NCBI RefSeq assembly: GCF_005222835.1
Contig: NZ_STGA01000073.1
Coordinates: 186,001-250,000, forward strand
Length of the DNA: 64,000 nucleotides
Reading direction: 5' to 3'
DNA from: Rhizobium sp. FKY42
GTDB lineage: Bacteria; Pseudomonadota; Alphaproteobacteria; Rhizobiales; Rhizobiaceae
Under the pieces are notes generated by a model, which did not search any database, was not told the DNA's origin, and saw nothing but the letters and a program-made list of their open reading frames with translations. Shown piece after piece: positions 1-64,000 of the stretch; positions within the stretch are counted from its first letter, which is position 1, and each line of letters begins with the position of its first letter. The translations under genes were made by a program, and so were the position numbers.

Positions 1-291
1 GCGGTGATCCCCGTCATCGACATGGCATGCCGCCTTGGCATGAAGATGACGGAGCCTTCGGAGCGCGCGGCCATCATCGTTACCGATATCGCCGGCAAGC
101 TGGTCGGCCTGCTGGTCGAGCAGGTTTCCGACATGATGACCATCAAGAGCGAAGATCTGCAGCCGGCGCCGGAAATCATTCCGGAAGCACAGCGCGCCTT
201 CTGCCGTGGCATCGTGGCGCTGGAAAAGACCATGGTCTGCTTCCTGAACCTCGACACCGTGATCGCGGACGAGCTCGCTCAGGCTGCCTGA
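1..291 (+). CDS. CheW-like chemotaxis coupling protein, 3' part
   Basis: The gene is cut by the window edge; only about the last 96 residues are visible. They carry the second half of a CheW domain: a VIDMACRLGM strand, a segment reading IIVTDIAGKLVGLLVEQV (the usual hydrophobic strand-turn-strand), and a FLNLD strand close to the C-terminus. CheW-family proteins couple chemoreceptors to the kinase CheA at the inner membrane. Whether this is a stand-alone CheW or the end of a longer CheW-domain protein cannot be decided here, because the start lies outside. A tetraloop hairpin terminator follows about 36 bases after the stop. The next gene is convergent. Confidence 0.8.
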   Translation, partial: AVIPVIDMACRLGMKMTEPSERAAIIVTDIAGKLVGLLVEQVSDMMTIKSEDLQPAPEIIPEAQRAFCRGIVALEKTMVCFLNLDTVIADELAQAA

Positions 292-326
292 GTCAGTTCA
301 CAACCCGCTGCGTGATGGCACCGATG

Positions 327-350
327 CCCTGGTCGAAAGACCGGGGTTTT
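327..350 (+). terminator. Rho-independent terminator after the CheW-like gene
   Basis: An 8-bp stem (327-334 with 339-346, one G-U pair) closes a GAAA tetraloop and is followed directly by TTTT. It sits between the convergent CheW-like and CreA-like genes. Confidence 0.6.
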
Positions 351-368
351 CGGCGTTTCACCGGCTTT

Positions 369-884
369 CTACTTCGGCGCGCCGTTCTTCCAGACGACAT
401 TCTGGTTGAACAGCGGCACTGTGGAAATCGCCATCTTGGCGGAACCATCAACGATCTGGCGCGAGTGAATGAGATAGACGAGCGTATTGTTCGCCTTGTC
501 ATAGATGCGGTTGACGACGAGCTTCTTCCAGATCAGCGACATGCCCTGCTTGAAGACCTCCTCGCCCTCCTTGGAAAGCTCGATATCATCGATCTCGATC
601 GGCCCCGTCTGGCGGCAGGCTATGGAGTTATTTGAGGGATCCTCGAACCAGTTGCCGTTCTTCAACCGATCCAGCACGCCACGATCAAAATAGGTCACGT
701 GGCACGTCACGCCTCTGACCTTGGGATCGGTCATCGCGTCGACGATGATGTCATTTCCCATCCAGTCGACGCCAACCTTGCCGACCACTTCGGCACGTGC
801 GGCAACGAAACCAGCAGAGAGCAAGCAAGCGGACAGAGCCGTGACGCGCGCAACCTGCCTCAGAATTTTTCGATAGGACAACAT
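369..884 (-). CDS. creA: CreA-family periplasmic protein
   Basis: Encodes about 171 residues. The N-terminus (MLSYRKILRQ, then a hydrophobic stretch ending VAARA) looks like a cleavable Sec signal. The mature part opens with EVVGKVGVDWMGNDI and contains DPKVRGVTCHVTYFDRG and a late SLIWKKLVVNRIYDKANNTLVYL segment, which I recognise as the CreA family (named from Escherichia coli creA; function unknown, predicted periplasmic). The two cysteines (GVTCHV and SIACRQ) are typical and may form a disulphide. The ATG at 884 is chosen over the longer frame (to 950) because GAGGG lies upstream and the signal peptide starts there. It is divergent from the GNAT gene. Confidence 0.8.
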   Translation of the reverse strand: MLSYRKILRQVARVTALSACLLSAGFVAARAEVVGKVGVDWMGNDIIVDAMTDPKVRGVTCHVTYFDRGVLDRLKNGNWFEDPSNNSIACRQTGPIEIDDIELSKEGEEVFKQGMSLIWKKLVVNRIYDKANNTLVYLIHSRQIVDGSAKMAISTVPLFNQNVVWKNGAPK

Positions 885-978
885 GCAATGAGCACCCTCA
901 AGTAAATGTGAAATGGTTGCCTTCGTGCAAAGACATAAGAACTGCCCCACACCTTACAAGAGAAAAACAGAACTCGTA

Positions 979-992
979 TTGACCCGGGTCAA
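979..992. promoter_or_regulatory. Perfect 14-bp palindrome, FNR/FixK-like
   Basis: TTGACCCGGGTCAA is a perfect palindrome that fits TTGAC-N4-GTCAA, close to sites of the CRP/FNR superfamily (FixK, FNR use TTGAT-N4-ATCAA). It lies in the divergent region, about 95 bases upstream of the creA start and 184 upstream of the GNAT start. The assignment to a regulator is a guess from the half-site. Confidence 0.4.
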
Positions 993-1110
993 CCTTATGG
1001 GCATTCTGCAGTCATGACTAACTCCGCGCACCCTGTGATCACAATGCTTACCCTCAGCCCTGCAGGGCGTGTGGACGGCGTGGTGCGTTAAGAACCAGTC
1101 ATCCTCGCAA

Positions 1111-1134
1111 TCCCTGCCACTTATGAGGCAGGGA
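1111..1134 (+). promoter_or_regulatory. Perfect hairpin in the GNAT leader
   Basis: An 8-bp perfect stem (1111-1118 with 1127-1134, eight-base loop) ends just before the purine-rich GGAGGA that could serve as ribosome binding site for the leader ORF at 1141. It could hold part of that site. Confidence 0.45.
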
Positions 1135-1140
1135 GGAGGA

Positions 1141-1179
1141 ATGCTCTCTGCTTCGACACATCGAAGAGAGAAATCATGA
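1141..1179 (+). CDS. Possible 12-residue leader peptide coupled to the GNAT gene
   Basis: ATG at 1141 follows GGGAGGAGGA closely and opens a 12-codon frame (MLSASTHRREKS) whose TGA overlaps the ATG of the acetyltransferase as ATGA. Within it, CTTCGA (about 1149-1154) can pair with TCGAAG (about 1159-1164), which would bury the GAAGAGAG that serves as the ribosome binding site of the next gene. Translation of the leader would open this hairpin. The reading frame, the strong Shine-Dalgarno and the overlap are seen in the sequence; the regulatory role is inferred. It could be chance. Confidence 0.4.
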   Translation: MLSASTHRREKS

Positions 1180-1712
1180 GCGACAGCCAATCCATCCCGA
1201 TCAATGCGAATGCAAGCTGGCCTCACGGCCTCAATATTCGCGCCCGCTGCGCTGCCGACGCAACTGATATGGCAGCACTGCACAACCTGCCCGGCTACCG
1301 CTTTGGGACCTTACGTACCCCCTACCATACGCAGGAGCAGATCCGAAAAGGCATTGAGAGCCAACCAGCAAACTTTATCTCTCTTGTTGCCGTGATCGAC
1401 GAACGCATCGTTGGCGACATAGGAATGACCCATTTTTCTGGCCGACGCAGTCATACAGCGAACTTCGGCATGGGCGTGCATGATGGCTATCGAGAGCGCG
1501 GCATTGGATCAGCCCTGATCGGCGAAATCCTTGCTATTGCGGATAACTGGTACAACATCAAACGCTTGGAACTGACGGTCTATACCGACAACGAAGCAGC
1601 GATCAGGCTTTACAGAAAGGTCGGGTTCGAGGTGGAGGGGACACACAGAGACTTTGCGTTTCGCGATGGTCGATATGTGGATGCCTACACAATGGCACGA
1701 ATCAGGAACTGA
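1176..1712 (+). CDS. GNAT-family N-acetyltransferase
   Basis: Encodes 178 residues. The GNAT acetyl-CoA site is visible in the central part: the FGMGVHDGYRERGIGSALIGEIL segment (motif A, with the R/Q-x-x-G-x-G/A type turn as RERGIG) followed by motif B (LTVYTDNEAAIRLYRKVGFEVEGT). The ending (HRDFAFRDGRYVDAYTMARI) resembles RimJ/SpeG/YhhY-type enzymes that acetylate amino acids, polyamines or protein N-termini; the substrate cannot be read from sequence. Its start overlaps a possible leader peptide. A 14-bp perfect inverted repeat follows the stop, separating it from the convergent ligA. Confidence 0.85.
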   Translation: MSDSQSIPINANASWPHGLNIRARCAADATDMAALHNLPGYRFGTLRTPYHTQEQIRKGIESQPANFISLVAVIDERIVGDIGMTHFSGRRSHTANFGMGVHDGYRERGIGSALIGEILAIADNWYNIKRLELTVYTDNEAAIRLYRKVGFEVEGTHRDFAFRDGRYVDAYTMARIRN

Positions 1713-1716
1713 ATAA

Positions 1717-1751
1717 CTGGACGGCGAGAGGTATAAACTCTCGCCGTCCAG
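1717..1751. terminator. 14-bp perfect inverted repeat between convergent genes
   Basis: CTGGACGGCGAGAG at 1717-1730 pairs perfectly with 1738-1751 around a 7-base loop, between the GNAT and ligA stops. No clear U-tract follows on either strand, so it may act as a weak bidirectional terminator or an mRNA 3'-end stabiliser. Confidence 0.5.
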
Positions 1752-1762
1752 TCAAACTGCCC

Positions 1763-4681
<2,919 letters not shown>

Positions 4682-4690
4682 TCTGAACGA

Positions 4691-6358
4691 TCAGCCGCTG
4701 GCAAGCAAACGGGCAGCGGCAGCCCTCGCCTCATCCGTCACTGTGGCGCCAGATAACATGCGCGCAATTTCTTCGGCACGGTGTTCCGGCGTCATGGTTG
4801 CCACGCGCGTCGCGATTTTGTCAGATCCTTCGACCGGCCCCTTGGAGATCAAAAGATGCGTTGCCGCTCTTGCAGCAACCTGCGGCGCATGCGTAACGGA
4901 AAGCACCTGCACCTTGTCCGAAAGCCGTTTCAGCCTCTGGCCAATCGCATCCGCAACAGCGCCACCCACGCCGGTATCGATCTCATCGAACACCAGCGTC
5001 GGGGCAGAACCACGATCCGCCAGCGCAACCTTTAGCGCCAGCAGGAAGCGAGAAAGCTCACCTCCGGAGGCAACCTTCATGATCGGCCCTGGGCGGGTGC
5101 CAGGGTTGGTCTGCACATGGAACTCGACGGTATCGATGCCCTCGGCACTGGCATTGTCCGCATCCGGCGTAACATTGACCATGAAGCGCGCCCGCTCCAA
5201 TTTGAGCGCTGGCAACTCGGCCATCACCGCCTCGGCCAATGCATTGGCGCCATTGACCCGCTTTGCGGACAGCGAATGGGCGGCACGATCATAATCGGCC
5301 TTGGCGATGGTTGCCGCCTTTTCCAAGGAGCCAAGCCTCTCCTCGCCAGCGTCCAGCTCGGCAAGATCGGCCACCATCTTGGCCGCAAGAGCAGGAAGCT
5401 CCGCCACCGCAACCGAATATTTGCGGCTTGCCGCACGGAGGGAAAATAACCGTTCCTCCACCCGCTCCAGCTCCCGCGGATCAAACTCCGTGCGGCGAAG
5501 GGCGGCTTCGGCTTCCATTTGCGCGTTGGAGAGATTGTCGAGTGCCGCATCTAGCAACTGAACGGTATCTTCCAGCAGGCCGGGCGCCTCGTGACTCTTA
5601 CGCTCCAGACGCCGGACCAGCGAAGCAATCAACGGAACCGGCGAGGCATTGCCGTTCAGAAATTCACAGGCTTCGGCGATATCCCCGGCGATACGCTCGG
5701 ATTTTTGCATGCGCGCCCGATGCTCGGCCAAGTCGTCTTCTTCGCCATCACGCGGGCTTAGAGCTTCGAGCTCTTCCACAGATGCACGAAGATAGTCCGC
5801 TTCACGCGCAGCCGCTTCCACACGTGCGCGGTGGGTTTTAAGAGCCCGCTCCGCATCGCGCCATTGCTTGTAAAGCCCACCCAGTTGCGCCACTTCGTCG
5901 GTCAGGCCGGTAAAGGCATCCAGCAGGGTCCGGTGGGCATTGATATCGACAAGCGCACGATCATCATGCTGGCCGTGAATCTCGACGAGATACTGGCCGA
6001 GCTGCCGCATCAACTGCACGCTGACCGGCTGGTCATTGACGGAGGCCTTGGTGCGACCATCCGCAGACTGGACGCGCCGGAAAATCAAATCGCCATCATC
6101 GTCCAGACCATTCTCGCGCAGAAGAACCCGCACGGGATGATGGCCGGGAACATCAAAAACAGCCGTCACCTGCCCCTTGTCCAGCCCGTGCCGCACAAGG
6201 CCGCCATCGCCCCTGCCACCGAGCGCCAGGGAAAGGCTGTCGAGTAGAATGGATTTGCCCGCGCCCGTTTCGCCCGTCAGAACCGAAAGCCCCTTTTCGA
6301 AGGACAGGTCAAGCCGCTCGATCAAGACGATATCGCGGATCGACAACTGGATGAGCAT
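4691..6358 (-). CDS. recN: DNA repair protein RecN
   Basis: Encodes 555 residues, normal for RecN, an SMC-like ATPase acting early in double-strand-break repair. Walker A (GETGAGKS) is at residues 29-36. The middle is charged and helical (two coiled-coil arms with many Glu/Arg/Ala). The C-terminal part has the ABC signature (VASGGELSRFLLALK) and Walker B (LVFDEIDTGVGG), followed by the D-loop/His region (VLSVTHAPQVAARA). It lies 40 bases downstream of bamD on the same strand and may be co-transcribed with it. I see no LexA-type box in front. Confidence 0.95.
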   Translation of the reverse strand: MLIQLSIRDIVLIERLDLSFEKGLSVLTGETGAGKSILLDSLSLALGGRGDGGLVRHGLDKGQVTAVFDVPGHHPVRVLLRENGLDDDGDLIFRRVQSADGRTKASVNDQPVSVQLMRQLGQYLVEIHGQHDDRALVDINAHRTLLDAFTGLTDEVAQLGGLYKQWRDAERALKTHRARVEAAAREADYLRASVEELEALSPRDGEEDDLAEHRARMQKSERIAGDIAEACEFLNGNASPVPLIASLVRRLERKSHEAPGLLEDTVQLLDAALDNLSNAQMEAEAALRRTEFDPRELERVEERLFSLRAASRKYSVAVAELPALAAKMVADLAELDAGEERLGSLEKAATIAKADYDRAAHSLSAKRVNGANALAEAVMAELPALKLERARFMVNVTPDADNASAEGIDTVEFHVQTNPGTRPGPIMKVASGGELSRFLLALKVALADRGSAPTLVFDEIDTGVGGAVADAIGQRLKRLSDKVQVLSVTHAPQVAARAATHLLISKGPVEGSDKIATRVATMTPEHRAEEIARMLSGATVTDEARAAAARLLASG

Positions 6359-6398
6359 GACGTTCCTATTTCACTGGATGAGCAGGGACGCTGGGCAA

Positions 6399-7265
6399 TC
6401 AGACGCCAATCAGCTTGGCGCCAGCGCGAGAGATCCATGAACCGCGGTTTTCGCGAGGCTCCAGACCACCACCCTTCAACAACTTGAAGGAGTCCGCGTA
6501 CCAGTGACTGTCAGGATAGTTCTGCCCAAGAACGGCAGCAGCCGTCTGCGCCTCTTCCTGAACGCCCATGGCATAATAGGCCTCGACAAGACGAGCGAGT
6601 GCTTCTTCGACCTGATTGGTGCGCCCGTAGTTTTCAACCACATTGCGGAAGCGCTGGATGGCGGCGAGATATTCCTTCCGCTCCAGATAGTAGCGACCGA
6701 CCTGCATTTCCTTGCCCGCCAACTGGTCGCGCGCATAACGCATCTTGGCCTGCGCATCCTCGACATATTCCGACTTTGGATAGTTACCGACGACCTTCTG
6801 CATGGCATCGATGGTGTTGCGCGCCGCCTTCTGGTCCTGCGTCACGTCAGCAATCTGTTTCGAATAGGACAAGCCGACGAGGTATTGAACATAGGCGCTG
6901 TCAGTGGAGCTCGGATACTGGCGCAGGTAACGATTACCCGTTGCCACCGCCTCGTCGTATTGCGCCAGGCGGTACTTGGAGAAGGTGCTCATCACCAGCG
7001 CCTTGCGGCCCCATTCTGTGAATGGGTTCTGACGATCGATCGAATCGAACTTTCGGCTGGCCTCGGCAATGTTGCCAGCCTTCATGTTCGCGAGACCCTG
7101 ATTATAAAGCTGCTCTGGAGGATCCGTCGCCAGACCCAGCTTGGTGATATCGATGTCAGGATCTGACTGGCATGACGTGACCAGCGAAGATGTGCCGACC
7201 AACAATAGAGACACCAGCGCTACTCGTGCAGTGTTTCTCATTCCAACAGACATAGACTCAGTCAT
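6399..7265 (-). CDS. bamD: Outer membrane assembly lipoprotein BamD
   Basis: Encodes about 288 residues. A lipoprotein signal ends in VTSC with the lipidated cysteine at about residue 32. The body is built of tetratricopeptide-like helices ([53 protein letters not shown]), as in BamD/ComL, the essential subunit of the beta-barrel assembly machine on the inner face of the outer membrane. The start at 7265 has GGGA about 9 bases upstream; internal ATGs at 7253 and 7241 are also possible and would still leave a complete signal. Upstream lies lpxC with its own terminator, so bamD probably has its own promoter. Confidence 0.9.
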
Positions 7266-7395
7266 TCGACAGTTCCCGATTGCCACGCGATATTACAGCG
7301 ACCGCCTCAATTGGCGTTCTAGCCATATAAGAAGCAAGAGAGCAACGCAATGATGTGGCTTTGACGCAATTTTGTGGCACTCTTGCCAAAGATAC

Positions 7396-7427
7396 AAAAA
7401 GAAAAGCCGCCTTACGCGGGCGGCCCT
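7396..7427 (-). terminator. Rho-independent terminator after lpxC
   Basis: Read on the minus strand, a GC stem (GCCGCC at 7406-7411 with GGCGGC at 7419-7424) is followed by TTTTCTTTTTG. It ends lpxC transcription about 20 bases after its stop. Confidence 0.7.
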
Positions 7428-7447
7428 TCAAATTCATCAATGTTCAT

Positions 7448-8401
7448 TCAACCTACAGAGGGCGCAAGCTCCTGCACCTTCACCGGAACAAATTCCCGGG
7501 CACGCACGCGCTGACTGCGGCTCGGAGCTTCAACCACCTCATAGGCGGTAGGATCGCTCATCAGCGCCTTGAGGGCATTGGCATTCATTTTGTGTCCGCC
7601 ACGATAGGAACGATAGCAGCCGATGAACTGCGCACCGGCAAGCGCCAGATCACCAACAGCATCCAGCGTCTTGTGGCGAACGAACTCGTCGACGAATCGC
7701 AGACCCTCTACGTTCACCACGGTATTGTCATCGGAAATCACCACCGAATTCTCCAGCGAAGAACCGAGTGCGAAACCGGCAGCCCAGAGGCGCTCGACAT
7801 CACGCATGAAGCCGAAGGTCCGGGCGCGCGAGAGTTCATCACGAAATACGTTGGCGGTCAGATCACCCTTCCAGGACTGGCGACCGATCAGCGGCGCTTC
7901 GAAATCGATTTCAACCTCGAAACGTGTGCCATCATAGGGACGAAACTCAGACCATGAAGCCCCTGATTCGATGCGCACCGGCTTCAGAACGCGAATATAA
8001 CGGCGCTTCTCGCCGAGATTGACCATTCCGGCGCTTTCAATCGCTTCGATGAAGGGGAAAGAAGAGCCATCCATGATCGGCATTTCAGCGCCCTCGACTT
8101 CGACGATGACGTTGTCGAGCCCAAGCGCATAAAAAGCCGCCATCACATGTTCGATCGTCGCAACCGACCGTGGCAGCGAGGTGCCGAGCACCGTGCATAG
8201 ATCCGTATTCCCGACGTTGGAAGACACCGCCTTGTATTCCACACTGGAACCATCGGCAAAACTGCGGCTGAAGATGATGCCCGTCCCCGGATCTGCGGGC
8301 TGGAACGTGATCGAAACCGGGCTTCCGGAATGAACACCGATTCCCGAAAGCGTTACCGGCGATGCGATCGTTGTTTGAAAACCCAAAAATCCAACAGTCA
8401 T
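7448..8401 (-). CDS. lpxC: UDP-3-O-acyl-N-acetylglucosamine deacetylase LpxC
   Basis: Encodes 317 residues, the usual length. It catalyses the committed zinc-dependent deacetylation in lipid A synthesis in the cytoplasm. Visible are the start of the fold (GFQTTIASPVTLSGIGVHSG), the first zinc histidine in IEHVMAAFYALGLDN, and the HKTLDAVGDLALAG block carrying the second His and the Asp ligand. The start at 8401 is the family start; the frame continues upstream but has no family similarity there. It stands alone between two terminators, downstream of ftsZ, so it is probably a single-gene unit. Confidence 0.96.
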   Translation of the reverse strand: MTVGFLGFQTTIASPVTLSGIGVHSGSPVSITFQPADPGTGIIFSRSFADGSSVEYKAVSSNVGNTDLCTVLGTSLPRSVATIEHVMAAFYALGLDNVIVEVEGAEMPIMDGSSFPFIEAIESAGMVNLGEKRRYIRVLKPVRIESGASWSEFRPYDGTRFEVEIDFEAPLIGRQSWKGDLTANVFRDELSRARTFGFMRDVERLWAAGFALGSSLENSVVISDDNTVVNVEGLRFVDEFVRHKTLDAVGDLALAGAQFIGCYRSYRGGHKMNANALKALMSDPTAYEVVEAPSRSQRVRAREFVPVKVQELAPSVG

Positions 8402-8418
8402 TCGTTTTGCCTTTATGT

Positions 8419-8436
8419 CTCCCGTCATGGCGGGAG
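8419..8436 (-). promoter_or_regulatory. Small hairpin in the lpxC 5' leader
   Basis: CTCCCG and CGGGAG form a 6-bp GC stem with a 6-base loop, ending 18 bases before the lpxC start codon. It could influence translation or RNA stability; no role is known. Confidence 0.35.
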
Positions 8437-8599
8437 TTATGCTCTTGGGGGCTAGACTCAAATCCACCTGACTCAGAACCCATTTATGATCCTGTAGATA
8501 CGGCGGTCTCTTCCACAATCCAAATCACTGTTCATTTCGGATTGTAACGAAAACCCCCGCTCGAAAACGTCTCAACCGATTCTCACAACCCTTTAGATC

Positions 8600-8633
8600 G
8601 CAAAGAAAAACCCGGACTTGCGATCCGGGTTCC
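8600..8633 (-). terminator. Rho-independent terminator after ftsZ
   Basis: The stem AACCCGGA (8609-8616) pairs with TCCGGGTT (8624-8631). On the minus strand it runs into TTTTTCTTTG, a typical U-tract. It lies about 25 bases after the ftsZ stop and closes the ddl-ftsQAZ unit. Confidence 0.85.
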
Positions 8634-8657
8634 CATTGCTTTGCGATTCTCTGTGTT

Positions 8658-10487
8658 TCAGGTGGATTGACGGCGCAGGAAGGCCGGAATTTCCAGCTGG
8701 TCGTCATCTTGATGATGTGATGACGGAACGGCGCGACCGTGATCGTCCAGGTTGCCTCGGCGCGGCGCATAGAGGCTTGCTTCTGGCGAAAGCGCACGAC
8801 GCTGCTGCGAAGCGGCGGATGGTGCTGCTGTCATGTCTGAAGCAACCTGCTCCTCCTCATCACGGCGACCAAGCGAGTTGGTGATGCGCTTGAGAAGGCC
8901 CATCGGTCCACGCTCTTCCTGTGGGGCGGCCACGGGCTGTGCGCGCTGTTCCATTTCAGCCTTAACCACCGGTGGGAAATCTTCCACCTTTGGCATACGA
9001 ACCTGATCAACGCTCTGGCGAACGATCGGAGCGATTGGCTCGATCGGGGGAGGCGCCATGCGCGGTGCAGGTGCTGCGGCCATCGGCTGCGGAGCGGGCT
9101 GTGCCGAGAAGCTTGGAGCTTGCGGTGCTGCCGTGAAGGATGGAGCGGGAGCAGACGGCTGCATCGGAAGCGGAGCCGGACGCTGGGCAACAGGCTCGAC
9201 CGGAGCAGCAGCCTGGAACAGGCGGCTTTGCGGACGGAACTCGTCGGCGGCTGGCGCAGCAGCAACAGGTGCTGGCTGAGGTGCCGGAGCGGACTGCTGG
9301 ACAGGTGCTGCAGCCATTGGCGCCGGGATCGAAAGCTCGCGTTCCATCTGGGCTTCTGCCTGACGGATCGTTTCCGCAACCGGATCAACCGGAGCAGGAC
9401 GGGGGGCCTGCATCATCGCAGGCTGAACTGCGGCCGGAGCCGAAGCAACGGCCGCGGAAGGACGGATAATCGGCTTCTGCGCAGCGCGCATGTCGGCTCC
9501 GCGAAGATCGTTTGCATTGTGCGCACGATCGATGCCTGTTGCCACAACAGAGACGCGGATGACGCCTTCCAGAGCCTCGTCGAAGGTCGCACCCAGAATG
9601 ATGTTGGCATCCGGATCGACTTCTTCGCGAATGCGGCTTGCCGCTTCGTCGACTTCGAACAGCGTCAGGTCGCGACCACCGGTAATGGAGATCAATAGGC
9701 CTTGTGCGCCCTTCATCGAGGTTTCATCCAGCAGCGGGTTGGCAATGGCGGCCTCGGCAGCCTGCATTGCACGGCCTTCGCCAGAAGCCTCGCCAGTGCC
9801 CATCATTGCGCGGCCCATCTCGCGCATCACGGAGCGAACATCCGCGAAGTCGAGGTTGATGAGGCCTTCCTTCACCATCAGGTCGGTGATGCAGGCAACG
9901 CCGGAGTAGAGAACCTGGTCCGCCATGGCAAATGCATCGGCAAACGTGGTCTTGTCATTAGCGATGCGGAAGAGGTTCTGGTTCGGGATGATGATCAGCG
10001 TATCGACGGACTTCTGAAGCTCCTGGATACCCTGCTCTGCCAACCGCATGCGGCGGCCACCTTCGAAGTGGAACGGCTTGGTGACGACGCCAACGGTCAG
10101 GATACCCTTGCTGCGGGCAGCCTGCGCAACCACCGGAGCAGCGCCCGTACCCGTACCGCCGCCCATGCCGGCAGTCACGAAGCACATATGCGTGCTGGAC
10201 AGGTGATCCATAATTTCGTCGAGGCATTCCTCAGCGGCGGCGCGACCGACTTCCGGCTGCGAACCCGCGCCAAGACCTTCGGTGACCTGAACGCCCATCT
10301 GGATGATTCGCTCGGCCTTCGACATCATGAGGGCCTGCGCATCCGTGTTGGCAACGACGAAATCGACGCCTTCCAGGCCTGCGGTGATCATGTTGTTGAC
10401 GGCGTTACCGCCGCCTCCGCCAACGCCGAAGACGGTGATCCGAGGCTTCAGCTCGGTAATGTCCGGCTTTTGCAGCTTGATGGTCAT
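8658..10487 (-). CDS. ftsZ: Cell division GTPase FtsZ
   Basis: Encodes about 609 residues, much longer than Escherichia coli FtsZ (383). The tubulin-like GTPase comes first: [14 protein letters not shown] near the N-terminus, the tubulin signature [14 protein letters not shown], and the synergy region with [18 protein letters not shown]. From about residue 320 there is a linker of nearly 250 residues rich in Pro, Ala and Gln, then the conserved C-terminal peptide [10 protein letters not shown] that binds FtsA and other partners. FtsZ forms the Z-ring at midcell. The ATG at 10487 has AAGGAA upstream; the frame's longer start is not family-like. It is last in ddl-ftsQ-ftsA-ftsZ. Confidence 0.97.
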
Positions 10488-10573
10488 ATGAACCGTTCCT
10501 TTTTTCTCTGGCCGCCTCGCCAAGCGCGCCGATCTCTTTCATTACGCTGACACCCTTGCCTGAAACTAGAGCG

Positions 10574-11905
10574 TCAAAAACTCTCCTTGAGCCACTGCCC
10601 CATGCGGGCAAAACGGCCACCACCGCCGCCGAGCGTGGACAGAAGCCCGCTCTGCTCGGAATGCGTTTCCATGTCTGCGACCTGCGGATAGATCAGAAGA
10701 CCGACCGCAGTCGAAAAGGCCGGACCCTTGGCGGCCGTCGGCAAACCGGAGACCCCCATAGGGCGACCAATGCGGACATTACGGGCAAGAATACGGCGAG
10801 CCGTATCTGGCAGACCGGTCAGTTGGCTGGCACCGCCTGTCAGAACCACACGCTTCCCGACGATCGGGCTGAAACCCGATTTCTGAATACGATCGCGAAT
10901 CAGTTCCAGCGTCTCCTCAAGGCGAGCCCGGACGATTCGAGTCACCAGAGCGCGCGGAACCTGTGTCGGCTGATCGCGATCATCTTCGCCAATCGGCGGA
11001 ACGGAGATCAAGTCACGCTCATCGGCTGCCGTGGCAATGGCGGAGCCATGAAGCACCTTCAGGCGTTCTGCATCTTCGATTCGGGTGGAAAGCCCTCGGG
11101 CCAGATCGGTGGTCACATGGTGACCGCCAATGCTGATGGCATCGGTATGCACCAGCTTGCCCTCGGCGAAGACGGAGATGGTCGTCGTTCCACCGCCCAT
11201 GTCGATGGCGGCGCAACCAAGCTCGACCTCATCATCCACCAGAGCCGCAAGACCGCTGGCATAGGGCGTGGCAACAATGCCTTCGACCGACAGATGGGCG
11301 CGGTTGACGCACAGCTCGATGTTCTTGAGCGCGGCCCGCTCAGCGGTCACCACATGCATGTCGACGCCGAGAAGATCCCCATACATGGAAAGCGGGTCGC
11401 GAATCCCCTGCTCTCCGTCAAGAGAAAAGCCTGTCGGCAGCGAATGCAGAACCGCACGATCCTGTCTACGAGACTGTTGGCTCGCAGCAACCAGCACCTT
11501 GCGAAGGTCGGAAGCCTCAACCTCCTGCCCGCCCAGATCGATGCTGGCCGTGTAGACATCGCTGGTCAGGCGACCGGCAGAAACGTTGACGATCAGGCTA
11601 TCGACAGTCAGCCCCGCCATGCGCTCGGCAGCATCGACAGCGAGGCGGACGACGCTTTCGACGGCATCGATATCGGCAATGACACCGGACTTGACGCCGC
11701 GCGAACGCTGGTGACCGATCCCGATGATTTCGACATTGTGCGTGCGGTTCGGCAGAATCTGGCTCTCCTTGCGGGGTGTCAGACGGCCAATCATGCATAC
11801 GATCTTGCTGGAGCCGATATCGAGAATCGAAACGACATGCGACCGCTTGGAAGACAAAGGCTTCAAGCGGGGCAATCCAAAACCGGAAGAACCGAACAAA
11901 CTCAC
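10574..11905 (-). CDS. ftsA: Cell division protein FtsA
   Basis: Encodes 443 residues of the actin/HSP70 ATPase superfamily. Phosphate 1 is visible as VSILDIGSSKIVCMIG near residue 27 and phosphate 2 as CAAIDMGGGTTTISVF; the adenosine motif is VVLTGGASQLTGL. The C-terminus ends in an amphipathic stretch (GRFARMGQWLKESF) that anchors FtsZ polymers to the membrane. The N-terminal extension before the ATPase core (about 25 residues) is common in rhizobia. Its ATG overlaps the ftsQ stop by four bases (ATGA), indicating translational coupling, and ftsZ follows after 86 bases. Confidence 0.96.
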   Translation of the reverse strand: MSLFGSSGFGLPRLKPLSSKRSHVVSILDIGSSKIVCMIGRLTPRKESQILPNRTHNVEIIGIGHQRSRGVKSGVIADIDAVESVVRLAVDAAERMAGLTVDSLIVNVSAGRLTSDVYTASIDLGGQEVEASDLRKVLVAASQQSRRQDRAVLHSLPTGFSLDGEQGIRDPLSMYGDLLGVDMHVVTAERAALKNIELCVNRAHLSVEGIVATPYASGLAALVDDEVELGCAAIDMGGGTTTISVFAEGKLVHTDAISIGGHHVTTDLARGLSTRIEDAERLKVLHGSAIATAADERDLISVPPIGEDDRDQPTQVPRALVTRIVRARLEETLELIRDRIQKSGFSPIVGKRVVLTGGASQLTGLPDTARRILARNVRIGRPMGVSGLPTAAKGPAFSTAVGLLIYPQVADMETHSEQSGLLSTLGGGGGRFARMGQWLKESF

Positions 11906-12831
11906 GTCTGACCTCCAGCTTTCTTCAGTGCCTTCGCCCGCGCGGCCAGAGCCTGCTCACGTCGTTCCTGTGCGCCTTCAGTCAGGCGAATTGTCGTACG
12001 GTCCGGGAGGCGAAGGTCAATGGCCGCGATATCCCGCTCAAGTACGCCTTCGGCAGCTTCGTATTTGGCGAGGGACGCAAGCGCTTCTTCGACGCCCTCT
12101 TCCGGCAACTTGATGATGACGCCATTGTTGAGATGCAGATCCCAGCGGCGACCGGCAACGCGCACATAAGCGCGAACGCGGGAGCGAAGATCCTGCCAGC
12201 CTGCCATTTCGGTCTGGAACGAAGCGGCAGCCTTCTCAGCGCCACGACCGACGAAAAGCGGAAGGGAAGCAAACTTGCTGTCGCGCAGAGGTGCGATCAC
12301 GCTGCCGTTCTTCTCGATAAGCGAAAGCTCGGAACCGTTCTGCCAAATGCCGAATGCCTCGCGCTCCTTGAGCGTCACCTCAATGGTCTTCGGATAGACT
12401 TTACGCACTTCGGCATACTGAACCCAAGGCAGCTTGCTCAGCTTCTGGCGTGCACCTTCAACGTCGAGCGCAACGAGCGAGGTCGTGCCATCCAGCCCGA
12501 GCAGTTGCAGGATGTCGATTTCCGAAGTTTCGCTATTGCCCGAGACGCGAACATTCTCGATGGCAAAGCCCACCGCCGCCGTCGTGCTCTGTGCGAAATC
12601 GTCGGTGTGCCCGCCGAGCGACATGCCGTAGAGACCGACCATACCGAAGAAGGCGAAAACGGACACTGTACCGGTATGGCGAGGAATATGAACACGACCG
12701 GTTGCAAGGCTCACGCAGAAGCGCACGACGCGCCGGAGCGGGCGCGGCAACACAAGACGCTCGTCACTGGGCTTGCCAGCACCGTAACGCAGATCTTTAC
12801 CGGTATTGGATTTACCGTTCAGCGAGAACAC
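11902..12831 (-). CDS. ftsQ: Cell division protein FtsQ
   Basis: Encodes about 309 residues: a short basic cytoplasmic tail, one membrane helix ([20 protein letters not shown] region), a POTRA domain ([24 protein letters not shown]) and the FtsQ beta-domain ([28 protein letters not shown]). It is a single-pass inner-membrane division protein that, in studied species, recruits FtsL/FtsB. The GTG at 12831 is preferred because GGTGGAGGA lies 7 bases before it; this overlaps the ddl end by 13 bases. A GTG/ATG frame start at 12852 is less well supported. Confidence 0.9.
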
Positions 12832-13745
12832 GAAGCATCCTCCACCATCCAACGGACGAGTTCACCAAAGCTGCGACCGCCGTGAGCGGCCATTTCAGGC
12901 ACCAGGGAGGTGGGCGTCATGCCGGGCTGGGTATTGATTTCCAGCCAGATGAGCTCACCATCTTCAGTCTTGGTATCGTCGAAACGGAAATCGGAGCGAC
13001 TCACGCCGCGGCATCCCATCGCCTGATGCGCCTTGACCGCCAGTGTTTGAACCTTTTGGTAAATATTTGGTGAAATTTGTGCGGGAATGACATGCTTTGA
13101 TCCGCCATCCGCATATTTCGAGTCGTAATCGTAAAAGGCGCCCGAAACAGGCACGATTTCGGTGACCCCAAGCGCCACGCCATCCATGACACCGCAGGTC
13201 AGTTCGCGCCCCGCAATGTAGCGTTCGACCATCACACGGTCGCCATAGCGCCAGTCCGAAGACCCGATTACCTGCGGCGGATGCGACTGACCTTCCTTGA
13301 CGATCACAACGCCAAAGGACGAACCTTCGCAAACCGGCTTCACCACGTAAGGCGGCTCCATCGGATGCTCGTTGCCGATGTCGAAACGGTTCAGATCCAG
13401 TCCGGCAGCAACAGGAATGCCAGCCGCCGCCGCAACGGTTTTGGCACGCGCCTTATCCATGGCAAGCGCCGATGCAAGCACGCCGGAATGGGTGTAGGGA
13501 ATTTGCAGGTATTCAAGCACACCCTGAATGGAGCCATCCTCGCCATAGGGACCATGCAGCGCGTTAAAGGCAACATCCGGGCGCAACTCGGCAAGCACAG
13601 CAGCAATGTCGCGCCCGACATCCACGCGCGTCACGCGATAGTCTTCGCCTTCCAGAGCAGTCGCACAGGCATTTCCGGAGGACAAGCTGACCGGGCGCTC
13701 GGCGGACAATCCACCCATAAGAACAGCCACATGCTTGCCACTCAT
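12819..13745 (-). CDS. ddl: D-alanine--D-alanine ligase
   Basis: Encodes 308 residues of the ATP-grasp family, joining two D-Ala residues for the peptidoglycan stem peptide. Visible are [19 protein letters not shown] at the N-terminus, [19 protein letters not shown], the ATP-grasp lysine segments and the metal-binding end ([35 protein letters not shown]). The ATG at 13745 has AAGGAG at a good distance. It is the first gene of the ddl-ftsQ-ftsA-ftsZ unit, downstream of a terminator that closes murB, and must have its own promoter in 13746-14022. Confidence 0.95.
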
Positions 13746-13845
13746 CGAACACTCCTTGAAGACCGGGCCTGTTAGACCCCATTCCTTGCGCCAAACTGGT
13801 GCGCGAACCTGATTCCCGCGCGTCTTCATTTGTGCCGCAACATGG

Positions 13846-13861
13846 TTAATGAATCGTTTAC
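13846..13861. promoter_or_regulatory. Candidate CtrA-type site upstream of ddl
   Basis: TTAA-tgaatcg-TTTAC matches the alphaproteobacterial CtrA consensus TTAA-N7-TTAA(C) except for one base, about 100 bases upstream of the ddl start. A further GTTAAC follows at 13866-13871. In Caulobacter crescentus CtrA controls division genes, so the position makes sense, but AT-rich matches of this kind also occur by chance. The rest of the 366-base gap (13746-14111) shows no gene. Confidence 0.4.
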
Positions 13862-14022
13862 TTTCGTTAACTGGATGAGGCGGATGCTTGTGAGATCAAG
13901 CGCATAGCGCAGAAGATTCGAACATTGGAACGCCACGGATCACCGCAGAAGCCAATGTTGGACCAAGCTGCTTGCTCGGAAAGCTCCCAGCACAACGGCT
14001 GCTGAATCAGAATCTCAACAAC

Positions 14023-14060
14023 AAAAAAGCCCACTAAGTTCATGACTCAGTGGGCTTTTT
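14023..14060 (-). terminator. Strong terminator separating murB from ddl
   Basis: A 12-bp perfect stem (14024-14035 with 14049-14060), 13-base loop and a T6 run on the minus strand, about 50 bases after the murB stop. Its A/T-flanked GC core is a textbook rho-independent terminator. It divides the dcw cluster into two transcription units. Confidence 0.9.
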
Positions 14061-14111
14061 AGGTATCCTGACGCAAAGACCGTTGAGAAGATGGTCAGCT
14101 GCGGTCTCGAA

Positions 14112-15086
14112 TTATTCGGTGGTCACGCCCTGGAATGGTCGAACCTCGCGACCCGGCATGAAGATACCAAGCCGCTTGATTTCCCACTCAAGCTTGACAC
14201 CCGAAGTCTCGTAAACGCGCTGACGTACCAGTTCGCCGAGATATTCGAGATCGTAGCCGGATGCATGGCCGATATTGATCATGAAATTGCAGTGAAGCGA
14301 CGACATCTGCGCGCCACCGTTCATCAAACCGCGGCAGCCCGCCTCATCGATCAGCTCCCAGGCAGAATGTCCGGCTGGATTCTTGAACGTCGAACCGCCG
14401 GTCTTTTCCTTGACAGGTTGAACCGTCTCGCGGTGATGACGAACCGCATCCATCTCGGAACGGATCTTGGCGCGATCGTCGGCATAGCCTTCGAAAAGCG
14501 CATGGGTGAAAATGAGGCCATCTCCGGCAGAAGAATGACGATAGCTGTAACCCATGTCGGCATTGGTCAGGACATGCTTGTTGCCCTTGCGATCAACCGC
14601 ATGAACTTCAACGACACGTGCAGAGGTCTCCCCGCCGTTGGCACCGGCATTCATGCGCAGCGCACCGCCGATGGAACCGGGAATCCCGTAGTAGAATGCA
14701 AAGCCGCCGATACCATTATCCATGGCCATGGCAGCGATGTATTTGTCGGGGCAGATGGCGCCGGCAAGAATGCGGTTCTCGCCCGCAAGCTCCAGCTGAC
14801 CGAACCCTTTTGCAGAAAGACGCAGGACAACACCCGGAATTCCACCGTCGCGCACGAGAAGGTTGGACCCCACGCCCATGACCGTCAACGGCACCTCTTC
14901 TGGCAGAAGCTTCAGGAAGGTGATGAGATCTTCCTCGTCATGTGGCTGGAACATGAGTTCGGCCAGACCACCGGCCTGAAACCAGGTGACCCGGTCCATC
15001 GGTGCATCGGGCGTCAGCCTGCCTCTCAATTCATTGACCCCGGACCCCAGCGAGGCCAGCAGCTTTTCCCCATTCACCTGCTTCAT
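14112..15086 (-). CDS. murB: UDP-N-acetylenolpyruvoylglucosamine reductase MurB
   Basis: Encodes 324 residues, a type IIa-like MurB. It reduces UDP-GlcNAc-enolpyruvate to UDP-MurNAc with NADPH and FAD. The FAD-binding part is visible ([66 protein letters not shown]) and the C-terminal substrate part has [22 protein letters not shown] and the [21 protein letters not shown] ending. The ATG at 15086 overlaps the murC stop by one base. It is the last gene of the mraZ-led unit. Confidence 0.96.
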
Positions 15087-16498
15087 CAAGATTGTCCCGA
15101 AATGCTTTCCAGTTCCCTGGGCAGCGAGGCTGCCCATTGCGTAATGTTCCCAGCCCCCAGAAGAACCACGAAATCACCTGGTTTTGCAATGCTGGAAATG
15201 ATGCCCGGCAATGCGCTGGGCGCAGACATATAGCGCGCATCACGATGACCGCCCGCCTTGATGCGGGAAACAAGGGCTTCTGAGTTAATACCCTCGATTT
15301 CGTCTTCGCCAGCCGCATAGACCGGAGCGAGGATGATACTGTCTGCATCGTTGAAGCAGGTGACGAAATCTTCGAACAGGCTGGAGAGCCGCGAGTATCG
15401 ATGCGGTTGATGAACCGCGATGATTCGGCCCTGGCAGCTTTCGCGTGCGGCACGCAGCACAGCCTTGATCTCCACTGGATGGTGGCCGTAGTCGTCGAAT
15501 ACGGAAACTCCGTTCCAGGTGCCTGTCAGCGTGAAGCGACGCTTGACACCACCGAAGGAGGCGAGACCCTTGCGAATGTCTTCTTCCGAAATGCCAAGCC
15601 GGTTGGCGACCGCAATCGCCGCAGTGGCATTCGAAATATTGTGACGCCCAGGCATAGGCAGGCTGAGGTCCTTGAACTGGAAGACGCGGCCAGTGCGACG
15701 GCGACGGATCTCCACATCGAAGATTGCCCGTGTTCCATCCATGCGGATATTGGAGAAGCGTGCATCGGCCTGCGGGTTTTCACCGTAGGTCACGATTTTT
15801 CGATCTTCGATCTTGCCGACCAGTTGCTGCACTTCCGGATGGTCGATGCACAACACGCCGAAACCGTAGAAGGGAACATTCTCCACGAACTGACGGAACG
15901 CTGCGCGCACGGCATCAAAATTGCCGTAATGGTCCAGATGTTCCGGGTCGATATTCGTGACCACCGCCACATCGGCAGGCAGTTTGAGGAAGGTTCCGTC
16001 CGACTCGTCGGCCTCGACCACCATCCACTCGCCCTCGCCCATGCGGGCATTGGTTCCGTAGGCGTTGATGATCCCGCCGTTGATGACGGTCGGATCCAGC
16101 CCACCCGCTTCCAGAAGCGTTGCAACCATCGAGGTTGTGGTCGTTTTCCCATGCGTGCCGCCGATGGCGATTGCATTGCGGAAGCGCATCAACTCGGCAA
16201 GCATTTCGGCACGGCGCACGATGGGCAGCGACTTCTCGCGCGCGGCGATCAATTCCGGATTGTTCTTCTTGATCGCAGTCGAAACAACGACAACTTCCGC
16301 ATCGCCGAGGTTCTCCGGCTGATGGCCGACGAACACCGGAATGCCCTTTTCGCGCAGACGTTGGACATTGGCGCTATCCGACTGGTCGGATCCCTGAACG
16401 CGATGGCCAAGGTTATGCAGCACCTCGGCAATGCCGCTCATGCCGATACCGCCAATGCCGATGAAGTGGACGAGGCCGATCGCCTTCGGCATCTTCAT
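15086..16498 (-). CDS. murC: UDP-N-acetylmuramate--L-alanine ligase MurC
   Basis: Encodes 470 residues. The Mur ligase plan is clear: an N-terminal UDP-binding Rossmann part ([20 protein letters not shown]), the ATP P-loop [17 protein letters not shown], and a C-terminal domain with [20 protein letters not shown] and [17 protein letters not shown]. It adds L-Ala to UDP-MurNAc in the cytoplasm. The start overlaps the murG stop by four bases (ATGA) and murB starts at its stop codon, so murG-murC-murB are tightly coupled. Confidence 0.97.
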
Positions 16499-17619
16499 GC
16501 TTGGACTCCTTTGAATGATGAAACTTGCTGTTTCGCGGCAATAGCGACCACAAGATCAGCAAGCAAGGCCGCGGCATTCGGATGCCCTACCTTTCTTGCC
16601 GCTGCGGCCATTTCCGCCAAACGTTCCGGCTCGTTCATGGCGCCGGAAATGATCTTGCAAAGCCTTTCAGGCGAAAGCTCGGATTGCGGCACCACTTTCG
16701 CACCGCCCGCCTTTACCAGCGCCGCGGCATTGGCTGCCTGATCGTGGTCGAGTGCGTAAGGGTATGGAACGAGGAGAGCGGGCCTGCCGATGACGGCAAG
16801 CTCAGACACCGTCGACGCACCAGATCGACTGATGACCAGATGGGCTGCAGCAATGCGTTCCGCCATGTCGCCGAAAAATGGTGAGACGTCCGCATTCATC
16901 TGCAGCTTGGCAAGGCAGCTATCCACCTGTGAGCGATCGTCTGGGCGCGCCTGCTGCGTCAACCGCACGCGAGCCCGCTCGCTTTCGGTGAGCAATGCGA
17001 GCGCGGTTGGAATAGCGCCAGAGAAGAATTGCGCACCCTGGCTCCCGCCAAACACAACGAGGTTGAACGGGTCGTTGCCAGTAGATGGCTGGTAAGGTTT
17101 GTTCGCTGCCGCAAGCACAGCGGGGCGCACCGGATTGCCCGTTATCACCGTCTTGGCGGCATGCCTTCCGCCGTCATCAGGCAAGAAGCCCCCGGCGATA
17201 GCCTGTACCCGATTGGCCAGCGCCTTGTTGGCGCGACCCATCACCGCATTCTGCTCATGGATCAGCGAGGGTATGCCCATGCCTGTGGAAGCCAGTAGCG
17301 GCGGGATCGTTGGATAGCCACCGAAACCGACCACGGCGGATGGACGGACCCGCGCCATCAGCTTGCGCGCCGTCCGCAGCCCCTTCCACAAGGTCAACAT
17401 GGATTTTGCGATTGAGACCGGGTTCTTCGAACCCAGGGTCGCGGACGGCACAACATGGATCTCGTCGGCCGGAAAGGAGCCAGCAAAGCGCTCGGCGCGC
17501 TTGTCCGTCACCAGATGAACCGACCACCCGCGTGACTTCAATTCATGACCCAGCGCCTCTGCCGGAAACAAATGGCCGCCGGTACCACCGGCGGCAAGAA
17601 GAATAACGCCTTTGCTCAT
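16495..17619 (-). CDS. murG: Lipid II synthase MurG
   Basis: Encodes about 374 residues, a GT-B glycosyltransferase (family GT28) that transfers GlcNAc to lipid I at the inner face of the cytoplasmic membrane. The glycine-rich N-terminal loop [21 protein letters not shown] and the UDP-binding C-terminal region ([37 protein letters not shown]) are diagnostic. The start at 17619 (MSKGVILL) is family-like; an upstream in-frame ATG at 17628 would overlap the ftsW stop by four bases and cannot be excluded. Confidence 0.95.
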
Positions 17620-17624
17620 TCGTC

Positions 17625-18779
17625 TCATTCCGCAGGCACGCCGTTGGAAACCCTGAAGAGGCTTCGCTCCTGTGCCCGCTTTTCCGGACGATGACGGGTC
17701 AGCGCCAGAATGAAGCCAGCCGTGATACAGATCGCGATCATAGAGGAACCACCATAGGAAATCAGCGGCAGCGTCATGCCTTTCGCAGGCATAAGCTCCA
17801 GATTGACGCCGATGTTGATCATCGACTGGATACCGATCTGGAGAACGAGACCCGCGACTGCAAAGCGGTTGAAATCGTTCTTTTCACGATAGGCATGGCT
17901 CAAGCCACGAATGACGATGAAGGCAAAAATCGCCACCATTGCCATGCAGAACACGATACCGAATTCTTCTGCCGCCACGGAGAAAATGAAGTCCGTGTGG
18001 CTATCGGGCAGGATGCGCTTCACGATACCTTCGCCGGGACCCTGACCGAACCAGTCGCCGCGAATGATCGCCTCGCGTGCGGTATCCACCTGGAATGTAT
18101 CGCCCTCGCCCGTCATGAAGCGATCAATACGCCCCGCGACGTGCGGGAAGATATAATAGGCGCCCACAATGCCCCCGGCACCCAGACCGCCAAGGAGGAT
18201 GATCCACAGCCACGGCATACCCGCCATGAAGAACATGCCACCCCAGACTGCGCTGACGAGGATCGTTTGACCAAGATCAGGCTGCGCGACAAGCAACGCA
18301 CCGACAATGCCAAAGAGAATGATCGCGAAGAAGTTGCCGGGCACTTCCGGCTGGCGCGCATGCTCGGCAAACAGCCAGGCACAGACCACGACGAAGGCTG
18401 GCTTCAGGAATTCCGATGGCTGGATCGAAAGGCTACCGATGGCGAACCAGCGGCGCGAGCCTTTGATTTCCGTCCCGAAGAACAGCGCAAGAACCATCAT
18501 GGCAATCGACATGATCAGAAGAATGATGGCGACTCGGCGTACCTGTCTCGGCGCCAGGAAGGAAAGCCCGATCATCACCAGAATGGAGGGGGCGAGGAAG
18601 ATGGCGTGACGCTCCACAAAGTGGAAGCTCGGCAGTCCGATACGCTCCGCCACGGGCGGCGACGCCGCAAAGGACAGCATGAAGCCTATGCCCATCAACA
18701 GAATGAAAGTCGCCAGAAAAAAGCGATCGATCGTCCAGAACCAGTCTGCCAGTGCCCCTCGATCGGCGCGACTTACCAT
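17625..18779 (-). CDS. ftsW: SEDS-family septal glycosyltransferase FtsW
   Basis: Encodes 384 residues with about ten membrane helices. SEDS hallmarks are visible: [37 protein letters not shown]-type loop as [33 protein letters not shown], and the C-terminal [27 protein letters not shown]. FtsW polymerises lipid II during septation together with FtsI, encoded in the same unit. The start follows the murD stop by one base, so it is likely translated by coupling. Confidence 0.96.
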
Positions 18780-18780
18780 C

Positions 18781-20187
18781 TTACTGTCCTTTTTCCGGCT
18801 CGATGAGCATTGTCACGCCATCGAGTGCTGCCACCAGAGATACGAACCGGTCGCCTCTGACTTCGAAATTCCTGAACTGGTCGAAGCTCGCGCAGGCCGG
18901 AGACAGCATCACGACACTCGTCCCGCCATCTGCCTGGGCATCCTTTGCTGCATGCTCAACCGCGCGTTCCAGCGTCCCGGAGATCTCGTAAGGGACCGCT
19001 TCACCCAGCGTTGACGCAAACTCGGGAGCCGCTTCTCCAATCAGATAGGCTTTCACAATACGTGGGAAGAGTGGCGCGAGGCTTGCGATGCCGCCGGATT
19101 TGGGAAGTCCGCCAGCAATCCAGAAGATTCGGTCGTAGCTGGAAAGGGCTGGCGCTGCCGCATCGGCATTCGTTGCTTTGGAATCGTTCACGAAGGTCAC
19201 GCCCCCCTTGCGGCCCACAGGCTGCATGCGGTGCTTCAGGCCGGGGAAACTGCGAAGCCCTGAGCGGATTTCCTCAATCGACACACCAACGGCAAGGCAG
19301 GCTGCAATTGCGGCCGCCGCATTCTGTGCGTTGTGGGAGCCCTTCAGGGTATCGATGCCCTGAAGATCCGTGATCGGCTCCGATTTGCCGGCTTGCGCCT
19401 GAATGATCCCGCCATCGGCGAAATAGAACCCGTTGGCCAGCACCGTGCGGCGGGAAATGCGATTGACCCGGACACCTGCCCGCTCGATGCGATCCGCAAT
19501 CAGCGTGCAGTAACTGTCATCGACACCGACGATGGCGGTCTGGCTTCCGGCAACCAGTCGCTCCTTCACATCGGCGTAATGCTGCATGGTTCCATGGCGA
19601 TCCAGATGATCCGGTGTCAGGTTGAGCAGAATGCCCGCACTGGGGTTGATCGTCGGTGCAAGATCGATCTGATAGGACGAGCACTCGACCACATAGAAGC
19701 GCCCAGCCTTGGGCGGATCGAGCGTCAGCACAGCCGTACCAATGTTGCCGCCGAGTTGCGTGTCGCGCCCGCTGGACTTCAGAATATGCGCAATCAGCGC
19801 CGTTGTCGTGGATTTGCCATTGGTGCCTGTAATGGCAATGAACGGGCAGTCCGGCGCATGAGCGCGGCGCTCCCGCACGAACAGCTCGACATCACCAATG
19901 ATCTCAACACCTGCCGAGCGGGCCAGATCCACGCTCCAGTGGGGCTTGGGATGCGTCAACGGCACGCCGGGGGACAGAACGAAAGCCGCTTGCGCCGCCC
20001 AATCGATCTCTCGAAGATCGCCGGTCGTGACACCTGCCTGCTGCGCCTTCGCAACGCTGTCGGGATTATCATCCCAGGCAATCACATTCGCACCACCGGC
20101 AATCAGTGCCTGCGCCGTTGCCAGACCCGAACCGCCAAGGCCGAAAAGCGCGACCTTGCGTCCGGCAAATGTCGTGACAGCGATCAT
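18781..20187 (-). CDS. murD: UDP-N-acetylmuramoyl-L-alanine--D-glutamate ligase MurD
   Basis: Encodes 468 residues. N-terminal [21 protein letters not shown] is the UDP-precursor domain; [21 protein letters not shown] is the ATP P-loop; the C-terminal domain contains [16 protein letters not shown] and [24 protein letters not shown], all normal for MurD. It adds D-Glu to UDP-MurNAc-L-Ala. It sits 5 bases after mraY and one base before ftsW. Confidence 0.97.
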
Positions 20188-20192
20188 GGCGA

Positions 20193-21293
20193 TTACCGCA
20201 GCTTGAGTGTGGAGAGGCCAAGCATGGCGAGACCCACGGCAATGATCCAGAACCGGATGACGACTTGGCTTTCCGTCCAGCCAAGCTTTTCGAAGTGATG
20301 ATGGATGGGCGCCATGAGGAAGACGCGGCGTCCCGTCAGCTTGAAGAAGCCGACCTGGATGATGACGGACAGCGTCTCCATGACGAACAGGCCACCGATG
20401 ATCGCCATGACGATCTCATGCTTGGTGGCAACCGCCACGGAACCGATGAGGCCGCCCAGCGCGAGTGAGCCGGTATCACCCATGAAGATGGCGGCGGGCG
20501 GAGCGTTGAACCAGAGGAACCCTAGTCCCGCCCCGATGACAGCGCCCAGGATCACCGCCAGCTCTCCCGTTCCAGGCACGAAGTTGATCTGCAGGTAATC
20601 CGCGAAAACGGCATTACCGGCCAGATAGGCGATGATGCCGAAAGAGGCGGCGGCAATCATGACAGGCACGATGGCAAGACCATCGAGACCATCCGTCAGG
20701 TTCACGGCATTTCCAGCCGCTACAATCACGAAACCGCCGAACACCACGAAGAAAACACCGAGGTTCAGGAGCACGTTCTTGAAGAACGGAAATGTGACCG
20801 AGGTGCCGAGCACGGAGCCGTTCGGCGCATTGGCGATAGAGACACGCATCATGAAATAGACCGCAATACCTGCGATCAAGAATTCGATGCCCAGACGCGC
20901 CTTGCCGGAGAAGCCTTTATCCGTCTGCTTCGTGACCTTGAGATAGTCATCGTAAAAGCCGATGGCGCCAAAACCCAACGTGACCAGCAGGGTGGCGACG
21001 ACGTAGATGTTCGAAAGATCTGCCCAAAGCAAAGAGCCGCCGACAATGCCGGTCAGGATCATCAGGCCGCCCATGGTGGGCGTCCCGGCCTTTTTGAAAT
21101 GCGTTTGCGGGCCATCGGCGCGGATGGGCTGCCCCTTCCCCTGCCGGATGCGGAGCGACGCAATCATGCGCGGCCCAAACAGGAAGACGATGAGCGCTGA
21201 CGTGAAGAGCGCGGCCCCTGTCCGGAACGTGATGTAGCGAAACAGGTTGAAGATCTGAAAGCTGCTCGCAAGCTCTACAAGCCAAATCAGCAT
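20193..21293 (-). CDS. mraY: Phospho-N-acetylmuramoyl-pentapeptide-transferase MraY
   Basis: Encodes 366 residues with about ten membrane helices. It makes lipid I by moving phospho-MurNAc-pentapeptide onto undecaprenyl phosphate. The family blocks are clear: [14 protein letters not shown] near the N-terminus, the catalytic DD in [16 protein letters not shown], the [14 protein letters not shown] block, [12 protein letters not shown] and the [10 protein letters not shown] histidine motif near the C-terminus. Confidence 0.97.
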
Positions 21294-21320
21294 AGGAAGT
21301 CTTTCTTCTGGAAGGTCAAA

Positions 21321-22748
21321 TCAGCGCCCCGTGTCAGACAAGGGCGGATAGTTGTCAATAAGCGCCGCAACGATCTTGCCGAAGCCGATGCCGAGAGAGG
21401 ATTTCACCATTAGCACGTCGCCCGGTATCACATTGCGAACGGCAAACTCCACCAGTTCCGGCGTCGTCGCGCGATATTCCACCTGAACGCTGTCCGGAAG
21501 CGCATCACGCAGCGCCGCCATTTCGGCACCTGCCAGCCACACATGTTCTATGCCGGCGGTCAGAAGTGGTCCGGCAAGTTCCTCATGCACCTTCTGCGAG
21601 AAGGCGCCCATTTCCAGCATATCGCCCAGAACAGCAATGCGGCGACCCGCGCCCTGCGGCGGCGTTGCAGCCAGAAGCGCGATTGCCGCCCGCATGGAGG
21701 CCGGATTGGCGTTGTAGCTTTCGTCGATCAAGGTAAGATGCCCGCCGGTGATCGACAGGCGATGCCGCTCGCCCCTGCCCTTGACCGGACGAAGATCTGC
21801 CAGCGCCGCACGCGCTGACTCGACGTCAGCCCCCAATAGAGACACAGTCGCCAATGCAGCAAGAGCATTTTCCGCAATGTGGCGACCGGGAGCCCCGATA
21901 TGCACCTCCACCGTTTCGCCGTCGAGCACCGCCCAGATGGTTGAACCTTCGGCGGAGCCTTCGAAATCGGCAAGCCGATAATCGGCCTTGGCGTGTTGTC
22001 CGAAGGACAGGATGTTCGGAAGCGCCAGTTCCTGGGCAATTCGCTCCAGATAGGCGAACTGCTTGTTATCCCGGTTGAGGAGAACAGCGCCGCCAGGCTC
22101 CACACCCTCGAAGATCTCGGCCTTTGCGGATGCAATCTCTTCCAGACTGTTGAAATGCCCAAGATGGGCCGCCCCAATCGTCGTGATGATCGCAATATGC
22201 GGGCGCACCATCTTCACAAGCGGACGAATTTCATTCGGGTGGTTCATACCGATTTCGAAGACACCGTAATCGGTATCGGCAGGCATGCGCGCCAGCGTCA
22301 GCGGTACGCCCCAATGATTGTTGAAGGAGGCGACGGCAGTATGCACTTTGCCAGACGGTGCAAGCAGTGTGCGCAGCATTTCCTTGGTCGTGGTCTTGCC
22401 CACGGAGCCGGTGACACCAACGATCTTGGCGTCAGTACGGGCGCGCGCTGCGACAGCCAGACGGCCAAGTGCTGCAAGCACATCATCCACCACGATCATC
22501 GGCGTCGTAATCCGGCCCATCGCCGGAAGCTTGGCTTCGGCAACGACGAGAAGTGCCGCGCCATTCGCCATGGCCGTCGTTGCATAATCGTGTCCGTCGA
22601 CGCGGTCGCCCTTGATCGCGAAGAATGCCTCACCCGGAGTAATGGTCCGGCTATCGATGGAAATGCCGGTTATCCCGGCAGGAAGCGAGCCGATCGGTCG
22701 TCCCCCCATCGCAGCAATCATATCTGCCGTTGTCCATAGCCAGCTCAC
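21321..22748 (-). CDS. murF: UDP-MurNAc-tripeptide--D-alanyl-D-alanine ligase MurF
   Basis: Encodes 475 residues. The N-terminal domain has [28 protein letters not shown], the P-loop is [15 protein letters not shown], and the C-terminal half carries [20 protein letters not shown] and [10 protein letters not shown], all typical of MurF. It adds the D-Ala-D-Ala made by Ddl. The start overlaps the murE stop by four bases (ATGA). Confidence 0.96.
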
Positions 22749-24199
22749 TGCGTCAACTCCTCCAGAGCTTTGCGAACTTCAACATGGTCGGAGAACGGCA
22801 GCACGGTGGTGCCAACCGTCTGGCCTTCCTCATGGCCCTTACCCGCTACGATCAGCGTATCGCCCGCATCCATCAGCGAGACAGCATGACGAATGGCCTG
22901 CGCCCGATCACCGATCTCGGTAGCAGACGGCGCAGCAGCCATGATTTCGGAACGGATCGTCGCCGGATCTTCCGACCGGGGATTATCGTCGGTCACGATC
23001 ACGATATCCGCCAGACGCGCTGCAATTTCGCCCATGATCGGGCGCTTTCCCTTGTCGCGATCCCCGCCACATCCGAAAACGACGATCACGCGTCCGGTCG
23101 TGAAAGGACGAACGGAGCTCAGAACGTTTTCAAGAGCTTCCGGCTTGTGCGCATAATCGACATAGGCCGGAGAACCCTGTCGTGTCTGACCTACCAGCTC
23201 CAACCGTCCGGAGGCCCCAACGAGACGCTCCAGAGCCGCCATGGCAACCTTTGGCGCGACACCTGTCGCAATGGCCAATCCAGCCGAAACCAGAGCGTTC
23301 GCGATCTGGAAGTCACCGGCCAACGGAATGTGCACTTCGTGGATCTGACCATCGACATGCACTTCCGCCAACTGCTTGTGCCGGAAGTGTTCGACCCGCT
23401 TAAGGCTGAGGAAATTGCCACCACGCCCGACGGTCAGCACTTCGTGACCTGCGGCCTTTGCCACCTCAATGGCCTTGGCCGACCATGGATCATCCGCGAA
23501 AATAACTGCAGGACTACCCTTCGGAAGCAAGGTATCGAACAGCCGCATCTTGGCGGCCATGTAGTCTTCCATCGTCGGATGATAATCCATGTGGTCGCGA
23601 CCCAGGTTCGTGAAGGCCGCAGCCGATAGGCGCACACCGTCGAGCCTGCTCTGGTCCAGCCCGTGACTGGATGCCTCCATGGCCGTGTGGGTCACACCTT
23701 CCCGCGCCAGTTCCGCAAGCAAGGCATGCAGCGCAACAGGATCAGGCGTCGTCAAGGAACCATATTCATTGCGCGTCGGGGAAATCACGCCGGTGGTACC
23801 GATCTGCGCCGCCGCCAGACCTGCATGCGCCCAGATTTGACGGGTGAACGACGCCACAGAGGTTTTTCCTGCCGTTCCGGTTACGGCAACAATCGTTCCC
23901 GGCTGCGCATCATGAAACCGGGCAGCAGCCAGCGCCAGAACCTTTCGGACATTCCCGACACGAATGACCGGTATGCTGGCATTGAGCTCTTCGGACGAGA
24001 TGATTGCAGACGCACCCCGTGTCACGGCGTCCGCGGCGAATGCCGCACCATTTGCTTTGTTGCCGGGGATGGCGACAAACAACATGCCCGGTTCGATCTT
24101 GCGGCTATCGGCAGAGATGCCGGTAATTGCGAGATCGCGAACGCCTTCCGACTGTGCGGCAATCTCCGGAATGACCCCGGAGAAGTAATCAAGTTTCAT
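22745..24199 (-). CDS. murE: UDP-MurNAc-L-Ala-D-Glu--meso-diaminopimelate ligase MurE
   Basis: Encodes 484 residues. The N-terminal domain has [22 protein letters not shown], the P-loop is [13 protein letters not shown], and the C-terminal domain has [21 protein letters not shown]. The DNPRSEDP motif is the one that marks meso-diaminopimelate rather than lysine specificity, as expected for a Gram-negative. The ATG at 24199 has GAGGG upstream; the frame extends to 24253 without family support. Confidence 0.96.
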
Positions 24200-24263
24200 C
24201 GGTACCCTCTCTGCGAAGCGGCCTGTCCCGTAGCCGCGAATCGACGGGCCCATTCATTATGGC

Positions 24264-26003
24264 CTAATAGGACACAAGCATGGCGGAACCGTTTTCTCCA
24301 AATCTTGGTTTCACACCGAGAACAGCGGCGGAGCGGCTGATGATTTCCTTCACCATGGGCGCGGCACTGTTACCAGCCAGAACGGCGCGGTCCGTTTCGC
24401 TGCGCGGATCGTCGATGAAGGTCAAAACCACATATTGCGGCTTGTAGATGGGGAACGCGGCGAGGAAGGCGTTGAAGTTATGGTCGTGGTTATATCGACC
24501 GTTGATGACCTTGTCGGCCGTCCCCGTCTTGCCACCCACATCAAAGCCTTCCACCAGGGCGTTCTTGCCAGAGCCCTGCGTGCCATTCCAGCCGAACAAC
24601 CAGCGCATGTTGTCGCTCGTCGTTTTCTTGATGACGGGGGAAGCCACTTCGTTTGCCTGCTCCACGGAACGCGGCAGGAATGTCGGCTGAATAAGACGGC
24701 CACCGTTTACCAGCACGGCTCCAGCAACAGCCGTCTGAAGTGGCGTTGTCGAGACACCGTGACCGAAGGAAATCGTAATCGAGTTGATCTTCTTCCATGC
24801 CTTGGGTTGCGACGGCGTCGCAACTTCAGGAAGCTCCGTCTGCATGCGGGACAACAGGCCAAGCCGTGTCAGGAATTCCTTGTGTCCATCGATGCCGACG
24901 GCATCCGCCATTTTCGCGGTACCGATGTTGGACGAATACTGGAACACTTCCGGCATGGTGAGGAAACGTCCCTTGCCGTGGAAATCCTTGATGGTGAAGC
25001 CACCAATGCGGATTGGATATCGCGCATCGAAACTGTCGTTCATCGAGAACTTGCCTGAATCGAGCGCCATGGCCAGCGAGAAGGATTTGAACGTAGAGCC
25101 CATTTCGAACGTGCCGTTGGACATGCGGTTCAGCCAGCCTTCCTCACCTCCTGCCGCCGGATCGTTCGGATCGAAATCGGGTGCGGACGCCATGGCGAGA
25201 ATCTCGCCTGTATTGGCATCCAGCACAACGCCGCCAGCCCCCTTGGCGCGGAACTTCTGAATGGCAGACATCAGCACTTCGCGCAGGATCGCCTGGACGC
25301 GAACATCGATCGAAAGCTTGACGGGTTCCAGCGGCTGATCGCTCGTCATGCCGACGGCTGCGAGATCGGCAAGACCCTGACTGTCGATATATCGTTCCAT
25401 GCCTGCAACGCCGCGGTTGTCGATGTTGACGTAACCGACGATGTGGGCAGCAGTGGCGCCTCCCGGATAGAACCGGCGCTTCTCGGGCCGGAAACCGATG
25501 CCGGGAATACCAAGTGCCAGAATTTCGCTCTGCTGCTTGGGTGTGAGCTGGCGACGAAGCCACTGAAAGCGGGATTTGGAGGAGAGCTTATGGTAGATCT
25601 GCTTGGCATCGATGTCCGGCAGAACCGTGCGCAGCTTCTCGATGACTTCATCCGGATCGACAATCTTGTGCGGCTCCGCAAACAGCGAAACCGTGCGAAT
25701 GTCGGTGGCCAGCACTTCTCCGTTCCGGTCGAGAATATCCGGGCGTGATGCCATCAGCCGGTCGGCAGGCATGATGCTCGACGTCGCTTCCGGCTCCTTC
25801 ATGGCATAGAAGACCAACCTTCCGCCAATCACGCAGTAGAAGCCGAGGAAACAGGCGATGATGATGCCGACACGGTTGCGCGCCTGCGCCGACTTGCGCT
25901 TGCGGCTACCCTCGAAACTGGCGCCGCCAAAAGCGGGTCTCTTGGCGCCCGCAGAAAAATGAGCCCGGCTCTTCAGAACCATTACGCGCGAAAGGAAAGC
26001 CAT
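24264..26003 (-). CDS. ftsI: Septal transpeptidase FtsI (PBP3)
   Basis: Encodes 579 residues, a class B penicillin-binding protein. A basic N-terminal tail of about 45 residues precedes one membrane helix (VGIIIACFLGFYCVIGGRLVF); then come the dimerisation domain and the transpeptidase domain with the active-site motifs GSTFKSFS (SxxK), YSSNIG (SxN) and GGKTGTADK (KTG). It crosslinks septal peptidoglycan, partner of FtsW. The start shares one base with the ftsL stop. The long basic tail is typical of rhizobial FtsI. Confidence 0.96.
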   Translation of the reverse strand: MAFLSRVMVLKSRAHFSAGAKRPAFGGASFEGSRKRKSAQARNRVGIIIACFLGFYCVIGGRLVFYAMKEPEATSSIMPADRLMASRPDILDRNGEVLATDIRTVSLFAEPHKIVDPDEVIEKLRTVLPDIDAKQIYHKLSSKSRFQWLRRQLTPKQQSEILALGIPGIGFRPEKRRFYPGGATAAHIVGYVNIDNRGVAGMERYIDSQGLADLAAVGMTSDQPLEPVKLSIDVRVQAILREVLMSAIQKFRAKGAGGVVLDANTGEILAMASAPDFDPNDPAAGGEEGWLNRMSNGTFEMGSTFKSFSLAMALDSGKFSMNDSFDARYPIRIGGFTIKDFHGKGRFLTMPEVFQYSSNIGTAKMADAVGIDGHKEFLTRLGLLSRMQTELPEVATPSQPKAWKKINSITISFGHGVSTTPLQTAVAGAVLVNGGRLIQPTFLPRSVEQANEVASPVIKKTTSDNMRWLFGWNGTQGSGKNALVEGFDVGGKTGTADKVINGRYNHDHNFNAFLAAFPIYKPQYVVLTFIDDPRSETDRAVLAGNSAAPMVKEIISRSAAVLGVKPRFGENGSAMLVSY

Positions 26004-26476
26004 CAGCGGTTCACCGATCCGGTTGCAATAGAGTCAACGCTTGGGGTTTTGCCACGCGCAAGCGGCACGGGGATCTTCGATTTCGGCGGCTTGGCCTTGG
26101 CTGCGTCAACACCCTTCAAGGCGGCTGCAACTTCGGGATCAACCTGCGCGATCAGTTCTTCGATCGTCGTCTCGGGCTGCGGCAACTGCGATTTTGGCAT
26201 CGGCAGTTCCTTCGGCATGGCGAGTTGGGTCGGTTGGGTCGGCTCCAGTTCCAGTTCCGTCTGATACTGACCGATCAGGCGATGAAGCCGGTTGGGCTGT
26301 GTCAGCAAGGCCCAGTCTGCCTTCAGCAGATCAATCGTATCGTGTTCCAGCCGGATTTCCGTCTCCAGCCGACGCACTTCTTCCAGTTTGAGATCTGCCC
26401 TGTGCTTGATGCTGTAGGTCACGACGGCGGTAGCCGTCATGACGCCGATCAGCACGAGATCGAAGCTCCTCAACAT
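26003..26476 (-). CDS. ftsL: Cell division protein FtsL
   Basis: Encodes 157 residues: a very short cytoplasmic start, one membrane helix (FDLVLIGVMTATAVVTYSI, about 5-23), a coiled-coil of about 40 residues (ADLKLEEVRRLETEIRLEHD and onward) and a Pro/Lys-rich tail of about 70 residues. Position between rsmH and ftsI plus this layout identify FtsL, a small bitopic divisome protein. The proline-rich C-terminal tail makes it longer than the roughly 120 residues of Escherichia coli FtsL. Sequence is poorly conserved in this family, so context carries most of the assignment. Confidence 0.85.
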   Translation of the reverse strand: MLRSFDLVLIGVMTATAVVTYSIKHRADLKLEEVRRLETEIRLEHDTIDLLKADWALLTQPNRLHRLIGQYQTELELEPTQPTQLAMPKELPMPKSQLPQPETTIEELIAQVDPEVAAALKGVDAAKAKPPKSKIPVPLARGKTPSVDSIATGSVNR

Positions 26477-26478
26477 AT

Positions 26479-27504
26479 TCAGGCTCCCATCTTTTCCAGG
26501 CTGGTCAGTTCAGGCAGATCGAAAATAGAGAAATCCACAGCCCGCGCCGGACTTGCGGTTCTAAACGCTGCACGTAGCTTGGCGGACCTTGCGCGAGGAT
26601 TGTCAGATGCTTCCGCCTCGGTCGCAGACAGCATTCCCTTGCCAACCGGCTCGAAAATGGATGGCTTTTCTTCAACCATCGGCAAATGGCGCGACCCGCT
26701 CGCCTTGCCGGAGCGATCCGTCAGAAAGCGCTTCACCAAACGGTCTTCCAGCGAATGGAAACTGACGACCACCAGTCGGCCGCCGGGTTTCAAAACCTGC
26801 TCCGCCGCAAACAGGGCCTGCGCAAGCTCACCCAGTTCGTCGTTCACGAAGATACGCAGTGCCTGAAACACCCGCGTTGCTGGATGGATCTTGTCCTTGG
26901 CCTTGCGTGGGTTGACGCTCTCGATGAGGTTGGCCAGATCGCGCGTCGTTGCAAAAGGTTCGCTCGCACGGCGCTTTTCGATGGCACGCGCGATGCGTCC
27001 CGCCTGCTTTTCCTCACCCAGAAACCCGAAAATTCGCGCCATGTCGCCAGCCTTGGCGCGGTTCACCACATCAGCAGCAGAAACGCCGGAAGCGGACATG
27101 CGCATGTCCAGAGGGCCGTTTCGCTGAAACGAAAAGCCGCGATCCGCCTCATCAATCTGCATCGAGGACACGCCGATATCAAGAACGATGCCGTCCAGAC
27201 CGCCTTGGGGTGCGTGGGATGCAAGTTCCGAAAAACGCGATGGAATGAGTTTCAGGCGACCGCCAAATTCGGCAACCATCGGCTGACCGCCTGCGATCGC
27301 ATTGGGGTCGCGATCAAGCGCAATGACATTGGCACCAGTGGAGAGAATGGCGCGGGTGTAGCCACCCGCGCCGAACGTACCGTCAAGGATCACCTTGCCC
27401 GGAGCCGGAGCCAACGTCTCCAGCACCTCGTTCAGCATAACCGGAATGTGACGTACCAGTCCGCCATCGGCCTCGGAGCTACCCTCGCCAAGATTCGCCG
27501 CCAT
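26479..27504 (-). CDS. rsmH: 16S rRNA (cytosine-1402-N4)-methyltransferase RsmH
   Basis: Encodes 341 residues, formerly MraW. The SAM-binding fold is visible: [14 protein letters not shown], then [17 protein letters not shown] (motif I), ALDRDPNAI, and [22 protein letters not shown], with the C-terminal [17 protein letters not shown]. It methylates C1402 of 16S rRNA. The open frame extends to 28146 in front of this, but the MraZ gene occupies that DNA in another frame; ATG at 27504 has AGGGG-attgga upstream and gives the family N-terminus. Confidence 0.95.
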
Positions 27505-27518
27505 TCCAATCCCCTGTT

Positions 27519-27959
27519 CTAGGCAGGCCGCACCGGAAGACGAGCGCGACCCTCTCTGGCCGCCACCTGCGCCTCGTGAAACGCTTGGGGCTGCCATAGC
27601 TGAAAATGATCCGAGCGACCCACAAAGGTGACTTCCGTCGTGATTCCGGTGAAGTCGCGAATGAAATCCGTGACCGCCAACCGACCCTCCGCATCGAGCC
27701 GCATGTAGACGCCGCCGCCGTGCACCAGCAGCGACATCATGTTGGCTTCCGGCGAGAATGGATCCGCCTGGGCGATCTGCCGCTCGTACCGCTCGAGCAG
27801 GTCCGGACCACCCACGCTGATCGCCGGAAAAACCAGGTCCTGGAGACAATAAAGCTCCTGGACATTCCGCTGCGTCAAAACGGCGCGAAACATCGCAGGG
27901 ACGGAAACACGCCCCTTCGAGTCGATCCGGTTCGTCGCATTGGACAAGAAGCGGTTCAT
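27519..27959 (-). CDS. mraZ: Transcriptional regulator MraZ
   Basis: Encodes about 146 residues with two AbrB-like DNA-binding repeats: [16 protein letters not shown] at the N-terminus and [18 protein letters not shown] in the middle. MraZ forms rings and, in Escherichia coli, represses the dcw promoter by binding TGGGN repeats; such repeats are present here upstream (28136-28170). ATG 27959 gives the family start (MNRFLSN); an ATG at 27971 with GGAGG closer upstream is an alternative adding four residues. It is the first gene of the long mur/fts unit. Confidence 0.93.
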
Positions 27960-28135
27960 AACGCCAAACATCCGCCTCCAAGAGATGCGGGCGGCCATAG
28001 CCACCCGCGTCAAACCCACAAAGGTACACAATCCGGCCGCTCAGACGGAACGCGTTCCGCCCGTTTCTTCCCGTAGGAAGCGATCCGAGCCTGTCCGATT
28101 GAGCGGGGGTAAAGTGCCCCTTCGCAGTGTGGATT

Positions 28136-28170
28136 TGGGATACCATGGGACCATATGGGCGTCAATGGGA
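28136..28170. promoter_or_regulatory. Four TGGGN repeats: MraZ operator
   Basis: TGGGA (28136), TGGGA (28146), TGGGC (28156) and TGGGA (28166) recur with exactly 10-bp spacing on the plus strand, i.e. TGGGN with 5-base spacers. This is the known form of the MraZ binding site. They lie about 177 bases upstream of the mraZ start and cover a candidate promoter. mraZ itself is on the minus strand, so the repeats read opposite to transcription. Confidence 0.85.
28137..28165 (-). promoter_or_regulatory. Candidate mraZ promoter
   Basis: On the minus strand TTGACG (28165-28160) and TATCCC (28142-28137) are 17 bases apart. The -35 is good and the -10 only partial. The overlap with the TGGGN repeats would explain autorepression by MraZ. 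About 170 bases of untranslated leader would result. Confidence 0.45.
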
Positions 28171-28220
28171 AGCGACCCCACCGAGGGATCGCGGCATTAA
28201 TAATTTATAACCCGTTAAGT

Positions 28221-28235
28221 TTAACAAAGGGTTAG
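28221..28235. promoter_or_regulatory. CtrA-like motif upstream of mraZ
   Basis: TTAA-caaaggg-TTAG departs by one base from TTAA-N7-TTAA. It lies about 55 bases upstream of the candidate mraZ promoter in an AT-rich stretch (28196-28240). The remainder of 28171-28401 shows no gene. Confidence 0.3.
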
Positions 28236-28401
28236 CAAAGGCACTTTCCGAGTTCGCGACAGAACACGGGAAATCACACCCTTGTGAGCAAACAAGCATC
28301 TGGAATCGCTCGCTTTTGCGAGGCAAAATCATGTCTATAGATCCGGCTGGCAGCAACCATAAAGGGAGGTCGCTCCAGCCATCCTTCGTTAACGGCACAG
28401 T

Positions 28402-28427
28402 CAAAATCCGGCGGAACCGAAACCGCC
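28402..28427 (-). terminator. Candidate terminator after the RNase P RNA
   Basis: On the minus strand GGCGG-tttcggtt-CCGCC is followed by GGATTTTGA, about 30 bases after the predicted RNA 3' end. Confidence 0.5.
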
Positions 28428-28455
28428 TAGAGGTCGCATTCCGCAAAGGAGGAAA

Positions 28456-28884
28456 TCGCCAGTTGGCCTGTAAGCCGGGTTCTGTATGGCCCCGGTTTCC
28501 CGGAACGTGGCAGCCATTCATCTGGGACAGCGTTTGCACGCTGCCTCACGCAACCCACCCGGATGACTGGCCCGGAAACAGGCTGTAGCACCGCAAGCGG
28601 CACCCGCGTCATCCCTATTCGGTCTTGCTCCCGGTGGGGTTTACCTTGCCGGTCCTGTTGCCAGTCCCGCGGTGGGCTCTTACCCCACCCTTTCACCCTT
28701 ACCCCGCCGCCTCTGACGCTCGTTCGAGCATAAGAGAAAGCGGGGCGGTTTGCTTTCTGTGGCACTATCCCTAGGGTCGCCCCCGCCGGACGTTATCCGG
28801 CACCGTATTTCCGTGGAGCCCGGACTTTCCTCACCCTACCGCCTTTCGGCATTGGTAAAGCGCGGCTGCCCGGCCAACTGGCAG
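28456..28884 (-). ncRNA. rnpB: RNase P RNA (class A)
   Basis: The catalytic RNA of RNase P, which matures tRNA 5' ends. Read on the minus strand, the universally conserved block GAGGAAAGTCCGGGCTCCA lies near the 5' end (about 28812-28838), and the 3' part contains the ACAGAA-like region and AGAACCCGGCTTACAGGCC. The ends pair as helix P1: GCCAGTTGGCC at 28882-28872 with GGCCAACTGGC at 28468-28458. Length is about 429 bases, normal for alphaproteobacteria. Several open frames over this segment are spurious. The gene starts 40 bases after the stop of the upstream oxidoreductase gene. Exact ends are approximate. Confidence 0.95.
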
Positions 28885-28924
28885 CGCCTGCTTAAACGGT
28901 TTCCACCCGCAGGGCTACAGCAAA

Positions 28925-30115
28925 TCATGCGAAATGCGCCGCAAACGAAACGGGATAGCCCTCGCCCTCCAGCGAGCCATTCATGATCAAGTGCGCGCCG
29001 AGCCGCCCAATCTCATCGGAACTTTTGGCTGCCGAACCACAACCGCCTGTAACGACCGCGATTGCAGGATCGTCTGCAAAGTCGATGAAGGGATAGGCCG
29101 TCGCCGTCTTCGCCACCACGCAGGCGCCGGTGGAGATACGACCAACATCGACCTGGGGCACCAGCGACCGCATGATCCGCGCGTGGTGGTCACGCACGCT
29201 CTCGCGCCCGCCGCTGCGGAACCACTGCTGTAGTTCCTGAAGCGATCCTAGCCTCAGATCATCGGGATCGCCACCGATCTTCAGATAGGTTTTTCCATCG
29301 GGATAACGCACCGGCGGCAGCATGTATATGTGGTCAGCCGTATCGCGCGGCTCATAGATCAGGGACGGCATGCCGGCAAAGACAGATAATTCACTTTCGG
29401 GAATCTCGAAAAAGGTAACCGTACGACCATAAACCGACATATCAACAGATCGCGGCAACAGACTCTCGACAATGGAGAAACCACCGGCTGCGAGAAGAAC
29501 CCGGTCCGCATGGTAGCGTTCGCCCTCACGCGTCTGCACGACAATGGCGTCGCCTTCCCGACGAATGGAAACAACAGTTTCGCCGATCAGGGTGACACCC
29601 TGCTTTCGACAAATTGCTGACTGCGCAGCCACCAGCGCTCGCGGATTGACGTAGCCTGCGTTGCGGGCTTCGAACACACCTTCACAATGTGGCTCGAAGC
29701 CGAAGTAGCTAAACCGGCCTTCAAGGGCCGCATCGTTCAGCAGTTCCGGCTGCACATGCAGTTTTTCAGCAGCGTTCAGAATTCCATCAATATAAGGATG
29801 GCCACTGGTTCGCTCGGGACCGACCATCAGGCAACCAGTTTCGTGATAGAACTGTATGCCGCTCTCTCTCTCGATGTCGGCGTAACGGGCAATGGAGCAG
29901 TTTGCCAAGCGTGCCCAGACCTCATTGGGGTCTATGGTTCGCGTAATGCGCGCTTCGTCATAATGGCTGCCGAAAACACCGTTATGGTTTGCGGCATCCT
30001 TTGGCTCATCCGGCCCAATCAAGGCCACGCCATCACTCACCCTGGAGAGATGGCGCGCGGCAGCCGACCCCATCATTCCACGACCCACAACAATGTACTT
30101 GAATATATTCTGCAT
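28925..30115 (-). CDS. FAD-dependent oxidoreductase, sarcosine-oxidase-like (DAO family)
   Basis: Encodes 396 residues. The N-terminal dinucleotide fold is visible (YIVVGRGMMGSAAARHLSRV), and the C-terminal FAD contact VTGGCGSAAKSSDEIGRLGAHLI fits the D-amino-acid oxidase fold. Overall layout (N-terminal GxGxxG, substrate segment GVFEARNAGYVNPRALV, RISTGACVVAKTATAYPFID) resembles monomeric sarcosine oxidase or N-methyltryptophan oxidase, which oxidise N-methyl amino acids to give H2O2 and formaldehyde. The substrate here is not known. The usual glycine pattern GxGxxG is G-R-G-M-M-G. A neighbouring pathway is not visible. Confidence 0.8.
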   Translation of the reverse strand: MQNIFKYIVVGRGMMGSAAARHLSRVSDGVALIGPDEPKDAANHNGVFGSHYDEARITRTIDPNEVWARLANCSIARYADIERESGIQFYHETGCLMVGPERTSGHPYIDGILNAAEKLHVQPELLNDAALEGRFSYFGFEPHCEGVFEARNAGYVNPRALVAAQSAICRKQGVTLIGETVVSIRREGDAIVVQTREGERYHADRVLLAAGGFSIVESLLPRSVDMSVYGRTVTFFEIPESELSVFAGMPSLIYEPRDTADHIYMLPPVRYPDGKTYLKIGGDPDDLRLGSLQELQQWFRSGGRESVRDHHARIMRSLVPQVDVGRISTGACVVAKTATAYPFIDFADDPAIAVVTGGCGSAAKSSDEIGRLGAHLIMNGSLEGEGYPVSFAAHFA

Positions 30116-30132
30116 AAGACCGCGGATGAAAT

Positions 30133-30906
30133 TCAGACCTCATCCGTCCCTTGAAAGCGCGGAAGTTCGGTCAACAACCGATGCAATGTTTCGATGGTCG
30201 ACATATCGGCGATACCATCCACGCAGGCAGGTCGAAAATGTCGCTGAAAGGCTTCAACGACACCCTCCGTTTTCTCGCAGAACTCACCGGTTATGTCCAC
30301 GCCATAGCCATAGAGCGCAAGCATGCCCTGCAGCGCCTCAATGGGTTGACCGCTTTCGCCCTTCTGGAAAAAACGTCCGCTGCGGATCGGGGAAGGCTCG
30401 ATCCAGTGACCCACTCCTGCCTGATGCAATCTCTGCCACGGGAACCGTTCGCCCGGATCAACCTTGCGCCGAGGCGCAACATCGGAATGGGCAAGAACCC
30501 TTTCCGGCCTGATCTGCCAGCGCGCCATGCAGTCCCGGCACAAACCGATGACAGCCTCGATCTGCTCGTCAGGATAATCGGGCAATCCGCCGGGATGACC
30601 TGCATTGGCAATCTCGATCCCGATGGACCGGGAATTGATATCGATTTCACCCGCCCAGAAGCTTTTGCCCGCATGCCAGGCCCGCCTGCTCTCAGGAACC
30701 ATTTGGACGATGCGGCCATCCGGCCAGACGAAATAATGGCTAGAGACTTCGCTCTGGATATTCTTCAACCACGAAAGCGCCTGCCCGTGATCAGGCATGC
30801 CAGTGTAATGAAGAATGATCATGTCCGGCGCATCGCAGCCTTTGCGTTCGCCATGGTTCGGCGACGGCTCCACGCGCGCGCCGACGAAATCAGCTTCGAG
30901 TTTCAT
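30133..30906 (-). CDS. N-acetylmuramoyl-L-alanine amidase, AmpD/AmiD type
   Basis: Encodes 257 residues: an Amidase_2 (type-2) zinc amidase followed by a C-terminal PG_binding_1 domain (ESGQPIEALQGMLALYGYGVDITGEF). Candidate zinc ligands are His33 (ILHYTG), His140 and Asp150 (LAHSDVAPRRKVDPG); Glu98 (IGIEIAN) is in place. It cuts the bond between MurNAc and L-Ala in peptidoglycan or anhydro-muropeptides. No signal peptide is seen, which favours a cytoplasmic, AmpD-like recycling role, but the PG-binding domain suggests possible contact with the wall. Its start overlaps the end of the djlA-like gene by four bases. Confidence 0.88.
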   Translation of the reverse strand: MKLEADFVGARVEPSPNHGERKGCDAPDMIILHYTGMPDHGQALSWLKNIQSEVSSHYFVWPDGRIVQMVPESRRAWHAGKSFWAGEIDINSRSIGIEIANAGHPGGLPDYPDEQIEAVIGLCRDCMARWQIRPERVLAHSDVAPRRKVDPGERFPWQRLHQAGVGHWIEPSPIRSGRFFQKGESGQPIEALQGMLALYGYGVDITGEFCEKTEGVVEAFQRHFRPACVDGIADMSTIETLHRLLTELPRFQGTDEV

Positions 30907-31643
30907 GCTGCCTTGCGTTCTTTCGCAATGGCCGCATAGGCCGCGTTCAATGCCGCCATGCGCTCGTTCGCCGCCGCATGCAGTTCTGCGGGCACGCCGC
31001 GTGCAATCAGCTTGTCTGGGTGATGTTCGGCAACAAGCCTGCGATATTGCTTGCGGATTTCGGAAAAATCCTGATCCGGCGACACGCCGAGGATGAGGTA
31101 TGGGTTGCCGCCATCCATGGTGATATGCCGCGCCATGATGCGCCGGAAGTGATCTTCGTCAATCTGGAAAATTTCGGCGATCCGAGCGAGAAATGCCAGC
31201 TCGGCCTCATGCACCATACCATCCGCCTTGGCGATGTGGAAAAGGCCGTCGATAACGTTTTCCAGCATGGGGCAGTTGCAATCGCCGGAACCGCAGAGAT
31301 TTGCCAGCTTCTCGGCATAGGCCTCATAACCGGCGACATCTTGGCGGGCCAGATTGTAAAGCCGGGCGACGTTCTTGGCCTCTTCCTCCGGAAAATCGAA
31401 GATCTGTTTGAAGGCCTCAACTTCGGAGGCAACGACCGCACCATCAGCCTTGGCCATCTTGGCAGAGAGCGCGATGATTGCGATGGAAAACGACACACGC
31501 CTACGCGTTTCCGGATCGCCTTCGAACAAGGTGCGGACAGCCTCCACCACGCGCGAAAGCGTATTCGTGGCGGCATCTCCCACGGCGTTCAGCAGTCGGT
31601 CCCAAAGCGAGGTCAGCTGGAGGCATGCAAAATCAAAAATCAT
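30903..31643 (-). CDS. DjlA-like protein with TerB and J domains
   Basis: Encodes 246 residues. The N-terminal half is a TerB-type helical domain (RRRVSFSIAIIALSAKMAKADG, then a second copy LFHIAKADGMVHEAELAFLARIAEIF); the C-terminus is a J domain (NPYLILGVSPDQDFSEIRKQYRRLV) with the HPD motif at 208-210. This is the DjlA plan, a DnaK co-chaperone, but the N-terminal membrane helix of Escherichia coli DjlA is replaced by a weakly hydrophobic stretch. It is the upstream partner of the amidase gene (four-base overlap), which suggests joint expression. Confidence 0.88.
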   Translation of the reverse strand: MIFDFACLQLTSLWDRLLNAVGDAATNTLSRVVEAVRTLFEGDPETRRRVSFSIAIIALSAKMAKADGAVVASEVEAFKQIFDFPEEEAKNVARLYNLARQDVAGYEAYAEKLANLCGSGDCNCPMLENVIDGLFHIAKADGMVHEAELAFLARIAEIFQIDEDHFRRIMARHITMDGGNPYLILGVSPDQDFSEIRKQYRRLVAEHHPDKLIARGVPAELHAAANERMAALNAAYAAIAKERKAA

Positions 31644-31982
31644 GACTCACCAGACCAAATTTAATCTGCGATGGCAAGCGCAGACGCGTTTAACAGGATT
31701 AATCTTTCGTCATCTTACGTTCTGAACAAGAGAGTGGATTTTCCAAGGCATGCAGCCGCCCTGCAGTCAGAACAAGCAACCGCTTTTTTCCACAGGCGCA
31801 ACTTGGCACAGACGGAATGAGTCTGCAAAGCGCGATCGATTGAACCGATTGAATTGGAAGAGACATTTGAATTTGCCGCGAAATGCCGGATTTTCTTGAG
31901 AAATTCACTTTACAGCAGCATTGACCTATCGCATCCATTCGCCAGATTTTGAGACAGGCGCTTGATGCGCGAAGGAGGATCG
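31644..31982 (+). other. 339-base intergenic region, divergent promoters expected
   Basis: No gene is seen. The region separates the djlA-like gene (minus) from the phosphofructokinase gene (plus) and should hold both promoters. TTGAC-like elements occur near 31921 but no convincing -10 was found at the right distance. Confidence 0.5.
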
Positions 31983-33194
31983 ATGGCCAAACAGAAAGTA
32001 GCAATGCTGACGGCAGGCGGACTGGCACCGTGCCTTTCATCGGCGGTCGGGGGCCTCATCGAGCGCTATACGGACATCGCGCCAGAGATCGAGTTGATCG
32101 CCTACCGCTCGGGCTATCAGGGATTGCTGCTTGGCGATCGAGTCGAAATCAACAAGGACATGCGCGAGCGGGCGCACCTGCTTCATCGCTACGGAGGCTC
32201 CCCCATCGGCAACAGCCGCGTCAAGCTGACCAACGCGGCGGACTGCGTGAAGCGGGGCCTCGTGAAGGAAGGCGAGAACCCGCTGAAGGTTGCGGCTGAC
32301 AGACTTGCAGCCGATGGCGTGACGATCCTGCATACGATCGGCGGCGACGATACCAACACCACCGCGGCCGATCTTGCCGCCTATCTTGGCGCACACGGTT
32401 ACAATCTCACAGTTGTCGGCCTGCCGAAGACGGTCGATAACGATGTCGTCCCCATCAAGCAGTCGCTTGGCGCCTGGACCGCGGCAGAAGTCGGCGCGCA
32501 TTTCTTCGACCATGTCAGCAATGAACAAAGTGCTGCGCCGCGCACACTGGTCATTCACGAGGTGATGGGCCGCCACTGTGGCTGGCTGACCGCAGCCACC
32601 GCCCGCGCCTATATTCAAGACACCAAGAACAATGAATATGTCGAAGGCTTCATGATGAACACCCAGATGAAGAACATCGACGGGCTCTACCTGCCCGAGA
32701 TGGCCTTCGATCTGGAAGCGGAAGCGGCTCGCCTTCGCGCCATCATGGACCGCTGCGGCTTTGTGACGCTTTTCGTGTCAGAGGGCGCAGGCCTCGACAC
32801 CATCGTCGCCGAGAGAGAAGCGGCAGGCGAAACCGTCAAGCGCGACGCCTTCGGGCACGTCAAGATCGATACCATTAATGTCGGAAACTGGTTCCAGAAG
32901 CATTTCGCAACCCTTCTGGGCGCGGAACGTTCGATGGTTCAGAAATCGGGCTACTATGCGCGCTCCGCACCGGCCAATTACGAAGATCTGCGATTGATTC
33001 AGAGCATGGTCGATCTTGGCGTGGAAAGTGCGCTAAACGGCGTGTCCGGCGTGACCGGTCATGATGAAGATCAGAATGGGAAATTGCGTACAATCGAATT
33101 CCCGCGTATCAAGGGTGGCAAGCATTTCGATCTGTCTGCCGGATGGTTCAAGGACGTCATGGACTTCATTGGACAGCCCTACCGGTCAGCCTGA
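31983..33194 (+). CDS. pfp: Pyrophosphate-dependent 6-phosphofructokinase
   Basis: Encodes 403 residues. The nucleotide/phosphate loop reads GGDDT (120-124); the second Asp in place of the Gly of ATP enzymes is the known marker of PPi use. LPKTVDND (147-154) is the catalytic loop with Asp as base. PPi-PFK interconverts fructose 6-phosphate and fructose 1,6-bisphosphate reversibly, linking glycolysis and gluconeogenesis. The ATG at 31983 has GGAGG 5-6 bases before it; a frame start at 31962 lacks support. The next gene follows after 66 bases. Confidence 0.92.
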   Translation: MAKQKVAMLTAGGLAPCLSSAVGGLIERYTDIAPEIELIAYRSGYQGLLLGDRVEINKDMRERAHLLHRYGGSPIGNSRVKLTNAADCVKRGLVKEGENPLKVAADRLAADGVTILHTIGGDDTNTTAADLAAYLGAHGYNLTVVGLPKTVDNDVVPIKQSLGAWTAAEVGAHFFDHVSNEQSAAPRTLVIHEVMGRHCGWLTAATARAYIQDTKNNEYVEGFMMNTQMKNIDGLYLPEMAFDLEAEAARLRAIMDRCGFVTLFVSEGAGLDTIVAEREAAGETVKRDAFGHVKIDTINVGNWFQKHFATLLGAERSMVQKSGYYARSAPANYEDLRLIQSMVDLGVESALNGVSGVTGHDEDQNGKLRTIEFPRIKGGKHFDLSAGWFKDVMDFIGQPYRSA

Positions 33195-33260
33195 TCCTGA
33201 CCATGATTCAGCAGCGATGATCTCAGGCATGGGAAGCCATGAGGTCGGGGAGGACTTGAG

Positions 33261-33890
33261 ATGAGTTTAGAGACGACGCTGATGACAGCAGCATTGGCCC
33301 TGCTCGCTTTCCTGCTACCATCCGTCGCGGCTAACCTTCTGAGAGATCAATGCATTGCGCGCGGGAAACTGCGCGCAATGCTGTTTTTGCCGGGTCTTTG
33401 GGTCGGCTATCTGCTGGCGGCTGCGGTGGCAATTGGGGCGTTCAGCCTATGCCGCATTTATCTGCCTGCAATGCAGGGTTCATTCGCGTGGATCGGCATT
33501 GCCTTCCTGATGCTCCTTGTCTTCCGGTCGCAGATAAATCGGTTCCGCATCAGGATTGCTGACAACGATAACCTCCCGAACCAGAACACGGCTTCGGCGT
33601 CCTTCCGGCTCGGCTGGCAGGCATTTCGCCCATCCCTGATCTTTGCCCTTTGGGCAGTTCTGCTTCAACTCAGTGATTCTTTAACCAATTCAGCAATATT
33701 GAGCCAGGAAATTGCTCTGCCTCTGGCCGCCGCGGCCCTTGTTGCCCCCCTCATCCAGCTTGCTCTGGCGGAGCGATCGGCACGCAAGCTGCGGGCATTT
33801 CGCAAGGTTTATCAAGCCTCGCACAAGCCTCGCACCCGATTTATTGCAAGCCGCGCAGTCACTGCCGGCTATCGCAAGATTGCCGCTTGA
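33261..33890 (+). CDS. Uncharacterised membrane protein
   Basis: Encodes 209 residues and about five hydrophobic segments (roughly 5-25, 38-62, 72-92, 122-140, 148-170), with a basic C-terminal tail rich in Arg and Lys. GGGGAGG precedes the ATG. I do not recognise the family; size and layout recall LysE-type exporters, but I see no motif that proves it. It follows pfp on the same strand. Confidence 0.7.
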   Translation: MSLETTLMTAALALLAFLLPSVAANLLRDQCIARGKLRAMLFLPGLWVGYLLAAAVAIGAFSLCRIYLPAMQGSFAWIGIAFLMLLVFRSQINRFRIRIADNDNLPNQNTASASFRLGWQAFRPSLIFALWAVLLQLSDSLTNSAILSQEIALPLAAAALVAPLIQLALAERSARKLRAFRKVYQASHKPRTRFIASRAVTAGYRKIAA

Positions 33891-33989
33891 GCGCTTGGAG
33901 CTTGCCGCAATTGTGAACATGCGTTAATGGATTGCGTGGCGGTCACAGACCGGCGGGCTGGAAACAATCATCTTCATGAAAGTGAGACG

Positions 33990-35120
33990 ATGGCGATAAC
34001 CCGATTGATCGGTAAGAAAGCGGTTGTTGCGGCAGCGGTTTGCGGAGCAGTTTCTGGTTGCTCCAGTGTGCAGACAGCATCCAATGCTCCGGCCAAGACG
34101 GAAGTTGCCGCGGCACAGCCGCAAGTGGCTCAGGTCTCAGCATCCCCGGTGAATGGTCAGGCCTCTCCTTCCGGCGCACACACCAGTGTCACGGCCATGA
34201 CAACCAATTCAGGCGCTGCGCAAAAGGGCGGCCGCGTTGGCACAGATCAGATGGCAGCATTGCAGCAGCAGGGACCGGTCGCCGTTCCAGTTGGCATGAC
34301 CACTCAGGTTGCGGAAAAGGGTGGCCGGGTTCACCAGATCGCTCTGCCAACCGGTGCATCCGCCATCAAGGCTCAGAACGACTCTGTCATCGCATCCCTC
34401 GCGGAAAAGCAGCAGCCCTTCCCGGCTGCAGCACATCCGCAGGCTCTTGCGGTTGCGCCAACATCGATCGACAAGAATGGCGGTCTCCAGGCCATCAACA
34501 TGGCAACGGCTGAGCGGAGCGCATCTGCACCCGTCTCATCGCCCGCGGCTCTCACAGCCTCCGCACAAATGGCCCAGGTTGTTCCTGCCGCACTTCCGCC
34601 TGAAATGACGGCAGCCTATACGGCGATCCCGACACCTCGTCCGCGCCTCACGACGTCTACACCGTCGAACATGGTGGCATTCGCCGGTCCTGTTCGTCCA
34701 GGTGCCGGAATGGCAGGCGACTTCTTCCCGCCAGCGCCCGGTGCACCGATCCCGCCAACGGCAGAAGCGAGCACGCCAACGCTCAATGCTCTCATTCGTC
34801 GCTATGCCGGCCTGTACGGCGTGCCGGAATCACTTGTTCACCGCGTTGTTCACCGTGAAAGCAAGTATGACCCGCGCGCCTACAACAAGCGCGGCTATTG
34901 GGGTCTGATGCAGATCAAGTATTCTACGGCAAAGTCGATGGGCTATGCCGGGACGCCGGATGGTTTGCTTGATGCGGAAACCAACCTGAAATACGCGATC
35001 AAATATCTTCGCGGCGCCTGGTTGGTTTCTGAAAACGATTCCGACGACGCGATCAAGATGTATGCGCGCGGCTATTACTACGATGCCAAGCGCAAGGACA
35101 TGCTGGACGTTATCCAGTAA
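33990..35120 (+). CDS. Lipoprotein lytic transglycosylase (SLT family)
   Basis: Encodes 376 residues. A lipoprotein signal ends in VSGC with the cysteine at 24. Residues about 25-270 form a low-complexity Ala/Ser/Thr/Pro region with repeats KGGRV (79-83 and 110-114) and a related KNGGL (162-166). The C-terminal 100 residues are a goose-lysozyme-like SLT domain: SLVHRVVHRESKYDPRAYNKRGYWGLMQI with the catalytic Glu in HRES, and a late AIKMYARGYYYDAKR. It would cut glycosidic bonds of peptidoglycan from the outer membrane. The ATG at 33990 is preferred over 33927 because it begins the signal. Confidence 0.87.
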   Translation: MAITRLIGKKAVVAAAVCGAVSGCSSVQTASNAPAKTEVAAAQPQVAQVSASPVNGQASPSGAHTSVTAMTTNSGAAQKGGRVGTDQMAALQQQGPVAVPVGMTTQVAEKGGRVHQIALPTGASAIKAQNDSVIASLAEKQQPFPAAAHPQALAVAPTSIDKNGGLQAINMATAERSASAPVSSPAALTASAQMAQVVPAALPPEMTAAYTAIPTPRPRLTTSTPSNMVAFAGPVRPGAGMAGDFFPPAPGAPIPPTAEASTPTLNALIRRYAGLYGVPESLVHRVVHRESKYDPRAYNKRGYWGLMQIKYSTAKSMGYAGTPDGLLDAETNLKYAIKYLRGAWLVSENDSDDAIKMYARGYYYDAKRKDMLDVIQ

Positions 35121-35152
35121 GCTTTGGCCAAGTCATATTTTACAGTTTCATC

Positions 35153-35190
35153 CGGCAACCGCTCAATCGAACGGTTGCCGAATTGCTTTT
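35153..35190. terminator. Bidirectional hairpin between convergent genes
   Basis: CGGCAACCG (35153-35161) pairs perfectly with CGGTTGCCG (35172-35180), followed on the plus strand by AATTGCTTTTA. It lies between the transglycosylase stop and the serine hydrolase stop. Confidence 0.65.
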
Positions 35191-35197
35191 ATGGGCC

Positions 35198-36547
35198 TCA
35201 ACGCAGAGCCAGAACGGCCGCCACCAGCGCATTGGGGCTATAGTCGAGCTTTCTGGGCGTCAGCCCCATGCGCAGGATCACGGTGCGCGTAGCGGGAATG
35301 ACGGTGATCGTCTGTCCATCATGTCCCTGAAGCCGGAACCAGCCTGCAGGAATAGAGGTTCCATCCGGCGCCTTCGGAAGCCAGGTCTGCGCTTGTGAAT
35401 ACCGCCCGTCCGAAGCCTTGTTGGGTTTTGCCATCAGCGCGGTGAAACCCTCCGGCAGGATCCGGCTGCCGTTCCAGACACCGTCCTGCGCCAGCAGTAG
35501 GCCAAACCGTGCCCAGTCACGCGCCGTGGCATAGAGATAGGATCCGCCTACGAATGTTCCTGCGGCATCCACCTCCATAACCGCGCTGCTCATGCCAATT
35601 GGGTCAAACAGCGCCTTCTGGGGAAAGCGCAGTGCCTTCGCCATATCGCCCAGATGATCCATCCAAAGACGCGACAACAGCACGGGAGAGCCGGTCGAAT
35701 AAGTGAACACCGTGCCCGGCGGCGCTGCTGCTGGACGCTGCGTCATAAACGACACCATATCCGGCTCTAGATACAGCATGCGCGTCACATCAGATACGTT
35801 GCCGTAATTCTCGTTGAAGGCCAGGCCATCTTCCATGGAAAGAAGGTCGGCAACACGAATGCTTGCGCGGGAATCATTCTTCCACTGAGCAAAGAGACCG
35901 GCATCATCGAGCTTCATCGCGTCCTGCCCCATGGCGATGCCCACAAGTGCCGCATTGACAGTCTTGGTCATGGACCATCCGAGAAGCGGGGTCTGGACAC
36001 TGAACCCCTTCGCATAGCGCTCTCCGACCAGACGGCCATCACGGATCACGACGATCGCCCGCGCGCCGGGACCGGCAAGATCATCGCGAGCAAGAACATC
36101 CTGTACCGCGGGGTCCAATTGCACCGCGCCACCTTGCGGCCACAGGAGAGACGGGTCTGGAGCGGGTTTCGGCGCTTCCGCAATCACCGGCAGTGGAACA
36201 ACCTTCGCGCCTGCGGGAAGAACGCGGCAACCAAGCCCGGCATGATATTCTGCAGTCGTTTCGGCAATGCCGCCTGTGAGCGCGGTCGTCACCGTCTGGC
36301 GCTCCCGGTCGACAGTCGCGCTCATCAGTTTGAGAAGTGGGTGGCCGGGCGCTTGAACATCATCGGCAAGCACCAGATCCGCATCCCGATTGGCGATAAA
36401 GACGTTCGAGCAGATGATCTTGGCTGCGTATCCGGCACCGACGCGCAAAAGTTCCGGCGGGCGGGCATAAAGCCCGGCATATCCGCCCACCAACAGCAAG
36501 ACTACAGCCAAAAAGGTCCACTTCAGTAATCGCTTTAAAAATGTCAC
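35198..36547 (-). CDS. Serine hydrolase, beta-lactamase/class C family
   Basis: Encodes about 449 residues: an N-terminal membrane helix (LKWTFLAVVLLLVGGYAGLY), then a beta-lactamase-fold domain with the SxxK motif S192-M-T-K195 (GWSMTKTVNAALVG). It resembles 6-aminohexanoate-dimer hydrolase (NylB') and esterase-like relatives more than true beta-lactamases. Substrate unknown. The start is GTG at 36547 with GGGAG upstream; the frame extends to 36634 without support. It is divergent from btaA, and the Pho box lies in the shared gap. Confidence 0.85.
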   Translation of the reverse strand: MTFLKRLLKWTFLAVVLLLVGGYAGLYARPPELLRVGAGYAAKIICSNVFIANRDADLVLADDVQAPGHPLLKLMSATVDRERQTVTTALTGGIAETTAEYHAGLGCRVLPAGAKVVPLPVIAEAPKPAPDPSLLWPQGGAVQLDPAVQDVLARDDLAGPGARAIVVIRDGRLVGERYAKGFSVQTPLLGWSMTKTVNAALVGIAMGQDAMKLDDAGLFAQWKNDSRASIRVADLLSMEDGLAFNENYGNVSDVTRMLYLEPDMVSFMTQRPAAAPPGTVFTYSTGSPVLLSRLWMDHLGDMAKALRFPQKALFDPIGMSSAVMEVDAAGTFVGGSYLYATARDWARFGLLLAQDGVWNGSRILPEGFTALMAKPNKASDGRYSQAQTWLPKAPDGTSIPAGWFRLQGHDGQTITVIPATRTVILRMGLTPRKLDYSPNALVAAVLALR

Positions 36548-36584
36548 AACAAACTCCCAATCGTCTTTTGGTGGCCTTTTAGCA

Positions 36585-36602
36585 CCGTCATGAAACTGTA
36601 GC
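36585..36602 (+). promoter_or_regulatory. Candidate Pho box upstream of btaA
   Basis: CCGTCAT-GAAA-CTGTAGC matches the rhizobial PhoB consensus of two CTGTCAT-like 7-mers separated by four bases. A possible -10 (TACAGC, 36613-36618) follows 10 bases after the box, as in PhoB-dependent promoters where the box replaces the -35. The btaA ATG is 49 bases downstream. Confidence 0.65.
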
Positions 36603-36650
36603 AGCCCCCGTCTACAGCCATGTGAATTCCACATGAGGCGGGATTCGCAA

Positions 36651-37898
36651 ATGGCAGAACTGGTACCGGATGCCGGCTTCCTGAAAAACGGGAAGCTGAA
36701 GAACGCATTGCTTCAACACAAGGCGCTTTCCCGAAACGGATTGTCGGAACGCCTCTTTGGTCTGCTATTTTCCGGGCTCGTTTACCCGCAGATCTGGGAA
36801 GACCCGGATGTGGATATGGCCGGAATGGAACTGGCGCCAGGCCACTCCATCGTCTGCATCGGCTCCGGTGGCTGCAACATGCTCGCCTACCTGTCACGCC
36901 ACCCGAATTCGATCGATGTCGTCGATCTCAACCCGCACCATATTGCTCTGAACCGGCTGAAACTGGCCGCCTTTCGCTCTCTTCCTGGACACGCCGACGT
37001 CGTTCGCTTTCTCGCAACCGAAAATGTTTCCGGCAATATCGAAGGTTTCGACAGGGTGATCGCACAAACTCTCGACGCGACCAGCCGCAGCTACTGGCAA
37101 AAACGCCGGTGGAACGGCCAGCGTCGGATCGAAGTGTTCGAGCGCAATATCTACAGGACCGGGCTTCTCGGTCGCTTCATCGCCGTTGGTCATCTATTGG
37201 CACGGCTGCACGGCGTGCAATTGACGGAACTTGCAAATGCCAAATCGCTACGCGAGCAACGCCATATCTTCGATACTCAAATCGCCCCTCTCTTTGACAA
37301 GCCGCTGATCAAATGGCTCACCAGCCGCAAGAGTTCACTCTTCGGCCTTGGCATTCCGCCGCAGCAATATGATGAACTTGCAAGCATTGCGACGGATGGT
37401 TCCATTGCGCCGGTGCTGCGCCAGCGGCTTGAAAAGCTCGCCTGTCATTTCCCTCTGAAAGACAATTATTTCGCCTGGCAGGCTTTCATGCGGCGCTATC
37501 CGTCTGGCGACGAAGGCTCATTGCCGACCTATCTGAAAGCGGAGAACCATGCCGCGATCCGCGAGAATGTGGACCGCGTGCAGGTGCACCATGCCACCTT
37601 TACGGAACTTCTGGCGTCGAAGCCTGCGGACTCGGTAGACCGCTATGTTCTTCTCGATGCACAGGACTGGATGAGTGATCACCAGTTGAACGATCTGTGG
37701 ACAGAGATCTCGCGCACAGCCACTGGCGGCGCACGAGTGATTTTCCGCACAGCGGCTGAAAAAAGCATCATCGAAGGCCGTCTTTCCCCGGCGCTGCGCG
37801 CGCAGTGGACTTACCTGGAAGAGAGATCTCACGCGTTGAACCTTCAGGATCGTTCAGCGATCTATGGTGGCTTCCATATCTATGTGAGGTCGGCGTGA
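36651..37898 (+). CDS. btaA: S-adenosylmethionine:diacylglycerol 3-amino-3-carboxypropyltransferase BtaA
   Basis: Encodes 415 residues of the DUF3419/BtaA family. It transfers the 3-amino-3-carboxypropyl group of SAM to diacylglycerol, giving diacylglyceryl-homoserine, the first step of the betaine lipid DGTS. Recognisable parts: GLLFSGLVYPQIWEDPDVDM, the SAM-binding HSIVCIGSGGCNML and DVVDLNPHHIALNRLKL, and YVLLDAQDWMSDHQLNDLW in the C-terminal half. ATG 36651 is chosen (GGCGGG upstream) over 36633. btaB begins at the stop codon. A Pho box is located upstream. Confidence 0.93.
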   Translation: MAELVPDAGFLKNGKLKNALLQHKALSRNGLSERLFGLLFSGLVYPQIWEDPDVDMAGMELAPGHSIVCIGSGGCNMLAYLSRHPNSIDVVDLNPHHIALNRLKLAAFRSLPGHADVVRFLATENVSGNIEGFDRVIAQTLDATSRSYWQKRRWNGQRRIEVFERNIYRTGLLGRFIAVGHLLARLHGVQLTELANAKSLREQRHIFDTQIAPLFDKPLIKWLTSRKSSLFGLGIPPQQYDELASIATDGSIAPVLRQRLEKLACHFPLKDNYFAWQAFMRRYPSGDEGSLPTYLKAENHAAIRENVDRVQVHHATFTELLASKPADSVDRYVLLDAQDWMSDHQLNDLWTEISRTATGGARVIFRTAAEKSIIEGRLSPALRAQWTYLEERSHALNLQDRSAIYGGFHIYVRSA

Positions 37899-38581
37899 CA
37901 CCCATGGAAACCGTCTCGCAGCCGCTTGGCGACCATGCGCAACGCATGGACCGCATGTACCGCTATCAGCGGCACATCTATGACCTGACACGGAAGTACT
38001 ATCTGCTCGGTCGCGACAGGGCGATCGAACAGCTTCAGGTTCCGGCACACGGCAGTCTTTTGGAGGTTGGTTGCGGCACGGGCCGCAATCTGGTTCTTGC
38101 AAACCGTCACTATCCGCAGGCGCGGCTCTTTGGTCTGGATATATCGACGGAAATGCTGGCCTCGACCACGAAGGCTTTCACGCATCTGGCAAACAAACCA
38201 CAGCTACGCATCGCCGATGCGGCACGGTTTTCCGCGGTAGAATTCGGCGAAGATTCAGGCTTTGATCGGATCCTGATTTCCTATGCGCTTTCGATGATTC
38301 CGGAATGGGAAGCTTCACTCGAGGCGTCTCTCGCCGCACTCAAGCCGGGCGGATCGCTTCACATCATCGATTTCGGCCAGCAGGAGCATCTTCCGGTCTG
38401 GTTCCGCAAAGCGCTTCAGGCATGGTTGAGACGTTTCCACGTCACGCCACGTGCGAACCTGGCGGAAGCGGTCGAGAAAAGATTGGGCCGCTTCAACGCG
38501 GACATGATGATAGAAGGCCTTTATCGAGGCTATGCGTGGCATATCATCATCCGCCGCCGCACCTGTGATGAACCCGGCTGA
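37895..38581 (+). CDS. btaB: Diacylglyceryl-homoserine N-methyltransferase BtaB
   Basis: Encodes about 228 residues, a class I SAM-dependent methyltransferase: SLLEVGCGTGRNLVLANRHYP (motif I), LFGLDISTEML, and DRILISYALSMIPEWEASL. It adds three methyl groups to the homoserine head group, giving DGTS. The YRYQRHIYDLTRKYYLLGRDR start is characteristic of BtaB. The GTG at 37895 overlaps the btaA stop (GTGA) and has GAGG upstream; ATG 37904 is an alternative start. BtaA and BtaB together allow phosphorus-free membrane lipids under phosphate starvation. Confidence 0.92.
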   Translation: MTPMETVSQPLGDHAQRMDRMYRYQRHIYDLTRKYYLLGRDRAIEQLQVPAHGSLLEVGCGTGRNLVLANRHYPQARLFGLDISTEMLASTTKAFTHLANKPQLRIADAARFSAVEFGEDSGFDRILISYALSMIPEWEASLEASLAALKPGGSLHIIDFGQQEHLPVWFRKALQAWLRRFHVTPRANLAEAVEKRLGRFNADMMIEGLYRGYAWHIIIRRRTCDEPG

Positions 38582-38694
38582 GCGACCTCTTGCGCTCATG
38601 AAAAATTTACGACGTTATGGTTAATTAGGAGTGACTGTTCTGTCTTGCTGAGCAAGCCGGAAACGCAACCCTGAGCGCGAACCAGACGGAACCC

Positions 38695-39477
38695 ATGTCT
38701 CGAATTTTGCTTGCCCTTGCGGCCACAGCCCTCGCTCTTTCCGGCTGCACATCCGCCAGCTTCGATCTGATGGAGACGACGGCAATCCGCAAGCCGAAGT
38801 TTCAGGATCTGGATCCGCAGGATTTCGGCAGCAACCATCCGGACCGCCATCAGGTGCATGGTATCGACGTCTCCAAGTGGAACGGCAATGTGGATTGGCA
38901 GGCTGCGAAACGGTCGGGCGTATCCTTCGTGTTTATAAAGGCGACAGAAGGCAAGGACATGATTGATCCGGCCTTCGAGGCAAGTTGGAAGGGCGCGTCC
39001 GCAGCCGGAATTCCGCACGCGCCCTATCACTTCTATTACTTCTGCTCCACGCCGGATGAGCAGGCGGACTGGTTCATCCAGAATGTGCCGCAGCGCGCCT
39101 CGCGTCTCCCACCCGTCATTGACGTGGAATGGAACCCTGCCTCCCCCACATGCAAGACGCGCCCCGATCCGGAGACCGTCCGCAAGGTCATGCAGCGTTT
39201 CATGGATCGGCTGGAAGCGCATTACGGCAAGAAACCCATTATCTACACATCGGTCGATTTCCATCGCGACAATCTGGTCGGGCACTTCCAGGACTATCCT
39301 TTCTGGGTCCGCTCCGTTGCTGCCCATCCGCAGAAGATCTACGATTCACGTCGCTGGTCTTTCTGGCAGTACACGTCGACAGGTGTTGTGCCGGGCGTTC
39401 CGGGCAAGACCGACATCAATGTCTTTTCGGGCTCCGAGAAGAACTGGCATGCATGGGTGGCCTCCGTTTCAAAATAA
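38695..39477 (+). CDS. GH25 lysozyme-like lipoprotein
   Basis: Encodes 260 residues. A lipoprotein signal ends in LSGC with the cysteine at 18. From about residue 52 it is a glycoside hydrolase family 25 barrel: HGIDVSKWNGNVDW (Asp58), GVSFVFIKATEG, HFYYFCS, VIDVEWN (Asp143, Glu145), PIIYTS and FWQYTSTG. GH25 enzymes (Chalaropsis-type lysozymes) hydrolyse MurNAc-GlcNAc bonds. The lipid anchor would place it at the outer or inner membrane. Neighbour to another murein hydrolase, 111 bases upstream of the MltB-like gene. Confidence 0.9.
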   Translation: MSRILLALAATALALSGCTSASFDLMETTAIRKPKFQDLDPQDFGSNHPDRHQVHGIDVSKWNGNVDWQAAKRSGVSFVFIKATEGKDMIDPAFEASWKGASAAGIPHAPYHFYYFCSTPDEQADWFIQNVPQRASRLPPVIDVEWNPASPTCKTRPDPETVRKVMQRFMDRLEAHYGKKPIIYTSVDFHRDNLVGHFQDYPFWVRSVAAHPQKIYDSRRWSFWQYTSTGVVPGVPGKTDINVFSGSEKNWHAWVASVSK

Positions 39478-39588
39478 GGGCTTGAACTGCAACCGGTGAC
39501 CTGTTGTAACGCGGTCAAATTGCGCTCTGCCCTTGTTTGGTCACAAATATTACCGACATGGCGGGGACTGTCCGTACGAGGTTTACCG

Positions 39589-40797
39589 ATGTCCTTTCTC
39601 CTGCTTCGCCGTGCTGCATTCGCTGCTTCACTCACCGCTTTCATGGGCACCGCTGCGCTGGCGCAGGAGGCAAAGCCTGCGGTTGCCTGCGGCGGCGATC
39701 TGGCGGCCTTCCTGAAGGACGTAAAGGCTGAGGCGATCGCCAAGGGCGTACCCGCAGAAGCCGCAGACAAGGCTCTTGCCGGCGCTCAGATCGACCCCAA
39801 GGTTCTTGCGCGCGATCGTGCTCAGGGCGTCTTTCGTCAGACCTTTCTTGAATTCTCGCAGCGGACCGTCAGCCAGGCACGCCTTGATATCGGACGCCAG
39901 AAACTCAAGCAGATGGCGCCAGTGTTTGATCGCGTCGAGAAGGAATTTGGCGTAGCGCCGGGCGTCGTTACTGCCTTCTGGGCCATGGAGACGGATTTTG
40001 GCGCCGTTCAGGGCGACTTCAATACGCGCAATGCTCTCGTTACCCTCTCTCACGACTGCCGCCGCCCCGAAATCTTCCGCAAGCAGCTGATTGCCCTCAT
40101 CGAGATGGTGCAGCATGGCGATCTGGACCCGGCGACCAACACAGGGGCTTGGGCAGGCGAGATCGGTCAGGTACAGATGCTGCCGGACGACATCATCCAC
40201 TACGGGGTCGACGGGGATGGCGATGGTCATATCAACGTCAAGACCAGTTCCGCCGACGCCGTGCTGACTGCGGCAGCCTTCATTAAAGACATGGGCTTCA
40301 AGGCTGGCGAACCCTGGCTCCAGGAAGTCGAACTGCCCGAAAATCTGCCCTGGGAAAAGTCCGGCCTGGGGAATGAAATTCCTGCCTCGGAATGGTTCGC
40401 GCTCGGCGTCAAGCCACGTGATGGAGATACGAAGTTTGGCAATCTCCCGACAGCACTTGTCCTGCCGCAGGGGCGCAAAGGACCGGCTTTCCTTGCCTAT
40501 CCCAATTTCGGCATCTACCTGAAATGGAACCAGTCGTTCATCTACACGACGTCAGCTGCCTATTTCGCCACACGCCTCTCGGGCGCCCCGACCTACATCA
40601 AGGGCAATCCGGAGCCCGGGATGGATGATGCAACGATGAAGGCACTGCAGACGAAGCTCCAGGCCCGTGGTCACGACGTCGGGAAGATCGACGGCATCCT
40701 CGGATCCGGCACGCGCGTGGCAGTTCAAAAGGAGCAACAGCGTCTTGGTCTGTCGGCCGATGGCTGGCCGACTCAATCTTTGCTCGACGCACTCTGA
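39589..40797 (+). CDS. Lytic murein transglycosylase, MltB family
   Basis: Encodes 402 residues: a Sec signal (ending AALAQ about 26), an SLT_2/MltB catalytic domain with the likely catalytic Glu134 (TAFWAMETDFGAVQG), further family blocks (SAYFATRLSGAPTY) and a C-terminal PG_binding_1 domain (MKALQTKLQARGHDVGKIDGILGSGTRVAVQKEQQRLGLSADG). It cleaves peptidoglycan glycan strands in the periplasm. ATG 39589 has GAGGT upstream; the frame begins earlier (39496) without support. Confidence 0.92.
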   Translation: MSFLLLRRAAFAASLTAFMGTAALAQEAKPAVACGGDLAAFLKDVKAEAIAKGVPAEAADKALAGAQIDPKVLARDRAQGVFRQTFLEFSQRTVSQARLDIGRQKLKQMAPVFDRVEKEFGVAPGVVTAFWAMETDFGAVQGDFNTRNALVTLSHDCRRPEIFRKQLIALIEMVQHGDLDPATNTGAWAGEIGQVQMLPDDIIHYGVDGDGDGHINVKTSSADAVLTAAAFIKDMGFKAGEPWLQEVELPENLPWEKSGLGNEIPASEWFALGVKPRDGDTKFGNLPTALVLPQGRKGPAFLAYPNFGIYLKWNQSFIYTTSAAYFATRLSGAPTYIKGNPEPGMDDATMKALQTKLQARGHDVGKIDGILGSGTRVAVQKEQQRLGLSADGWPTQSLLDAL

Positions 40798-40806
40798 AAA
40801 CGAAAC

Positions 40807-40845
40807 GGGCCGCTGAATGTTCTGTCTTCAGCGGCCCTGATTTTT
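40807..40845 (+). terminator. Rho-independent terminator after the MltB-like gene
   Basis: GGGCCGCTGAA (40807-40817) pairs perfectly with TTCAGCGGCCC (40827-40837), then TGATTTTT. A second, weaker stem GTCAC-gaaat-GTGAC with a following T run lies at about 40877-40896. Confidence 0.85.
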
Positions 40846-41088
40846 ACCGACCTCTTGATCTTGCAGCGCAACCAGAGTCACGAAATGTGACGATTTTTAA
40901 CAGTGCAGACGCGATCATTAACGCTTTGCACACCAAAATCGCTAACAAATTTTATAGAGCAAAATCAAACTGCTGATACGTTTAATCAGCACCTTAACCT
41001 GTCGTTCACGCCGCATTGCAGCACATTATTTACTTTGAAACTCAACGCAAATGCCCCATCTTTGACTCGTTAAACCAAGGAGGCAGAC

Positions 41089-41166
41089 ATGGGACGCACC
41101 TATTCCTTCAATGTCCTTCTCGTCGGTGCAGCGTTCGTATTTGTGGCGTCGATGCTATTTATGTGA
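41089..41166 (+). CDS. 25-residue single-helix membrane peptide
   Basis: Sequence MGRTYSFNVLLVGAAFVFVASMLFM in two parts: a short polar head (MGRTYSF) and a hydrophobic helix of about 18 residues. AAGGAGG lies 7 bases before the ATG, a strong ribosome binding site. A good terminator follows at 41311-41348. The coding pattern, strong binding site and flanking signals suggest a real small protein. Function not known. It is too short for standard gene callers. Confidence 0.55.
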   Translation: MGRTYSFNVLLVGAAFVFVASMLFM

Positions 41167-41310
41167 ACTGTCGGCAGGCCGTTGCGGTTCTGCCTAATTG
41201 GATATCGAAACGGGCCTGCGGGCCTATGACTACCTGGAATTGGCTCCTGCATTCAAAGCGCATTCAACGAAAGTGAAACGCTCGGCCCCCGCCGCGCCTC
41301 GCACGTAACA

Positions 41311-41348
41311 AGGCTCAGGCCGCCGCCCCGGCCTGGGCCTTTTCCTTT
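41311..41348 (+). terminator. Rho-independent terminator for the small membrane peptide gene
   Basis: A 12-bp stem (41311-41322 with 41329-41340, one G-U) and 6-base loop run into TTTCCTTT on the plus strand. It overlaps the last codons of metF on the other strand. Confidence 0.65.
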
Positions 41349-42214
41349 GGCAATCGTCCAAGACTCGTCAGAACTGCAGAAACCAGTGGTGCGCGGTTCA
41401 TCGTATAGAGGTGAAACTCATCCAGACCGCGGCGCATCAGATCCTGGATCTGCTCGGCCGCAACTTCGGCGGCTACCTTGGCGCGCTCTTCCGGCTTGTC
41501 GTCCAAGCCCTCAAAACGAGCATCAAGGAAAGAAGGAATGCCCGCACCGCATCGGCTGGCAAAACGCTTGAGCTGCGTCAGGTTCTGGATTGGCATGATG
41601 CCGGGCACGACCGGGATCGAGATTCCGGCTTTGCGCACCTGCTCCAGATAGCGCTCGAAAACATCATTATCGAAGAAGAACTGCGTCAGTGCGCGATCTG
41701 CACCCGCATCCGCCTTGCGCTTCAACATCTCGATATCGGCATGAACGTCCCGGCTTTCAGGGTGCTTTTCCGGATAGGCAGAGACGGAGATTTCGAACCC
41801 ACCTTCCGCCTTCAGGGCCGCAACAAGCGCCGCAGCATTTTCATAGCCATGCGGATGAGGCACATAGGCCGTGCCCACGCCGCTAGACGGATCGCCGCGC
41901 AGGGCGACGATATGCTGCACACCCATCGCCCGAAGCTCATTGATAACGTCATGCGTCTCATCACGGTCGGCATCGACACAGGTCAGATGCGAGGCTGTTG
42001 GCAGATTCGTTTTCGAGATGAGGCGTTCGACCGTCGCAAAGGTAGGCCTTTTGGTCGTTCCACCTGCGCCATAGGTGACCGATACGAATTCCGGCTCGAA
42101 GAGCGCCAGTTGATCCACAGTCTGCCAAAGCTGCTCTTCCATTTCCGGCGATTTCGGCGGAAAGAATTCATAAGACAGGCGAAAATCATGCGCGGGGCGG
42201 ACCGGATGTGTCAT
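41315..42214 (-). CDS. metF: 5,10-methylenetetrahydrofolate reductase MetF
   Basis: Encodes 299 residues, a flavin-dependent TIM-barrel enzyme giving 5-methyl-THF for methionine synthesis. Conserved parts include SYEFFPPKS, FVSVTYGAGGTTK, HLTCVDADRDE, GVQHIVALRGDP and the DRALTQFFFDNDVF segment. Its ATG overlaps the stop of the upstream ArsR-methyltransferase gene (ATGA), so the two are coupled and share its promoter and operator. Confidence 0.95.
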   Translation of the reverse strand: MTHPVRPAHDFRLSYEFFPPKSPEMEEQLWQTVDQLALFEPEFVSVTYGAGGTTKRPTFATVERLISKTNLPTASHLTCVDADRDETHDVINELRAMGVQHIVALRGDPSSGVGTAYVPHPHGYENAAALVAALKAEGGFEISVSAYPEKHPESRDVHADIEMLKRKADAGADRALTQFFFDNDVFERYLEQVRKAGISIPVVPGIMPIQNLTQLKRFASRCGAGIPSFLDARFEGLDDKPEERAKVAAEVAAEQIQDLMRRGLDEFHLYTMNRAPLVSAVLTSLGRLPKEKAQAGAAA

Positions 42215-43230
42215 TGGGCGGCTTCCGATTTCAGTATGTCATGGGTGTTTGAAGATGCGGTCAGGTCTGCGCCGCGCCGGGCACGGGCGAGCCAGATCGT
42301 CACCGTCAGTGCAGGCGCGCCTTTGGTCGCGACAGGCTTGAGGTCCAGGATGTCTTCGACGACCAGACCCGCTTTTTCCAGCCATTCCTGAACCGTCTGG
42401 TGCGAGAAACCGAGCCGAGCATGCGCATGATCCTCACGCAGATAATCCAGCGTATGAGGTGCCAGATCCACGATCAGCAGACGACCGTCGCTTCGTAGAA
42501 CGCGCGCTGCCTCCGTCACGGCCTTTTCGGGTTGATCCAGGAAGTGCAGAACCTGATGGACGGTAACAAGGTCGAAATCACCCGCTTCCGCAGGCAGATT
42601 GCAAATATCGCCGTGGCGAACCGATGCCTTCAGAATACCCGCCCGATCGAGATTGGCGCGGGCAACAGCCAGCATGTCTCGGCTGGCATCGATTCCGACG
42701 GCACGCCGATAATGTGCATGAAGCTGCTGAAGAACCCAGCCGGTGCCCGTACCCAGATCGAGAAGAGAATCGATCTGCGCGTCACCAATCAAATTCGCCA
42801 GCGCCTTTTCCACCTGCTCGTCACTCACGTGCAGACGGCGCAGTTCATCCCACTCGGCAGCGTTACGGCTGAAATAGGCCTGTGCTTTCGCAGCTCTTTC
42901 CCGCTTCACATCCGAAAGCCGCTCGCCATCCCGCACGAGAACCGGATCCGACAGATCGACGGCCCCCAGCAGTTGACGGACCACTGCTGCCGCCTCCCCT
43001 TCGTGGCTTAACCGGAAAAACGCCCATGCGCCTTCCTGGTAGCGCTCGATAAGCCCCTCTTCCGACAGCAGCTTCAAATGGCGCGAGATACGCGGTTGCG
43101 ACTGCCCAAGTATATCGGTCATATCGCTGACTGTCAGATCCCCTGCCGAAAGCAGAACGAGAAGACGGAAACGAGTCGTCTCACCCGTCGTCTTCAACAC
43201 GTCCACCAGCTTTTCGAGACCCAAGGTCAT
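42211..43230 (-). CDS. ArsR-family regulator fused to a SAM-methyltransferase domain (SahR-like)
   Basis: Encodes 339 residues. Residues 1-85 are an ArsR winged helix-turn-helix (RLLVLLSAGDLTVSDMTDILGQSQPRISRHLKLLSEEGLIERYQEG). From about 145 a class I methyltransferase fold follows (SLLDLGTGTGWVLQQLHAHYRRAVGIDASRDMLAVA). This fusion is known from proteobacterial regulators of methionine metabolism, where SahR senses S-adenosylhomocysteine. Adjacent metF (overlapping) supports that role. The palindrome at 43254-43269, 24 bases upstream of the start, is the likely operator for autoregulation. Whether the enzyme-like domain is catalytic or only sensory cannot be told. Confidence 0.85.
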   Translation of the reverse strand: MTLGLEKLVDVLKTTGETTRFRLLVLLSAGDLTVSDMTDILGQSQPRISRHLKLLSEEGLIERYQEGAWAFFRLSHEGEAAAVVRQLLGAVDLSDPVLVRDGERLSDVKRERAAKAQAYFSRNAAEWDELRRLHVSDEQVEKALANLIGDAQIDSLLDLGTGTGWVLQQLHAHYRRAVGIDASRDMLAVARANLDRAGILKASVRHGDICNLPAEAGDFDLVTVHQVLHFLDQPEKAVTEAARVLRSDGRLLIVDLAPHTLDYLREDHAHARLGFSHQTVQEWLEKAGLVVEDILDLKPVATKGAPALTVTIWLARARRGADLTASSNTHDILKSEAAQ

Positions 43231-43253
43231 TACGCATCCACCACAATCAAGAT

Positions 43254-43269
43254 ATAAAGATATCTTTAT
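43254..43269. promoter_or_regulatory. 16-bp perfect palindrome, likely SahR-type operator
   Basis: ATAAAGATATCTTTAT is a perfect 16-bp palindrome 24 bases before the start of the ArsR-methyltransferase gene, a typical place for an autoregulatory ArsR operator. A related site with the same half-sites is found upstream of the cytochrome b561 gene. Confidence 0.7.
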
Positions 43270-43334
43270 GTGACATCGCCGCGCATGACAAGCTAAAATT
43301 TACCGAGGCGCAACGCATCACAACACCGCCCTCA

Positions 43335-43370
43335 AAAAATAACAGCCGCCGTTCGGTCTGGAACGGCGGC
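43335..43370 (-). terminator. Rho-independent terminator after ettA
   Basis: GCCGCCGTTC (43345-43354) pairs perfectly with GAACGGCGGC (43361-43370); on the minus strand the stem is followed by TGTTATTTTTTG. It closes ettA. Confidence 0.85.
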
Positions 43371-43405
43371 CTGCTGGATAATTTTTAACCCGGTCAACGT
43401 GGAAA

Positions 43406-45055
43406 TCAGCGCGTCAAGCGCTTGTAGGTTACGCGCTTCGGATTGACCGAGTCCGCGCCAAGGCGACGGATCTTATCCTGCTCGTAATCTTCAAAGTTAC
43501 CTTCGAACCACTCGACATGGCTGTCGCCTTCGAAGGCCAGGATATGCGTTGCCAGACGGTCGAGGAACATGCGATCGTGGCTGATGATAACAGCGCAGCC
43601 AGCGAAGTTTTCAAGCGCGTCTTCCAGCGCACCCAGCGTTTCAGTGTCGAGGTCGTTGGTCGGTTCGTCGAGCAGAAGAACGTTACCGCCAGCCTTCAGC
43701 ATCTTGGCGAGGTGAACGCGGTTGCGCTGACCACCGGAAAGATTACCAACCTTCTGCTGCTGATCGCCACCCTTGAAGTTGAAGGCACCGCAATAGGCGC
43801 GGCTGTTCATCTCGTACTTGCCGAGCTTGATGATATCGTTGCCGCCGGAAATTTCTTCCCAGACATTCTTCGAACCATCAAGCGAGTCACGGCTCTGGTC
43901 GACATAGCCCAGATGCACCGTCTCACCGATACGGATATCGCCGGAATCCGGAGTTTCCTGGCCGGTGATGATGCGGAAGAGCGTCGACTTACCTGCGCCG
44001 TTGGGACCAATTACGCCGACGATGCCGCCCGGCGGCAGCTTGAACGACAGGTTCTCGAACAACACGCGGCCATCATAGGATTTCGAAATGTTTTCCGCCT
44101 CGATAACTACCTGACCCAGGCGCTCGCCGACCGGAATGATGATCTGCGCTTCACCAGGACGACGGTTCTCTGCCGCTGCAACCAGTTCGTCGTAAGCCCG
44201 GATACGAGCCTTCGATTTTGCCTGACGCGCCTTCGGAGACGATGCAATCCACTCCTGCTCGCGGGAAAGTGCCTTCTGGCGACTGCCTTCCTCGCGCTCT
44301 TCCTGCGCAAGGCGCTTCGCCTTGGCATTGAGGTAGGCGGAGTAGTTGCCTTCGTAGGGGATGCCGCGGCCACGGTCGAGTTCGAGAATCCAGCCCGTCA
44401 CGTTATCGAGGAAGTAACGGTCGTGGGTAACCATCAGGATGGCGCCCGGATATTCGCGCAGGTGCTTTTCGAGCCAGGCGATCGTCTCGGCGTCCAGGTG
44501 GTTGGTCGGTTCGTCAAGCAGCAGCAGATCGGGTTTGCGCAGCAGGAGCTGGCAGAGCGCGACGCGGCGCTTTTCACCACCGGAGAGGTTATCGACCGAT
44601 GCATCACCCGGAGGGCAACGCAGGGCATCCATGGCCATTTCGACCTGGCTTTCGAGATCCCAGAGGTTCTGGCTGTCGATGATGTCCTGAAGCTTCGCGC
44701 CCTCTTCCGCCGTCTCGTCGGAATAGTTCATCATCAGTTCGTTGTAACGGTTGAGGATCGCCGTCTTGTCGGCAACGCCTTCCATTACGTTCTCGAAAAC
44801 GGTCTTGGTCGGGTCGAGCTGCGGCTCCTGCGGCAGGTAGCCAAGTGTTGCGCCGTCGGCCAGCCATGCTTCGCCCGTCCACTCCTTGTCGAGCCCGGCC
44901 ATGATCTTTAGAACCGTGGACTTACCCGCGCCGTTGGGGCCGAGGATACCGATCTTGGCGTCCGGGTAGAAAGACAGATGAATGTTTTCAAGTATCTTCT
45001 TGTTGCCGTAGGCCTTGTTAAGGCCAGCCATGTGATAGATGAATTGACGTGCCAT
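43406..45055 (-). CDS. ettA: ABC-F translational throttle protein EttA
   Basis: Encodes 549 residues with two ABC ATPase domains and no membrane part. Both Walker A loops read GPNGAGKS, and the signatures are LSGGEKRR and LSGGQRNR; Walker B/Glu pairs [13 protein letters not shown] and [13 protein letters not shown] follow. The inter-domain linker (about 240-320) is highly charged, as in EttA. EttA binds the ribosomal E site and slows initiation at low ATP/ADP. The family member is recognised by length and the arm/linker layout; other ABC-F types (Uup, YheS) are less likely. Confidence 0.93.
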
Positions 45056-45164
45056 AGGGACAATCGCTCCGGCGCCAGTGTGGGAAAAGTGCCCGCTATG
45101 TAAGCGAAACGAGCAGAAGGGGCAACAGCCAAAGCCGCCAGAGCAAGTTTGTCCAGAACTGGTA

Positions 45165-46949
45165 TCACCGCAACTCGGCGTGATTGATGCGAAACAGCAT
45201 GAACCCGGTTACAGGATTGGCGAGAACGGTCTGAAGCCCCGCCCATGCCTCACCAGCCTGTATCGTTTCCATCAGAGAACCTGCAGGAAAATCGATGGCT
45301 GCCTGCACATCACAAACTGCTAGATACTGGAATTGCTCCGCTGCAGTGCGTCGTTCCTGCGCGTTATCTGAAAGAAATACATCGTAGAAGCGTCGCATGC
45401 CGGGACTGCCTCGGTGGAAGGACAGAGCACCCACAGACATGCCGTCGGGAAGTTGATCAAGCAGTGCAAGCCCTAGTGCGGGCGGCAGGAGAATCCGGCC
45501 CGGTGGCAGCGCAGCCAGTACATTGACTTCTTGGGCGCAATCGTCGTGGGCAAGGAAATGGATCAGCGCAGGCGCTGGTGCGATTTTAGGGATCGAATGC
45601 GCCAAAGCTGCGGAACCACTGACACAAATGAAAGAGGCGAGCCCAATCGTCGCTGCTTCGGTTTTGCCACCAATTCGAATTCGCTCCCAAATCATGGCAA
45701 GAAACATCGCAAGGGCAACAGGTGGGAAGCGGCTAAACCGCGTCTGCAGCAGGTAAAGCGCCAGCAGCATGGCTGCAACAGCATAGATGGTGGCAAGCGC
45801 AGCATCGCCTGAACGGAGACGAGAGATCACCAATTGCAGGGAAGCCGCTAGGATGATCAGATAAACGCTCAGAAGGCCAATTGATGGCCAATCCCGCCGC
45901 TCGAAATATTGCAGAAAGCTTCGCTCCTGCGGGATCTGCGAAATCCATATCTCCCAGATGACCGGGTCCACCATTGGGTAGGGTCCACCGAGGCAGAGCG
46001 GATGGCTTTTCCCCACCCATACCAGTAAGGCAAGCGAAGGAATTGCAAGGCTCGCAAAGCGAACAAGCCGGGATGAAGTCCGGATCAAACCTGTCGCAGC
46101 CAAGACAATCCCACCATACCCGACCAGGAGCTTCAGATAGGGTGCGGAAAAGGCATCGCACTCCGTTGCCCATAGCCGGGTCGGCCCAACGAATGCGAGC
46201 CCCGCCAAAGGCGCGATAGCGGCAACCGTCGCAGCAAACGTCAGCAACCTTTCGCGAGAATTTTCGAAGCCGGACACCCACGCAAGACAGGGGGACACGG
46301 CAATGACAAACACGACTGGTGCGAGTTCGAGTCCGACGACGATCGAAAGCACACAAGCTGTACCGCTCAAAATCATCCCGGCTTGCGAACGCCTGGACAC
46401 ACCAAGCAAGGCTGCCACCAGCATGATCAACTGAATATTATGATGGTCGATCCGGCCGGGCGAGAACTCCAACAATGTTGGCATTAACAGGAGAAAGCTG
46501 GCGATGACGGGAATATGTCGGTCCGTTGATCGGTCGAAGTCCAGGTTCTGCAGCGTCCTGAACCACAAAATGCAGAACACGCAAAGCATCACAATCGGCC
46601 ATATAAGAAAGGCAAGCCCCATTGCTTGCTCTTCCGCAATGAAGAACCTCATCCCGGATACAAGCAGAATGTAGGGAAGATCAACGACCCGCGACCAGGG
46701 CGAAATATAGGCTTGCGGCATCTCGACGCCATAAAGCTGCAAGTCAAACCATCCCCCGCGTTCCAAGAACTGCGCTATCTGCAACGAGCGCAATTTATCA
46801 TCGACATCGATCACGCTTCCCGCGGTGCCGGCTAAATGGTGGCCGATGAAAAGCAACATCATCCCCACCAAGACGACAAAGAGAACTCCGCACCTTTCCC
46901 GCGAATTTGTGCATACCCATTGCTTTATAAAGGAGAAAAATGCAGCCAT
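45165..46949 (-). CDS. Polytopic GT-C type glycosyltransferase, STT3-like
   Basis: Encodes 594 residues with about 11 membrane helices and a soluble C-terminal part of about 130 residues. Two acidic sites recall STT3/AglB/PglB oligosaccharyltransferases: an N-terminal [17 protein letters not shown] (Asp-Asp in the first loop) and GRIDHHNIQ in a later loop, matching the DHH motif of archaeal AglB-like enzymes. The donor is presumably a polyprenyl-linked sugar. I cannot see a WWD/WWDYG motif, so protein glycosylation is not proven. It stands alone, convergent with nothing, downstream of nothing obvious. Function uncertain. Confidence 0.6.
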
Positions 46950-47099
46950 TAGAAAATTTTCATACGTTATTGCAACTAAAGGTACGCTTTACTACGGTTT
47001 CAAAAGTTACGTTTGTGTTAATGCCGCGAAACGGTTGCCTTCTGCAGTTCGGCCATTCACAACTATCCGCGCCAGCCACTGAACAGCGGGAGTGAGATC

Positions 47100-48074
47100 A
47101 TGTTCGAGGCCATTGAACAGCTGAAAAGCGAGACAGGAGCAACACTCGCCGCGCGGCATCAGCCAGCAATCGGCCAGACGCGAGGCATCCTGCAAATCAG
47201 CCACGGGCTTGCGGAACATTGCGGCCGCTATGCGCCCTTTGCGCAGGCCATGGCCGCGAAGGGTTTTGCCGTCTACGCCCATGATCATCGCGGGCATGGG
47301 CATACCAAGGCGGCCGATGCTCCTATTGGCCGTTTCGCGAAGGAGGATGGCGTTGGGAAGGTCATCGCCGATGTGACCGCCGTCACCGATCACGCGAAGG
47401 CCGCCTATCCGGGTCTGCCCGTCTTTCTGTTCGGTCACTCCATGGGCGGGTTGATCGCCCTCAACACGGCATTGAGCAAACCGCGCGCCTATAGCGGGGT
47501 GGCCATCTGGAACTCCAACTTTGCCGCTGGCGGCATGGGACGGCTGGCACAGGTCGTGCTGAAGACCGAACGTGCCCTGAAGGGCTCGGATGTACCCAGC
47601 ATGATCCTGCCCAAGCTTACCTTTGAGACCTGGGGCAAATCCATGCCGGATTACAAGAGCCAGGCAGATTGGTTGAGTCGCGACAGGGCAGAAGTCGAAG
47701 CCTATGAGGCCGATCCGCTCTGCGGTTTCGATATCAGTATTTCCATGTGGCTCGACGTGTTCGAGATGACCTTCCGCGGCACCGAGCAGAACCTGCTTGT
47801 GAAGCTGCCAAAGAGCCTTCCCTTCCACCTTGTCGGGGGTGGTCAGGACCCGGCAACGGAAAAGGCAAAAGCCATCGACTGGCTGTCACACCGCCTCGTC
47901 AAGGCGGGTTTCACGAAAGTTCATAAGCGCATCTATCCACTGATGCGCCACGAAACGCTCAATGAACTGGGCCGCGAGGAGGCTATGCAGGAGTTTGCGG
48001 ACTGGCTGCAAACGAATGTGCTGGCTTCATCGAACAGTGATACTCAAGAAACGGCTATCGGAATGATGCCATGA
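47100..48074 (+). CDS. Alpha/beta hydrolase, monoacylglycerol-lipase-like (PldB family)
   Basis: Encodes 324 residues. The nucleophile elbow is GHSMGG with Ser114; oxyanion segment QISHGLAEHCGRY and VYAHDHRGHGHT match the monoglyceride lipase/lysophospholipase group. The likely catalytic Asp is in LVGGGQDPATE and His in LMRHETLNE. Its substrate may be a lysolipid or monoacylglycerol. GGGAG precedes the ATG by about 9 bases. The CoA-transferase gene follows after 80 bases on the same strand. Confidence 0.87.
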   Translation: MFEAIEQLKSETGATLAARHQPAIGQTRGILQISHGLAEHCGRYAPFAQAMAAKGFAVYAHDHRGHGHTKAADAPIGRFAKEDGVGKVIADVTAVTDHAKAAYPGLPVFLFGHSMGGLIALNTALSKPRAYSGVAIWNSNFAAGGMGRLAQVVLKTERALKGSDVPSMILPKLTFETWGKSMPDYKSQADWLSRDRAEVEAYEADPLCGFDISISMWLDVFEMTFRGTEQNLLVKLPKSLPFHLVGGGQDPATEKAKAIDWLSHRLVKAGFTKVHKRIYPLMRHETLNELGREEAMQEFADWLQTNVLASSNSDTQETAIGMMP

Positions 48075-48154
48075 TTTTAAATCAAGTGCCGTTCGCGCTT
48101 GTCGCCGCTATGAATAGGTGAAATTTCAGCCAAGGCGGAGCTTGTCGTCCCATC

Positions 48155-49360
48155 ATGATTGCCTCACCCTCCAACGCCGCCCCTTTACACGGCATACGCG
48201 TTATCGAGCTCGCTCGCGTTCTCGCCGGTCCATGGGCTGGCCAGATGCTGGCCGATCTCGGTGCCGATGTCATCAAGGTCGAGAACCCGAACGGCGGGGA
48301 TGACACCCGCGCCTGGGGTCCTCCTTTCGTAGAGGGCGTGCAAGGAGACAATCTCTCTGCCGCCTACTATCACTCCACCAATCGCGGCAAACGATCTGTG
48401 GCGGTTGACTTCAGTACGCCTGAAGGTCAGGAAACCGTTCGCGAACTGGTGCAAGATGCCGATGTCATCATCGAGAACTTCAAGCTGGGTGGCTTGAAGA
48501 AATACGGTCTTGATTATGAGAGCCTCAAGGCCATCAACCCGAAGCTGGTCTATTGCTCCATCACCGGCTTTGGCCAGAACGGTCCCTATGCTGCATTGGC
48601 TGGTTACGATTACATCGTGCAGGGCATGTCCGGCTTCATGTCAATCACCGGCGCACCGGATGGCGAACCGATGAAGGCGGGCGTTGCCATTGCCGATATA
48701 TTCACGGGCATTTACGCCGTCACCGCTATTCAGGCAGCCCTCATTCATGCGCTGAAAACAGGGCAAGGCCAGCATGTGGATATGGCACTTCTGGATGTCA
48801 TGTCTGCAGTTCTTGCCAACCAGAATATGAACTACCTGATTTCGGGCAAGGCACCGGTGCGGCTCGGCAATGCCCACCCCAATATCAGCCCCTATGAAGT
48901 GGTTCCGACGGCAGACGGCCATCTCATTCTCGCCGTCGGCAATGACGGCCAATTCGCGCGGCTCTGCAAGATCTTGGGGCTTGAAGAAATGAGTGCAGAC
49001 GAGCGCTTCGCCACCAACAAGGCGCGTGTGGCAAACCGCGATGCAGTCCGCGCCGCTGTGATCGCGAAAACCCAGACATGGACCAAGGCGGACCTGCTGG
49101 CCGCCTGCGGCGAGAATGCGGTGCCCGCCGGCCCGATCAACTCGATCGACGAGATGTTCGAAGATCCGCAAATCAAGGCGCGCGAATTGAAGATCGATCT
49201 CGCCGCACAGGATGGCACGGTCATTCCGGGCGTACGCACGCCGATCATTCTGTCCGAAACACCATTGACCTATCACAGACCAAGCCCTGCACTTGGCGAA
49301 CATACAGATGAAGTCCTCGCAGAACTTGAGGCAAAAAAACAGGAGAGGAAACAGGCATGA
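48155..49360 (+). CDS. CaiB/BaiF family CoA-transferase (class III)
   Basis: Encodes 401 residues. Class III CoA-transferases move CoA between organic acids through an aspartyl-CoA thioester; the catalytic Asp should be the one in QHVDMALLDVMSAVLANQ. Other family marks: GIRVIELARVLAGPWAGQMLADLGADVIKVE at the N-terminus and SITGFGQNGPYAALAGYDYIVQGMSG. Substrates are not known; formyl-CoA transferase and succinyl-CoA-dependent types share this layout. The last codon overlaps the next gene's ATG (ATGA), so it works with the ThDP enzyme. Confidence 0.87.
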   Translation: MIASPSNAAPLHGIRVIELARVLAGPWAGQMLADLGADVIKVENPNGGDDTRAWGPPFVEGVQGDNLSAAYYHSTNRGKRSVAVDFSTPEGQETVRELVQDADVIIENFKLGGLKKYGLDYESLKAINPKLVYCSITGFGQNGPYAALAGYDYIVQGMSGFMSITGAPDGEPMKAGVAIADIFTGIYAVTAIQAALIHALKTGQGQHVDMALLDVMSAVLANQNMNYLISGKAPVRLGNAHPNISPYEVVPTADGHLILAVGNDGQFARLCKILGLEEMSADERFATNKARVANRDAVRAAVIAKTQTWTKADLLAACGENAVPAGPINSIDEMFEDPQIKARELKIDLAAQDGTVIPGVRTPIILSETPLTYHRPSPALGEHTDEVLAELEAKKQERKQA

Positions 49361-51006
49361 AGACCGGCGGCCAACTTATTGTCGATGCATTGAAGGCCAA
49401 CGGCGTTAAACGCGTTTCCTGTGTTCCTGGCGAAAGCTATCTCGCCGTTCTCGATGCGCTTTATGACAGCGGCGTCGAGGTGATGATTTGCCGTCAGGAA
49501 GGCGGCGCTGCCATGATGGCCGATAGCTGGGGTCGCCTGACAGGTGAACCGGGTATCTGCATGGTGACTCGTGGTCCGGGCGCAACCAACGCTTCTGCCG
49601 GCCTGCACGTCGCCATGCAGGACTCGATCCCGATGATCCTCTTCATTGGACAGGTTCAGCGCGATGCGCGCGAACGCGAGGCGTTTCAGGAAGTGGAATA
49701 TCGCCGCGCCTTTACCGAATTTGCCAAATGGGTTGGCGAGATCGATGATGCCCGTCGTATTCCGGAATTCGTGACCCGCGCCTTTGCCGTCGCCACCTCC
49801 GGCCGCCCCGGCCCCGTCGTGCTCACCCTGCCGGAAGATATGTTGCGCGATACGGTGGAAGCACCGGAAGCCAAGCCCTATACCCGCGTCGAAAGCCACC
49901 CCGGCGCATCGCAGGTCAAAGCGTTCGGACAGATGCTGAGCGAAGCCAAGCGGCCCATGTTCATCATCGGCGGTACGCGGTGGAATGAAGAGGCCGTTGC
50001 CGACTTCCAGAGCTTTGCCGAAAAGTTCCGTATTCCCGTCGGTTGCTCCTTCCGCCGCCAGATGCTGTTCAACCACACGCATGCTTCTTACGCAGGCGAT
50101 GTCGGCATCGGCATCAACCCTGCACTTGCAAAAGAAATCAAGGAGTCGGATCTCATCGTGCTGCTTGGCAGCCGCATGTCGGAAATGCCTTCCTCCGGCT
50201 ATACGCTGCTGGATATCCCCTACCCGTCGCAGAAAATCGTCCACATCTTCCCGGACCCGGAGGAGCTTGGCCGCATCTATCGCCCCGATCTCGCAATTGT
50301 TGCTGCACCGGCGGAATTCGTAGAAGCGATCAAGGATCTGGAAGCACCGGCGCAACCTGTCTGGGCAGAGCGTACCACCTCCATGCATGAGGCCTATCTG
50401 CGCTGGTCCACGCCGCCGGAAACCGGACCGGGCGATGTGCAGATGGGCCCGATCATGAACTGGATTGAGGCCAATGTGCCGAAGACCGCCGTCTTCACCA
50501 ATGGCGCTGGCAACTACGCCACCTGGCTGCATCGCTTCCACCGCTTCCAGGCCTATAACACCCAGTCCGCACCGACTTCGGGGTCCATGGGCTATGGCCT
50601 GCCTGCCGCCGTTGCGGCCAAGGCGCTGTTCCCGGAACGGGAGGTCATATGCTTTGCAGGCGATGGCTGCTTCATGATGCATGGCCAGGAATTCATCACC
50701 GCCGTGCGCTATGGCCTGCCGATCATCACTGTGCTGGTCAACAACGGAACCTATGGCACGATCCGCATGCATCAGGAACGCGATTACCCGGGCCGTGTCA
50801 GCGGCACCGATCTGGTCAATCCGGACTTCGTGGCGTTCGCGCAAGCCTATGGCGGCCATGGCGAGCGGGTGTCTAAGACCGATGAGTTCGGTCCGGCCTT
50901 CGAGCGGGCACGCGCCAGCGGCAAACCAGCCATCATCGAGGTCATGCTGTCGCCGGAAGCCATCACGCCGACGCGAACCCTGACGCAGATCAGAAACAAG
51001 ACTTGA
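49357..51006 (+). CDS. Thiamine-diphosphate enzyme, acetolactate-synthase-like
   Basis: Encodes 549 residues with the three-domain ThDP plan: N-terminal pyrimidine domain with the catalytic Glu48 (CRQEGGAAMMADSWGRLTG), central domain (GGTRWNEEAVADFQSFAE), and C-terminal pyrophosphate domain with GDGCFMMHGQEFITAV ending in NNGTYGTI (the GDG...NN motif). It is acetolactate-synthase-like but stands beside a CoA-transferase rather than ilvN, so it is unlikely to be the branched-chain enzyme. Possible roles are 2-hydroxyacyl-CoA lyase- or oxo-acid decarboxylase-type reactions. A hairpin terminator follows. Confidence 0.87.
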   Translation: MKTGGQLIVDALKANGVKRVSCVPGESYLAVLDALYDSGVEVMICRQEGGAAMMADSWGRLTGEPGICMVTRGPGATNASAGLHVAMQDSIPMILFIGQVQRDAREREAFQEVEYRRAFTEFAKWVGEIDDARRIPEFVTRAFAVATSGRPGPVVLTLPEDMLRDTVEAPEAKPYTRVESHPGASQVKAFGQMLSEAKRPMFIIGGTRWNEEAVADFQSFAEKFRIPVGCSFRRQMLFNHTHASYAGDVGIGINPALAKEIKESDLIVLLGSRMSEMPSSGYTLLDIPYPSQKIVHIFPDPEELGRIYRPDLAIVAAPAEFVEAIKDLEAPAQPVWAERTTSMHEAYLRWSTPPETGPGDVQMGPIMNWIEANVPKTAVFTNGAGNYATWLHRFHRFQAYNTQSAPTSGSMGYGLPAAVAAKALFPEREVICFAGDGCFMMHGQEFITAVRYGLPIITVLVNNGTYGTIRMHQERDYPGRVSGTDLVNPDFVAFAQAYGGHGERVSKTDEFGPAFERARASGKPAIIEVMLSPEAITPTRTLTQIRNKT

Positions 51007-51011
51007 ACAAA

Positions 51012-51048
51012 AAAGCCCGGCGGATCAAACCGATCCACCGGGCTTTTG
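51012..51048. terminator. Bidirectional terminator between convergent genes
   Basis: AAAAGCCCGG-C-GGATC pairs with GATCC-A-CCGGGCTTTT around a short loop, one mismatch, with A and T runs on the two sides. It terminates both the ThDP gene (plus) and the RidA-like gene (minus). Confidence 0.85.
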
Positions 51049-51069
51049 AATCAATATGTCAGGCGCTGA

Positions 51070-51411
51070 TTACAGCGCAGCCGTAACGATGAACTCAACC
51101 TTGTAATCCGGCGTGGCAAGAGCAGCTTCGCTCGTCGCGCGGGCTGGCGGGTTCGCCGGATCGATCCAGCTTTCCCAGACGGCGTTCATTTCGCCGAAGG
51201 TCGACATATCCGACAGATAGATGATCGTCTGAAGAATCTTGGACTTGTCCGAACCGGCAGCAGCCAGCAGGCGGTCAACTTCAGCCAGAGCCGACTTGGA
51301 CTGTTCGGTGACGCTTGCGCCTTCACCAACCTGACCAGCCAGATATACCGTGTTGCCGTGAACGACGGCGCCGCTCATGCGCTTGCCGGGTTCGATACGC
51401 TTGATGCTCAT
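51070..51411 (-). CDS. RidA-family protein
   Basis: Encodes 113 residues, a YjgF/YER057c/UK114 domain. RidA enzymes hydrolyse reactive enamine/imine intermediates from PLP enzymes. The conserved late block reads WIDPANPPARATSEAALA with the substrate-binding Arg in PARAT. The start at 51411 (MSIKRIEPG) has GGGAG upstream; the frame runs further without support. Which RidA subgroup it belongs to is not clear. Confidence 0.88.
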   Translation of the reverse strand: MSIKRIEPGKRMSGAVVHGNTVYLAGQVGEGASVTEQSKSALAEVDRLLAAAGSDKSKILQTIIYLSDMSTFGEMNAVWESWIDPANPPARATSEAALATPDYKVEFIVTAAL

Positions 51412-51457
51412 GGAATGCTCCCAATGAATTGAGCTTACAGAAAGTCTTGAACAGAAT

Positions 51458-51796
51458 TCAGCCGCGCAGATGCAGGCTCTTCTCGTAAATGGCGGTCGAG
51501 CGCGCGCCGGAGCGGCAGTAGCCCAGCATGGGGCGCGGAAATTCATCCAGCGCATCCACCATGCCCTTTACGGCATCCGCATCGACGCCCATCCGACCAA
51601 CCGGCACATGCGCGATGTCGAGGCCAAGTTCCTTGGCGCGCGCCGCAATCTCGGCAAAGGAAGGCTGCCCCGGCTCTTCTTCATCCGGGCGATTGCAGAC
51701 GATGGACTTGAAACCCAGAGCCTTGATCTGGTCGAGATCGCTGGGAAGAATCTGCCCTGTGACGGAATACTCGTCGTTGATCTGGCGGATATCCAT
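51458..51796 (-). CDS. TIGR01244-family phosphatase/sulfurtransferase-like protein
   Basis: Encodes 112 residues with a dual-specificity-phosphatase-like fold and the loop YCRSGARS (Cys94). This is the DUF442/Blh-N domain often linked with sulfide metabolism (BigR regulon) or with beta-lactamase-hydrolase-like proteins. Here it is a stand-alone domain, upstream of the RidA-like gene by 46 bases. Its function is not established. Confidence 0.75.
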   Translation of the reverse strand: MDIRQINDEYSVTGQILPSDLDQIKALGFKSIVCNRPDEEEPGQPSFAEIAARAKELGLDIAHVPVGRMGVDADAVKGMVDALDEFPRPMLGYCRSGARSTAIYEKSLHLRG

Positions 51797-51887
51797 GGTT
51801 CAGCCTCCGGCTAGGAAAATGTTGGGCTTTCAATTACGACGCAGGCTCGTCCCCGTCAATCGCGGTGCCGTCAATCGCTGGGCTTGC

Positions 51888-52727
51888 TCAAACAAAGCTG
51901 AAGCGAAGCGCGTAGTCTGCGCTTTCACCCGGCTTCAACATCTCCAGCTCTCCTGACCGGGCCAGTTCTTCGCGGCTTGCCAGGCGGTGCGACACGGGCT
52001 CGATGCCCAGCACATGTGCCGGTTGCTTCTGGTTTCGCCACACCTGCAGATAGGGGAGCGTGCTCGTCAGAAACTTCACACGCAGCGTCACGCCGCCAAG
52101 GCTGGCAATCGGGCCAAGCGACACCTCTGCCCAATCCTCGCCGCCAACACGGGCCCGGACACAGAAGACGCTGCCCGGCTCTTCGCCAAAGTTCCAGGCA
52201 AAACCACCGCCTTCCAGCATGGCGCCACCAAGCCGCACATTCTCGTCAAACAGCCATGCACCAATGTTCATGTGGTACATGTGGACCTTCGCGACAGGCT
52301 TATCCCCAACATTGGTCACTTTGTCGGAGAGGCAAACTTCGCCGGTTTCGCCATTCATCCGCCAATGGCGGTCAAGCAGGACGGAACCGCCATCGGCAGT
52401 CTCGACCTTGATCCGCGCAGTACATTCCGCATCGTCGCCCAGCGTATCCCAGAACAGGATTTCCGCCGGATGGGAGGAGTAGGATCCATGCAACGGATAG
52501 CGCTTACCTGAGGCATCGCCATCGATCGGAACAGGATGACGGATATGATCAGGCCCGCAGGTGAAGAGGAAGCCTTCCAGCGAATGATCGATCCGCGGAT
52601 CGCCATCATCGGGAATGGCACGACCGGGGGCGATGTCGGTTCCACCCACGATACAGCTGCCGATATCCATGACGCTCGTTGGATCCAGATGGATGATCGG
52701 CCCACGGCCTGCAGAAAACTGTTTCAC
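51888..52727 (-). CDS. Aldose-1-epimerase-like protein (DUF4432)
   Basis: Encodes about 279 residues, a galactose-mutarotase-like beta-sandwich protein. Signs are the DGDASGKRYPLHGSYSSHPAEI segment and MYHMNIGAWLFDENVRLGG region, with the GIEPVSHRLASREEL C-terminal part. Some members bind or isomerise sugars; the substrate here is unknown. The GTG at 52727 has GGGAGG at good spacing and is preferred to another GTG at 52757. Confidence 0.75.
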   Translation of the reverse strand: MKQFSAGRGPIIHLDPTSVMDIGSCIVGGTDIAPGRAIPDDGDPRIDHSLEGFLFTCGPDHIRHPVPIDGDASGKRYPLHGSYSSHPAEILFWDTLGDDAECTARIKVETADGGSVLLDRHWRMNGETGEVCLSDKVTNVGDKPVAKVHMYHMNIGAWLFDENVRLGGAMLEGGGFAWNFGEEPGSVFCVRARVGGEDWAEVSLGPIASLGGVTLRVKFLTSTLPYLQVWRNQKQPAHVLGIEPVSHRLASREELARSGELEMLKPGESADYALRFSFV

Positions 52728-52915
52728 AATCGCCTCCCAGAGCTGTGACTGGCGCACAGCCTTATAAAATGTTCACGTTAAGCTCGCATTCACCCTAATT
52801 TTTTATCTTTTCCACACTTGCGTCAAAATCGGGCTGTCTGACACAAGGCGGCAAGGTGGGGTGGAACGCGACGGCGGATTCGCCGTTTCCATTCGTGTTC
52901 TCTAACGGTGATATC

Positions 52916-54328
52916 GTGAAGCGCTTATTTGTGACAAGCCTCGGCATTGCAGCCCTCGTCAGTGTGCAGGTGGCATCCCCTGCCCTTGCGCAAACACGCT
53001 ATGTGCGTTCGCCTTCTAACGTCGTGCTGGTCGCTCCCGACGGCGCCATCCTGGATTACACACCAGATAGCCGCGACGTCGTGATCAGCAGGGACAATAT
53101 GGGCCGCCGTGTCTATCTTGATCACTGGGGCAATCTGGTTGCCACGGAGATGCGCAATGATTCCTACGGCGGAGGCAATCGCTACGACCCATCCGCTGGC
53201 GGTTATGGCCGTCAGGACCCATACGCTCCCCGCTACAATGATCGTTACGGCCAGAGCGCGCGCGGTGGCGGCTATCAGGATTACCGCCAGTACCGACCCG
53301 GTGAGCCCGGAGAGGTGACGGGTTCCATTCCGCGTGATGCATCCATTGATCGCCTGCCTTTGGATGCCGATGGCGCCATACTGGATGACGGGCAGGAAGA
53401 CGCCAGCATAGAGCCGCAGCGCGCGCTTCCGCAGCCCAACATCGCGCCTTCGACCAACAAGCCCATCATCGCCGTTACCAAGAAGCCGCAGGCGGAGATT
53501 GCTGCCCTTCAAGTGTTCCTTGACCGGCAGGGCATTTCTCCCGGTGTGATCGACGGCCATCTGGGCGATAACGTTAACAAGGCTGTCGCTGCCTGGCAGG
53601 AAATGACCGGCGAGACGCTGGATCCGAACAATTCCGAAGACATCATGCAGCGCCTGACCTATGAGGGCGGCTTGCCAATCGTGGATTACACGATCACCGC
53701 AGCTGATGCCGCGGGCCCCTATGTGGCTTCCATTCCAGACGATTACGCTCACAAGGCGCAACTTCCGGCTATGTCCTTCACGTCAGTGACCGAAGCATTG
53801 GCCGAGCGTTTTCACATGGATGAGGAATATCTGAAGTCGCTCAATCCCGGTGTCGATTTTTCAGTCCCCGGCTCGATCATCAAGGTCATCAATCCGGGCC
53901 AACCGAAGACCGGCGAAGTGGTTCGCGTTGTTGCAAACAAGGCCAAAAAGCAGGTTTTCGCCTATGGCGCGGACGGTCGCCTGATCGCTGCCTATCCTGC
54001 AACCATCGGCTCATCGGACACGCCTTCGCCCAGTGGGACGCACACGGTTGAGCGTATCGCCCTCAATCCGGGCTATACATATAATCCGAAAATCAACTTC
54101 AAGCAGGGCAATAACGACAAGATCCTTCAGATCCCGCCAGGGCCTAACGGTCCGGTCGGTTCTGTGTGGATCGCGCTCTCCAAGCCCACCTACGGCATTC
54201 ACGGCACACCGGAACCCTCAAAGATTGGCAAGACGAATAGCCATGGCTGCATTCGCCTGACGAACTGGGACGCGACGGAGCTTGCCAAGATGGTGAAGCG
54301 GGGAACGGTGGTGGAGTTCGTGGATTGA
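52916..54328 (+). CDS. L,D-transpeptidase (YkuD family)
   Basis: Encodes about 470 residues. A Sec signal ends near ASPALAQ. A Gly/Tyr/Arg/Asp-rich segment follows, then a PG_binding_1-like region (AALQVFLDRQGISPGVIDGHLGD) and a LysM-like stretch (LAERFHMDEEYLKSLNPG). The C-terminal YkuD domain has the catalytic SHGCIR with His443 and Cys445 and Arg447. It makes 3-3 cross-links or anchors proteins to murein in the periplasm; rhizobia rely strongly on such cross-links. The GTG at 52916 is chosen because GGTGATATC precedes it and the signal begins there; the frame starts at 52856. Confidence 0.9.
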   Translation: MKRLFVTSLGIAALVSVQVASPALAQTRYVRSPSNVVLVAPDGAILDYTPDSRDVVISRDNMGRRVYLDHWGNLVATEMRNDSYGGGNRYDPSAGGYGRQDPYAPRYNDRYGQSARGGGYQDYRQYRPGEPGEVTGSIPRDASIDRLPLDADGAILDDGQEDASIEPQRALPQPNIAPSTNKPIIAVTKKPQAEIAALQVFLDRQGISPGVIDGHLGDNVNKAVAAWQEMTGETLDPNNSEDIMQRLTYEGGLPIVDYTITAADAAGPYVASIPDDYAHKAQLPAMSFTSVTEALAERFHMDEEYLKSLNPGVDFSVPGSIIKVINPGQPKTGEVVRVVANKAKKQVFAYGADGRLIAAYPATIGSSDTPSPSGTHTVERIALNPGYTYNPKINFKQGNNDKILQIPPGPNGPVGSVWIALSKPTYGIHGTPEPSKIGKTNSHGCIRLTNWDATELAKMVKRGTVVEFVD

Positions 54329-54371
54329 TCAGGCGAGATTGATGGGACCTGATGACAGCCACGATCAATGC

Positions 54372-54974
54372 TCAGACCAAATCCTTCGCCATCAAAACCC
54401 ACTCTCCCTGCTCATCTGAACCGGGGAAGGGAAGAAACTGCCTTCGATCAAGCTCAGCAAAGCCGGCTTTCTTATACAGCGCGTAGGCAGTGGAATTAAA
54501 ACTACCGACGAGAAGAGAAAGTTGCGTTGCGTATTTTATTCTGGCTAGACGCTCGGCTTCGGCCAGCAGAACGCTACCCAGCCCCTTGCGCTGATGCTCA
54601 GGATAAATCGCGAGCGCCGAAATGTACCAGCTTCCGACCACCATTGCCTTCAACTCATTCAGCGGAACAAGATGCTCCGGTCCGGCCTGAGGTGACTTGG
54701 CACTCACAGGAATGATGTATCCGTTGAAGCCGCCAACAATCTCGGCATTAATGTCCGCAAGCAGCCAATTTTGAAAATGGGTAAAATGGTTGCTGTCGTT
54801 GCGAATGATATTCCGGCCCACTTCGAATGCTGATTGCCCCGGCCAAGCCGATAACGCCCACAGGAATGATGTGAGGCGGCGGGTCGCCATGTCAGCGAAA
54901 AGCACAAGATGAGCACAATCGTTTACGGATGCCGGACGAAGGTTTACTGGCGCGATATGAGGGGAGGAGGACAA
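54372..54974 (-). CDS. GNAT-family N-acetyltransferase
   Basis: Encodes about 200 residues with the GNAT core: NLRPASVNDCAHLVLFAD at the start, motif A (YISALAIYPEHQRKGLGSVLLAEAERLA) with the acetyl-CoA loop QRKGLG, and motif B (SFNSTAYALYKKAGFAEL). The substrate is unknown. The TTG at 54974 has GGAGA six bases before it and is taken as start; the frame runs to 55052 with a TTG there, less supported. An ATG only occurs further in (54890), which would cut the fold. Confidence 0.75.
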   Translation of the reverse strand: MSSSPHIAPVNLRPASVNDCAHLVLFADMATRRLTSFLWALSAWPGQSAFEVGRNIIRNDSNHFTHFQNWLLADINAEIVGGFNGYIIPVSAKSPQAGPEHLVPLNELKAMVVGSWYISALAIYPEHQRKGLGSVLLAEAERLARIKYATQLSLLVGSFNSTAYALYKKAGFAELDRRQFLPFPGSDEQGEWVLMAKDLV

Positions 54975-54999
54975 TGGATTTCTCCAATTCTTGATATAA

Positions 55000-55031
55000 T
55001 AAACAGCCCGCCAACCGCACGGCTGGCAGGC
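55000..55031 (-). terminator. Candidate terminator after the ParA-like gene
   Basis: An interrupted GC-rich stem (55006-55016 with 55021-55031, two mismatches) is followed on the minus strand by TGTTTATTATATC. It would separate the ParA-like gene from the GNAT gene. The imperfect stem makes this uncertain. Confidence 0.4.
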
Positions 55032-55112
55032 TAACAGGTTGAAAAAATGCAACCTTTTGATCAGCTAAGCTACTGGCGTTCCACTTAAGACAGAGAGCCG
55101 TGTCTTCTCCGT

Positions 55113-55829
55113 TCAAGCCGCTGAACGATTGAAGTTCAACACGCGCCCTACGCCGGAGCGCACGATGCGCATGGGCATCAGGCGCTTCACCTCATCCGCC
55201 AGCGCACGAATGTTTTCGCGGGCCTTCTCGAGGTTGGAAACCTTTGCCGCATCCAGCGTATAGAGCGTACCGCCCACTTCGAACAATTCGCGGAAGGCCG
55301 TGCGTTCGCCAATCGGCGTATTCAGCACGTTCACACCGCGCTGAGCCAGCAGGCCCTTGATCGCGAGAAGCGAGCGGGTCGTGACCATGGGCGTGACGCG
55401 GGTCAGCACCACGGAGTGAGCCACCGCATGGCCTGCCTTCTCCTTCATCAGCGCCAGAAGGTCGAGGATCTGTGCCGCTCCCTTCGCATCCATGGCTGAT
55501 CCCTGCACCGGGATGAACACATGGTCGGAGAGGCCAAGCGCCGTCGTCACCAAGGCGTCGCGCGCGCCAGCAAGGTCGATAACAAAGTAATCCGTCTGTC
55601 CCGCCATCTCGCGCAGATGACACTGCAGAGACGCGACAGATACTTCTGTAATAATGGAGATGTTGCGCACGGCACCGGACATCTCGTGCCATTGGCTGAT
55701 CCAACGTTGGGGATCCGCATCAATCAGCGTGACCCGATAGCCTTGGTGAGCGAGTTCGGTGGCAAGTAGCAGTGCTGCGGTGGTTTTGCCTGCCCCACCC
55801 TTGGCATTCGCGAAAGAAATCACGGGCAT
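55113..55829 (-). CDS. ParA/VirC1-like P-loop ATPase
   Basis: Encodes 238 residues of the ParA/MinD family. The deviant Walker A reads KGGAGKTT at residues 10-17; ALIDADPQ-like VTLIDADPQRWISQW and TDYFVIDLAGARDALV follow. The short length and the DADPQ motif recall VirC1 and other orphan ParA proteins. No parB or centromere-like repeats are seen nearby, so plasmid or chromosome segregation cannot be claimed. The start at 55829 has GAGG upstream. Confidence 0.8.
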   Translation of the reverse strand: MPVISFANAKGGAGKTTAALLLATELAHQGYRVTLIDADPQRWISQWHEMSGAVRNISIITEVSVASLQCHLREMAGQTDYFVIDLAGARDALVTTALGLSDHVFIPVQGSAMDAKGAAQILDLLALMKEKAGHAVAHSVVLTRVTPMVTTRSLLAIKGLLAQRGVNVLNTPIGERTAFRELFEVGGTLYTLDAAKVSNLEKARENIRALADEVKRLMPMRIVRSGVGRVLNFNRSAA

Positions 55830-55992
55830 AAATCGGCATCCTCGTCTGTAATCGAGCCGCATCGCTCAAACGAGCACCGGAACATGTGCTCTTGAAGTAA
55901 AGTTTCTCCAAACAGGGTTAACGATGTGTAAATTCATAATACGTTAATTTACCTAACAGAACTTAGGATTGGGCGCGCACAAAGATGCTCGC

Positions 55993-56022
55993 AAAAAGAG
56001 GTCCGGCAGCTTACCGGACCTC
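55993..56022 (-). terminator. Rho-independent terminator after the alcohol dehydrogenase
   Basis: AGGTCCGG (55999-56006) pairs with CCGGACCT (56014-56021); on the minus strand TTTTT follows directly. It closes the alcohol dehydrogenase gene and its upstream partner. Confidence 0.8.
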
Positions 56023-56046
56023 CCTTTTCTTGGTAATCGTCGGCTT

Positions 56047-57192
56047 TCAGAAGCAGTCGCGGAAAAGCTGCTTGGTATTTTCCAACGTCAGCGTCACCGG
56101 ATTACCGCCGCAGGACGGGTCTTCAATCGCCATGGCGGAAAGTTCGTCGATTCGGTCCGGCTGAATACCCATCGCCGTCAGGTTGTCAGGCACATGCAGT
56201 TCCGCACGAAGCTTCAGTACATAGTCGTAGAAGCCGTCGAAGCCGCCCGCGATTCCGAGATAGGCGGCAGCACGCTCGATTTTGTACTCGATCTTCGAAC
56301 GATTGAACTTCAGCACAGGCGGCATCACGACGGCATTCGTCATGCCATGATGCGTGTTGTAGACGGCACCGATGGGGTGGGACAGCGCGTGGATGGCCCC
56401 CAAACCCTTCTGGAACGCGACGGCACCCATGGCAGCGGCCGCCATCATGTTGGTGCGGGCCTCGATATCCGTGCCTTCGTGGTAGGCGCGTGGCAGGAAT
56501 TCCTTCACCAGTCGCATGCCTTCCAGCGCAATGCCCTGGCTCATTGGGTGATAGAAGGGCGAGCAATAGGCTTCAAGGCAATGGGCGAAGGCGTCCATCC
56601 CCGTTCCAGCCGTGATTGCCTTCGGCATGCCGACCGTCAGTTCCGGATCGCTGATCACGACACCCGGCAGGAACTTCGGGTGGAAGATGATCTTCTTTAC
56701 ATGGGTCACCGAATTGGTGATGACGGAAGCGCGGCCCACTTCCGAACCGGTGCCTGCCGTTGTCGGAACCGCAACGATCGGAGCGATTCCTTCCACCTTC
56801 GCACGCGTCCACCAGTCGCCAATATCCTCGAAGTCCCAGACCGGACGATCCTGGCCGACCATGAAAGCAACGCACTTGCCAAGATCGAGGCCGGAGCCAC
56901 CACCGAAAGCAACGACGCCATCATGCCCACCCGCGCGGAATGCCTTGATGCCCGCTTCGAGGTTCTTCTCATTCGGGTTGGGATCGACATCCGCGAAGAT
57001 GGCGCGGCCAAGGCCCGCCTCTTCCAGCACGTCCAGCGCCCCTTGCGTGATCGCCATATTGGCGAGTCCGCGGTCGGTGATCAGCAGCGGCTTCTTCATA
57101 CCCAGCGATTTGCAGGCGTCCGCCAGTTCCTTGATGCGGCCGCGGCCAAGCTTGACGGCGGTCGGGTAGCTCCAGTTTGCGGTGATGTTCAT
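56047..57192 (-). CDS. Iron-containing alcohol dehydrogenase (group III)
   Basis: Encodes 381 residues. The nucleotide-binding GGGSGLDLGK lies near residue 100, and the iron ligands fall in the GTGMDAFAHCLEAYCS block (Asp, His) and HALSHPIGAVYNTHHGMTNAVVM (two His). Group III iron dehydrogenases reduce or oxidise primary alcohols and diols with NAD(P). Its neighbours are an aldehyde dehydrogenase 6 bases upstream, so alcohol to aldehyde to acid in one unit is likely. The start follows the aldehyde dehydrogenase stop closely. Confidence 0.9.
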   Translation of the reverse strand: MNITANWSYPTAVKLGRGRIKELADACKSLGMKKPLLITDRGLANMAITQGALDVLEEAGLGRAIFADVDPNPNEKNLEAGIKAFRAGGHDGVVAFGGGSGLDLGKCVAFMVGQDRPVWDFEDIGDWWTRAKVEGIAPIVAVPTTAGTGSEVGRASVITNSVTHVKKIIFHPKFLPGVVISDPELTVGMPKAITAGTGMDAFAHCLEAYCSPFYHPMSQGIALEGMRLVKEFLPRAYHEGTDIEARTNMMAAAAMGAVAFQKGLGAIHALSHPIGAVYNTHHGMTNAVVMPPVLKFNRSKIEYKIERAAAYLGIAGGFDGFYDYVLKLRAELHVPDNLTAMGIQPDRIDELSAMAIEDPSCGGNPVTLTLENTKQLFRDCF

Positions 57193-57198
57193 GGCGTC

Positions 57199-58578
57199 TC
57201 AGGCTTTCTTGAGGTGATAGGACTTCGGACGGGTCAGGTTGTGGAAGCCGAGGACGGAGAGCGAGCCACCGCGTCCGGTTTCCTTCACACCCGTCCAGAC
57301 CAGTGCCGGATCGAGATAATCACAACGGTTCATGAAGACCGTGCCAGTTTCGAGTTCGGTGCCGATGCGGGAAGCGCGTTCCTCATCCTTGGTCCAGAGC
57401 GAAACGGTGAGCCCGTATTTGCAATCATTCATCAGGTCGAGCGCCTCAGCATCGCTCTTCACCTTCATGATGCCTACGGCAGGACCGAATGTCTCCTCGC
57501 GCATGAACTCCATGGAGTGGTCCACGTCCACCAGGATCTGCGGCATCAGATAGGCGCCGCCATCGTCCTGCGGGAACAGTTTCGGATCGACCAGCGCCTT
57601 TGCACCCTTGGCAACCGCATCCGCCACCTGTTGGCGCACCGTCTTGGCGAAACGCACATTGGCCATCGGTCCGAGGGAGGTTTCTTTGTCCAGCGGATTA
57701 CCGAGCTTGTAGTTGGAAACCCAGGCAACTGATTTCTCGACGAAGGCATCATAGAGGCTCTCATGCACATAGATGCGCTCGATGCCGCAGCAGCACTGGC
57801 CGGAATTGAACGTCGCGCCATCCATCAGCGTGTCGACGGCGGCATCCAGATCCGCGTCTTCCATCACATAGCCCGGATCCTTTCCGCCCAGCTCCAGCCC
57901 CATGCCGGTAAAGGTTCCGGCAGCGGCTTTCTCCACCGCACGGCCACCTGCGACAGACCCGGTGAAATTGATGAAGTTGAACGAACCGGCGGCAATCAGC
58001 TTCTCGCTGGTGGCGTGGTCGAGGAACAGGTTCTGGAACACGTCTTCCGGCACGCCGGCTTCCACGAAGGCGCGCACCATGCGTTCACCGACCAGCAGTG
58101 TCTGTGCAGCATGCTTGATGATGACCGTATTGCCAGCCATCAATGCAGGAGCGACCGTGTTGATTGCCGTCATGTAGGGGTAGTTCCACGGTGCGATGAC
58201 GAAGACGACGCCATGCGGCTCGCGCTCGATGCGGCGCGTAAAGGCGGCGCTGCTCTCGATCTGGATTGGCGCCAGCGCCTCGGCAGCCACGCTTGCCACA
58301 TAGTTGGAGCGCTCGTTGAAACCCTTGAACTCACCGCCATAGCGAACGGGGCGCCCCATCTGCCATGCCAGTTCCGGCACGACCTCGTCCACCATCTCGT
58401 TCAGGCGTGCGACGCCCTTCATCACCAGTTGAACGCGGTCCTCCAGCGGGCGCTTGGCCCAGTCCTTCTGCGCCCGACGCAAGCGGGCGACCACTTCGCT
58501 GGCAGCTTCCAGAGAACTGGCAGGCCGTTCGGCATAGACCGAACCATCTACCGGCGAGATACATTGGATCATTGTCAT
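57199..58578 (-). CDS. NAD(P)-dependent aldehyde dehydrogenase
   Basis: Encodes 459 residues of the ALDH superfamily. Catalytic Glu229 is in LELGGKDPG and the nucleophile is one of the triple cysteines in SGQCCCG (Cys263 by position). FVIAPWNYP and GSVAGG mark the cofactor site. It would oxidise the aldehyde produced by the adjacent alcohol dehydrogenase. The ATG at 58578 has AGGA upstream; the longer frame lacks support. A terminator separates it from the upstream synthetase gene. Confidence 0.9.
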   Translation of the reverse strand: MTMIQCISPVDGSVYAERPASSLEAASEVVARLRRAQKDWAKRPLEDRVQLVMKGVARLNEMVDEVVPELAWQMGRPVRYGGEFKGFNERSNYVASVAAEALAPIQIESSAAFTRRIEREPHGVVFVIAPWNYPYMTAINTVAPALMAGNTVIIKHAAQTLLVGERMVRAFVEAGVPEDVFQNLFLDHATSEKLIAAGSFNFINFTGSVAGGRAVEKAAAGTFTGMGLELGGKDPGYVMEDADLDAAVDTLMDGATFNSGQCCCGIERIYVHESLYDAFVEKSVAWVSNYKLGNPLDKETSLGPMANVRFAKTVRQQVADAVAKGAKALVDPKLFPQDDGGAYLMPQILVDVDHSMEFMREETFGPAVGIMKVKSDAEALDLMNDCKYGLTVSLWTKDEERASRIGTELETGTVFMNRCDYLDPALVWTGVKETGRGGSLSVLGFHNLTRPKSYHLKKA

Positions 58579-58600
58579 GATCGTTTTCCTGTTACCCTTC

Positions 58601-58626
58601 AAAAAATGACAGCGGCACCGCCGCTG
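58601..58626 (-). terminator. Rho-independent terminator after the synthetase-like gene
   Basis: CAGCGGC (58610-58616) pairs with GCCGCTG (58620-58626); TCATTTTTTG follows on the minus strand. Read-through to the dehydrogenases may still occur. Confidence 0.75.
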
Positions 58627-58670
58627 CCATGATGACATAGCTGCTTAACCGGCCAGACAGACCGTGGGCT

Positions 58671-60041
58671 TTAGGCCCGCTCGAAACCGCGCGCCACTTC
58701 CCAATCGGTGATGCGGCGGTCATATTCTTCCTGCTCCCATTCAGCTGCTCGCACATAATGGTCGATGACATCGTCACCGAATGCCTCCCGCAGCATGGCA
58801 GAATTGCGCAACAGCTCAGTTGCATGGCGCAATGTGCGCGGAATTTCCCGCACACCCTTGCCGCCATAGGCATCTCCGACGAAAGCAGGCTCAAGCTCCA
58901 TTCCGTTCTTGATACCCTCGATGCCTGCCGCGAGCAAAGCCGCCATGGCTAGATAGGGGTTCAGATCCGAGCCGCCGACGCGGCATTCGATGCGAATACC
59001 CTTGGTGTCTTCCCCGCACAACCGGAAGCCTGCCGTGCGGTTATCCTTGCTCCACACGATCTTGGTCGGCGCAAATGTTCCAGCCACGAAGCGCTTGTAG
59101 GAATTGATGTAGGGCGCGAGGAAATAGGTAATCTCTGAGGCGTGGGCCAGCAGACCAGCAATGTAGTTCTTCATCAGCGGCGAAATGCCGTGTTCGGCGT
59201 CCTTGTCGTAGAAGAGTGGCGTCTTGCCGTCGGCGCTCCAGAGCGACTGGTGGATGTGCGAGGAAGAGCCTGCCGCCGTATAGTTCCACTTGGCAAGGAA
59301 GGTTGCTGCCTTGCCTTTGGTCCAGGCGATCTCCTTGACACCGTTCTTGATGATGACGTGGCGGTCGGCCATCGTCAGCGCTTGCGCATAGCGCACATTG
59401 ATCTCTTCCTGACCGGCAGAGGCCTCCCCCTTGGAATTTTCCACCGGCACACCGGCCCCTTGCAGACCGGTACGGATGGCGCGCATGACCTCTTCTTCCT
59501 TGGTCGTCTGGAAGATGTGATAATCCTCGTTATAGCCGCTGGCGAGCTTCAGGTTGCGATAGCCGCTTTCGCGCGCCGACTCAAAGCTCTGATCAAACAG
59601 GAAGAATTCCAGCTCGGTCGCCATGAAGGCCGTGAAGCCCATGTCTTCCAGCCGCTTGACCTGTTTTTTCAAAATGGCGCGCGGCGAGTGCGGCACTTCC
59701 TCATGGGTGTGGTGGTCAAGAACATCGCAGAGCACCAGCGCCGTTCCTTCGAGCCAGGGAATCTTGCGCAGCGTCGAAAGGTCCGGCTTCATGGTATAAT
59801 CGCCATAGCCCTTCTCCCAACTGGTTGATTTGTAGCCAGAGACGGTCTCCATCTCCATGTCGGTCGCCAGCAGATAGTTGCAGCTATGCGTTTCCTTCCA
59901 GGCGCTTTCGACGAAATATTCTGCCTGGAAGCGCTTGCCCATCAGGCGGCCCTGCATGTCCACCTGCGCAGCGACAACGGTGTCGATCCGTCCGGCGGCA
60001 ACATCGATCTTCAGGTCGTCGAAAGTATAGGTCGAGCTCAT
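58671..60041 (-). CDS. Glutamine-synthetase-like gamma-glutamyl ligase
   Basis: Encodes 456 residues of the glutamine synthetase superfamily with no visible adenylylation NLYDLPPEE site. Signs of the fold include the EFFLFDQSFESARESG block (metal Glu), AGSSSHIHQSLW (His/Ser of the catalytic core) and ECRVGGSDLNPYLAMAALLAAG. Length and neighbourhood fit gamma-glutamyl-amine ligases (PuuA, IpuC, GlnA4-like) better than a housekeeping GlnA. It would attach Glu to a primary amine or amino alcohol. A permease, an amidohydrolase and an RpiR regulator lie upstream. Confidence 0.85.
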   Translation of the reverse strand: MSSTYTFDDLKIDVAAGRIDTVVAAQVDMQGRLMGKRFQAEYFVESAWKETHSCNYLLATDMEMETVSGYKSTSWEKGYGDYTMKPDLSTLRKIPWLEGTALVLCDVLDHHTHEEVPHSPRAILKKQVKRLEDMGFTAFMATELEFFLFDQSFESARESGYRNLKLASGYNEDYHIFQTTKEEEVMRAIRTGLQGAGVPVENSKGEASAGQEEINVRYAQALTMADRHVIIKNGVKEIAWTKGKAATFLAKWNYTAAGSSSHIHQSLWSADGKTPLFYDKDAEHGISPLMKNYIAGLLAHASEITYFLAPYINSYKRFVAGTFAPTKIVWSKDNRTAGFRLCGEDTKGIRIECRVGGSDLNPYLAMAALLAAGIEGIKNGMELEPAFVGDAYGGKGVREIPRTLRHATELLRNSAMLREAFGDDVIDHYVRAAEWEQEEYDRRITDWEVARGFERA

Positions 60042-60062
60042 TTTTCTTTATCCGTTCTCGAA

Positions 60063-60093
60063 TGGAAAACCGCCGCACCTCCCGTGCGGCGGT
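60063..60093 (-). terminator. Rho-independent terminator after the permease gene
   Basis: ACCGCCGCAC (60069-60078) pairs perfectly with GTGCGGCGGT (60084-60093); on the minus strand TTTTCC follows. The synthetase gene begins only 22 bases later, so read-through or a promoter inside this gap is needed. Confidence 0.75.
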
Positions 60094-60109
60094 GATTGGT
60101 ATTCAAATT

Positions 60110-61684
60110 TCACGCTTCGCCGACGGCCGCCTCCGCAGCGGCGATCTGCTCCTTGCGCTTGGCAATGGCATCGCCGATCGGCGGGCCCTGGAAGCGGCGG
60201 TTCTCGAAGCCGAACCAGACGATGGCGGTCAGAACCAGGAAGCCGAGCGTGATTTCAAGCGCCCAGTCATTTGGCGGCTGGACCCCGATGTAGAAGATGA
60301 TGGCCATCGAAACCACAGCGAGAATGGCAACAAGCTTGTAGGCGCCGACCCCCATGTTCCAGGGGCCCATCACCGGCCATTTCGACGTGCCGATAGCCGC
60401 AAATCCAAGGGCGATTGGCAGTACGAAGGACAGGAAGATGAAGATGACCGTGCAGGATACGACGATGGAATAGGCAGGCGTCCCCGCAATCGTGATGGCA
60501 GACGTGAACCAGACGAACAGAACGGCCAGGATTGCACCTGTCCAGATCGCTGCCACGGGGCTCCGGTACTTGCTGCTGACCTTTGCAAGGGTAGATGAGG
60601 CCGGAAGTCCCTTGTCACGCGAGAACGCATAGATCATGCGCGACAGAGAAGTGACGGTCGCCAGTCCGCAAAGAAGCTGTGCAAGGAAGATCAACACGTA
60701 AAGGATGGTCTTAACGCTACCGTTTACCTGGGCATCCATGGCCCAGAAGAACACGTTCCAGCCTTGCTTGGCGGCGTCATCCATGTTCGGCAGCATCAGC
60801 ACAAACGAGCACAGCATGATATAACCGAACACAGTCGACCAGATGACGGAGGAAACCATGCCCTTTGGAACCGAAACGGCAGCCTTCACCGTTTCTTCGG
60901 ACGTATGGGCCGAAGCATCATAGCCTGTGATGGTGTAGATCGGCAGCAGAAGACCCAGCAGAAACGCCATGCCGCCAGACACAGCCGTTGGCCAGACGGC
61001 AGCGCCCGTCATGCTGCCATCGGCTGCCATCGTCGGCTGGCCGGTGTAATTTCCGAACGTAAAGAGTCGCGCGAACTCATAGGATGGCGCACTGGCAAGG
61101 CAAACCACAGTGAGGATCACGGCAGTGGCCAGGATCAGATAGCCGGAAAAATCCGTCAGCTTTGCCGTGAGACCGATACCGAAATGGTTGATCAGGGCCT
61201 GAAGCGCGGTGATGACGGCCACGAACAGCACACGGTGCGTCAGCGTGTCTTCAATTCCGAACGTGGAGCCGAAGGCCCCGAAGAAGAAGTAGAAAGTACC
61301 GACGTTGATCGCGCCGAGAACGGTCACAAGACCAAGCAGGTTCAGCCAAGCCGAAAGCCAGCCGGTGAAGCGGTTACCCAGAATGGAGCCCCAGTGATAG
61401 AGGCCGCCTGCGGTGGGATAGGCCGAGCTGATCTGGGCAAGACCCAGCGCGAAGATGCCAGAGATCAGGCAGCCCAGCGGCCAGCCTATGCCGATGGAGG
61501 CGCCACCGGCGCCCGCTGTTGCCTGCCCCAGCGAATTGATACCACCGGACAGAATGCAGATGATTGAAAAGGAAATCGCGAAATTGGAAAAGGAACTCAT
61601 GCGCCGTTCCAGTTCCTGCGCATAGCCCATGGAGTGCAGGATCTGCACGTCCTCTTTCTTGTCATTCTCCGTATAATTTGACAT
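60110..61684 (-). CDS. APC-superfamily amino acid/amine permease
   Basis: Encodes 524 residues with 12 or so membrane helices. The N-terminal core has SFSIICILSGGINSLGQATAGAGGASIGIGWPLG, with the APC GS/GA-type motif in the first helix, and a late FAPSYE-like region (ASAPSYEFARLFTFGNYTG) and GYDASAHTSEETVKAA, typical of GABA/amine permeases of the APC family (COG0531-like). It probably imports the amine, amino alcohol or amino acid used by this cluster. No close partner in the sequence tells which. Confidence 0.87.
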   Translation of the reverse strand: MSNYTENDKKEDVQILHSMGYAQELERRMSSFSNFAISFSIICILSGGINSLGQATAGAGGASIGIGWPLGCLISGIFALGLAQISSAYPTAGGLYHWGSILGNRFTGWLSAWLNLLGLVTVLGAINVGTFYFFFGAFGSTFGIEDTLTHRVLFVAVITALQALINHFGIGLTAKLTDFSGYLILATAVILTVVCLASAPSYEFARLFTFGNYTGQPTMAADGSMTGAAVWPTAVSGGMAFLLGLLLPIYTITGYDASAHTSEETVKAAVSVPKGMVSSVIWSTVFGYIMLCSFVLMLPNMDDAAKQGWNVFFWAMDAQVNGSVKTILYVLIFLAQLLCGLATVTSLSRMIYAFSRDKGLPASSTLAKVSSKYRSPVAAIWTGAILAVLFVWFTSAITIAGTPAYSIVVSCTVIFIFLSFVLPIALGFAAIGTSKWPVMGPWNMGVGAYKLVAILAVVSMAIIFYIGVQPPNDWALEITLGFLVLTAIVWFGFENRRFQGPPIGDAIAKRKEQIAAAEAAVGEA

Positions 61685-61785
61685 GACGTTCCCCTGTTAT
61701 CGAATGGCCGCCTGAACGGCCTCGAATTCTCTCCCGCCCCCTTCTGGTTGCGGGCACGCCAACAACTGTCTCCCAGGGTCTTCTT

Positions 61786-62559
61786 TTAGTCCGGCTGCTT
61801 CAGGCTTTCCCGCAACAGGCCGGTCAGAAAATCAGCCACGACCCCTTGGCCAACTTCGTCTTCTATCAAATCGTTGCGCATCTCGATCATCACATTCAAA
61901 AGCCCGTTCGGCAGGGCATGAAGCTCAAGCGTATGAGTAACGCCATCCGCCGGACCATATGGTTCATTGCGCTCAATACGATAGAGTGAGGTGTCTGCAG
62001 CGGCCGCCAGCATTCGATCGGCAAGACGGCTGTCGGTATCGTGCAGTATCCCGATTTCAACCTCACGCGGCTTGCCGAAATAGACCGGCGTGAACGAATG
62101 CACAGTCACCAGTACGGCAGGTTGGCCGCGGGTGGCACGCGCCTCGATCTCATCACGAATGCGGTTCTGAAAAGGAAAATAGAGGGCCTGCGCCCTCGCC
62201 ACCTTCTCCTGCTCGCTCAGGTTCTCGTTTCCGGGAATACAAAAGACCTCACTGACCTCGCGCATGGCGGCTGGCGATTCCGGAGGACGATTGCAATCAT
62301 AGACCAGCCGGGAAAAACGCTGGTAAATCAGCGTAGCATCAAGGCTTTTGGACATAAGCCTCGAGACTGCCAGCGCGCCTGGATCCCACGCGATGTGCGA
62401 TGACAACGCATCGTCTGAAAGCCCCAACGTGCCAACGGCCTCCGGCAGGCGCAGGGAAGCATGCTCGCAAACCAGCACAACGGCGCTTCGCCCATCGGCA
62501 TTTTCCACAGCGACCGGTTGCCCGTCGCGTTCAGTCAGGAAGTCCGTTTGCGCCAACAT
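61786..62559 (-). CDS. N-formylglutamate amidohydrolase-like protein
   Basis: Encodes 257 residues of the FGase family (PF05013-like, HutG of some pathways). Likely zinc ligands are Glu32 and His33 in VLVCEHAS; LVTVHSFTP supplies another His. FGase releases formate from N-formyl-Glu or cleaves related amides. Here it stands beside a gamma-glutamyl ligase, so it could cleave a gamma-glutamyl amide product; this is an inference. It is followed by the permease after 101 bases on the same strand. Confidence 0.82.
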   Translation of the reverse strand: MLAQTDFLTERDGQPVAVENADGRSAVVLVCEHASLRLPEAVGTLGLSDDALSSHIAWDPGALAVSRLMSKSLDATLIYQRFSRLVYDCNRPPESPAAMREVSEVFCIPGNENLSEQEKVARAQALYFPFQNRIRDEIEARATRGQPAVLVTVHSFTPVYFGKPREVEIGILHDTDSRLADRMLAAAADTSLYRIERNEPYGPADGVTHTLELHALPNGLLNVMIEMRNDLIEDEVGQGVVADFLTGLLRESLKQPD

Positions 62560-62732
62560 TGCCTTGATCCAGCATCATGCCTTGAGGGTGTGGCGAAGAG
62601 AATTCTTCATCATCTTGTCATCGTCAACGATTTTTTGAAAATTTCTTTTCAGTCGCCGGATTGACTCTTGGGCTGTCACAAATGTTAACTGGAGCTAAAC
62701 CGGCATCAGACCGGAAGGGGAATTGAAGACCA

Positions 62733-63620
62733 GTGACATCTCCATCGCACACCGTGCTGGAGGTAATCCGTCAGCGCTATGACGGGTTGACCCCGGCTGA
62801 AAAGCGTCTCGCAGACAGCCTGCTGGAGAACTATCCCGTTTCCGGGCTGGGCAGCATCACTGCGACTGCCGACAATGCGGGCGTCTCGACCCCGACTGTT
62901 GCGCGCATGGTGCAGAAACTGGGCTACAAGGGCTATCCGGAATTTCAGGCCCACCTGCATGTCGAACTTGAAGCCACCATTTCAAATCCGATCACAAAGC
63001 ATGATCGCTGGGCATCCGGTGCGCCGACGGCACATATCCTGAACCGGTTCGCGGACGCCATCACCGACAATCTGCGCGAAACCTTGTCGACCATGGATGT
63101 CGCGACTTTCGATGCCGCGGCAGACTTGTTAAAGGATGACAGACGTGCGGTCTACTTTGTCGGTGGCCGCATCACCGGCGCTCTGGCCGAATACTTCTTC
63201 ACGCATATGCAGGTCATCCGACCTCGCGCCACCCTCATCTCCACCAATCGCAGTTCCTGGCCGCAATATCTGCTCAACATGAGCGAAGGCGACGTTGTCG
63301 TTATTTTCGACATACGTCGCTATGAGCAGGAGTTGGCGACGCTGGCAGAAACGGCTGCGGCGAATGGTGTGGTTATTATCCTTTTCACAGACGTCTGGGC
63401 ATCGCCGGTGGCTCGCCATGCGCAACATGTTTTCAAAGTGCGCATCGAGGCACCATCGGCCTGGGATTCGTCTGTGGTGACACTCTTCACTGTCGAGGCT
63501 CTGATCGAAGCCGTTCAAAGCGCGACGTGGGAAAAAACGAGAGAACGCATGAACGCTCTCGAAACGCTTTTTGAACGCAGTCGGCTGTTTCGGCGGACTG
63601 CTCCTGACAGGGAGCGTTAG
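62733..63620 (+). CDS. RpiR/MurR-family transcriptional regulator
   Basis: Encodes 295 residues: an N-terminal HTH_6 (VIRQRYDGLTPAEKRLADSLLENYPVSGLGSITATADNAGVSTPTVARMVQKLG) and a C-terminal SIS sugar-isomerase-like domain (AVYFVGGRITGALAEYFFTHM, DVVVIFDIRRYEQELATLAETAAANGV). Usually these sense sugar phosphates; here the neighbours suggest an amine-derived ligand. The start is GTG with a purine-rich leader (GGAAGGGGAATTG). It diverges from the amidohydrolase gene. Confidence 0.88.
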   Translation: MTSPSHTVLEVIRQRYDGLTPAEKRLADSLLENYPVSGLGSITATADNAGVSTPTVARMVQKLGYKGYPEFQAHLHVELEATISNPITKHDRWASGAPTAHILNRFADAITDNLRETLSTMDVATFDAAADLLKDDRRAVYFVGGRITGALAEYFFTHMQVIRPRATLISTNRSSWPQYLLNMSEGDVVVIFDIRRYEQELATLAETAAANGVVIILFTDVWASPVARHAQHVFKVRIEAPSAWDSSVVTLFTVEALIEAVQSATWEKTRERMNALETLFERSRLFRRTAPDRER

Positions 63621-63685
63621 TACAAGAAAAACAAGGGGAAAGCTGCCGAATGACAATAAGCATTTCACGGCGGCCTAGATGTTTA

Positions 63686-63715
63686 AAGTGTCACATTGCA
63701 TTCATGAAGTGGCAC
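63686..63715 (+). promoter_or_regulatory. Direct repeats, candidate operator
   Basis: AAGTGTCAC (63686-63694) and AAGTGGCAC (63707-63715) are repeated at 21-bp spacing, two helix turns, about 44 bases before the solute-binding protein start. They could bind the neighbouring RpiR protein. CTGTCACAAATG at about 62672 upstream of rpiR is partly similar. Confidence 0.4.
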
Positions 63716-63758
63716 TACGAGTTGCGCCCACACGAACCAGACAACGGAGGACATCGTG

Positions 63759-64000
63759 ATGACCAAGACCAAAAGACTGCTGTCACTGACCACGGCAATC
63801 ATGGTTGCATCAAGCAGCCTGGCACTCGCAGAACCAAGCGCAGAACTGATCGCAGCCGCCAAGAAGGAAGGCATGCTGACCACCATCGCCCTGCCCCATG
63901 ACTGGTGCGGCTATGGCGAAGTCATCGCTGCCTTCAAGAAGAAGTATCCGGAAATCAAGGTCAACGAACTGAACCCGGATGCCGGTTCGGCCGATGAAGT
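63759..64000 (+). CDS. ABC transporter solute-binding protein, 5' part
   Basis: Only the first 80 codons are in the window. A Sec signal (MTKTKRLLSLTTAIMVASS, then SLALA) is followed by EPSAELIAAAKKEG and the binding-fold start LTTIALPHDWCGYGEVIAAFKKKYPEIKVNELNPDAGS, as in family 1 extracellular solute-binding proteins, including polyamine and iron binders. GGAGG lies upstream (ATG 63759, or GTG 63756). Its place beside the regulator suggests it takes up the cluster's substrate. Remaining transporter genes would lie beyond the edge. Confidence 0.78.
   Translation, partial: MTKTKRLLSLTTAIMVASSSLALAEPSAELIAAAKKEGMLTTIALPHDWCGYGEVIAAFKKKYPEIKVNELNPDAGSADE

Follow-up and report, generated by a model that had tools for sequence, protein, structure and literature searches.

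A probable gamma-glutamylation operon for ethanolamine catabolism in Rhizobiaceae, with a repeatedly exchanged importer

Described gamma-glutamylation routes and the Rhizobium locus

Glutamylation, oxidation and hydrolysis make up the E. coli Puu putrescine pathway, in which the amine oxidase is PuuB and the hydrolase PuuD. An operon of Phaeobacter sp. MED193 encodes RpiR, GGAH, EtoVWX, ETAGA, GAADDH and GETADH; excerpts of its description report that the proteins are raised on phosphatidylethanolamine, that EtoX binds ethanolamine with a Kd of 7.9 uM, and that C. salexigens and A. tumefaciens C58 have closely related sets (PMC10132767, citing Vetting et al. 2015). A related ethanolamine route has been proposed in Streptomyces coelicolor (SCO1611-SCO1615; excerpts of PMC6529630), with SCO1615 grouped with formylglutamate amidohydrolases in the discussion of that paper and in part of PMC9397018.

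Here we describe a locus in a 64,000-nt stretch of Rhizobium sp. FKY42 DNA (hereafter the window), whose 3' neighbourhood was read on the same contig (C32 coordinates). The original prediction placed a clustered gene set here, and this is confirmed: six complete genes with Pfam scores above the curated cut-offs encode an iron-containing alcohol dehydrogenase (ADH), an aldehyde dehydrogenase (ALDH), a glutamine synthetase (GS)-like ligase, an APC permease, an FGase-like amidohydrolase and a divergent RpiR regulator (Table 1). The prediction also had an alcohol dehydrogenase stand in for the amine oxidase, and an FGase-like enzyme for PuuD; no amine oxidase or PuuD-type hydrolase was found among the eight window proteins scanned. 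The proposed route shares glutamylation, oxidation and hydrolysis with Puu but has neither the PuuB nor the PuuD family. The description of the set as an unfamiliar variant fails, because Phaeobacter MED193 has these same enzymes beside an RpiR neighbour as well, and they have already been described there as an ethanolamine pathway (excerpts of PMC10132767). According to those excerpts, the Phaeobacter functions follow the order seen in the window (RpiR, amidohydrolase, importer, ligase, ALDH, ADH), but the importer is the TRAP system EtoVWX rather than an APC permease, and the figure legend gives no ABC importer alongside the operon, whereas one is linked to the Rhizobium locus. A table in PMC9397018 likewise lists the window's families PF00120, PF00465, PF00171 and PF05013 for the C. 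salexigens Csal_0678 region, where a TRAP-type binding protein, Csal_0678, contrasts with the APC permease of the window. In the excerpted S. coelicolor account, the GlnA4 route resembles the window in that it pairs a ligase with two dehydrogenases and an amidase for which action on gamma-glutamylethanolamide is proposed. Unlike in the window, a short-chain dehydrogenase and a glutamine amidotransferase appear in the figure legend, and the regulator is EpuRI rather than RpiR (PMC6529630). What is new here is modest, namely repeated importer exchange, conserved promoter-region blocks and a linked ABC importer.

Table 1. Features of the locus, in window coordinates
Feature	Position	Strand	Basis
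Likely terminator of the operon: hairpin beyond the last gene, with a run of five T after it (minus strand)	55998..56022	-	sequence
Iron-containing alcohol dehydrogenase, proposed gamma-glutamylethanolamide dehydrogenase	56047..57192	-	Pfam Fe-ADH, 159 bits
Aldehyde dehydrogenase, proposed to form gamma-Glu-Gly from the gamma-glutamylated aldehyde	57199..58638	-	Pfam Aldedh, 389 bits
GS-like ligase, proposed gamma-glutamylethanolamide synthetase (ethanolamine gamma-glutamylase)	58671..60041	-	Pfam Gln-synt_C, 348 bits
APC-superfamily permease, proposed ethanolamine importer	60110..61684	-	Pfam AA_permease_2, 165 bits
FGase-family amidohydrolase, proposed gamma-glutamylglycine amidohydrolase	61786..62559	-	Pfam FGase, 141 bits
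Upstream region shared by the divergent genes, containing conserved blocks	62595..62667	.	alignment of 79 intergenic sequences
Block TGAAGAATTCTCTTC	62595-62609		conserved block
TTGAC	62623-62627	operon strand	conserved block
Dyad TGAAAAGAAATTTTCA	62636-62651		conserved block
Block GAGTCAAT	62660-62667		TTGAC on RpiR strand
RpiR-family regulator, divergent	62733..63620	+	Pfam HTH_6, 61 bits; SIS, 83 bits
ABC solute-binding protein gene, start in window	63756..64000	+	ends at C32:250862, 862 bases past window end

The gene-order comparison proposed with the original prediction covered 80 named Rhizobiaceae loci, which were the top 80 among at least 556 ligase relatives listed. In 78 of them, FGase, ALDH and ADH genes adjoin the ligase and the RpiR gene is divergent; the two exceptions (L072 and L102) are cut by contig ends, and the grouping is therefore not by chance. 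Counted singly, relatives of the ADH and of the ALDH each adjoin the ligase in 79 loci, and a divergent RpiR relative is present in 78. A wider sample counts somewhat against the reading given below: it took one locus from each of 20 other family codes (the window's own family is among them), and FGase, ALDH and ADH were each found in 17, a recognised importer in 15 and RpiR in 14; one of these loci (L119) has the ligase without any partner gene and another (L133) is cut by a contig end. No ligase relative was found in the viral contigs scanned.

Starting from these genes, their families and their order, we infer the reactions and the substrate by analogy with published relatives and sister loci, and we hold with high confidence that the locus is an ethanolamine catabolic operon using gamma-glutamylation. 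Ethanolamine would be imported by the APC permease and joined by the GS-like ligase, with ATP, to the gamma-carboxyl of glutamate; the ADH and ALDH would then convert the hydroxyethyl group, still glutamate-bound, to the aldehyde and on to the carboxylate, and the FGase-like enzyme would split gamma-glutamylglycine into glutamate and glycine. The scheme first suggested for these genes, in which an amino alcohol is glutamylated, oxidised to aldehyde and then acid, and Glu released, is thus very probably right, with ethanolamine as the favoured substrate.

The canonical Eut route through ethanolamine ammonia-lyase was set aside because EutB has no match in the genome, in a search that rang in E. 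coli alone among 14 control genomes. Across 199 order-level genomes, with related genomes counted as independent, the ligase (at least 51% identity in the relatives list) occurs in 87, EutB in 48 and both in 3.

Importer slot and choice of substrate

Each of the 80 named Rhizobiaceae loci has one importer type, and only one, in the importer slot: 54 carry a permease of the window's APC type, 16 an Eat-type permease related to the ethanolamine permease family, and 10 a TRAP set. Importers have been exchanged repeatedly across these loci around a kept enzyme order, with the Eat type occupying the slot in all Agrobacterium-named loci seen, as against the other APC permease in the window. The window permease reaches no NCBIfam cut-off, TIGR00908 (ethanolamine permease) is absent from its three matches, and at 25% identity over 252 residues it is not a close relative of Eat; as it is close neither to Eat nor to TRAP, its cargo is deduced from its place in the slot. 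One Eat-type member that was scanned scored 360 bits on TIGR00908, slightly below the cut-off of 381.75, and one scanned TRAP binding protein from the slot matched PDB 4uab with 552 bits, an entry that excerpts of PMC12410723 give as the ethanolamine complex of Csal_0678. Elsewhere in the genome there is no close relative of Eat or EtoX, the best reaching 28% and 27% identity, respectively.

It is improbable, though the least so of the alternatives, that the same chemistry acts mainly on a different small amino alcohol, for instance L-alaninol (2-amino-1-propanol) or 3-aminopropanol, and yields another gamma-glutamyl amino acid. The enzyme families suit primary amino alcohols generally, the specificity of a permease unlike Eat could differ, and 4xf5, a second PDB entry with the same sequence as 4uab, is presumably an alaninol complex. 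The response of the Phaeobacter proteins to phosphatidylethanolamine, reported in the excerpts of PMC10132767, argues instead for ethanolamine. So do the sister loci, which carry importers tied to ethanolamine beside the same enzymes.

Ligase and partner enzymes

By NCBIfam models the ligase falls below the cut-offs for GlnA (TIGR00653, 267.6 bits against 429.15), type III GS and PuuA. It matches PDB 5dm3, which we take to be Csal_0679, the C. salexigens ligase, with 659 bits over residues 1-455, nearly full length. The metal, glutamate and nucleotide residues are retained, while F323 occupies the place of the flap glutamate E327 of GlnA; GlnA4, the ethanolamine ligase of S. coelicolor, also has F instead of E327 (excerpts of PMC6529630).

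We judge it very unlikely that the ligase is a gamma-glutamylputrescine synthetase in a Puu-type polyamine route. Its 207.9 bits on the PuuA model NF045547 are about equalled by L003, another GS-like protein of the genome (209.0), but both lie far below the cut-off of 650, as do the genome's other GS-like proteins; as L003 fails it too, the model is a weak test that does not separate the two ligases. The lack of an amine oxidase or PuuD-type hydrolase among the eight locus proteins scanned speaks against Puu, and it is the L003 ligase, not that of the window, that directly precedes an FAD-oxidoreductase gene read as PuuB-like. The best models for this oxidoreductase are L-pipecolate oxidase and aminophosphonate oxidoreductase, both under cut-off, and L003 as a proven PuuA-PuuB pair was dropped because the PuuA model rejects its ligase too. 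An extra glutamine synthetase with neighbours serving unrelated substrates can be dismissed almost entirely, for although the GS fold and the metal, nucleotide and glutamate residues are kept, the ligase misses the GlnA and type III GS cut-offs, F replaces E327, a true GlnA passing the GlnA model with 674.2 bits is encoded elsewhere in the genome, and the gene order is kept in 78 of the 80 loci.

For the ADH, the top NCBIfam model, 4-hydroxybutyrate dehydrogenase, gives 345.5 bits where the cut-off is 500, which leaves the protein without a fitting named equivalog; for the ALDH, no model reaches its cut-off among the 25 listed of 44 matched. Mechanical ORF reading starts the ALDH too early, its true start being likely near 58578 (MTMIQCISPVDGS...), and given that start a hairpin at 58606-58630 falls between ligase and ALDH. 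A scan reports the hairpin behind the last gene on the plus strand only. The amidohydrolase matches PDB 2odf, named Atu2144, nearly over its full length (332 bits), and Atu2144 is presumably the amidohydrolase gene of the published A. tumefaciens C58 pathway. A HutG-type N-formylglutamate deformylase was rejected for this protein (TIGR02017, 23.5 bits against a cut-off of 278.75).

Upstream region and linked ABC importer

The region shared by the operon and the divergent regulator contains blocks, defined as columns kept at 90% or more in the alignment of 79 intergenic sequences, that we propose as candidate RpiR operators and -35-like boxes. It is this alignment that supports the operator motif, simple counts being weak: as many dyad matches as in the window were reached by 19 of 100 shuffles, and as many as in the extended locus, L006, by 14 of 200, and TGAAA-N2-8-TTTCA is present in 28 of the 79 sequences. 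A sigma-70 scan gave no promoter in the shared region on the operon strand, and its three promoter-like sites compare with 3.0 in shuffles. We infer control by RpiR through these putative sites, such that the regulator would probably repress the operon via TGAARA-N4-TTTTCA-like sequences until an inducer binds.

The solute-binding protein counted in the original prediction does adjoin the set, but only its start (63756) lies inside the window, and the gene heads an ABC importer that runs on beyond the end, through genes for two permeases and an ATPase, as far as C32:253718 (L006:9756-13718). A relative of the binding protein occurs in 77 of the 80 named Rhizobiaceae loci, with L072, L084 and L102 cut by contig ends, and it is by position that this importer is linked to the operon. 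The AlphaFold model of the binding protein has a mean pLDDT of 71.6 (42.6-71.6 across five models) and as its best PDB match 5t1p, a Campylobacter jejuni 'putative periplasmic solute-binding protein'; polyamine-, metal-citrate-, iron-, sugar-phosphate- and maltose-binding proteins are among the 50 matches listed. Against 2-aminoethylphosphonate models it scores at most 60.6 bits, with cut-offs of at least 310. The ATPase, which matches 189 models, approaches the cut-offs of a putative PhnT2 model (419.9 of 457.7 bits) and of a polyamine model (354.6 of 355.6 bits).

As a tentative and somewhat doubtful extension, the Rhizobiaceae pathway may combine a fixed enzyme core, a slot whose importer is interchangeable and has changed many times (APC, Eat or TRAP), and a recruited, dedicated ABC importer for an ethanolamine-bearing precursor or a second route substrate, perhaps a phospholipid head-group derivative. 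The importer swaps in one slot are themselves a clear example of transporters being replaced while the enzyme core stays constant. Genes of many rhizobia and agrobacteria that general models name glutamine synthetase, alcohol dehydrogenase and N-formylglutamate amidohydrolase gain a probable function, and two transporters, the APC permease type of the window and the linked ABC importer, gain a testable substrate.

Gene set and its published counterparts

Near the end of the window, five minus-strand genes form a run beside a divergent regulator gene, and the gene list of the original prediction was borne out, with coordinates read and families confirmed by Pfam (Table). The genome comprises 4.9 Mb in 75 contigs. 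Hairpins with T-rich tails occur on the operon strand in the permease/ligase gap (60069-60093) and the ligase/ALDH gap (58606-58630), and these are possible mRNA processing or attenuation sites. A ParA-like ATPase gene (55113-55862; ParA_partition 138.7 bits, cut-off 180) adjoins the operon, and a relative of it is present in 67 of the 80 named loci described below.

Table. Features of the ligase operon, its regulatory region and the linked ABC importer (L006 is the contig continuation beyond the window end)
Feature	Position	Strand	Basis or remark
Fe-ADH (iron alcohol dehydrogenase)	56047-57192	-	family by Pfam
ALDH (aldehyde dehydrogenase)	57199-58638, likely start near 58578	-	family by Pfam
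GS-like ligase	58671-60041	-	family by Pfam
APC permease	60110-61684	-	family by Pfam
FGase-family amidohydrolase	61786-62559	-	family by Pfam
Conserved blocks, FGase-RpiR intergenic region	62595-62667		alignment
RpiR regulator	62733-63620	+	family by Pfam
ABC importer, SBP_bac_6 type	L006:9756-13718 (C32:249756-253718)		from window end on
ABC solute-binding protein	L006:9756-10862		
ABC permease 1	L006:10872-11867		Pfam 25.8 bits, just under cut-off 26.4
ABC permease 2	L006: about 11852-12646		
ABC ATPase	L006:12660-13718		

The set is of a published kind, that of Phaeobacter and C. salexigens. In PMC10132767, the Phaeobacter MED193 locus is given as RpiR, GGAH (amidohydrolase), EtoV, EtoW, EtoX (TRAP importer), ETAGA (ligase), GAADDH and GETADH (aldehyde and alcohol dehydrogenases); higher levels on phosphatidylethanolamine are listed for five of its proteins, EtoX binds ethanolamine with a Kd of 7.9 uM, and the genes are called closely related to the shown ethanolamine pathway of C. 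salexigens and A. tumefaciens C58. PMC9397018 likewise lists for C. salexigens the same four Pfam families as in the window set. The window differs from the Phaeobacter kind in having another importer, and searches of open-licence papers on terms other than these transporters' names turned up none that assigns such a role to the ABC importer or to permeases of the window type.

Ligase, amidohydrolase and conservation of the operon

The window ligase falls below the cut-offs of the GlnA (267.6 vs 429.15 bits), type III GS (244.9 vs 469.6) and PuuA (207.9 vs 650) models. The GlnA model separates it from L001, the GlnA of this genome, which reaches 674.2 bits and so passes; the PuuA model is also failed by two further GS-like proteins of the genome, L003 (209.0) and L004 (176.3), and gives no discrimination between these and the window ligase. 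Identity to both L001 and L003 is 33%. The closest solved relatives are PDB 11zs (668 bits, residues 5 to 455) and 5dm3 (659 bits, residues 1 to 455), the latter presumably C. salexigens Csal_0679, and the next are glutamine synthetases at no more than 194 bits. By alignment, residues E143, E145, E206, E213, H262, H264, R317, R340, E352 and R354 are kept as counterparts of GS metal, glutamate and nucleotide ligands, with roles taken from PMC6529630 and positions matched in this analysis. F323 occupies the position of the GlnA flap glutamate E327, and a replacement of this kind is also reported for the ethanolamine ligase GlnA4 (F331; PMC6529630).

The amidohydrolase scores 141 bits against Pfam FGase but is not HutG by its model (23.5 bits, cut-off 278.75). 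Among solved structures it has one strong relative, 2odf (332 bits, residues 3-253), titled 'Hypothetical protein Atu2144'. Three other FGase-family genes lie elsewhere in the genome.

Gene order was compared in 80 named loci, the best of at least 556 ligase relatives; these 80, with ligases at 80-89% identity, come from Rhizobium, Agrobacterium, Neorhizobium, Sinorhizobium/Ensifer, Shinella, other Rhizobiaceae and records titled Rhizobiales bacterium. Their range places the host very likely in the Rhizobium/Agrobacterium group. FGase (78/80), ALDH (79/80), ADH (79/80) and divergent RpiR (78/80) genes occur all together in 78 loci, and two loci, L072 and L102, end at contig ends. From 199 order-level genomes we sampled 20 loci, no two sharing a family code and one coming from the window's own family, with ligases 65-77% identical to the window's; FGase, ALDH and ADH were each found in 17 and RpiR in 14, divergent beside FGase in 13 of those 14. 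One order-level locus, L133, is truncated by its contig end. At another (L119:6619-10178), the ligase gene (74% identity to that of the window) has none of the pathway partners around it and follows a gene with an elongation factor G-like start, and at L127 and L128 a gene resembling, judged from its start, choline-dehydrogenase-type (GMC) oxidoreductases adjoins the ligase cluster.

In an alignment of 79 FGase-RpiR intergenic sequences (78 loci plus the window), the following short blocks show at least 90% conservation per column: on each strand a GTCAA/TTGAC element, between these a dyad of form TGAARAGANNNTTTCA whose middle is less kept, and, adjoining the operon's TTGAC, TGAAGAATTCT. We infer that these blocks are promoter parts and putative RpiR operators; exact-dyad counts are within chance reach, and a promoter scan gives no confirmation of the blocks.

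Other routes in the genome and order

No EutB match was found in this genome, and E. coli alone was positive among 14 control genomes. Of the 199 order-level genomes, 87 appear in the ligase list at 51% identity or higher, 48 carry EutB and 3 have both (Fisher value 3e-10, which overstates the evidence since the genomes are related); the direction of this split agrees with the two being alternative routes for the same substrate. Elsewhere in the genome are a GlnII-like protein (L005; 388.1 bits, cut-off 500) and a second GS-like ligase gene with an FAD-oxidoreductase gene directly after it (L003:1072-3811; C51:747690-751679), a pair that we read as PuuA/PuuB-like, with neither protein passing a model. 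Four order-level genomes carry two GS-like proteins side by side (G061:C19:276716-279433, G144:C254:9313-11986, G114:C400:193-2907, G038:C347:18930-21630), the first 43-45% and the second 30-33% identical to the window's; these are a separate kind of locus.

Importers and their proposed cargo

The solute-binding protein gene that starts at 63756 extends beyond the window end and is the first gene of an ABC importer. Its binding protein is present beside RpiR in 77 of the 80 named loci (L072, L084 and L102 end at contig ends), which suggests that the importer takes part in the operon's route. At L135, a locus from the window's family but another genus, and at that one alone among the 20 order-level loci, the ADH gene is followed directly, on its own strand, by relatives of the importer genes, which means that the link to the operon is not solely via the divergent regulator. 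By both sequence and fold, the nearest relative of the binding protein is an unassigned C. jejuni protein. The importer perhaps takes up low-concentration ethanolamine or an ethanolamine-bearing compound; no gene able to free ethanolamine from such a compound was found among the genes scanned here.

Between the FGase and ligase genes (in L072 and L102, upstream of the ligase), the operon strand carries the window-type permease in 54 of the 80 named loci, a different permease in 16 and a three-gene TRAP set in 10, never two types and never none. The one scanned of the 16 (L093) scores 360 bits against the ethanolamine permease model TIGR00908, somewhat under the cut-off of 381.75, and shares 89-99% identity with the remaining 15. 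The one TRAP binding protein scanned (L081) scores 552 bits to 4uab (next solved relative, 66), and the remaining nine share 64-87% identity with it; PMC12410723 describes 4uab as Csal_0678 of C. salexigens in complex with ethanolamine. The 20 order-level loci hold 13 TRAP sets, two window-type permeases and five slots with no recognised importer; at L127 and L128 no known importer was recognised at the cluster. Elsewhere in the window's genome there is no close relative of the Eat-type (L093-type) permease or TRAP binding protein (best 28% and 27% identity, respectively).

A tree built from 101 ligases requires 16 importer-label changes when counting is confined to rows whose importer was recognised, and 20 once the other rows are included; its well-supported branches force at least nine for the window type, eight for TRAP and two for Eat. 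The tree came from a quick, short search that left 39 of its 96 branches open, and whole-operon transfer could raise the count; we therefore take the figures to mean several replacements of the importer. That a constant enzyme set is accompanied by differing importers in this slot is best accounted for by a single cargo common to all three, and two of the three types point to ethanolamine.
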